From NCBI GenBank assembly GCA_937128055.1, contig CAKZMC010000065.1, forward strand, positions 1-37,413: a stretch of DNA of 37,413 bases, in the 5' to 3' direction. Positions 1-37,413 of this stretch are shown here, piece by piece. This DNA comes from an uncultured Actinomycetes bacterium. GTDB taxonomy: Bacteria > Actinomycetota > Geothermincolia > Geothermincolales > RBG-13-55-18. The translations under genes were made by a program, and so were the position numbers. Every line of letters begins with the position of its first letter. Position 1 is the first letter of the stretch. A model generated the notes under the pieces. It saw only the letters and a program-made list of their open reading frames with translations. It had not been told where the DNA came from and ran no database searches.

Positions 1-124
1 CTCCGCAGGCTGCGCTGCGACCAACTCGGCCGTTCCCGGGCAAGTCGGGTGGAAATCCCTCCTTCTTGCGGGACGGGCCGCCGTGCAGTGGTCTCGCTCC
101 GCAGGCTGCGCTGCGACCAACTCG
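1..124. repeat. Two copies of a 28-nt direct repeat (ctccgcaggctgcgctgcgaccaactcg) with 96-bp period, possibly the end of a tandem array running off the left edge
   Basis: Identical 28-mers at 1-28 and 97-124; following bases partly conserved (gccgttcc / ttcgttcc). Confidence 0.8.
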
Positions 125-274
125 TTCGTTCCAAGCCTGTCGGTTGCGGTCAAGCGAAATGGGCATGATCGCCGCCACGGACCCCGTAGCTCTCCGGACT
201 TTTGGGTACAAATAGATATTTCTCCCGGCAAGTTCGCCGGATGGCGATTCCGCTTGCCGACATGAAGCTGACCT

Positions 275-1735
275 ATGTCACGATGTTCTGCTAAACTCCT
301 TGCCATGAGAGAACAATCGGTAAGTAGCGGAGAGGACTCCTTGACCCCGCAGTTCAATCGGACGCAGCGAAGGGTACTGAGCGATAAGGAGCGCCGCCGT
401 CAAGCCAAGAAAAGGGCGCGAGAGCTGCGCCGTCGCAAGCGGAGGGGCAAGCATGGCTCAAACAAGCCCGCCTACCTTCGACCGCGGAACATCGCCTTTG
501 CCCTTCTTTTCCTTTTCCTGCTCATATCATGCTTTCTGACCTGGGGCGCGAGCGGGGGAGACGCGAGCCAACGTAAGCTGGAGATCCCCGCCTCCAACAT
601 GGACGCCGTCAAGGATCTCGCCCTGAGGCCGGGAGAGATAAGCGAACCGTACATTCCGGCACGTGCGGCCTACCTGCTAGACACTTCCACGGGCGAGGTG
701 CTCTACGAGAAGAACGCCGACGAAGAGCTCCCCATGGCCTCCACCACCAAGATCATGACCGCGATTGTCGTGTTGGAGCACGCTTCCCTCGACGAGAGCA
801 CGTCCATCAGCGAAATGGCTTCCTCCACGGGGGAATCGTCAGTCTGGCTGGAAAAAGGCGAGGTTCTGACGGTGGAGCAGCTGCTGTACGCCCTCATGGT
901 GCAGTCCGCCAACGACTCCGCCGTAGCCCTGGCCGAACACGTTGCCGGTTCCGTGGAGGCTTTCGTCGCGATGATGAACGGAAAATGCGTGGAGCTGGGA
1001 GCCGCGCATACGCATTTCACGAACCCCCACGGACTGGACCAAAGCGGGCACTACACCACCGCGAGGGACCTGGCTTTGATCTCATCTTACGCGATGCGCA
1101 ACCCCGTCTTTCGTGAGCTGGTTATCGCCGACGCATACCAGATACCATGGCCAGGTCATCCTTATCCCAGGGTACTGGAAAATCATAACAAATTCTTGAA
1201 GCTCTACCCTTACGCCAACGGCATCAAGACCGGATATACCGACGAGGCCGGCAAATGCCTGGTGGCCTCCGCTTTGCGCGATGATAGGGAGCTCATCTCC
1301 GTCATCCTAAACGGAGGGGAAAGCTACTGGGACCAGACCATACAGCTAATGGAATACGGTTACCGTTGCTTCGCGCGCGTGGAATACGCATATGCGGGTC
1401 AGATTCTGGCCGAAATCGATGTGGGAGATTATCCTAGAAAGAAGGTCGCCCTCGTAGCGCAGAGGGACATGGCCTTCACGGTGCGGCGTGACCGCCTGGG
1501 CGATTTCCTCACCGCCAGCCTATACTGCCCGCACTGGATGCCTTACCCGGTCGACAGAGGACAGGCAGTGGGCCAGCTGGTGGCGGGCGAGGGAAGCGAG
1601 GCGGAGGTCAGGGAATCCATGGTAAGCAACGTATCTTGCCGGCCGCCCAACTTCCTATTTCGCATTTTTGCCTTCCTCGGCTCTATCCTGGGGATGTGGT
1701 GGCGTTGGATAAGGTGGCTGGTTCCGGGGCTTTGA
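275..1735 (+). CDS. D-alanyl-D-alanine carboxypeptidase (penicillin-binding protein 5/DacF family, S11); true start may be 305
   Basis: Motifs PMASTTKIMTAIV (SxxK), SANDSAVALAEH (SxN), KTGYT (KTG); N-terminal basic region plus TM segment. Confidence 0.93.
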   Translation: MSRCSAKLLAMREQSVSSGEDSLTPQFNRTQRRVLSDKERRRQAKKRARELRRRKRRGKHGSNKPAYLRPRNIAFALLFLFLLISCFLTWGASGGDASQRKLEIPASNMDAVKDLALRPGEISEPYIPARAAYLLDTSTGEVLYEKNADEELPMASTTKIMTAIVVLEHASLDESTSISEMASSTGESSVWLEKGEVLTVEQLLYALMVQSANDSAVALAEHVAGSVEAFVAMMNGKCVELGAAHTHFTNPHGLDQSGHYTTARDLALISSYAMRNPVFRELVIADAYQIPWPGHPYPRVLENHNKFLKLYPYANGIKTGYTDEAGKCLVASALRDDRELISVILNGGESYWDQTIQLMEYGYRCFARVEYAYAGQILAEIDVGDYPRKKVALVAQRDMAFTVRRDRLGDFLTASLYCPHWMPYPVDRGQAVGQLVAGEGSEAEVRESMVSNVSCRPPNFLFRIFAFLGSILGMWWRWIRWLVPGL

Positions 1736-1765
1736 GGTGATGGGGGAGCGGCGGAGGCCTATGGC

Positions 1766-2332
1766 ATGCAGGTACCCCTGGAGAGGATAGTGTTCAGCGG
1801 GGAGGAAATCGCCTCCCGCGTCCAGGAGCTGGGGGCCGAGATAACCCGCGATTACCTGGACGAGTATGGGCCCGAGGCGGAGGCGGTGCTGGTGAACGTC
1901 CTCAAGGGGGGCTTTGTCTTCCTTGCCGATCTTGTACGGTGCCTGGAATTCAGCGTAGTGATTGATTTCCTGGCCATCACCAGCTACGCGGGCGACGGCG
2001 CCTCTACAGGCGGGGTTCGCATCATGAAAGACCTCACCGAGAGCATTTACAGGCGCGATGTGCTGGTGGTGGAGGACATCGTTGATACCGGTTTGACCTT
2101 AAGTTACATCCTGCGCAACCTGTCCTCGCGCAAACCGCGCAGCCTCAAGGTCTGCACCTTCCTCGACCGTTTGAGCAGCCGCATCGTTCCCCTGCAAGTA
2201 GACTACCGCTGCTTCGAGGTGGGCGAGGAGTTCGTGGTAGGTTATGGCCTGGATTACGGCCAGAAGTGGAGGAACCTGGGTTACGTCTGCACTTTGCGAT
2301 TAGAGGAGCATCCCCGGAGCGATTGTCCCTAA
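1766..2332 (+). CDS. hpt: Hypoxanthine phosphoribosyltransferase
   Basis: VLKGGFVFLADL and PRPP-loop VLVVEDIVDTGLTL motifs. Confidence 0.93.
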   Translation: MQVPLERIVFSGEEIASRVQELGAEITRDYLDEYGPEAEAVLVNVLKGGFVFLADLVRCLEFSVVIDFLAITSYAGDGASTGGVRIMKDLTESIYRRDVLVVEDIVDTGLTLSYILRNLSSRKPRSLKVCTFLDRLSSRIVPLQVDYRCFEVGEEFVVGYGLDYGQKWRNLGYVCTLRLEEHPRSDCP

Positions 2333-2339
2333 GGCCTCC

Positions 2340-2545
2340 CGCACGGACCGGTGTGAAAGCACCGCGGCCACGAAAGGGGCACCCTGTAAGCGCATGTTCA
2401 ACATGCGCCGCCCGCAGTCGATATAAGGAGTGAGGAGAGGGGCAGGCGGTGAGGACCCGGAAGTCCGAACGGGTCATATCCCGGAAATAAAGCGGGAGCC
2501 GTTACCGGGTCCGCCAAGGAGTATGAGCTTGCGTTACTCCTCGGA
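2340..2545 (+). ncRNA. Candidate structured RNA of unassigned family between hpt and the DUF151 gene
   Basis: Non-coding interval with several strong inverted repeats: CGGTG/CACCG (2349-2364), GCGCATGTT/AACATGCGC (2390-2408), GGACCCGG/CCGGGTCC (2453-2512) enclosing CCCG/CGGG, AGGAGTA/TACTCCT (2517-2541). Confidence 0.4.
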
Positions 2546-2583
2546 TAATATGTATTGGTGAGGGGCGTTTGAGAAAGGGGTGT

Positions 2584-2610
2584 TTGACACGCCCCGCGGG
2601 GTGCTATAGT
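2584..2610 (+). promoter_or_regulatory. Sigma70-like promoter (TTGACA-15 nt-TATAGT) with CCCCGCGGGG palindrome in the spacer
   Basis: ttgaca at 2584-2589, tatagt at 2605-2610, about 30 nt upstream of the DUF151 start. Confidence 0.55.
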
Positions 2611-2641
2611 TTAACCTTGAAACGTTGAGGATGTGATAGCA

Positions 2642-3112
2642 ATGGTGGAGCTAACATTGATAGGGGTCAGGGTTGAACTGCCGGCAAACCAACCCATAGT
2701 CCTGCTCAAGGAGAGGAAGGGCGACCGCTACCTGCCTATCTGGATCGGAGCCTTCGAGGCCACCGCCATAGCCTTCGCCCTCCAGGGCATAGAGACCGCC
2801 CGGCCCATGACCCATGACCTCATGAAGAACATCCTCGACGAGCTGGGCATCACCATGAAGGAGGTGGTGATCTCCGACCTCAAGGAGGGGACTTTCTACG
2901 CCGACATCAACCTCGTTTACCAGGGAAAGCCCTTCAAGATAGATGCGCGGCCCAGCGACGCCATAGCGCTGGCGGTGCGCACCGGCGTATCCATATACTC
3001 GGACGAGCACGTGCTGAACGAGGCCAGCGTCTTCATCCAGACGGACGAGGAGGATGAGATCGAGCGCTTCAGGGACTTCCTGAAGGACGTCAAGCCCGAG
3101 GATTTCATGTAA
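2642..3112 (+). CDS. Bifunctional nuclease family protein (DUF151)
   Basis: LPIWIGAFEATAIAFALQG and IDARPSDAIALAVRTGVSIYSDEHVL are typical DUF151 motifs; ORF opens at 2633, ATG at 2642 preferred. Confidence 0.88.
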   Translation: MVELTLIGVRVELPANQPIVLLKERKGDRYLPIWIGAFEATAIAFALQGIETARPMTHDLMKNILDELGITMKEVVISDLKEGTFYADINLVYQGKPFKIDARPSDAIALAVRTGVSIYSDEHVLNEASVFIQTDEEDEIERFRDFLKDVKPEDFM

Positions 3113-3277
3113 GGAAACGCGCCCCCCAAGACCATGCACGCCGCCTCCCAAGACACATTCGCCGCCCCTGAGGCCCATTTTACCTGCGGTGCCCGCTTGC
3201 GTTACTATTTTAAGGAAAATACGGTGTGGAAACCGGAAAAGCGGCAGCACCGCGGCGACTATCGCGAGAGGTAACGA

Positions 3278-4327
3278 TTGGAACGGCTCAAAGCACTGGA
3301 GAAAGCGGCCATCCTGCTGGTGGCCATCACCATCATCGGCACCATTGGATACATGCTGATAGAGCACCAGAATTTCCTCAACGCCCTATACATGGTCATC
3401 ATCACCATCACCACCATCGGTTATGGGGAAACCTTCACCCTGGGGACCGGCGGGGAGATATTCACCATCTTCCTCATCGTGGCCGGCGTGGGCACCGTGG
3501 GATATACCCTGGTGAGTGGAGTAGAATTCATGTTAGAGAACAGCCTTACGGGACTCATGGGAAGGAGAAAGATGCGCAAGGATATCGAGAACATGATCGG
3601 CCATTACATCCTCTGCGGTTACGGCAGGGTGGGCCAGCATATAGCCGAGGACCTGAAAGACGCCGAGGCCAGCTTCGTGATCATCGAGAAGGACCCCGCG
3701 GCGGCGGAGAGAGCGCAGCAGAAGGGGTTCCTGGTCATCAAGGCCGATGCCACCAACGAGGAGTCGCTGCGGGAGGCGGGTATTGAAAAGGCCCGGGGCC
3801 TGGTCACCGCCCTCTCCAGCGACGCCGAGAACCTTTACATCACCCTCACCGCCCGGGAGCTTTGTCCCCACCTCTTTATAGTCAGCCGCTGCGACGTCGA
3901 GGAGTCCGAGTCCAAGCTGCGGCGTGCTGGCGCGGACAGGGTCATCTCCCCACATTCCATCGGCGGGAGGCGCATGGCGGCCATGCTCCTCAAGCCCATG
4001 GTATGGGATTACCTTGACCTGGTGACCAAAGGCCAGTATATCCAGTTCAACATCGAGAACCTGGAGTGGCGCATCGACGATATGGAGATCCAGCCCAATT
4101 CCTACCTGGACGGGAAGACCATCGAAGAGGCCAAGATATACTCCATTTCCGGGGCCCTCGTCCTGGCCGTGAAAAAGCGGGGGATGAACTTCGACACCAA
4201 GCCGACCAAGGACACCCACCTCGACGCAGGTGACTGCATCATCGCCATCGGAACCGTGGAGCAATTGGCCAAGCTGGAGGAGGTGGCCACATCCAGGACC
4301 TGGTTGCAAGGAGGGCGCTATACCTGA
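3278..4327 (+). CDS. Potassium channel family protein with ion-channel pore, TrkA-N (RCK) and TrkA-C domains
   Basis: Two TM segments with TTIGYGE selectivity filter; YGRVGQHIAEDL Rossmann motif; C-terminal GDCIIAIGT TrkA-C; TTG start. Confidence 0.92.
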   Translation: MERLKALEKAAILLVAITIIGTIGYMLIEHQNFLNALYMVIITITTIGYGETFTLGTGGEIFTIFLIVAGVGTVGYTLVSGVEFMLENSLTGLMGRRKMRKDIENMIGHYILCGYGRVGQHIAEDLKDAEASFVIIEKDPAAAERAQQKGFLVIKADATNEESLREAGIEKARGLVTALSSDAENLYITLTARELCPHLFIVSRCDVEESESKLRRAGADRVISPHSIGGRRMAAMLLKPMVWDYLDLVTKGQYIQFNIENLEWRIDDMEIQPNSYLDGKTIEEAKIYSISGALVLAVKKRGMNFDTKPTKDTHLDAGDCIIAIGTVEQLAKLEEVATSRTWLQGGRYT

Positions 4328-4433
4328 GGCCGCACCTGCCTTTCCCGGCTCCCGACATGATTAACCTGTGCTTCAGAGTGACTATTTTTGCTATCATTAA
4401 ACATGAACCTAAACGGCAAGATGAGGCCATACC

Positions 4434-5471
4434 ATGAAAACAGCGGGAGAGGCGAGGAGCATAGCGTGTAAAGCGGCCATCATGCTGCTGGTTTCCATGA
4501 TGATGGTCGCCACGGTCTGCCCCGTTGCTCTCGCGGAGGGCAGTGAAGAAAAAGAGCTGAGGAAGGAGGCCAATCGCCTCACCTACGAGCTACTCGACCT
4601 GCGGGCCCGCAAGAGGACAGCGGAAGAGGAGGGGGCTGCCCTGCAGCGGGATCTGGAAGGCCTTGACCTGCGTATCGCGGCGGTGCAGGCGGAATTGGGA
4701 AAGCTTCATGAGGAACTTGCCGACCGGCAGAGGGCATACGACGCATCCCTGCGCTCCCTTTACATGCGCGGCGAGGTGAGCGAGCTCGAGGTCATCCTGG
4801 AGTCCCGAGAACTCGAAGAACTCTGGCAGGACACCGGTTACGTAAGGCATATCGGCGGGGCGCACCGGGAGGCAATGGAGCGGCTGAAGGAGAAGATCGC
4901 CGAGAAGGGGCTGGCGGAGCGCGAGCTTAGGGAGTTGCGGGCCAGGCGGGAGAGGATCGCCGCATCGCTGGATATGGAGGGTATCGCTGCGCGCATCTCC
5001 GCCGTGCAGGCAAAGCTGGACGAGATCAACGCCCGCCTGCGTGAGCTGGAGATGGGCAAGGCGCGAAAGCCAGCCGCTCCTCCCCAGAGCTCTCCGCCCG
5101 CATGGTCCGTTCCCGCGCCAGGCAAACTTCTCGACCGCGTGCCGTACATGCCGCCCCTCTCAGACTTCGAGCGCACCGGCATCATGTTCTCCGGCTACAC
5201 GACCTCCTACGGGGCGGAATTCCACGGAAGACCCACGGCAAGCGGCGTCGTCTTCAACATGTACGACTACACCTGCGCCCACCGCACCCTGCCGTTCGGA
5301 ACCTGGCTACTGGTCACCTTCAGGGGGAAGCAGGTGATAGTGCAAGTAAACGACCGGGGGCCCTTTGTCCCAGGCCGGGTACTGGACCTCTCTCAGGGGG
5401 CGGCCCAATACATCGGGCTGGACGGCGTGCAGTGGACGGAGTTCGAGATCATCGTGCCCAAGGGTGGTTGA
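4434..5471 (+). CDS. Secreted coiled-coil protein with C-terminal RlpA-like double-psi beta-barrel domain
   Basis: Signal-peptide-like N-terminus, long charged coiled coil, then SGYTTSYGAEFHGRPTASGVVFNMYDYTCAHRTLPFGTWLLVTF...VNDRGPFVPGRVLDLSQGAAQ. Confidence 0.87.
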   Translation: MKTAGEARSIACKAAIMLLVSMMMVATVCPVALAEGSEEKELRKEANRLTYELLDLRARKRTAEEEGAALQRDLEGLDLRIAAVQAELGKLHEELADRQRAYDASLRSLYMRGEVSELEVILESRELEELWQDTGYVRHIGGAHREAMERLKEKIAEKGLAERELRELRARRERIAASLDMEGIAARISAVQAKLDEINARLRELEMGKARKPAAPPQSSPPAWSVPAPGKLLDRVPYMPPLSDFERTGIMFSGYTTSYGAEFHGRPTASGVVFNMYDYTCAHRTLPFGTWLLVTFRGKQVIVQVNDRGPFVPGRVLDLSQGAAQYIGLDGVQWTEFEIIVPKGG

Positions 5472-5552
5472 TATAGGAAGCGCCCGGTGCCGTGATTGCG
5501 CGCCGGGAGAGCTGGCAGGGCTCATGTGCGGCCGTAAAGCCGGAGCACAACG

Positions 5553-5984
5553 GTGGTTGGTTCCGTGGAGGAGGAAAAGACATACAGGCGCTGGGATGAA
5601 GTAAAGTTCGCTCACCGCAGCGAGCAAGAATTCGCCCGCTTGCTCGACTTCTACAATATCAGGTGGCTCTACGAGCCGGTGAGCTTCGACATCGCCTGGG
5701 ACAAGAACGGCAACCCCGTCTCCAAGTTCACGCCCGATTTCTACCTGCCCGAGTTCGATCTCTACATCGAGATCACCACCCTGGACCAGAAGCTGGTGAC
5801 CAAGAAAAACCGCAAGATACGCAGGATGTGCGAACTGTATCCCCAGGTGAAATGCAAGATATTTTACCGCAAGGACTACGAGCACCTGCTCTTCAAGTAC
5901 GGGATTAGCCTGGGCGGGGAGGGAAGGGAAGAGGGCGGGCGTGAGCGGCCCCCCGGACGCGTTCCGCCGGGAGAATCCCGTTGA
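5553..5984 (+). CDS. Hypothetical protein with PD-(D/E)XK nuclease-like pattern
   Basis: RSEQEFARLLD...FTPDFYLPEFDLYIEITT...KKNRKIRRM; GTG start. Confidence 0.6.
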   Translation: MVGSVEEEKTYRRWDEVKFAHRSEQEFARLLDFYNIRWLYEPVSFDIAWDKNGNPVSKFTPDFYLPEFDLYIEITTLDQKLVTKKNRKIRRMCELYPQVKCKIFYRKDYEHLLFKYGISLGGEGREEGGRERPPGRVPPGESR

Positions 5985-6150
5985 ACTGCGCCGAGCGACC
6001 GCCCCGGGCAGGGTGGCGGAAAGTCCCTTTCCGCCAGAGCAGCGACGAGGGGCGGGTGCGGACGGGGCATCGTCGCCGCGAGACCGGGTGGGCGAGGAGG
6101 CAGCGGCTGCAAGACCGCTCCCCCTGCCCCGCGTGAACACCGCGCTCCCC

Positions 6151-6849
6151 TCAATCCCGGGACGTGTTTTCCATGCGGGCGAGGAACGTGCAGCCTTCGC
6201 GCACGCGTTCCACCTTCCAGTCGCCGGCCAGTCCGAGCAGGCCTTCCTCCAGTCCGCGGTGTATCTCGCACACCAGCTCGCGGCAGAGGTCGACCACCCC
6301 CCCGAAGGGGCAGGAAGGGAAGCTGACCTCGATGGTCCCCTTATCGCGCAGCCGTTGCCGAGCGCTGATGCCCCTCCGGCTCAAGTCCTTTTTCCACGCC
6401 TCGCCCACCCCCTCAGGCCCGGCACCGCGCGGGAGCTGGGTGAGGGGGGAAGCGGCGCCCATCGCCTCGGAGCGCCCGTAGGCGCGCGCCTCTTCCACCA
6501 TGGAAGCCACGAGGTCCCTGCCGCAGCCTCTCAACCCGGAAGCCATAATAGCCGCCAAGGGCCTGTAGGCGCGCGGCGGCAGATGCAGCTCCCAATCCTC
6601 CTCGCTCACCATGTACATGTGGGCGGGCCGACCTCCCCGCTCGCCGCGACGCCTGGTGGTCGTCAGGAGGCCCCCCCTGACCAGTTTTTCCAGGTGCATG
6701 CGCGCCGCGTTCACGTGCAGACCGAAGCGCTCCGCAACCTCCCGCGCCGATAGGGGAGTGCCGGCATCGAGGAGAAGGTCCATGATCTGGCGGCGTGTGG
6801 GGTCCGCCAGGGCCATGGAAACCATTGCGATCCTGTCCTGGTAAGCCAA
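6151..6849 (-). CDS. ArsR/SufR-like winged-helix transcriptional regulator with Cys-containing C-terminal domain
   Basis: ALADPTRRQIMDLLLDAGTPLSAREVAERFGLHVNAARMHLEKLVRGGLL HTH; C-terminal SCPFGGVVDLCRELVCEIHRGLEEGLLG; TTG start. Confidence 0.82.
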   Translation of the reverse strand: MAYQDRIAMVSMALADPTRRQIMDLLLDAGTPLSAREVAERFGLHVNAARMHLEKLVRGGLLTTTRRRGERGGRPAHMYMVSEEDWELHLPPRAYRPLAAIMASGLRGCGRDLVASMVEEARAYGRSEAMGAASPLTQLPRGAGPEGVGEAWKKDLSRRGISARQRLRDKGTIEVSFPSCPFGGVVDLCRELVCEIHRGLEEGLLGLAGDWKVERVREGCTFLARMENTSRD

Positions 6850-6870
6850 CGATTCTCCTGACCTCGCGTA

Positions 6871-6899
6871 TTGACAGCTTTATTATAACATAGTATATA
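6871..6899 (+). promoter_or_regulatory. Consensus-like promoter for the zinc-ribbon gene (TTGACA-17 nt-TATATA)
   Basis: ttgaca 6871-6876, tatata 6894-6899. Confidence 0.75.
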
Positions 6900-6913
6900 A
6901 ATACAGTATATAC
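6893..6913. promoter_or_regulatory. 21-bp palindrome GTATATA-AATACAG-TATATAC, candidate operator in a divergent promoter region
   Basis: Perfect 7-bp arms overlapping the + strand -10 (6894-6899); a - strand TGTTATAAT extended -10 (TATAAT = 6882-6887) lies beside it, with its -35 region inside the palindrome. Confidence 0.65.
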
Positions 6914-6938
6914 AGTTTTTAACGTTAAAGGAGGGGAG

Positions 6939-7235
6939 ATGCTCAGGATCAAGTCGCGTTGCTGGAGGTGCGGGGAGGTCGCGCTGGCTATCGAGGATAT
7001 TATCCTGGTGGAGCACGGGGACGGCGACGGGACCTTCTACGTCTTTACGTGTTACGGGTGCGGCGACCCGCAGGCCTACCCCGCGGACCCGCGTTTCGTG
7101 GACTTCATGCGCATGAACGGGCGGGAACCCATAATCCTGAGTCCCCCCATCGAGTGCAAGGAAGCGGAGAAAAACCCGCCGCTCTCGTGGGACGATCTCC
7201 TCGACCTCCACCTGCAGCTGGAGAGCGACGGCTGA
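6939..7235 (+). CDS. Small zinc-ribbon protein of unknown function
   Basis: CWRCGE...CYGCGD (two CxxC knuckles); upstream aaaggagggg RBS. Confidence 0.7.
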   Translation: MLRIKSRCWRCGEVALAIEDIILVEHGDGDGTFYVFTCYGCGDPQAYPADPRFVDFMRMNGREPIILSPPIECKEAEKNPPLSWDDLLDLHLQLESDG

Positions 7236-7325
7236 CCTATATCAGCGCACACGGAGAAAATGCCCTGGCAAAGTGGGTCGGCATGTGTTTAACTAAGAGG
7301 CAAGAAAAAGCAAGGAGGTAAGGAT

Positions 7326-7538
7326 ATGGCCATCACGAAGCATATGACCATCCAGGAGGTCGTGGAGAAAAACCCCGAAACCATAAGGGTCTTCATGGAA
7401 CACGGGCTGCACTGCGTGGGCTGTGCCGTGGCGCGCTTCGAGAACATCGAGCAAGGCGCCCTGGCTCACGGCATAGACGTGGATGCGCTGGTCAAGGACC
7501 TCAACGCGAGGGTGGGGGAGGGCGGGCAGGAAGAGTAG
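7326..7538 (+). CDS. DUF1858 domain-containing protein (hybrid-cluster-protein-associated redox disulfide domain)
   Basis: MTIQEVVEKNPETIRVFMEHGLHCVGCAVARFENIEQGA. Confidence 0.88.
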   Translation: MAITKHMTIQEVVEKNPETIRVFMEHGLHCVGCAVARFENIEQGALAHGIDVDALVKDLNARVGEGGQEE

Positions 7539-7549
7539 GGGCTTTCGCT

Positions 7550-7835
7550 CCCGCCTTACTAGCCGTAAACGGCATCCTCAGACCGCTTCAAGATAGCCTT
7601 TCCGTCAAACGTAAAGGTTACCCGCCAGCATAATGCAGCTTACTTTGGGTCGCCCCAATGCCGGGCCAAGCGGCTGGGCGCCCCGCTGAACCCCACGACG
7701 TCCCCTCCGCAGGGAAGGGGCTAACCAGGCCGCCGAGGCCGCGGTATCGGCCGCTGGTCTGGCGAGAATACTACCTCGGCGCTATGCATCTCACATGCCC
7801 CGGCTTCCGATCGATGAGCGGTACGTAAGATGCGG
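7550..7835 (+). ncRNA. Candidate structured leader/intergenic RNA of unassigned family upstream of the signal peptidase gene
   Basis: Hairpins GCCG/CGGC (7562-7573), CCTTTcCGT/ACGtAAAGG (7597-7617), CGCCGAGG/CCTCGGCG (7731-7781) enclosing GGCCG/CGGCC; no credible ORF. Confidence 0.3.
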
Positions 7836-7837
7836 AG

Positions 7838-8404
7838 TTGGAGGTAAGCGAGATGCAACACCTGGAAAGGCCCCTGTCGCGACTCCTGGAGGTAGCCGTT
7901 TTAGGCCTGGTCGCAATGGCCCTCGCCTTCAATTTCACTATTATTGCCCAGAGTTTCTTCTCTCCCTTCAGTGAGGTCCGGGGCGACTCCATGAATCCCT
8001 ACATCGAGGAGAACGACGCCGTGCTGACCACGGGAGTGAGCATGGAGGAACTCGCAGCCGGTGACGTGGTGGTTTTTCCGGATCCCGAGGGCGGCCCCGA
8101 TCCCATCGTGCATCGCATCGTATCCCTGCAAGAACGAGAGGGGGAGCTGGTGGCGGTCACCAAGGGGGATGCCAATCCCGACGTGGATCCCTTCGTCGTC
8201 CCCGCAGACAGGATCTACGGCAAGGTGCGCCTTGTGCTCCCCATGGGGGGTGCGTTTCTGCGTTTTCTCATATCGCCGTCCGGTTTCGTGCTCTGTGTGC
8301 TCTGTCCCTTCCTGGTCCTGGCCCTCTTCATTGCTGGTAAATATTACCAGGATAAACGGGGCAAAGGCAGCTGCCTGCTCCTGCGCGAAGTCATAAAGGC
8401 ATGA
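7838..8404 (+). CDS. Signal peptidase I, archaeal/ER-like (SipW-type, S26B)
   Basis: N-terminal TM, VRGDSMNPYI (Ser box), DPIVHRIV (His instead of Lys), KGDANPDVDPF, C-terminal TM. Confidence 0.85.
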   Translation: MEVSEMQHLERPLSRLLEVAVLGLVAMALAFNFTIIAQSFFSPFSEVRGDSMNPYIEENDAVLTTGVSMEELAAGDVVVFPDPEGGPDPIVHRIVSLQEREGELVAVTKGDANPDVDPFVVPADRIYGKVRLVLPMGGAFLRFLISPSGFVLCVLCPFLVLALFIAGKYYQDKRGKGSCLLLREVIKA

Positions 8405-8569
8405 CGCGCCCGCTTTCCTCAAGGACCATAGAGGTCCGCCCATGCCAACATTGGACCCTCCGCACCCGGGGGAGCGGAGGGATTTATCTTCCGTTGCGGA
8501 AAGCGCCACGCAGGCCGGGATGCTTCAGGGAAGAAGCGGCGTTACCGAAAGAGTTAGCGGAGGTGATGC

Positions 8570-9337
8570 ATGCTTATCCTGTACGAGGAAGACGGCAGGG
8601 TGGAGGAGAGGGATTTCCTCCTGGTAAGCCATCGCGGAGGTCGTGGCTTCGGGCCGGAGAATACCCTGCAAGCGCTGCGGGGGGCCCTGGACTTCGGCGT
8701 GGAGATGGTGGAAACCGACGTGCGCATGTCCAGCGACGGTGTCCCGGTGATCCATCACGGCCCCTTTCTCGGGTATCACATCCTGGGGCGCCTTACGCTG
8801 GAGGAGATAAGGGAGAGGGCTCCCCACGTGCCCACCTTGCGGGATTTCCTGGAAACGGCGGGCACAAGATGCCTTCTCAACCTGGAGATAAAGAAATGCG
8901 ACCCCCGCGTGCTGGCGGAGACCCTGCGGGAAATCCCTCCCTTGCGCGCGCCCCTCATCAGCTCCTTCGACACCGATTTCCTGGCCGCTTTCAGGGAAAA
9001 CGGCTACCCGGCGGAGACGGGCGTCCTCTGCCAGTTCGAGCCGGCCTCGGAGAGGCTCCTCCGCCTGGCGCAACGCTGCGGGGCCACCGTGGTCCTCCCG
9101 GTGTGCTTTAGCGTGGACCGCGAGCTGGTAAGCAAGGCGCACGACGTCGGCCTGCGGGTGATCACCTGGACGGTCAACTCCGCGGATGATCTTGCGGAGC
9201 TGGTCGCCGCGGGCGTCGACGGAGCGATCACCGACGCCTATCCAGAGCTGCTCTCCTTCCTGGAGAACAACTACGGCGCCGGGAACCGCGACGGCGCGGC
9301 CACCCCGGCGGGGGAGGGAGGCAATGCGTCCGGCTGA
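8570..9337 (+). CDS. Glycerophosphodiester phosphodiesterase family protein
   Basis: SHRGGRGFGPENTLQALRGALDFGVEMVETDVRMSSDGVPVIHHG. Confidence 0.92.
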   Translation: MLILYEEDGRVEERDFLLVSHRGGRGFGPENTLQALRGALDFGVEMVETDVRMSSDGVPVIHHGPFLGYHILGRLTLEEIRERAPHVPTLRDFLETAGTRCLLNLEIKKCDPRVLAETLREIPPLRAPLISSFDTDFLAAFRENGYPAETGVLCQFEPASERLLRLAQRCGATVVLPVCFSVDRELVSKAHDVGLRVITWTVNSADDLAELVAAGVDGAITDAYPELLSFLENNYGAGNRDGAATPAGEGGNASG

Positions 9338-9891
9338 AGCCTCCCACGCCCGGCCTTGCAACCGCCGCGTCGAATGTCGCGCGTATGGCCTCCCTCCAGA
9401 GAGGCGCCGGCCGCTGCAGGAGATGTTGCACAACCGGCAGGCGCCGCACATCGCGCATCTCCCCGAGAGGCGGTGAAGAAGCCGCGAAAAGTGGAAGCAG
9501 CCGACCGGGGATGGCCAGCTGCATTCCGGGTGGGGCGTTGGACTCTAGGTCCTTTGTTTAATTCTGTAATGGTGCAGGGAAGAAGGAAATCGGCCTTTGG
9601 TATTAAAAAAGTGCCGAATATGGTAATATATGGCGATTATGGTAGCATTGCTTAGAGCGTTTTCGCGGCAAGCCCCGGGAAAGCCGCCGCGGGAGCACCC
9701 GGAAACCCTCTCTGGTCCCATCCCGTCGTGAAAGTGCGGGCGGGGCCACGGCTCCTCGCTGGAAGCGCGGCGCCGCTTGGTATATCATGTGAGGAAAAGC
9801 ACGCAGCCTCAACGGGGTAGAGGTGCGCCGGCAGGTCGTCAATCTCTCGTGACCGTGACATTGCCATTCTTAAAACAAGGGGGGAAGCCGC

Positions 9892-11613
9892 ATGGAAAAG
9901 AATTTCAAGTGCTGGCCCGAGGGCGTGTATAAGAACCTGACCTACCCGGAGGTGCCCGTATACGAGATCCTGCGCTCCTCGGCCCGGCGCTGGCCCTGGC
10001 GCAACGCCATCATCTTCGGGGGCATGGAGATCACCTACCAGGAGCTGGACAATCTCTCCGACCGCTTCGCCACCGCCCTGGCGGCCATGGGGGTGATGAA
10101 GGGGGACCGGGTGGGCATCCACCTCCCCAACTGCCCCCAGTTCGCCATCGCGTACTTCGGGCTGCTCAAGGCGGGGGCTGTCTTCGTGCCCTTGAGCCCC
10201 TTGCTGGCGGAGAGGGAACTGGAGTTCCAGCTCAACGACGCCGGCGTGGAGACCTTTGTCGGCCTGGACCTGCTCTTCGGGATGCCCCAGCAGGTGCTAC
10301 CCAGGACCCCGGTGCAGCGGACCATCCTGGTAAGCCTGGCCGACTGCTATCCGCCCGTCGCGGCGCCGGCCAAGCTCCTACAGAGGCAGCCGACGCCCGA
10401 GGGGGCCATCGATCTCTCCAGCCTGCTGGCCGAGTACCCGGCAGAGCCTCCCCGGGTGGACTTCGACGTGCGCGAAGACCTGGCCCACATCGCCTATACC
10501 GGGGGCACTACCGGCACCCCCAAGGGGGTGATGATCACCCACTACAACGCGGTGGCCAACTGCTGCCAGTTCGCCCTGTGGTTCGGAGGTGGAGACGCTA
10601 ACTATCACGACGGCATATTCGAGGTCAGGCGCATGGAAGGGGACCGCGCCGAGAACCACCCCACGGGCGAAGCGAGAGAGGTGGCCCTCATCGTGGTGCC
10701 CTGGTTCCACGCCATGGGCGTCATAGGCTACCTTGACATGCAGCTCTTGGGTGGAAGCACGCTGGTGGTCTTCCCCCGCTTCGACCCCACGGAGTACCTG
10801 CAGGCCATCAACAAGTACCGTGCCACCGGCTTCGGGGGAGCCCCCCAGCTCTTCGTGCAGCTGGTGGAGAATCCCCTCTTCCGGGAGATCGATATGTCGG
10901 AAATCAGGCTGGTGGCCTCAGGGGCCGCCCCCATACCCCTGCACCTGCTCGAGTCCCTGCTCGAAAAGATACCCGGGGTGGTGTGCGAGGCCTACGGCCT
11001 CTCGGAGTGCACCATGGGCTGCGCGGCCAACCCGCCCACCCGCGAGGGCTTCAGGCTGGGATCGGTGGGCCTCCCCATGCAGGACACCGAGATAAGGATC
11101 GTCGACCCCGAAAGCGGCGACAAGGAGATGCCGGTGGGGGAGATAGGGGAGATTTGCATCAAGGGCCCGCAGGTCATGAAGGGTTACTGGAAGCGGCCTG
11201 AGGAGACGGCCGAGGTGCTGCGCGACGGGTGGCTCTACACCGGCGATATAGGCAAGTTCGACGAGGACGGCTATCTCTACATCGTGGACCGCAAGAAGGA
11301 CATGCTCATCTACAAGGGCTACAACGTCTACCCCCGCGACCTAGAGGAGGTTATCAACTCCCATCCTTCCGTGGCGCAATCGGCGGTGGTGGGGAAGTAC
11401 GACGAGCGCTCCGGCGACGTGCCCATCGCCTTCGTGCAGCTGGTCCCCGGCGCGCAGGCCACGGAGGAGGAAATCCTCGCTTTTGCCAACGACCGCCTCG
11501 CCAGGTACAAGAAGATACGCCTGTTGAAGATAGTGGATGCGCTGCCGGCCAGCCTGGCGGGGAAGGTGCTTCGCCGGGAGCTGCGCGAGCAGGCCCAGTC
11601 ACTTGAGATATAG
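9892..11613 (+). CDS. AMP-forming acyl-CoA synthetase (long-chain fatty-acid-CoA ligase-like)
   Basis: YTGGTTGTPKGVMITH, GYWKRPEETAEVLRDGWLYTGDIGKFDEDGYLYIVDRKKDMLIYKGYNVYPRDLE. Confidence 0.94.
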   Translation: MEKNFKCWPEGVYKNLTYPEVPVYEILRSSARRWPWRNAIIFGGMEITYQELDNLSDRFATALAAMGVMKGDRVGIHLPNCPQFAIAYFGLLKAGAVFVPLSPLLAERELEFQLNDAGVETFVGLDLLFGMPQQVLPRTPVQRTILVSLADCYPPVAAPAKLLQRQPTPEGAIDLSSLLAEYPAEPPRVDFDVREDLAHIAYTGGTTGTPKGVMITHYNAVANCCQFALWFGGGDANYHDGIFEVRRMEGDRAENHPTGEAREVALIVVPWFHAMGVIGYLDMQLLGGSTLVVFPRFDPTEYLQAINKYRATGFGGAPQLFVQLVENPLFREIDMSEIRLVASGAAPIPLHLLESLLEKIPGVVCEAYGLSECTMGCAANPPTREGFRLGSVGLPMQDTEIRIVDPESGDKEMPVGEIGEICIKGPQVMKGYWKRPEETAEVLRDGWLYTGDIGKFDEDGYLYIVDRKKDMLIYKGYNVYPRDLEEVINSHPSVAQSAVVGKYDERSGDVPIAFVQLVPGAQATEEEILAFANDRLARYKKIRLLKIVDALPASLAGKVLRRELREQAQSLEI

Positions 11614-11662
11614 GAAAAAGCAAACTTAACATAAGATATATTATCGGCGCTTGAGGTCTCGC

Positions 11663-11775
11663 ATGGACGGGCCTCGCCAAGGCGTGCTTTTCCCCCCTTG
11701 CGACATGAATTCCGCATGCCTCGAAAAGATGGCGAATGGACGGGCCTCGTCAGGTCGTGCTTTACCCCTTACGAC
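11663..11775. repeat. Imperfect direct repeat pair (about 40 bp, offset about 72 bp)
   Basis: atggacgggcctcgccaaggcgtgcttttccccccttgcgac versus atggacgggcctcgtcaggtcgtgctttaccccttacgac. Confidence 0.75.
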
Positions 11776-12132
11776 CGCCTGAGCCCCGATCCATGTATGC
11801 GGTTATATGCGGTGGCGCCTTCCTACCGGGGACGGGCTTTCCGCGCGAGTGAGCGCACGGACGGCACCGTGTACTCTGCCGTGGAAAGACGGGCGCGCGG
11901 CCTTGGAGCAAGCGCTGCGAACCCACCCCCTGGCGTAAAGCGCCCGAGCCCCTGAACATGAACAATATACACGTTATTGTATATACAGCCCTTATATATT
12001 TCCTTTATATCAGCAGCGGAACATTCCTCGGCCCGCTTCACGCACGCGAGCGCAGGGATCCGCCGCAACGCGGCGGACCGGCATCGCGCAACGGTACCGT
12101 GCGCGCCCTTGCGGGCGGGGCCACAGGCCCCG

Positions 12133-12549
12133 CTATGCGGGCTCGAAGGCCAGAAAGGTCCTCGCCTTCTCCCCTTCCCCGCGGTGCAGAAAGGTCGCCT
12201 TCATGGGCATGCCAATCTTTATCGATTCGGGCTTGCTCGCGTCCACTCCCTCGATGCGGGCGACCACGCGCAGGCCCTCGGCGAGGCTTACTACCCCCGT
12301 GCAGTAGGGGTTCTTCCTGCCGTACCCCTCCTTGGCCATGAAGGCGGGCCCGATATATATGCATGTGTAGGCGGCCAGCTCCCCCTCGCCCTTTATCTCC
12401 TGCCATTCCATCTGCGAGCTCCCGCACTCGTGGCAGAAGTGGCGCGGCGGCACGTAGATCTTCCCGCACTTGCCGCATTTCGATCCCATGAGCTTTTCCT
12501 CGTCGAGGAACTTGCGGTAAGAGATGTCGCTGAACGGCCTCTCCTCCAT
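12133..12549 (-). CDS. DUF35 / OB-fold zinc-ribbon acyl-CoA-associated protein, thiolase partner
   Basis: CGKCGKIYVPPRHFCHECGSS rubredoxin-like ribbon followed by OB-fold; ends 5 nt from the thiolase stop. Confidence 0.9.
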   Translation of the reverse strand: MEERPFSDISYRKFLDEEKLMGSKCGKCGKIYVPPRHFCHECGSSQMEWQEIKGEGELAAYTCIYIGPAFMAKEGYGRKNPYCTGVVSLAEGLRVVARIEGVDASKPESIKIGMPMKATFLHRGEGEKARTFLAFEPA

Positions 12550-12553
12550 GGCC

Positions 12554-13825
12554 CTACCTCCTCTCAAAAATGGTGAACGTGCAGGTGCCGCCGGTCCCGC
12601 CCAGGTTCTGGGTGGCCCCGATATAGAGGTCCTTCCCCTTTATCTGGCGTTCGCCCGCCTCGCCCCGCAGCTGCTTCCACACCTCGTACATCTGGGCCGT
12701 CCCCGTCGCCCCCACGGGATGGCCCTTGCACTTGAGGCCACCGGAGGTGTTTATGGGCATGCGCCCGTCTCGCCGCGTGGCGCCCTCCGCGATGGCTTTG
12801 TACCCCTCCCCTTCCGGGAAGAAGCCGAGGTCCTCAACGTGGATGAGCTCCGCGATGCTGAAGCAGTCGTGCACCTCCGCGAACTGCACGTCCTTGGGCT
12901 TGAGGCCGGACATGCCGTAGGCCTCCGCCGCCGCCTGCTTGTTGGCCTCGAAGGAGGTGAGGCTGGGGCAGGCGTGCAGGCCCCTGCCGCTCCCCTGTCC
13001 GAAGCCGACCACGTAGATGGGGTTGTCGGTGTAGTTCTTGGCCAGCTCCTCCGCCACCAGGAGGACGCAGCTCGCGCCGTCGCTTATGGGGCAGCAGTCG
13101 TACAGGTGCATGGGCCAGGCCACGGGAGGATTGAAGCTGGGGTCGAAGAGGGCTTCCTTCTCGTCCGCCCAGTCGGGGACGGGCTCGCCTTTCTTCGCCG
13201 CCCGCGCCTTCTTGGCTTCCATGAGGTCCCGGATGGTCTGCTTGAACTGTGCCTTGGGGTTGAGGGGTGCGTTCTCGTGGCTCTTGATGGTGATGTTCAT
13301 GAGGTGCTCGCGCCCCGCCCCGTACTTGTGGAAATAGGCGGTGGCAAGGGCGCCGAAAACCCCGGGGAAGGTGTAGCCGGCCTCCCCTTCATAGGGAGAG
13401 GTCGCCAGGGCAAGGCCCTCCGTCACCTCCTCGGTGGTGCACTTGGACATCTCCTCCACCCCGCCGGCCAGCACGATGTCGTACATGCCGGACGCGATGG
13501 CCATGAGGCCGTCCCGCAGGGCCAGCGTGCTGGAGGCGCAGGCCCCTTCCGTCCTGGTCACCGCCTTAGGCGCGATACCGGTGAGATCGGCGATGATGGG
13601 GCCCCAGTGCGCTTGGTGCACGAAGAAGTCGTTGCTGAAGTTGCCTATCCAGGCTGCCTGGATATCCGCGGGATCGAAGCCCTTGTCCACGCTGGCGAGC
13701 ATCTCGGCGAAGGCCTCCGCGAAGAGGTCCTTGGAGTCCTTGTCCGGGAACATCCCGAAGTTGGACATCCCGGCGCCCACGATCGCCACTCCCCTTCCTA
13801 TCTTTCTCTTGCTCTTGCCTGCCAT
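12554..13825 (-). CDS. Thiolase family protein (SCP-x / acetyl-CoA acetyltransferase-like)
   Basis: EGACASSTLALRDG (Cys nucleophile), HDCFSIAEL, GGLKCKGHPVGATG; start at MAGKSKRK, since the longer ORF would overlap upstream genes. Confidence 0.92.
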   Translation of the reverse strand: MAGKSKRKIGRGVAIVGAGMSNFGMFPDKDSKDLFAEAFAEMLASVDKGFDPADIQAAWIGNFSNDFFVHQAHWGPIIADLTGIAPKAVTRTEGACASSTLALRDGLMAIASGMYDIVLAGGVEEMSKCTTEEVTEGLALATSPYEGEAGYTFPGVFGALATAYFHKYGAGREHLMNITIKSHENAPLNPKAQFKQTIRDLMEAKKARAAKKGEPVPDWADEKEALFDPSFNPPVAWPMHLYDCCPISDGASCVLLVAEELAKNYTDNPIYVVGFGQGSGRGLHACPSLTSFEANKQAAAEAYGMSGLKPKDVQFAEVHDCFSIAELIHVEDLGFFPEGEGYKAIAEGATRRDGRMPINTSGGLKCKGHPVGATGTAQMYEVWKQLRGEAGERQIKGKDLYIGATQNLGGTGGTCTFTIFERR

Positions 13826-13926
13826 ATTCCGACCTCCTTTTACCGGTACTGGTGCAGCGGCTACAGACTTCCTTCTCCTGTCCCTCCACCGGCGACCTGC
13901 CAGGGCACGCCCCGGCGCGGGACAGG

Positions 13927-14343
13927 CTAACCCACCTCCACCCTGCCGAGCTTCTCCCTGATGAAAGCGACGATGTCCCCGGTCACCGTCCCGGGGCCGA
14001 AAACGCCGTCCATGCCGATGCGGCGCAGCTCGTTGTGATCCTCCTCGGGGAACACTCCGCCGACGAGCAGGAGAAAATCGCCGCGCACGCCCTTCTCCTC
14101 CAGCATACGCACCAGCTCCTGCGCCCATTCCAGGTGGGCGCCGGAATGTACGGAGAAGCCGATGACGTCCACGTCTTCCTGTATGGCCGCCTCCACCACG
14201 CCCTCCACGGTCTTGAAACCGAAGAAGATGGACTCCATGCCTGCTTCGGAAAGGGCCTTGGAAACGGTCATGATGCCCCTCCAGTGGCCGTCGAGGCCCG
14301 GCTTGAAGAGCAGCACCCGGATCTTCTTCTCCATCATCCCCAC
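13927..14343 (-). CDS. B12-binding small subunit of acyl-CoA mutase (methylmalonyl-CoA mutase C-terminal-domain-like)
   Basis: KPGLDGHWRGIMTVSKAL (DGHxRG), LLLVGGVFPEED. Confidence 0.92.
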   Translation of the reverse strand: MGMMEKKIRVLLFKPGLDGHWRGIMTVSKALSEAGMESIFFGFKTVEGVVEAAIQEDVDVIGFSVHSGAHLEWAQELVRMLEEKGVRGDFLLLVGGVFPEEDHNELRRIGMDGVFGPGTVTGDIVAFIREKLGRVEVG

Positions 14344-14347
14344 CTCC

Positions 14348-16030
14348 TCAAGCCACGAAGGGCAGCTGCCAGATGCCCCACACCTCTCGGTATACGCTGG
14401 TAATTTCTCCCAGGGTAGCCCCGGCGGCGGTCAGCTCGCTGACTACCGGCAGGACGTTCTCGCGCGCTTCGCATACCTTGCGCAGCTGGTCGAGCAGCTT
14501 GCCGACCTTCTGGTTATCCCTCTCGCGGCGCAGGTCCTGCAGGCGCTCCCTCTCTATGTCGGCGGCGCGGGGGTTGGTGCGGAAGGGCGGCGTGGGCTCC
14601 TCGCCTTCCAGGACGTAGCAGTTGACGCCGATGACCTTTTCGTCCCCGCTCTCCTGGTCGCGGCGGCGCTTGTTGAAGGCCTTGCTCATCTCGCCGAAAA
14701 GCCAGCCGGTGTTAAGGGCCTCCACCACGCCCCCCATCTCCTCGATCTGCTGGAAATACTCCCAGATGCGCTCCTCCAGCTCGCGGGTGAGGGATTCCAC
14801 GTAATAGGACCCGGCCATGGGGTCTATGACGTTGGCCACCCCGGTTTCCTCCTGCAGGACCTCCTGGGTGCGCACCGCCAGGCGCACCGCATCCTCGGTG
14901 GGCAGGCAGATGGCCTCGTCGAAGGAGTTGGTGTGCAGGGACTGGCAGCCGCCCAGCACCGCCTCCAGGGCCTGGTAAGCGGTGCGCACGATGTTTACCA
15001 TGGGCTGCTGGGCGGTGAGGGAGCAACCCGCCGTCTGCACGTGGAATCGGAAGCGGTAGGCATCGGGGTTCTCGGGGCGGTAGCGCTCCTTCATGAGGCG
15101 GTACCACAGCTTGCGCGCCGCGCGGTACTTGGCTATCTCCTCGAAGAAGTCGCGGTGGGCGGAGAGGTGGAAGGCCAGGCGGTGCACGAAATCGTCGATC
15201 TTCCAACCCCGGCGCAGCAGCTCGTCGATGTGGGCCACCGCGTTGGCCAGCCCCATGCCTATCTCCTGCACGGCGTCTATGCCTCCCTCGCGGTAGTTGT
15301 AGGTGGTGAAGTTTATGGGGTTCCAGCGCGGCGCCTCCCCCATGGCCGTGCAGTACTCGATGAGGTCGCAGGCCAGCTTGAGCAGGTCCGCCGGCTTCAG
15401 GGAACCCCAGGGGATGTACCCGATGGTCATGGTGAGGATGTCGTTCTGCGTGGTGCCGGCGAGCTGCTCCTTGCGTAAACCCCTTTTCTTGGCCACGTTG
15501 AAATACATGGAGGTGATGGCGGCGGAGGTCAGGGGCTCGACCACCAGCGCAACGCTCATCCTGTCGATGGGAAGATTTTCAACCATAGCCTCCACGCCGC
15601 GTATGGAATACAAGGGCACCCCTTCCTTTCCCACCTCATGGGCCGCCCCGTGCACCTCCTGGTCGGGGTCCACCCCGGCGAAGGTAAGTGAGTCCACCGC
15701 GGCCGAGAAGCCCGTCTCCCCCTCCTCGTAGAGCATCTTCCAGCGCTGGTTGGTCTCCTCCGGAGTCCCGTGGCCGGAGAACATGCGTATGGTCCACAAC
15801 CTTCCCCGGTACATGGTGGGATACACGCCTCGGGTGTAGGGTGGCTGTCCGGGGAACCCGATGTCCTCCAGGTAATCGATCCCCTCCGTGTCCAGGGGGG
15901 TGTAGAGGTCCTTCACCGGGATACCGGCATCCGTGTGGAAGGATTCCCGGCGTTCCGCCCAATTCTCCTTCGCCTTACGCCAATCCTCATATCCGCGTCT
16001 GATCTCCTCAAGGTCGGCCATCCTCTTCAT
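14348..16030 (-). CDS. Acyl-CoA mutase large subunit (methylmalonyl-CoA mutase family) with non-canonical active-site residues
   Basis: [87 protein letters not shown]; start at MKRMADLEE with ggaagggg RBS. Confidence 0.92.
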
Positions 16031-16274
16031 CCCCTTCCCTTCTCCGCGTGTCCCGCGCGTGAGCGCCGGCGCACCCGCTTTCCGTCGCACACGGGGCGTT
16101 GCTCTATCCAGCCAAACTCTCAATCGTTGCCGCCGGGCACCTCATGCCCGCAGATCGCCGCCGGGGGGCACGTCCTTACCCGCGCCCCCGCGCTTCTTGG
16201 GATCGCGCGCTCTCCCCTACCGGAGGGCCAAGGCCGCCTCGCGCGCTTTCGGAGCCGTCCTCACCCCCGCCCTC

Positions 16275-17039
16275 TTAGAAGGTGAACAGGCTGATGCCCC
16301 CGCTCACCTCGATGGCCTCGCCGGTGAGGAAACTGGCTTCCTCCGAAGCCAGGAAAGCGATGACCTCGGAGAGCTCCCGCGGGTCGCCCGAACGGCGCAT
16401 GGCCACCCTCTTGATGATGCGCTCGCGAAACGGCTCGGCCACGTCGTAGAAGCTGCCCGCGTCGAAGACGCCCAGCACCACCGCGTTACAGGTGATATTC
16501 TTGCGCGCCCCCTCGAGGGCGACGGTCTTGGTGAGGCCGAGGAGGCCCGCCTTGGTCGCCGCGTAGCTGCACTGGCCGAACCCTCCCATGGTCCCGGTCA
16601 CCGAGGAGACGTTGATGATCCTCCCCCAGCCCATTTCCGCCATGTCGGGAAAGACCGCCTTGATGAGCAGGAAGGGGCCGGTGAGGTTGACCGCCACGTC
16701 CGCATCCCAGTCTTCCTTGCTCATATCGGTGATGGTGATCGCCCGCACGATCCCCGCGGCGGCGTTGTTCACCAGGATGGCCACCGGCCCCAGCTCTTCC
16801 CTAACCTTCCGCACGCCCTCGTTGACGCTCGCCTCGTCCGCGAGGTTCATCTTCACCGCCAGGGCTCTGCGGCCCATGCCCTCGATCTCCTTCACAACCT
16901 CCTGCGCCTTGGCCTCGCTGCGGTTGTAGGTCAGGGCCACGTCGGCACCCTTCCCGGCAAGCACCAGGCCGTGCACCCTGCCGAGCCCACCCGATCCGCC
17001 GGTCACCAGCGCTACTTTGCCCTCCAGAGACATGAGCAT
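16275..17039 (-). CDS. Short-chain dehydrogenase/reductase (FabG-like)
   Basis: VALVTGGSGGLGRVHG, NNAAAG, YAATKAGLLGLT; start at MLMSLEGK with a ggaggg RBS. Confidence 0.93.
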   Translation of the reverse strand: MLMSLEGKVALVTGGSGGLGRVHGLVLAGKGADVALTYNRSEAKAQEVVKEIEGMGRRALAVKMNLADEASVNEGVRKVREELGPVAILVNNAAAGIVRAITITDMSKEDWDADVAVNLTGPFLLIKAVFPDMAEMGWGRIINVSSVTGTMGGFGQCSYAATKAGLLGLTKTVALEGARKNITCNAVVLGVFDAGSFYDVAEPFRERIIKRVAMRRSGDPRELSEVIAFLASEEASFLTGEAIEVSGGISLFTF

Positions 17040-17201
17040 CCCTCCTATGAGTTCCCGAAAGATTCCGACCGCCAACAGGCTATCGCATCGACTCCCGGCT
17101 CCCGCCGCCGACCGTACCCCGTGGCGCAAACGCTTGCTCCGGCCAGGCTCAGCGCCACGCGAAACCTCCATACCCGAAAGAAGCAGGCAAGACCGCGGCC
17201 A

Positions 17202-17624
17202 TCATCCCTCATGCTGCAAGGGCCTTTCGGTGTGGTAAGCCCATCCCCGGCACTGGGCTATGCTCTTTCCCTTGTCGTCCGTTACCGACATGCGGTAATA
17301 TCCCATCTTTCCGGCACGCGAGACGAGTTCCACATCGGCCGTTATCTCCCCATCCGTTTCCGGCGCCGCAAGAAAATCTATCCCCACCGAGAGCGCCATC
17401 GCCTTCTTGCCGAAGGAATTGGCCGCCGCCCCGAAAGCCACGTCCGCCAGGGAAAAGATCACTCCACCGTGTATCATGCCCATGAAGTTCGTGTGCTGCG
17501 GTCTCAGCGCGAGCGCCACCCTCGCGTAGCCGGGCCTGATCTCCAGCAACCTGGCTCCCAGGTGCTCCGCGTAGCTGTCGCTCTCTATGACCGCCCTGCT
17601 CTCGTCCGATACCTTCTTCTCCAT
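17202..17624 (-). CDS. PaaI-family hotdog-fold thioesterase
   Basis: RPQHTNFMGMIHGGVIFSLADVAFGAAANS. Confidence 0.9.
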   Translation of the reverse strand: MEKKVSDESRAVIESDSYAEHLGARLLEIRPGYARVALALRPQHTNFMGMIHGGVIFSLADVAFGAAANSFGKKAMALSVGIDFLAAPETDGEITADVELVSRAGKMGYYRMSVTDDKGKSIAQCRGWAYHTERPLQHEG

Positions 17625-17734
17625 CCCTTACCCCGTTTAGCCGATTCCCCTACCGCCCGCCCTCGCCGTTTGGCTTCCCTCCCTCCGCCCTTCACTGTGC
17701 GGGAGAGACCGAGGGAGAGAGCAGTTGATTATGG

Positions 17735-17777
17735 AAACTGAAAAACTAAATATGGTTTATCAGTTTAAATAATTCAA
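17735..17777 (-). promoter_or_regulatory. Promoter and palindromic operator candidate for the thioesterase/SDR/mutase operon
   Basis: - strand TTGAAT (17772-17777), 17-bp spacer, CATATT (17749-17754); IR AAACTGA (17735-17741) / TCAGTTT (17760-17766) flanks the -10. Confidence 0.6.
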
Positions 17778-17990
17778 TCATCGTCCCCTCGACCTGTCAA
17801 GCTCGCCACCTCGTAAACCCATGATGCTTCTCCTTGCCAGGGCGGCACGCTTACTCTCCGCCCCGCCATCGCCTGCCCGCACGATCCCTTCGGCCTCGCG
17901 GCAGCGCCCTCGCGCCGAGGGCCGAGCGCGCGGCGAGCACCGCCAAACGCCACGCCGAAGGCCGTTTCCGCGCGCATCCCGCTTGCAGGG

Positions 17991-18623
17991 TCAGCACGCG
18001 GCGCCGGCCTTCCCGCGGCCGGCGGAGCGGCCTTCCGCCGCCTCCCGGTACCCCGGCGCCACTATACCCTCCATGATTATCTTCATAAAAGCGGTGTACA
18101 CCTCCTCAAGGCTGAGACCGCTCTCGATGAGCAGGTAGGGATTGCTGGACAGCTCCACCATTCCCTGCACGAGGTACGCGAACACCACCGGATTGACGTC
18201 GGACCTGAAGATGCCGGTGCGGGTACCCTCCTCGATGATGCTCACCACACCCCCGACGATCCTGCGGTAAAAATCTCCGTAGACGTTGAAGACATCCGGG
18301 AAAAAGGTCTCCACCTCCTTGACCAGCGAGGGCTTGATGTGGGAAAGCTCGTCCACGATGTACTTGCTTGCCAGGTACAGCTTGGTCATGGCGTCCTCGT
18401 CGAGGTCCATTATCTCCTGCATGCGCCTCAGGATCTTGCCGGCTCGCCGGTTCAGAACGGTGGTAAAGAGTTGGTCCTTGGAGGAAAAGGACTCGTAGAT
18501 GGTCTTCTTGCTCATGCGTAACCTCTGGGAGAGATCATCCATGTTGAAACGGCGGTAGCCGACCTCGAAGGCGAGTCTCTCCGCCTCTTCCAGGATCTTC
18601 CTGGTATTGCTATCCCTGCTCAC
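17991..18623 (-). CDS. TetR/AcrR family transcriptional regulator
   Basis: ILEEAERLAFEVGYRRFNMDDLSQRLRMSKKTIYESFSSKDQLF HTH; GTG start overlapping padR stop by 14 nt. Confidence 0.92.
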   Translation of the reverse strand: MSRDSNTRKILEEAERLAFEVGYRRFNMDDLSQRLRMSKKTIYESFSSKDQLFTTVLNRRAGKILRRMQEIMDLDEDAMTKLYLASKYIVDELSHIKPSLVKEVETFFPDVFNVYGDFYRRIVGGVVSIIEEGTRTGIFRSDVNPVVFAYLVQGMVELSSNPYLLIESGLSLEEVYTAFMKIIMEGIVAPGYREAAEGRSAGRGKAGAAC

Positions 18624-19215
18624 CTCTCGCCACGCCTTTCCGCTTACCGCCCTCAGCCGCCTTCCTCTCTCTCCCCTCCCCCGCGTCCACAGCGTCTATT
18701 TTATCAATAATGCTGCGAAGCCAGTCCGCCTCGACGCGATAGAGCCTCATCTCGTGCTCAAGGAGCACGGTGTGCATCTCCTCCGCTACGCCGGCCAGAA
18801 GATCCCTTTCGGTGGCGATGCGTTTCGCCTGGGCTTCCAGGAAGGATAGCCTTCTCTGCAGGGCCTCCCGCGCCTCCTCCGGGCGCAGGGCGTGCACGAA
18901 GGCTAGGCCTATGGCTCCCTCCCAGCGCAGCGGCTCCTCCTCGGCGCATATGTCGTACACCGCGTCCCGCAGCCTCTCCTCGCCTTCGGCGGTGATGCCG
19001 AAGACCCTCCTCTCCGGCATATTGCCGTCCTTTTCCATCCAGGAGCTCAGGCTTCCTTCTTTTTCCAGCCTGGCAAGGGCTTTATAGACTGCGACCTTGC
19101 TCACCCCGCTCCAGCGAAGGAAGCCTCGTTCTTCCATGATACGGAGAAGGTCGTAACCGTGTCTCTCCCCGCCCGCCAGCAACCCTAGGATCATCGTCTC
19201 CACGCGGGAGGTCAT
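18610..19215 (-). CDS. PadR family transcriptional regulator
   Basis: ILGLLAGGERHGYDLLRIMEERGFLRWSGVSKVAVYKALARLEKEGSLSS. Confidence 0.9.
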   Translation of the reverse strand: MTSRVETMILGLLAGGERHGYDLLRIMEERGFLRWSGVSKVAVYKALARLEKEGSLSSWMEKDGNMPERRVFGITAEGEERLRDAVYDICAEEEPLRWEGAIGLAFVHALRPEEAREALQRRLSFLEAQAKRIATERDLLAGVAEEMHTVLLEHEMRLYRVEADWLRSIIDKIDAVDAGEGRERKAAEGGKRKGVARGEQG

Positions 19216-19245
19216 ACCGGGTCCCCCTTTATTTCACCGTTAACT

Positions 19246-19260
19246 ATTTAACAGTTAAAT
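19246..19260. promoter_or_regulatory. Palindrome ATTTAAC-A-GTTAAAT upstream of the PadR gene, candidate operator
   Basis: Perfect 7-bp arms around a central A, about 30 bp upstream of the PadR start. Confidence 0.55.
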
Positions 19261-19451
19261 ATTTTTACATCGCTATTCTATACCATGACACGCCCCCGTT
19301 GACATCAGGCAAGCGGCATGCGGAAGCCTCCCTTTGAGGCGTGCATGCTGCCGCTGCATGCCGGGGGCGCGCCGTCAAGGATGCGTCCCGCGCGCTATTT
19401 GTACGCGCGGCAAACGCGCGCCGGGCGCAGCGGGCTGCCGGCAGATGGCGC

Positions 19452-20093
19452 TCACGGGAGCGGTGGGGCTTGCAGGCGGCCGTCGGCGAGGCCGATCAGG
19501 CGGCCGACCAGTTCGCCGCAGAGCATGCGCAATTCGAAGGCGTTGAAATAGCTGGTGGCCGAGGCGTCAAAGAGGATGCGCGCGCTGGGCGGGAACTCCT
19601 CGTCGCCCCTCCAGGCGATGAAAAGGAGGGGGAGCCGCGGGAAGGTGTTGAGCACCATGCCCAGATCGCCCTGCTCCACCTCTCTCCCCCCCAGCGCCAG
19701 GCAGGCCGACCTCATCGCCTCGAGGTCGTCGCCGAAACGGCGGCGCAGGCGATCCTCCACCGTGTCCGAGAAACTCTTCACGTAGAAGAGGCCGTCCTTC
19801 AGCTCGCGGTAGGGCACCCACTGGTTGGCCAAGGGCACGGCCCGCGCATTGGCGAGGTACAGGAGGGCGAGCAGCTTGATCACGAAGTTGTCGAGAAAAT
19901 CCGGCACCTCCATCTTGAGGTCGGGATGGGATATGCGTATCTCCCAGCGCAGGAAAGAGAGGCGCAGCTGGTTTCCCTCCAGGGGGACGCCCGCCGTTTC
20001 CGCGATCTCGTAAGCCTCCCGCGCGCGAAGCAGCTGGCTGGGTTCCGCGAAGGGGTCTTGCGGCCTCTCCGCACCCTCACCGTCCTTTTCCAT
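19452..20093 (-). CDS. DUF3786-like protein
   Basis: LRWEIRISHPDLKMEV...LLALLYLANARAVPLANQWVPYRELKDGLFYVKSF...FDASATSYFNAFELRML resembles DUF3786. Confidence 0.72.
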   Translation of the reverse strand: MEKDGEGAERPQDPFAEPSQLLRAREAYEIAETAGVPLEGNQLRLSFLRWEIRISHPDLKMEVPDFLDNFVIKLLALLYLANARAVPLANQWVPYRELKDGLFYVKSFSDTVEDRLRRRFGDDLEAMRSACLALGGREVEQGDLGMVLNTFPRLPLLFIAWRGDEEFPPSARILFDASATSYFNAFELRMLCGELVGRLIGLADGRLQAPPLP

Positions 20094-20154
20094 AGCCGTT
20101 CCCTTGTTCTCCGATCTCTCACAATGCGCAGCGAGCGCCGCCTCCCCAGGAGGC

Positions 20155-20889
20155 TCACGCGTGCGCCGGCATCGTCAGCACGCCGCACACCTTGGTGGGT
20201 ACGAGGGCGGAGAGCTCCTCCGACCACCGCACTAAAAGCTCCCCCGGGTAGGGCTGTACCTCTCGGTAAGACGCGTCGAGGGTGTTCTCCGCGCGGAACT
20301 GCTGCAGGACCAGCGATGCGGCGCCTTCGATGATACGGGCCAGGGAGAGCAGGTCCGAGAGATCCACCAGCCCCGGCACCACGGTACAGCGGAACTCGTG
20401 CTCTATCCCGCTCTCCAGCACCAGGGCTACGGACTCCCGGATGCGGTTGACGTCCACCGGTCGCCTCGCCACCATAGAATATTTTTCCAGCGATGTCTTG
20501 AGGTCCATGGCCAGGAAATCCAGCAGGCCCGCCTCGAAGAGCCTTCGCAGCACATGCGGGCGGGACCCGTTGGTATCCAGCTTGACCGCGAAGCCGGCTT
20601 CGCGCGCCTGCGAACACAGGCGTGGAAGGTCATCATGCAGGGTGGGCTCCCCTCCCGTGACGGACAACCCGTCTATCCATCCTGAGCGCGAGCGAAGGAA
20701 GGCCTCGACATCCTCCCATTCCATCCTCCCGCCGTCTTCGCCGCCTCCCCCTGCCTCCACCAGCTCCGGGTTCTGGCAGTAGGGACAGCGGAAATTGCAC
20801 CCGCCCAGGAAAAGCACGGCACAGATCTTGCCGGGCCAGTCTATCATGCTCGTGGGCAGCAAGCCCCGCAGGTTACGAAAACACGACAT
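20155..20889 (-). CDS. nrdG: Anaerobic ribonucleoside-triphosphate reductase activating protein (radical SAM)
   Basis: LGGCNFRCPYCQNPEL (CxxxCxxC); adjacent to nrdD. Confidence 0.9.
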   Translation of the reverse strand: MSCFRNLRGLLPTSMIDWPGKICAVLFLGGCNFRCPYCQNPELVEAGGGGEDGGRMEWEDVEAFLRSRSGWIDGLSVTGGEPTLHDDLPRLCSQAREAGFAVKLDTNGSRPHVLRRLFEAGLLDFLAMDLKTSLEKYSMVARRPVDVNRIRESVALVLESGIEHEFRCTVVPGLVDLSDLLSLARIIEGAASLVLQQFRAENTLDASYREVQPYPGELLVRWSEELSALVPTKVCGVLTMPAHA

Positions 20890-20892
20890 CTC

Positions 20893-21138
20893 TCAGTTTA
20901 CCCACTCGGCGATCTCGCTTGTGGTGGGCACGGTGCAGCGCCAGGCATGCAGCTCCATGCCCTCCTCGTCGACCACCACGATGGAAGGCGTGCAGAGCAC
21001 GCTGTAAAAGGCGGCCTCCGCCAGGCCGTCCACCTCTTCCACATCGAAGATCTCGGTCTGCGGGAAGCGTCCGGCCACTTCCTTGGCCGCCGGGCATTTC
21101 TGGCAATCTCGCTTGATAAAGACCTTAAGGTACTGCAT
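20893..21138 (-). CDS. Thioredoxin/glutaredoxin-like protein
   Basis: FIKRDCQKCPAAKEV (CxxC) and CTPSIVVVDEEG cis-Pro loop; overlaps the nrdD stop by 14 nt. Confidence 0.82.
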   Translation of the reverse strand: MQYLKVFIKRDCQKCPAAKEVAGRFPQTEIFDVEEVDGLAEAAFYSVLCTPSIVVVDEEGMELHAWRCTVPTTSEIAEWVN

Positions 21139-23920
21139 GCCTCATACCTCCTTTCATGTCCGTACGCACGCGGTCCTTCAGCTCCCCCAGCTTTCCCCTG
21201 TTCCAGGTCGTTATCTTGGAAAAATATCCCACTATGCGGGTGATGCCGTACACGTTCTTAGAGCCGCAGTCGCAGCACCTCTCGTGCAGGCCCCTATTGG
21301 TGCGCCTGCAATCGTTGCACACCGTGAACTCCGGGGAAAAGGCGATCTGGGAGGACTGGGTCTGGCGGAAGGTCTTGATGACGAAGTTCTTGATCGACTC
21401 CGGGTCGGGTTCGTGCTCCCCCAGCCAGATATGGCAGATGGCACCCGCCTCTATGAGCGGGTGAAAGAGGCTCTGCTTCCTCACCCTCTCGACATAGTCG
21501 ATGTCCGCGTACACGTTGAGGTGCACGCTGTTGGTATAGTAGTACTCCCCGTTATGCAGGTTTCCCTTGAGCACCCTGGACGCCTGCGCCGGGTAATACT
21601 TCATGTCCAGCTTCGCCAGGCGGTAGCCGCTGGACTCCGCCGGGGATTCCTCCAGCACCAGGTTGATGCCGTATTCCTTGGAAAGGTCCTCGCAAGCCCG
21701 TTTCATGTGCGCCACCACCTTGAGCCCGAACTTCAGGGCCTGTGTGGATTCGTGCAACTGCTGCCCGGTATGGTACTGCACCATCTCGTTGAGGCCCAGT
21801 AGCCCCGACAGGTAGGTCAATCTGTCTAGGCGGAGGTAGGGATCGCCGTCCTTGGCGTCGCAGAGCACGGAGAGGGGGCCGTTTACGCCCAGTTCAAGGA
21901 GGCCGGCGATGAAGTCCCTCTTCTGTATGTGTGCCCTAGCCACCATCTGCATGGCCTTCTGAAGCTCGGCGAAGAGGACCTCGTCGGAGCCGTTGGCCTT
22001 GTAAGCTATGCGGGGCAGGTTGATGGTGATGTTCTGCAGGGCGGTGAAACGCATCTTCTCCGGGGTCCTCGTCTCCTGGAGGTCCTTTTCCTTCAGGCGG
22101 AGCTTGAGGCGGCAGCACTGGGACACGGTGACCTCGTCGCCGCGGTCGAAGACGAAATAGGTTATCCCCTGGCGCGACGCCACCTTGCAGGCCAGCGAGA
22201 GAAACTCCTCGTGCCCCTCGGTGCGGAAGAAATCCTCGCTTATGTGGAGTAGGGGCTTGGGAAAGACGAAGGTCTTGCCCATGGCATCTCCCTCCAGGTA
22301 CACCTCGAAAAGGGCCTTGAGGAAGGTCTGCGCCTCCTTCTCGTATTCGCCGTAGGTCTTACCCGTGTACACGCCGCCGGGACCGATGGCCGGGGTGTCC
22401 CGGAAATGGCGCGGTATGTTCCAGTACAAGTTGAAATCCGTGAAGACGACCTGGCTGCCCCTTGCCCCCGCCAGCTGGTTGAATTCGTAGATGAGCATCT
22501 GCGCCAGCTGCCTGACGCGTTCGTATTCCAGGCCTACCAGGTAGGGGGCGAAGAACATGTTCACCGCCTCCCAGCCGATGGCGCCGGCATAATGAGACTG
22601 CAGGGTGGAGGCCATCTTGACCATGTGCCCGATGAGCACTTCCGGATGCTTGGCGGGACGCGAGGTGCTGGTTATGTTGGGGAGCGAGATGCCGTACTTC
22701 TTGATGTAATCGAGGCTGTGGCCGCCGCAATTATGGGAATAGATGCCGTTGGCGATGAGGGTCCCGCTCTCCGTGGTCACGTCGTAGACGTAGACGTCCA
22801 GCACCTCCACCGGCTCCACCATGATCACCCTGGCCATGTTCGGCGTTCCGCCGGACGACGTCCGCGCCCTTTCGCGACCCTTCTTCTCCCGGCGCGCAGC
22901 AGCCCTCGAGGCGCTGGCGACCATCTCGCTCAAGCGCCGCCTGGCCACCAGGATGTCCCCGGCGTTGAAGCGCAGCCTCAAGGTGGTGGCGTTGGCCTCC
23001 AGGAGGTGGGTGGCGTTTATCTCCTCCAGCTTGCGCGCCTTGCCCTCGGGTATCTCCAGGGTCTCCACCTCCTCGCCGACCTGCACCAGGGATGCCGGCT
23101 TTACCTCCTCCGCCGTGATCACCGGGTGATCGTGGGTGACGACGCAATACCTGCCGTCGGAAGTGGCGATGAAGACCATCTGTTTCCCGAGGCGGTCCTT
23201 CTTGACCACCCTCTTTATGCCCGTCCATTCCCCCGCGTGGTCGAGGATCTCCATGTCCGAGGGGTATTTAACCCTCACCGTGGGCTCCGGCCTGCTCTCC
23301 CCCGGGAGGAGATGGTAAAGCTGCTCCATGGTGGTGGTAAAGACCACGGGGGAGCCCTTGACCCTCCAGTGGATGACCGTGTCACCGAGGTAGGAATAAG
23401 GCCGGATGATGAAGCCCAGGTCGTGCAGGTGTATATCACCCAGCATGTGGGCGCGGGCGATATCCTCGGAGAAGACCTTGCGCAAGGCGAATTCCTTGAG
23501 GATGGCCTCCGCCAGCGTGAGGTTGATGGACTCCGGGTTATGGGTGGTGTTGCTGTTCTCCTTGTTGGCGCTGGTGATGATCTGCTCCACGTCGTACATG
23601 GGAAGGCCCAGGTGAGAGTGTTTCTTGTGCATGGTCCCCAGGCCCCGCTCGAGAAGCTCCAGGTCGACCAGCTCGCGGATGATGGAGGTGGTGACCGTGT
23701 TCATCCTGCCCTGGACTATCCTCTCCTCCACGCGGTCGGCTATCTCCTGGGCCAGCTCCGGGCTGGCCTCGGTCTCCAGGATGAGCGAGTTCACTATCTT
23801 GCTCTTATCCCAGAGGTTGATCTCCTCCTTCGACGAGGTACTTACAAGGAGGGCGATGTCCGTAGAATCCTCGGCGGCCTCCTTGCGCTTGAGAACCCTA
23901 ATGCTGTTGGCAGCCGTCAC
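21125..23920 (-). CDS. nrdD: Anaerobic (class III) ribonucleoside-triphosphate reductase containing an in-frame intein
   Basis: N-terminal ATP-cone-like region; GDIHLHDLGFIIRPY[intein]CGGHSLDYIKKYG; C-terminal CNDC...CCDCG zinc site and RIVGYFSKITTWNRGKLGELKDRV glycyl-radical region. Confidence 0.94.
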   Translation of the reverse strand: MTAANSIRVLKRKEAAEDSTDIALLVSTSSKEEINLWDKSKIVNSLILETEASPELAQEIADRVEERIVQGRMNTVTTSIIRELVDLELLERGLGTMHKKHSHLGLPMYDVEQIITSANKENSNTTHNPESINLTLAEAILKEFALRKVFSEDIARAHMLGDIHLHDLGFIIRPYSYLGDTVIHWRVKGSPVVFTTTMEQLYHLLPGESRPEPTVRVKYPSDMEILDHAGEWTGIKRVVKKDRLGKQMVFIATSDGRYCVVTHDHPVITAEEVKPASLVQVGEEVETLEIPEGKARKLEEINATHLLEANATTLRLRFNAGDILVARRRLSEMVASASRAAARREKKGRERARTSSGGTPNMARVIMVEPVEVLDVYVYDVTTESGTLIANGIYSHNCGGHSLDYIKKYGISLPNITSTSRPAKHPEVLIGHMVKMASTLQSHYAGAIGWEAVNMFFAPYLVGLEYERVRQLAQMLIYEFNQLAGARGSQVVFTDFNLYWNIPRHFRDTPAIGPGGVYTGKTYGEYEKEAQTFLKALFEVYLEGDAMGKTFVFPKPLLHISEDFFRTEGHEEFLSLACKVASRQGITYFVFDRGDEVTVSQCCRLKLRLKEKDLQETRTPEKMRFTALQNITINLPRIAYKANGSDEVLFAELQKAMQMVARAHIQKRDFIAGLLELGVNGPLSVLCDAKDGDPYLRLDRLTYLSGLLGLNEMVQYHTGQQLHESTQALKFGLKVVAHMKRACEDLSKEYGINLVLEESPAESSGYRLAKLDMKYYPAQASRVLKGNLHNGEYYYTNSVHLNVYADIDYVERVRKQSLFHPLIEAGAICHIWLGEHEPDPESIKNFVIKTFRQTQSSQIAFSPEFTVCNDCRRTNRGLHERCCDCGSKNVYGITRIVGYFSKITTWNRGKLGELKDRVRTDMKGGMRHAVP
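22730..23395 (-). other. Intein (222 aa, Ser1...His-Asn/Cys+1) in NrdD, no recognisable homing endonuclease
   Basis: SYLGDTVI (block A-like), DGRYCVVTHDHPVIT (block B, TxxH), VEVLDVYVYDVTTESGTLIANGIYSHN|C (blocks F/G); residues S176-N397 of the ORF. Confidence 0.93.
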
Positions 23921-23953
23921 TTCCCCTCCCCCTTTCTCTACGTGATAAAGGCT

Positions 23954-24430
23954 CTATGGCCTGCGGCTTTTTTCCACCTTTTTTTCCAGCAGCTGTCCCA
24001 GCTCGCTCTGGAATTCGCTGATATCCTTGAATTCCTTGTAAACCGAGGCGAAGCGCAGGTAAGCCACTTCGTCTATCTCCTTCAGCCTGCGCAACACGGC
24101 CATCCCTACAGCGCTCGACGCCACCTCCGCCTTCCCTTCCTCGCGCAGCTCCGCCTCTATCGCCGTCGCGAGGTCCTCTATCTCCTGGCTGGTAACCGGC
24201 CTCTTTTCAAAAGCCTTCCGCAACCCCGCGAGCAGCTTTTCCCTCTTGTACGGCTCCCTGTCACCGTTTCTCTTGATGATGGTCAGCGGCATCCTCTCGT
24301 ATCTCTCGAAAGTGGTGAACCTCTTTCCGCAGCCCTTGCAAGACCTTCTCCTTCTTATCGCCGCCCCGCTTTCCGCATTCCGCGAATCTATCACCTTGCT
24401 GTCCGGATAACCGCAAAAGGGGCATTTCAT
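23954..24430 (-). CDS. nrdR: Transcriptional repressor NrdR
   Basis: MKCPFCGYPDSKVIDSRNAESGAAIRRRRSCKGCGKRFTTFERYE; ATP-cone; start at MKCPFC. Confidence 0.97.
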   Translation of the reverse strand: MKCPFCGYPDSKVIDSRNAESGAAIRRRRSCKGCGKRFTTFERYERMPLTIIKRNGDREPYKREKLLAGLRKAFEKRPVTSQEIEDLATAIEAELREEGKAEVASSAVGMAVLRRLKEIDEVAYLRFASVYKEFKDISEFQSELGQLLEKKVEKSRRP

Positions 24431-24460
24431 ATAGCTCCCCTCCTCAGCCGGTACCTGCTT

Positions 24461-24515
24461 AATCAATATGTTGTATTGTAGACTAACATTAAAATACTAA
24501 ATATTGCGTTGTCAA
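24461..24515 (-). promoter_or_regulatory. nrdR-nrdD promoter with two NrdR-box-like sites
   Basis: - strand TTGACA (24510-24515), 16-bp spacer, TTTAAT (24488-24493). Boxes aatcaatatgttgtat (24461-24476) and atactaaatattgcgt (24494-24509) match acaCwAtATaTwGtgt at 12/16 and 13/16, centres 33 bp apart. Confidence 0.8.
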
Positions 24516-24588
24516 GCCTTTTTACCGATTTTTTGGAAATTCGCATTAACTTTTTACTAAAGGTTCTGAATCATTAAATTCCCTTTCT

Positions 24589-25347
24589 CTAAAGCTTAAT
24601 TTTATGGTTAGACTGTAAACTTACGGTCGAGGATTCCAGGTATCCCTCCCATTCCGGGAAAGAGGCCTCCAAGACCAGCTTTTCACTTTGCAAGCTGGCA
24701 TTTTTCAGCTTTGCGTCAAGTGGCAGCGATTGAAGGGCAGCGCGAAAACCGCCGCCATTAACCACTGGTTCATTATCCGATGCAACGCCGTTCTCGGATC
24801 GCGAGACATCAACTGGGGAGAACGTGAGCTCATTCATGCCCGAAACCTTCACCTCATATTGATATAAAATCCCCTCCCTGCTTGTCTCGAGGCAGCCGGT
24901 AGAGAGCGCTCCGGAGAAGGCTCCCATGCCGAGAAGCGCCGTTACCTCCCCCGCATCCAGCTCGATATGGGCCTGCATGCGTGAAAGGGAGTCTATGCGC
25001 AGGCTGCCACGCATAAGCGATGACATGCTCAGCTCGACATCGTACAGGTAGGCCGTGCAACGGTATGGGATGCCGCCCTCCCCTCCCGCGGTTGCAAGCC
25101 TGCATTCTCCCCGCCACGAGAGGCGCAGCTCGCCCAGGCGGTTACGGGCGAGGCTCACTATGAAGGGGAAGGCGCCTATGGACGCCTCCAGGTCCCCGGG
25201 GAGGCCATACTGGCGAGACAGGGCCCTCACCATCCCCTTCTGGCAAAGGACGGTAAGCGTGATCTCCGCGCCCAGCAGCAACGCGAGCACGATCACCAGG
25301 GCGAACAATAAGCGGCGCAAGGCACCCTCCTTACTTGACTCGTGCAC
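24589..25347 (-). CDS. DUF2993 (LmeA-like) membrane-anchored lipid-binding protein
   Basis: N-terminal TM; LSRQYGLPGDLEASIGAFPFIVSLARNRLGELRLS. Confidence 0.72.
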   Translation of the reverse strand: MHESSKEGALRRLLFALVIVLALLLGAEITLTVLCQKGMVRALSRQYGLPGDLEASIGAFPFIVSLARNRLGELRLSWRGECRLATAGGEGGIPYRCTAYLYDVELSMSSLMRGSLRIDSLSRMQAHIELDAGEVTALLGMGAFSGALSTGCLETSREGILYQYEVKVSGMNELTFSPVDVSRSENGVASDNEPVVNGGGFRAALQSLPLDAKLKNASLQSEKLVLEASFPEWEGYLESSTVSLQSNHKIKL

Positions 25348-25520
25348 CTCAATGATAATCGCCCCCGCTGACAGCGATTTCCTGCCGGGAAGTCATCGCG
25401 CGGTGGGGAAAGGTGAAGGGAAGTGGCGCGAGGATCCCTATATATCTCGCGCACATAAGAGTCGGGGTTCGTGAAAGGGTCAGCCTGCGGGCGTGGAGGG
25501 CCTTTCTGCCTGTGCCGCGG

Positions 25521-26567
25521 CTACGGGCCTTTGTTCTTGCGCAACAGGAAGTCGCGGTAGATGGATTCCTCCGTTTCCTCCTTGAGCCGGCGGGTCATGA
25601 GCCAGCGAGCCACCTCCGCGGGTTTGCTCTCCCCTTCCAGGATCGCCTTGACCCCCGCCGCGATGGGCGTTTCCACGCCCCTTTCCTGCGCCAGGCGCAA
25701 CACGATCCCGGTGGTGTAAATGCCCTCCACCACCATGCGGCTCGCCTGCAAGACCTCCTGCGGGGACCTTCCCCGTCCCAGTTCCTCCCCGAAACCGCGG
25801 TTGCGCGAATGGCGGCTTATGGAGGTGACGATGAGGTCTCCCATCCCGGAAAGTCCCGAGAATGTTATGGGGTTCGCGCCAAGGGCGGCCCCGAAACGGG
25901 CCATCTCCGCCAACCCCCTGGTGATCAGGCTCGCCTTGGTATTGTCTCCCAGGCCCAGCCCGTCCAGGACACCGGCAGCTATGGCCACGACGTTCTTGTA
26001 AGCGCCTCCGACCTCCACGCCTATGACGTCGCGGTTGGTATAAACGCGGAAATAATCGGAGCTGAAGACGGCCTGCAGCTCACTCGCCAGCCCCGCGTCT
26101 CCGCACGCTATCACCGTGGCGCTGGGAACCCTGCGCGAAACCTCCTCGGCGTGATTGGGGCCTGAGAGGACCGCCACGCCCCCTTGGGGATCGCGTTTCA
26201 TCTCCTGAGCTATAACCACGGAGAGCCTTTCCCCCTGGCGGTAATCGAACCCCTTGGCCAGGTTGAGCACCGCCGCCCCCCGCGGCACGTGGGAAGCCGC
26301 CTCCGCGGCTACCTCCCGCGTCCAGCGCGAGGGCACCGCCATAACCACGAGCTCCGCGCCCCGCAGCGCATCCTCCAGACGCGCGTGCGCCTCCATGCCG
26401 CGGGGAAGCTCCACGTCCGTCAGGAAGAGGGGATTGCGCCGCTCGCTATTGATGCCCTCCACCACCTCCGCCTCCCGGGCCCAGATGCGCAGCTCGTTCG
26501 CGCTGGAGGCGAGGTGGGCGGCCATGGCCGTCCCCCAGCTGCCCGCGCCCAGGACCGCTATCCTCAC
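25521..26567 (-). CDS. gpsA: Glycerol-3-phosphate dehydrogenase [NAD(P)+]
   Basis: VLGAGSWGTAMAAHLA, GPNHAEEV, GGAYKNVVAIAAG. Confidence 0.96.
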   Translation of the reverse strand: MRIAVLGAGSWGTAMAAHLASSANELRIWAREAEVVEGINSERRNPLFLTDVELPRGMEAHARLEDALRGAELVVMAVPSRWTREVAAEAASHVPRGAAVLNLAKGFDYRQGERLSVVIAQEMKRDPQGGVAVLSGPNHAEEVSRRVPSATVIACGDAGLASELQAVFSSDYFRVYTNRDVIGVEVGGAYKNVVAIAAGVLDGLGLGDNTKASLITRGLAEMARFGAALGANPITFSGLSGMGDLIVTSISRHSRNRGFGEELGRGRSPQEVLQASRMVVEGIYTTGIVLRLAQERGVETPIAAGVKAILEGESKPAEVARWLMTRRLKEETEESIYRDFLLRKNKGP

Positions 26568-27202
26568 GCCCTCTCCCCCTCCTCCGCCCTGCGGCGCATC
26601 CTTATCCTAGGCTCTTCCCCGGCCAGCAGGCGGCGCAGGTTGTCGCGGTGCTTATAGATGGCGAAGGCGCTGGCCAGGCAGGAAACCACGAGGTGGGGCC
26701 AGAACCTGTCGAGGCTTCCGTGCAGCACGGCCGCCGTGGAGGCGGGAAACGCCAGGGCCGCGGAGAGCGAACCCACGGACATTATGCGGGTGACCAGCAC
26801 CATGACCAGGAAGGTCCCCACCACCGCCAGGGTCACCTGCCAGGGGTAGGCGGCGATGATGACGCCACCGCTGGTGGCAATGCCCTTGCCGCCCTTGAAA
26901 CGCAGGTAAAGGCTCCAGTTATGCCCGATGATCGAGAAGAGCCCGGCCAGCAAGGAAAGGGCGGGGCCCAGGCCCATGGCCCTGCCCACCGCCACGGCGG
27001 CGATCCCTTTTCCCATGTCCAGCATGGTCACGGCGATGAAGGGGCGCACCCCGAAGTTCCGCAGGATGTTGGTGGCCCCTATATTCCCCGATCCCAGGCG
27101 CCGCACGTCCTGGCGGAAGACCAGCCTGGACACCACGAGCCCGAAGGGAATCGAGCCCAGCAGATAGCTGGCGACCATCCACAGCACGGCTCTATAGGCC
27201 AT
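26564..27202 (-). CDS. plsY: Glycerol-3-phosphate acyltransferase
   Basis: GSIPFGLVVSRL, GSGNIGATNILRNFG, GHNWSLYLRFKGGKGIATSGG. Confidence 0.96.
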   Translation of the reverse strand: MAYRAVLWMVASYLLGSIPFGLVVSRLVFRQDVRRLGSGNIGATNILRNFGVRPFIAVTMLDMGKGIAAVAVGRAMGLGPALSLLAGLFSIIGHNWSLYLRFKGGKGIATSGGVIIAAYPWQVTLAVVGTFLVMVLVTRIMSVGSLSAALAFPASTAAVLHGSLDRFWPHLVVSCLASAFAIYKHRDNLRRLLAGEEPRIRMRRRAEEGERA

Positions 27203-27365
27203 CCTCTTCCCCCACGCTTGCCGGGCATATTATGCCGAGGGCACGGTGCTCCGCACACGGCCAACGTAGACTATAACACAACACTTGCGCGGCGGTTTCA
27301 GCGGCGCCTTCTCCTGGAGGAGCTTTCGCCGGTCGCCTGCCGGCCTTGCCGACGGCGGCCGCGCG

Positions 27366-28778
27366 TCACGGCGCGTTCTCGCGCATGGCGCGGCGGGGCC
27401 GCAGCACTATACGGACGGGCGTGCCCTCCAGGGCAAAGGTTTCGCGCAACCTGCGTTCCAGGTACCTCTCGTAGGAGGCATCCGCCAAGTCAGGGCGGTT
27501 GACGAAGAAGACAAACTGGGGCGGCGCCGTCCTGGCCTGGGTCACGTAGTAGAACTGCAGCCTCTTCCCTTTGCGCGTGGGAGGGGGAGACTGGGAGAGC
27601 AGGCGGTGAAGGAGGTCGTTGAGGTGGGAAGTCTGCACACGCGTCTCCCAGTTCCGCCTCACGCGGTCCACGGTGGGCATGATGCGTCCCGTTCCGTGCC
27701 CGGTGAGGGCGCTCACGCGCAGGAAAGGCGCGTAGCTCACGAAGCGCAGCTTCTCCAGCGCGTCCCGGTACACCACGTCGGCCCGGCCGCTTCCCTTCAA
27801 GGTATCCCACTTGTTCAGCACCACCACGCAGGCGCGGCCGTCCTCCTTGACGCGGGCGGCAATGCGCTGGTCCTGGTCGCTGACCTTCTGCGATGCGTCC
27901 ACTACCAGCAGCACCACCTGCGCCCGGTCGATGGCTCTCCACACCCGCACCAGGCTGTAGAACTCGACCCCCTTCTTCACGCGCGAGCGCCTCCTCCAGC
28001 CGGCGGTGTCGATGAACCGGTAATGCTTGCCATCTATTTCCAGCAAGGTATCCACCGCATCGCGGGTTGTACCCGGCAGCTCGCTGGTCAGGGAGCGCTC
28101 CTCTGCGAGCAGGCGGTTGAAGAGCGTCGACTTCCCCACGTTGGGACGGCCCACCACCGCCACCACCGTTTCCTGGACCGCGGCCTCCTCCGCGGTAGCG
28201 GCCTCGGGAAGGCTTTCCACCACCGCGTCCAGCAGGTCGCCTATATTGCGGCCGTGCATCGCAGATACCGGCCAGGGGTCTCCCATGCCCAGCGCATACC
28301 ACTCCAGGGCCTCGTCTTCCCGGCGCTGGTTGTCCACCTTGTTGGCCACCAGGATGACCGGCTTTGCGGTCTTCCGCAGGACCTGCGCCACCTCCTGGTC
28401 CAGAGGGGTTATGCCCTCCGTCGCATCCACTAGCATGAGCACCAGGTCGCATTCCTCCACCGCCGCCAGCGCCTGGCGTCCGATGGCCTGGACCAGGGAT
28501 TCCTCCGCTACCGGGTCCAGCCCGCCGGTGTCCACGATGCGGAAATCCCTGCCCCTCCAGGTGGTGGTGAAGTAATTGCGGTCCCTGGTGACCCCCGGCT
28601 CGCTTTCCACTATGGCCTCTCCCCTGGCCACGATGCGGTTTACCAGGGTCGACTTCCCCACGTTGGGACGGCCCACCACCGCCACCAGGGGCAGCGGCGA
28701 GATCACCTTTTTTCCCGCGCCAGCCATGACCTCAGCTTCCCGTTTCTTCGCCGTGTCCTCGTCTTCTCCCAAAATCAT
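27366..28778 (-). CDS. der: Ribosome biogenesis GTPase Der (EngA)
   Basis: Two G domains, GRPNVGKSTLVN and GRPNVGKSTLFN, plus KH-like C-terminus. Confidence 0.97.
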   Translation of the reverse strand: MILGEDEDTAKKREAEVMAGAGKKVISPLPLVAVVGRPNVGKSTLVNRIVARGEAIVESEPGVTRDRNYFTTTWRGRDFRIVDTGGLDPVAEESLVQAIGRQALAAVEECDLVLMLVDATEGITPLDQEVAQVLRKTAKPVILVANKVDNQRREDEALEWYALGMGDPWPVSAMHGRNIGDLLDAVVESLPEAATAEEAAVQETVVAVVGRPNVGKSTLFNRLLAEERSLTSELPGTTRDAVDTLLEIDGKHYRFIDTAGWRRRSRVKKGVEFYSLVRVWRAIDRAQVVLLVVDASQKVSDQDQRIAARVKEDGRACVVVLNKWDTLKGSGRADVVYRDALEKLRFVSYAPFLRVSALTGHGTGRIMPTVDRVRRNWETRVQTSHLNDLLHRLLSQSPPPTRKGKRLQFYYVTQARTAPPQFVFFVNRPDLADASYERYLERRLRETFALEGTPVRIVLRPRRAMRENAP

Positions 28779-28909
28779 AACCGATTCGCCGCCGCCTTTC
28801 CCGCGCGGCGCGCACGTTCCTCCGCGCAGAGAGCATGCGCGAGGCTCCGGCAGGATGTGGGTAAGGCGCCGCCCTTGCCCCCTGGTCGGCGCCCATCAGA
28901 AGCGGCGCG

Positions 28910-30247
28910 TCAGCGGGCGGTCAGCGCCTCCAGGAGGCAATCACCGTTCACCGCGGTGGGCAGCAGTCGGTACCCGGCCTCCTCCTCGACCTCCTCGAGG
29001 GTCAGGTCGTCCAGGAAACGCCCCTCGCGCAAGAGGCTCTCGGGGATGAGCAAAGTGTCGCCACGAGGGCGGTATCTCCGCAGCGCTGCCGCCACGTCCC
29101 TTCCCCCCAGCAGGGAAGTCACGGTCACCGTGCCCCCGAACAGCCGATTCTGCGCCACCACTACCTCGAAGCCGTGCGGAGAGAAGCTGGCCTGCAGTCT
29201 CCCTATCACGCTCTTCCCCGCTTCGCCCGTCAGCAGGCCGCGCTTTCCGGCCTCCCCTGACCCCTTTACGGCGGCATGTTCCCTCGCCTCTTCCAGGAAT
29301 TTCCTCGCCATCCCCACCCCGTTTTCCAGCTGAGGGTACCCTTCATAGGCGGCAGCTTCCGGAAAATCCTCTCCCGCGAGAAGGTAAAACTCGTCGGCGG
29401 CGTGGACCATCCTCCTGCCATGCATTTCCAGGGACCTCTCCTGGATCTCCCTCACCGTTTGCAAGAGTTCCGCTGCCCTCCCCCCGTCGAATGGAACGAG
29501 TCCCGGCGCAACCTGCGGCGCCCTGCCGGTGAGGCCTATGGGAACCACCCCCAGGGAAGCGGCAGGGAAGCGCGCGAGCACCTCCCCGCAGGTGCGCCGC
29601 AAAGCCTCCCCGTCGTTCAGGCCGGGGCAAGCCACCACCTGCAGGTGTATTTCCAGGCCGGCACGGAGCAACCTCTCGAGCGCCTCCAGGCCCCGGCGGG
29701 CGTTTCCGCCCATGAGGTAAGAACGCAAGCGTGCGTCGGTCGCATGGAGGGAAACGTAGAGGGGAGCCAGGCGGAGCCGCTCTATCCTGCGCAAGTCCTC
29801 ACGGCCCAGGTTGTTGAGGGTGATGAAGTTGCCGTAATAAAAGGAGAGCCGGTAATCGTCGTCCTTGAGATACAGGGAGGGGCGCAAGCCCGGAGGCATC
29901 TGGTCTATGAAGCAGAAGCGGCAGCGGTTGCGGCAGGTCATCACCCCGTCGAAGACGGGCTCGTCGAAGACCAGCCCCAGGGGCGTCCCCTCTTCCTTGC
30001 GCACCGCGCGGGAGAGGTCGCGTTCCCCGCGCCTCAGGTCGAGCCGCACGCGCGCTGCGTCTCCCCATTCCAGGCAATCGATGATATCGCGCGGCCGCTT
30101 TCCGGAAATTGCCAGCAGGAGGTCTCCTTCCTCGACCATTCCCCGGCACGGGCTCTCCTCCCGCACCTCGAGCACGCGCGGCGGCGTCCACCTGCGCCTT
30201 GCCCTGGACCTCTTTTGCGCCGCCTCCCGGTCAGCCTTCGCGCCCAT
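28910..30247 (-). CDS. DUF512 family radical-SAM-like protein with PDZ-like N-terminus
   Basis: CRNRCRFCFIDQMPPGLRPSLYLKDDDYRLSFYYGNFITLNN. Confidence 0.9.
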   Translation of the reverse strand: MGAKADREAAQKRSRARRRWTPPRVLEVREESPCRGMVEEGDLLLAISGKRPRDIIDCLEWGDAARVRLDLRRGERDLSRAVRKEEGTPLGLVFDEPVFDGVMTCRNRCRFCFIDQMPPGLRPSLYLKDDDYRLSFYYGNFITLNNLGREDLRRIERLRLAPLYVSLHATDARLRSYLMGGNARRGLEALERLLRAGLEIHLQVVACPGLNDGEALRRTCGEVLARFPAASLGVVPIGLTGRAPQVAPGLVPFDGGRAAELLQTVREIQERSLEMHGRRMVHAADEFYLLAGEDFPEAAAYEGYPQLENGVGMARKFLEEAREHAAVKGSGEAGKRGLLTGEAGKSVIGRLQASFSPHGFEVVVAQNRLFGGTVTVTSLLGGRDVAAALRRYRPRGDTLLIPESLLREGRFLDDLTLEEVEEEAGYRLLPTAVNGDCLLEALTAR

Positions 30248-30254
30248 GGGCCCG

Positions 30255-30959
30255 CTACCCGGCCAGCCTGCTCCTCGCCAGGCGCAGCAGCCTGTCCACC
30301 ACCTGGGAGGCCGACATCCCCGTGGTGTCGACGAGCAGGGCGTCGGGCGCCCGGCGCAGGGGGTTCACCTTCCGCGTGCGATCGAGACGGTCCCGTCGCA
30401 CCATCTCCTGCTGCACCGTCTTCAGTGAGACGTCGTACCCCTCCTCCTTCATCTCCCGGTAGCGGCGGCGCGCGCGTTCCGCCGTCGACGCGGTCAGGAA
30501 GAACTTTAGATGCGCGTGGGGAAAGACCACCGTTCCCACGTCCCTGCCCTCCACCACCACGCCCCCCTTTCCGGCGAGAAGGCGCTGTTTCCTCACCATC
30601 TCCTTCCTCACCGCGGAATGGGAAGAAACCTGGGAGACGTGCACGGAAACCTCGCGGGAGCGGATGGCGGCGGTCACGTCTTCCCCGTCCATCAAAACGC
30701 GGTAGGGAGGCTTGCCGCCCGCCTCGTAACCGCTCGCGATCTCCGTGGACCTCGCCATGCCGGCAAGGCCCCTCTCGTCATCCAGGTCCAGGTGTACGCG
30801 CAGGGCCTTGAGGGTCAGGGCGCGGTACATGGCGCCTGTATCCAGGTAGCGCAAGCGGAGGCGGCGGGACAGCTCTTGGGCCACCGTGCTCTTCCCCGCC
30901 CCCGCCGGCCCGTCGATGGCGATGATCGCCTGTTCAGCCCTCACCCTCTCGCGGCACAT
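30255..30959 (-). CDS. cmk: Cytidylate kinase
   Basis: IAIDGPAGAGKSTVAQELSRRLRLRYLDTGAMYRALTL, VVEGRDVGTVVFPHA. Confidence 0.96.
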   Translation of the reverse strand: MCRERVRAEQAIIAIDGPAGAGKSTVAQELSRRLRLRYLDTGAMYRALTLKALRVHLDLDDERGLAGMARSTEIASGYEAGGKPPYRVLMDGEDVTAAIRSREVSVHVSQVSSHSAVRKEMVRKQRLLAGKGGVVVEGRDVGTVVFPHAHLKFFLTASTAERARRRYREMKEEGYDVSLKTVQQEMVRRDRLDRTRKVNPLRRAPDALLVDTTGMSASQVVDRLLRLARSRLAG

Positions 30960-30980
30960 CCCGCATCCTCCCGCACCGCT

Positions 30981-32264
30981 TCAAGCGACGAGCTCCCTCA
31001 GGAGCCCGGCGAATCCTGGAAAGGAGATATCCACGCATTCCCAGCCGGATACCACCGTCTCCCCCTCCGCGCAGAGCGCCGCCACCGCCAGGGCCATGGC
31101 GATGCGGTGATCCCCGCGGGAATCCACCCGCGCCCCCTTTAGTTCACACGGCCCCTCGACCAGGAAACCGTCCGGCAATTCCTCGATCTTCGCCCCCATC
31201 TTGCGCAGCTCCCCGCAAATGGCGGCTATACGGTCGCTCTCCTTGACCCGCAGTTCTTCCGCCCCCCGCACCACCGTCGCCCCGCGCGCGCGGCATCCCG
31301 CCACCGCCAGCAGCGGCACCTCGTCGATGAGGGCGGGTATGCGCCACCCCTCCACCTCCACCCCGGTCAAGGATGAACTCCCCACCTCCAGGTCGCCACG
31401 CGGTTCGTTGCACGCCTCGCGGTATCCGGACTCCATGACCAGGGCTCCCATGGTGTTGATCACGGACAGGAAGCCCGCCCGGGTGGGATTGAGCCCCACC
31501 CCCTTGAGCAGCAGCCGCGATCCGGGCACCAAGAGGGCGGCCGCCAGCAGGAAGGAGGCGCTGGAGATATCGCCCGGTATCTCAATGTCCCCCGCTGCGA
31601 GTTCGCTCTTCCTTATCACCAGGGCATCCTCGCCCTCGCAGCTCAGGTCGGCTCCCATGAGCAGCAGCATCCTCTCCGTATGATCGCGAGAGGAACGCCC
31701 TCCCAGTATGCGCGTTTCGCCCTCCGCCTGTAATCCCGCCAGGAGCAGCGCCGACTTTACCTGCGCGCTGTCCACCTCCATGCGGTATTCTATTCCCCGC
31801 AGGTTTCCGCCCTCAATGACAAGCGGGGGGCGGTTTCCCTCTCCCATTCCCTCTATGCGTGCTCCCATGCGGCGCAAGGGCTCGATGATACGGCCCATGG
31901 GGCGCCTGCGCAGCGAAGCGTCGCCGTCTATCTCGCAGCGGAAAGGCCTCCCCGCCAGGGCTCCCGCCAGCAGGCGCATGGTGGTCGCCGAGTTCTCCGC
32001 CTCCAGCACACCGCCGGGCTGCCTCCATGCCTCCGGACCCTTCCCCTCCACCTGCAGGCGGTTTCCCTGCAGCCTGATATCCACCCCCAGGTCCCGCAGG
32101 CAGGAAAGGGTGCTCAGGCAGTCCCCGGCGCGCAGGAAGGGTGCGGCGGTGGTGCGCCCGCGGGCCATGGCGCCCAGAATGGCGGCGCGGTGGGAGAGGG
32201 ACTTGTCCGGCGGGACGGACACCTCGCCCCGCAGGGGCCCCGCCTTGCTGAAGGTCATGTCCAC
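30981..32264 (-). CDS. aroA: 3-phosphoshikimate 1-carboxyvinyltransferase (EPSP synthase)
   Basis: VPPDKSLSHRAAILGA, LAVAGCRARGATVVRGAEELRVKESDRI. Confidence 0.96.
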   Translation of the reverse strand: MDMTFSKAGPLRGEVSVPPDKSLSHRAAILGAMARGRTTAAPFLRAGDCLSTLSCLRDLGVDIRLQGNRLQVEGKGPEAWRQPGGVLEAENSATTMRLLAGALAGRPFRCEIDGDASLRRRPMGRIIEPLRRMGARIEGMGEGNRPPLVIEGGNLRGIEYRMEVDSAQVKSALLLAGLQAEGETRILGGRSSRDHTERMLLLMGADLSCEGEDALVIRKSELAAGDIEIPGDISSASFLLAAALLVPGSRLLLKGVGLNPTRAGFLSVINTMGALVMESGYREACNEPRGDLEVGSSSLTGVEVEGWRIPALIDEVPLLAVAGCRARGATVVRGAEELRVKESDRIAAICGELRKMGAKIEELPDGFLVEGPCELKGARVDSRGDHRIAMALAVAALCAEGETVVSGWECVDISFPGFAGLLRELVA

Positions 32265-32280
32265 CGCGGGAGCCTCCCCC

Positions 32281-33408
32281 TCATCGTTCCTCCCCCAGGG
32301 CCTTGCTCAGGGTCACGCGGTATCCCTTTCCCCGCAGGGCATCGCCGGCCCTGCGGGCGGCCTGCTCGCCGGTTATGGTGAGGCGCAGTATGGCTTGGCC
32401 ACTTTCCAGAGTATGCATGAGCTCGAGGTCGTCGATGTTGATCCCCATCTCCCCGACGGTGAGGGTGATATCGCTGATCACCCCGGGGCGGTCCTCGACG
32501 GGGAGCGCCAGGACGAAGAGCTCCTCCAGGGATTCCCGCAGGGCGGGAGCCAGGTTCCGCCTTCCGGAGCTGGCCTTCTCCATCCAGGAAAGAAGCGCGT
32601 CCTCCTCGCCCTCCCGCAGCAAAGCCTGCACCTGCTGCAGGGAGCCTATGAACTCGTGCAGGCACTCCTCCACCGCCGCGCGGTTCTCCATCAGGATATC
32701 CAGCCACAGGCTGGGATCGGAGGCCGCGATGCGGGTCACGTCGCGGAACCCGCCCGCCGCCAGGGCGAGCAGTGGATATTTCTCGGCACGCAGCAGGGCG
32801 AGGTTCATAAGGCCCATGGCCGTCACGTGCGGGAGGTGGCTGATCACCGACACGGCGCGGTCGTGGAGGCCCGGTTCCATGGCGATCACCCTCGCTCCCA
32901 GGGAAGTGACCAGGGCATGCAGCCGCGAATATGCTTCGCTGTCGCAGTCCTCGCTGGGGGTCAACACGTAGTATGCATCGCGGAATAGGGCGGGGTCGGC
33001 GAACTCCACGCCCCTCTGTTCCGACCCCGCAAGGGGGTGCCCGCCGACGAAGTGGCAGTGGCGGGGAAGCACGCGCTTCGCTGCCTCCACTATTCCCGCC
33101 TTTACCGAACCCACGTCGCTCACCGTGGCCCCGGGTCGCAACGAGCCGGCGATGTCCGCCAGGACTGCGGGTATGGCGCGCACCGGCACCGCGACTATCA
33201 CCAGGTCGCACCGGGACGCGAGTTCCCTCGCGCTCCCCGCCGCCTCCCGCACGGCCCCGCGGCGCAACGCAGCCTGCAGCATGCGGGCGTCCGCATCGTA
33301 GCCGATGACCTCCTCCACCAGCCCTTCCGCGGCCAGGGCCATCCCCATGGACCCCCCTACGAGGCCCGTCCCCAGGATACCGGCCTGTTTATAGAACTTA
33401 TATGCCAT
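32281..33408 (-). CDS. tyrA: Prephenate dehydrogenase with C-terminal ACT domain
   Basis: GILGTGLVGGSMGMALA, DVGSVKAGIVEA, GGHPLAGSEQRGVEF; ACT-like VEDRPGVISDITLTVGEMGINIDDLEL. Confidence 0.94.
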   Translation of the reverse strand: MAYKFYKQAGILGTGLVGGSMGMALAAEGLVEEVIGYDADARMLQAALRRGAVREAAGSARELASRCDLVIVAVPVRAIPAVLADIAGSLRPGATVSDVGSVKAGIVEAAKRVLPRHCHFVGGHPLAGSEQRGVEFADPALFRDAYYVLTPSEDCDSEAYSRLHALVTSLGARVIAMEPGLHDRAVSVISHLPHVTAMGLMNLALLRAEKYPLLALAAGGFRDVTRIAASDPSLWLDILMENRAAVEECLHEFIGSLQQVQALLREGEEDALLSWMEKASSGRRNLAPALRESLEELFVLALPVEDRPGVISDITLTVGEMGINIDDLELMHTLESGQAILRLTITGEQAARRAGDALRGKGYRVTLSKALGEER

Positions 33409-33536
33409 GATTTACCATTTATCTCCCGCGCGCGACCCGCCCTGCATCGCGCGCTCCTCGCCGTTTGCGGCGACGGTCGGCCGTCATCCCACCTCCGTAC
33501 GGCAACACGCCACCCGCCAGCATGCGCCGGCTCCCC

Positions 33537-34556
33537 CTATTTCAGCCCGAGAAAGCCGGCCATCCTGGTAATCTCTCCCATCATGGCCTCGAAGCCCTCG
33601 GGGGTCAGGGACTGCGAGCCGTCGCAGAGGGCCTCGCGCGGCCGGGGATGCATTTCCACCATCACCCCGTCCGCACCTGCCGCCAGCGCGGCAAGGCAGA
33701 GGGGCGGAACCAGGTCCCTCACCCCGGTGGCGTGGCTGGGATCGACGATGACCGGCAGGTGCGAGAGGCCCTTGATCTGGGGAACCGAGGATATGTCGAG
33801 CGTGTTGCGGGTACCGGTCTCGAAGGTCTTTATGCCCCTCTCGCAGAGGATGACCTTGCCGTTCCCTTCCTTGAGGATGTACTCCGCAGCCATCAGCCAT
33901 TCCTCCACCGTGGCGCTCATCCCCCTCTTGAGAAGCACCGGCTTGTCCTGCCCTCCGAGCTCCTTGAGCATGAGGAAGTTCTGCATGTTGCGCGCCCCCA
34001 CCTGCAGGACGTCCGCGTAGCGGTATACCAGCTCCAAGTCCCGCACATCAAGGAGCTCGGTTACTATAGGAAGCCCCGTCTCCTCCCGCGCCCTCTCCAG
34101 CAGCTTCAGCCCCTCTTCCCCCAGGCCCTGGAAGCTGTAGGGAGAGGTGCGGGGCTTGAAGGCTCCCCCCCGGAAAAGCCGGGCTCCCGCCCGCCTGGCG
34201 ATGCGGGCCGCTTCCACCACCTGTTCCTCGCTCTCCACCGAGCAGGGGCCGGCGATGACGGTGAAGGTCCCTCCCCCGATCTGAACCCCGTTCACCCTGA
34301 CCACCGTGGCCTCGCTCTGGAATTCGCGGCTGGCCAGCTTGTAGGGCTTCATGATGGGGACGACCTTCTCCACCGCCGGGTAGGCCTGGAAGGGCACCTG
34401 CATGACCAGTTCGTCATCCCCGATGACCCCGATTACGGTGCGGAATTCCCCCCGCGAGATGTGAGCCTCCAGGCCCGTCTCGTGCAGCAGCTGCACGATC
34501 TCCTCGATTTCCTGCTCGGTCACCCCCGGGCGCATCACGATGACCATCCTGACCAC
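33537..34556 (-). CDS. aroF: 3-deoxy-7-phosphoheptulonate synthase (DAHP synthase)
   Basis: VIAGPCSVESEEQV, GGAFKPRTSPYSFQGLGEEGL, DPSHATGVRDLV; N-terminal regulatory ferredoxin-like domain. Confidence 0.95.
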   Translation of the reverse strand: MVRMVIVMRPGVTEQEIEEIVQLLHETGLEAHISRGEFRTVIGVIGDDELVMQVPFQAYPAVEKVVPIMKPYKLASREFQSEATVVRVNGVQIGGGTFTVIAGPCSVESEEQVVEAARIARRAGARLFRGGAFKPRTSPYSFQGLGEEGLKLLERAREETGLPIVTELLDVRDLELVYRYADVLQVGARNMQNFLMLKELGGQDKPVLLKRGMSATVEEWLMAAEYILKEGNGKVILCERGIKTFETGTRNTLDISSVPQIKGLSHLPVIVDPSHATGVRDLVPPLCLAALAAGADGVMVEMHPRPREALCDGSQSLTPEGFEAMMGEITRMAGFLGLK

Positions 34557-34724
34557 TCCCCCTTCCTTCTCGCGGCAATATCGTCCGAACGGACGCTTGC
34601 TGGCTTAGCCCTCCTTGCCGTCCCCTCCGCCCGCAACTATATTGCCGACAATTTTTCCGGGTTAATGTAGGGAGTCCGAGCTCTCACTCGAACTCCCCAG
34701 CTTCTTCGCAGCAGAGAGGGTGGC

Positions 34725-35087
34725 TCACTCGGGGAGGTCGGTCCTCAGCTGGCGCGCTCCCTCCAGGTAGGGATGGCGCAGCTCGTGCGGGTGCTTGCGC
34801 GTGTAGAAATGCATGAGCACCCTTATGCAGCGCGGCGCTCCATCCGGGATGGACAGCTCCCTCGCGCACAGCAACGGCACGTGCGTGAGCCCGATGTGGC
34901 GCGCGGCCGCAGCGGGGAACTCCGCGGTGAGATCCTCGGTCGCGGTGAAGATGACGTCCACGATATCCTCCGGGCGGATGTCGTTGCGCTTTATCATCTC
35001 CCGCAGCAGCTGGGCTGTCCTCTCGACGATCTCCTCCTTACTGTTCTCCCGGCAGAGGATGGCTCCCCTTAAGGCTCTCAGCTGCAT
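34725..35087 (-). CDS. aroH: Chorismate mutase, AroH type
   Basis: LRALRGAILCRENSKEEIVERTAQLLREMIKRN, FTATEDLTAEFPAAAAR. Confidence 0.95.
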   Translation of the reverse strand: MQLRALRGAILCRENSKEEIVERTAQLLREMIKRNDIRPEDIVDVIFTATEDLTAEFPAAAARHIGLTHVPLLCARELSIPDGAPRCIRVLMHFYTRKHPHELRHPYLEGARQLRTDLPE

Positions 35088-35258
35088 TCCACGCCTCCTT
35101 GTGCTTTGGCATTAAAGTTTACCACAATTCGCTGCGCCGGTCTTGCCTTCCCCGCCCCCCTGCCCGACCCGCGCCGGCCCGCACCGCGCGGGCGCGACGT
35201 GAGGCGCATACGCTCGCAGATGCCGCGCAGCCATGCCGCTACAAGGCGCCCCTTCGCC

Positions 35259-36068
35259 CTAACGCTTTCCGGGACCCCCCTCCCCCTCCATCTCCAGCAA
35301 CGACGCGACCTCGCGGGGAGTGAGGTGGCGATAGCTCCCCTCCGCGACCCCGCGGAGGTCGAGGGGGCCGAAACGCTTGCGCACCAGGTCCACCACCCGC
35401 AGGCCCACCGCCGCGCACATGCGCCGTATCTGCCTCTTCTTCCCCTCGTGGATAGTCAACTCGAGGAGGCACTGGTCGCCCTTCCTAGCCAGGACCTTGA
35501 CCTTGGCCGGCGCGGTCACGCCCTCCTCCAGGCGTATTCCCTTGCGCAGACGGGCGAGCCTCTGCGCGCTGAGGTATCCCTCCGCCCTCACCAGGTAGGT
35601 CTTCTCCACCCCCATGCTGGGATGGAGCAGCCTCTGGGCCAGGTAACCGTCGTTGGTCAGGAGCAGGAGCCCCCGGGTGTCCTTGTCCAGGCGCCCCACC
35701 GGGAAGAGCCTGCATTCCTCGTGGACGAGATCCATCACCGTGGCGCGGCCGCGCGTGTCCCTGGCGGTGGTAATGTATCCGGCAGGCTTGTTGAGCAGGA
35801 TGTACACCTTTTCGCCCTTGGGCTGCAGGGGTATGCCGTCCACCGTAATGCGGTCCCGTTCCGGATCCACGCGGTCCCCCAGGCGAGCCGCTTTTCCGTT
35901 GACCATGACGCGCCCGGCCTCGATGAGCTCCTCGCAGCGCCTCCTCGAGCCCAGACCGCATTCCGCAAGCACCTTCTGCAGCCTCGGCACGGCGGGCTTC
36001 TGTTTCCCGCCCGCACCCTTGCGTCCGCGTGAGGCGCCGCCCTCCTCCGGTCCTCCCGCAAGCGCCAA
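35259..36068 (-). CDS. rluB: Pseudouridine synthase RluB-like
   Basis: S4 domain RLQKVLAECGLGSRRRCEELIEAGRV; VGRLDKDTRGLLLLTNDG. Confidence 0.94.
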   Translation of the reverse strand: MALAGGPEEGGASRGRKGAGGKQKPAVPRLQKVLAECGLGSRRRCEELIEAGRVMVNGKAARLGDRVDPERDRITVDGIPLQPKGEKVYILLNKPAGYITTARDTRGRATVMDLVHEECRLFPVGRLDKDTRGLLLLTNDGYLAQRLLHPSMGVEKTYLVRAEGYLSAQRLARLRKGIRLEEGVTAPAKVKVLARKGDQCLLELTIHEGKKRQIRRMCAAVGLRVVDLVRKRFGPLDLRGVAEGSYRHLTPREVASLLEMEGEGGPGKR

Positions 36069-36083
36069 AGCAGTGCCTACCCC

Positions 36084-36824
36084 CTAATCCTGCGCCGGAC
36101 TCTCCTCCGCCTCTTCATCGTTCTCGTCCAAGGACAGGAGGTTGTCCCGCGCGGCGCCGACGCATCCTTCCCCCTCTTCCGCTCCCTGTTTCCCGCCCCC
36201 GGAAAGGGAGCGCGCGATGCGCTCCGCCGTCTCCCGGTCCGGCTCGAAATCCTCCAGGGGAGGCAGATCCTCGAGGCCGTTGAGGCCGAAGCGTTCCAGG
36301 AACCTATCGGTGGTCACGTAGAGGGCGGGTCCGCCGGGGGCTTTTTCCTTGCCCGCCTCCGCCACCAGGCCCAGCTCCTCGAGCACCTTGACCATGTTCT
36401 CGGATTGCACCCCCCTCAGGTTGGCGATCTGCCCCCGCGTGACCGGCTGCAGGTAGGCGATGATGGCCAGCGTCTCGACCGCAGCGCGCGTCAAGCGGGC
36501 TCGCCGGGAGGAGAGGAGGAGCTGCTCCACGTATGAGGCATATGCGGGATGGGTATGCATGCGCCAGCCCCCTCCCACTTCCCGCAGTTGTATGCCCCTG
36601 TTGTAGCGCATGTACTCCTCGTGGAGTTCCTGCAAGGATGAGAGCACCGTCCCCTCGTCGCATCCGAGGGCCTCCGCGAGCCGCTTGGCCGGCAGCGGCT
36701 CCCCGCTTACGAAGAGCATGGCTTCCAGCGCCCCCTTTATCTCCTCCCCCCTACCGGGATCCTCCTGCCCGGTTCCCATCCTCCATATCTTTCCACCCAG
36801 CGGCTTAAGCTCCATGTCCTTCAC
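36084..36824 (-). CDS. scpB: Segregation and condensation protein B
   Basis: GALEAMLFVSGEPLPAKRLAEALG, ETLAIIAYLQPVTRGQIANLRG. Confidence 0.94.
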   Translation of the reverse strand: MKDMELKPLGGKIWRMGTGQEDPGRGEEIKGALEAMLFVSGEPLPAKRLAEALGCDEGTVLSSLQELHEEYMRYNRGIQLREVGGGWRMHTHPAYASYVEQLLLSSRRARLTRAAVETLAIIAYLQPVTRGQIANLRGVQSENMVKVLEELGLVAEAGKEKAPGGPALYVTTDRFLERFGLNGLEDLPPLEDFEPDRETAERIARSLSGGGKQGAEEGEGCVGAARDNLLSLDENDEEAEESPAQD

Positions 36825-37413
36825 CCTCCAGGGGATATACTTCGATGTCGCCGAAACGCACCGCCTGACGCAGGTCTATCTCCTCCAGCTTGTACAGCTC
36901 CAACAGGGCCAGAAAGGTGGCGATGAGCTCGATGCGCAGGGCGCAATCGGAGGTCAGTTCCCGGTAAGTCGTGTGCCCCCTTTCCCGCAACGCCTCCCGC
37001 ACGCGCTCGATGAAATCGGATATGTTGACCCTGATGGGAGCGATATATGATATGTCGACCTCTCCTTCCGCCTCCACGATGTCGCGCGCCACCTCTGCCA
37101 GCCTCTGCAGGTCAAGCCCGCGCAGGACGTCGGGGACCAGGTTGCGGAAGGGGTCCTCCAGGTCCACCTGCCGGTAATAGTATCTCTCTTCCTGCCCGAG
37201 TCTCTCCCAGAGGAGCGAGGCCACGTTGCGGAACTTCTGGTATTGGAGCAACCTCCAGATCAGCTCCTCGCGCATCTCGGCAGGGGTCGTTTCCTCCTCC
37301 TCCCTCTCCGGGGTAGGGAGCAGGTAATCCGACTTCAATTTCAGGAGCGTCGCGGCGATAAGCAGGAATTCGGTGGCCACCTCCAGGTCCAGCTGGCGCA
37401 TGGACGCGATGTA
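36805..37413 (-). CDS. scpA: Segregation and condensation protein A, N-terminus truncated by window edge
   Basis: LDLEVATEFLLIAATLLKLKSDYLLP and C-terminal TFLALLELYKLEEIDLRQAVRFGDIEV; overlaps scpB start. Confidence 0.93.
   Translation of the reverse strand, partial: YIASMRQLDLEVATEFLLIAATLLKLKSDYLLPTPEREEEETTPAEMREELIWRLLQYQKFRNVASLLWERLGQEERYYYRQVDLEDPFRNLVPDVLRGLDLQRLAEVARDIVEAEGEVDISYIAPIRVNISDFIERVREALRERGHTTYRELTSDCALRIELIATFLALLELYKLEEIDLRQAVRFGDIEVYPLEGEGHGA

Follow-up and report, generated by a model that had tools for sequence, protein, structure and literature searches.

Introduction

The class III ribonucleotide reductase (RNR) of Methanocaldococcus jannaschii reportedly carries two inteins, Mja RNR-1 and Mja RNR-2. 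The occurrence of inteins in NrdD, the class III (anaerobic) enzyme, is also on record from a Clostridium phage, the NrdD of which contains a putative intein (PMC3653736). Active-site motifs are the usual places of intein insertion (PMC5050341). Among such residues in NrdD, the cysteine that acts in the reductive half-reaction is Cys125 in T. maritima, Cys175 in E. coli and Cys79 in T4; the ribose O2' and O3' lie on either side of the hydroxyl group of T. maritima Tyr124 (PMC4493059). A group of inteins that start with Ser and proceed through an oxyester has an NX motif, in which Arg/Lys stands in front of a His located some 20 residues ahead of the block-B Thr. For inteins with Ser1 and either Ser+1 or Thr+1, PolB16 OarG being an example, this histidine is reported to be important (PMC10189870).

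Here we analysed a window of 37,413 nucleotides, one contig (C65) of a 2.7-Mb, 99% complete genome assembly, the relatives of which are Candidatus Solincola and similar genomes in the class Geothermincolia of the Actinomycetota. Its nrdD gene contains an in-frame insert at the active site, which we compared with the described inteins and with the same site in related genomes.

Results and Discussion

A precisely bounded intein within the active site of NrdD

Translation of the window gives an NrdD precursor of 931 residues with a GTG start, in which residues S176-N397 form an insert of 222 residues (Table 1). The insert reads SYLGDTVIHW...GIYSHN and is followed by CGGHSLDYIKKYG...; its first and last codons are TCC (Ser) and AAT (Asn), and the +1 codon is TGC (Cys). 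In intein-free relatives, NrdD aligns over residues 1-175 and then directly from 398 to the end with zero residues in between, reading RPYCGGHSL, and the alignments read as uninterrupted between Y175 and C398 in 47 sampled genomes, among them one of the same order (G016). Because the empty site is contiguous in these relatives, the boundaries of the intein are exact and a chance match to intein motifs is excluded.

Table 1. Features of the nrdD locus, in positions of the window
Feature	Coordinates	Strand	Remarks
NrdD precursor, class III (anaerobic) ribonucleotide reductase, intein-interrupted	21125..23920	-	ATP-cone, SQCCRL, C-terminal Zn cysteines, glycyl-radical loop RIVGYFS
N-extein, NrdD residues 1-175, ending ...HDLGFIIRPY	23396..23920	-	Tyr175 = T. 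maritima Tyr124
Class 1 mini-intein, 222 aa, Ser1...His221-Asn222, without homing endonuclease	22730..23395	-	
N-terminal splicing half, intein residues 1-112	23060..23395	-	block A SYLGDT; block B T87-x-x-H90
Lys65-Lys66 in the N-terminal splicing half			at or adjoining the NX histidine position
Degenerate basic linker, intein residues 113-186	22838..23059	-	under weak selection; modelled with low confidence
C-terminal splicing half, residues 187-222	22730..22837	-	block F VYDVTT (Asp205), block G GIYSHN
C-extein, NrdD residues 398-931 + stop	21125..22729	-	+1 Cys398 = T. maritima Cys125 / E. coli Cys175 / T4 Cys79
NrdR repressor, upstream of nrdD	23954..24466	-	
81-aa thioredoxin-like redoxin with CxxC, directly downstream of nrdD	20893..21138	-	Thioredoxin_3, just below cut-off
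NrdG2-type radical SAM activase (glycyl-radical generator)	20155..20889	-	

The insert matches the NCBIfam model TIGR01443 (intein_Cterm) above its cut-off and the Pfam model Intein_splicing with E=2.9e-6, the latter at 27.6 bits and hence below the gathering threshold of 35.8. A profile built from 19 same-site homologues (the window intein and 18 others) matched the Pab PolII intein (2lcj) with E=2.8e-10 over profile positions 3-116. The predicted structure has the HINT fold of a class 1 intein, and its top matches in the PDB are inteins (best E=9.5e-7); the mean pLDDT of the model is 69.5, with poor values in the linker and in the last 10 residues, so that the C-terminus is weakly modelled. 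Taken together, sequence, profile and predicted fold confirm a genuine, precisely bounded intein, and thereby a further example of an element of known type.

According to the profile alignment of NrdD, the junction RPY/C corresponds to Tyr124-Cys125 of T. maritima NrdD and to the Cys79 region of T4 NrdD, and the intein thus parts the equivalents of two active-site residues. The host enzyme has the features of the NrdDh-type class III RNRs (PMC4493059), namely the PYC strand, SQCCRL corresponding to SCCRL of T. maritima, and RIVGYFS. Since the insert separates active-site residues, unspliced NrdD should be inactive.

An earlier note, made from the letters of the window, had described a Ser1 mini-intein at 22730-23395 directly before a conserved Cys, with a basic linker in its middle and neither a LAGLIDADG nor an HNH motif. 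Translation and the empty sites of relatives reproduce these coordinates and the length of 222 residues exactly; intein motifs, predicted fold and profile matches agree on the nature of the insert; the TCC codon gives Ser as the N-terminal splice nucleophile; the basic linker RREKKGRERARTSSGG is present; and profile scans of the 222 residues found no LAGLIDADG or HNH match. The comparison with NrdD alleles of related genomes, which the note had proposed, showed Tyr175 joined directly to Cys398 in the intein-free ones. Its statement that NrdD needs the +1 Cys holds through the alignment with the three reductive-half-reaction cysteines (PMC4493059), and that role in turn supports, by inference, its view that splicing would be required for active NrdD.

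The gene order NrdR, NrdD, thioredoxin-like protein and NrdG2 activase is intact. The thioredoxin-like protein between nrdD and nrdG carries CQKC, and is a candidate reductant of the NrdDh-type NrdD. The genome encodes a second, intein-free RNR (PF02867, contig 60), by its sequence apparently a class II enzyme, and the idea that NrdD is essential as the sole RNR was therefore rejected.

Splicing residues and relationship to known inteins

The complete set of class 1 residues is found in the window intein: S1, T87, H90, D205, H221, N222 and C+1. T87, H90, D205 and N222 are invariant in all 19 same-site homologues and H221 in 18 of them, G026 having Lys instead. In blocks A, B (T-x-x-H), F (Asp at F:4) and G (His-Asn), as well as in its +1 nucleophile and its insertion in an active-site motif, the window intein is like class 1 inteins generally (PMC4031507), from which it differs by the pairing of Ser1 with Cys+1, with Thr1 in same-site homologues. 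Asp205 at F:4 and Ser1 rule out a class 3 intein, with its Trp-Cys-Thr motif, Cys at F:4 and lack of a nucleophile at position 1, and Ser1 together with His221 rules out a class 2 intein of the KlbA type (Ala1, Ser as the penultimate residue).

The archaeal PolII (PolC) inteins Pab PolII (2lcj) and Pho PolII (5bkh) are the best profile relatives with a solved structure and are among the best fold matches; they differ in being archaeal and in having another host protein and insertion site, and the match is due to the N-terminal subdomain. The inteins of the Clostridium phage and of M. jannaschii likewise reside in class III RNR.

A probable path from homing intein to vertically inherited mini-intein

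All 15 sampled genomes of one family (f1, the Candidatus Solincola group of the Geothermincolia) carry the intein in a form of 214-223 residues, in every case with Ser at position 1 and Cys at +1. A similar mini-intein, split over two contigs, was found in another genome of the same order (G015). Longer same-site inteins of 380-424 residues occur in another family of the class (G026), in G277 and G099, both Candidatus Subteraquimicrobium (L055), in G295 (L059) and in G369 (L076), and these endonuclease-type homologues have Thr at position 1. LAGLIDADG matches were obtained in G026 and L055 and weakly in L059; the scan of L076 gave no match, and this intein looks decayed. The endonuclease of the same-site relatives lies where the window intein has its linker. 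With the endonuclease absent from the intein itself and present in same-site homologues, the window intein is not a homing intein. In G237, of the same genus as G099 and G277, the site is uninterrupted.

In the tree of exteins, f1 forms one clade (SH-aLRT 95), in which all inteins are of the mini form, with the endonuclease-bearing alleles scattered over three other clades. Pairwise dN/dS values are 0.03-0.15 for the exteins and, with both splicing halves combined, 0.07-0.18; for the linker they run from 0.08 to about 1.0, highest between genera, as rough values from an unreliable linker alignment. This pattern fits selection to maintain splicing. The distribution is what one would expect if a homing intein had lost its endonuclease, either ahead of f1 or at an early point within it, and had since been passed on vertically, with the window intein as its remnant. 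No relative was found in IMG/VR contigs, phage records or plasmids, and a viral or plasmid source or route of spread was rejected on that basis, though transfer may have occurred. An endonuclease-free intein has been kept across a whole family inside the active site of a radical enzyme, with its splicing residues intact.

Proposed splicing reaction

Our preferred reading, to which we give a probability of about 90%, is that a class 1 mini-intein, descended from a same-site endonuclease-bearing intein and now vertically inherited, removes itself from the NrdD precursor. It builds on what is observed for the window intein, namely its boundaries, conserved residues, predicted fold, the empty sites, the endonuclease-bearing homologues and the selection pattern. 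Following class 1 chemistry, Ser1, assisted by Thr87 and His90, would attack the carbonyl of Tyr175 and form an oxyester; the thiol of Cys398 (+1), assisted by Asp205, would then receive the N-extein, now bound as a thioester; Asn222, assisted by His221, would cyclise and release the intein; and an S-to-N shift would link Tyr175 to Cys398 and complete the active site of NrdD. The junction peptide of the spliced enzyme would run through ...RPYCGGHSLDYIK. That splicing occurs, at what rate, and that it is unregulated are what we infer; constitutive splicing required for NrdD activity is most likely.

Hydroxyl nucleophiles at position 1 and the missing NX histidine

The transfer from Ser1 to Cys+1 would convert an oxyester into a thioester, which is uphill in energy compared with the usual order and counts against the proposed reaction, as do the missing NX histidine, the Pfam score below its gathering threshold and the weakly modelled C-terminus. 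The window intein has Ser1 as the first nucleophile in common with cysteine-less Ser1/Ser+1 (Thr+1) inteins like PolB16 OarG (PMC10189870) and PI-PkoII, but it has Cys+1, and Lys65-Lys66-Asp67 in place of the histidine of the NX motif. No His is present at residues 54-86, where K65-K66-D67 stands, and the 18 other aligned same-site homologues also have no histidine at the NX place, with KK or KR instead. Owing to a one-residue indel, the NX column falls on Lys66 or Asp67 in the window intein; all 19 aligned sequences have Lys65, and nearly all have Lys66. We hypothesise that a lysine might substitute for the missing NX histidine in the activation of Ser1.

Other NrdD inteins of related genomes do have a histidine at this place. 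At a second site (site b, GARG/S...HN/SQVVF), Ser1/Ser+1 inteins of 574-577 residues occur in L038, L039, L040, L036, L034, L035 and L033, in which AIRHEN aligns with LIRHDYSG of PI-PkoII, so that they fit the group of PolB16 OarG and PI-PkoII. The one member scanned (L040) has a LAGLIDADG match, and the site-b intein is absent from the genome of the window. A second NrdD paralogue in the Candidatus Subteraquimicrobium-like genome G099 (L116, contig 23) carries two inteins and the apparent start of a third, the insertion places being RPY/C (site a, as in the window), ARGGQ/T and the SQCC motif; its site-a intein (Ser1/Cys+1) has RH at the NX place (VLRHKSSKRM).

Thr1 is conserved in the endonuclease-type site-a inteins of L055, L059 and L076, from two distant actinobacterial families. 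The site-a intein of G026 (L033:4347-5618, minus strand) combines Thr1 with the penultimate Lys (SKN/C) and two LAGLIDADG-type matches. A review allows Thr1 in a figure legend, without discussion there as a natural case (PMC4031507), and our literature searches returned no paper on natural Thr1 inteins. As to whether Thr1 or Ser1 is ancestral, the intein tree, the branches of which are long, needs two changes. One site offers a natural series, from Thr1 with endonuclease through Ser1 without it to a paralogue with Ser1 and an NX-type histidine, and this series lets intein chemists ask how a hydroxyl nucleophile passes the chain to a thiol. We consider it speculative, and on balance unlikely, that their chemistry sets the site-a NrdD inteins of Actinomycetota apart as a variant of their own, with Ser1 or Thr1 and Cys+1 in the absence of an NX histidine and perhaps activated by the conserved Lys65/Lys66, and that the endonuclease-free form might have become fixed throughout the family because it usefully delays or controls the maturation of NrdD.

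Could splicing be regulated or lost?

A disulfide between Cys1 and Cys+1 is known from other inteins; it is impossible in the window intein because position 1 is Ser. The earlier note had suggested a redox-sensitive switch. In such a reading the intein would leave NrdD inactive until conditions become reducing, through oxidation of Cys398 or its disulfide with an intein cysteine. The +1 Cys and the oxygen sensitivity of NrdD agree with such control, and a redox-responsive DnaB intein has been described in Mycobacterium (PMC6195587). However, the sole cysteine of the window intein, Cys84, just before the block-B Thr, is missing in G003, G004 and G007, and the intein of G004 has zero cysteines, so that no conserved intein cysteine is there to pair with the junction cysteine and a disulfide switch as a conserved mechanism was rejected. 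Ser1 is unable to pair, and Cys+1 is invariant in the intein-free relatives too, where it serves catalysis and is thus dictated by the host. Retention of the mini-intein in the whole family would also be expected from vertical inheritance, as loss has to be precise, and the genome has its intein-free second RNR. Redox- or oxygen-controlled splicing is therefore improbable and the suggestion of a switch found no support; simple oxidation might possibly block Cys+1, though nothing here points to that or to an evolved switch.

It is more improbable still that the intein has degenerated into a non-splicing scar, leaving NrdD dead or working with the insert in place. The score below the Pfam gathering cut-off could indicate some weakening relative to the models, and the second RNR could render NrdD dispensable, but all splicing residues are conserved family-wide, exteins and splicing halves are alike under purifying selection, the NrdR-NrdD-redoxin-NrdG operon is intact, and an enzyme with an insert between two active-site residues should fail. 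A native NrdD domain, as fixation in all sampled family members might suggest, is refuted for practical purposes by its exact absence from the 47 related genomes including G016 of the same order, by intein motifs and fold, and by the same-site homologues with LAGLIDADG endonucleases.

Further intein-like sequences

Weak matches to the intein profile were also noticed in other proteins of Actinomycetota (L119, L120, L122 and L123), seemingly radical SAM proteins of the Rv2578c type, in which the inteins end in ...VSHN/C or ...HN/CFA.
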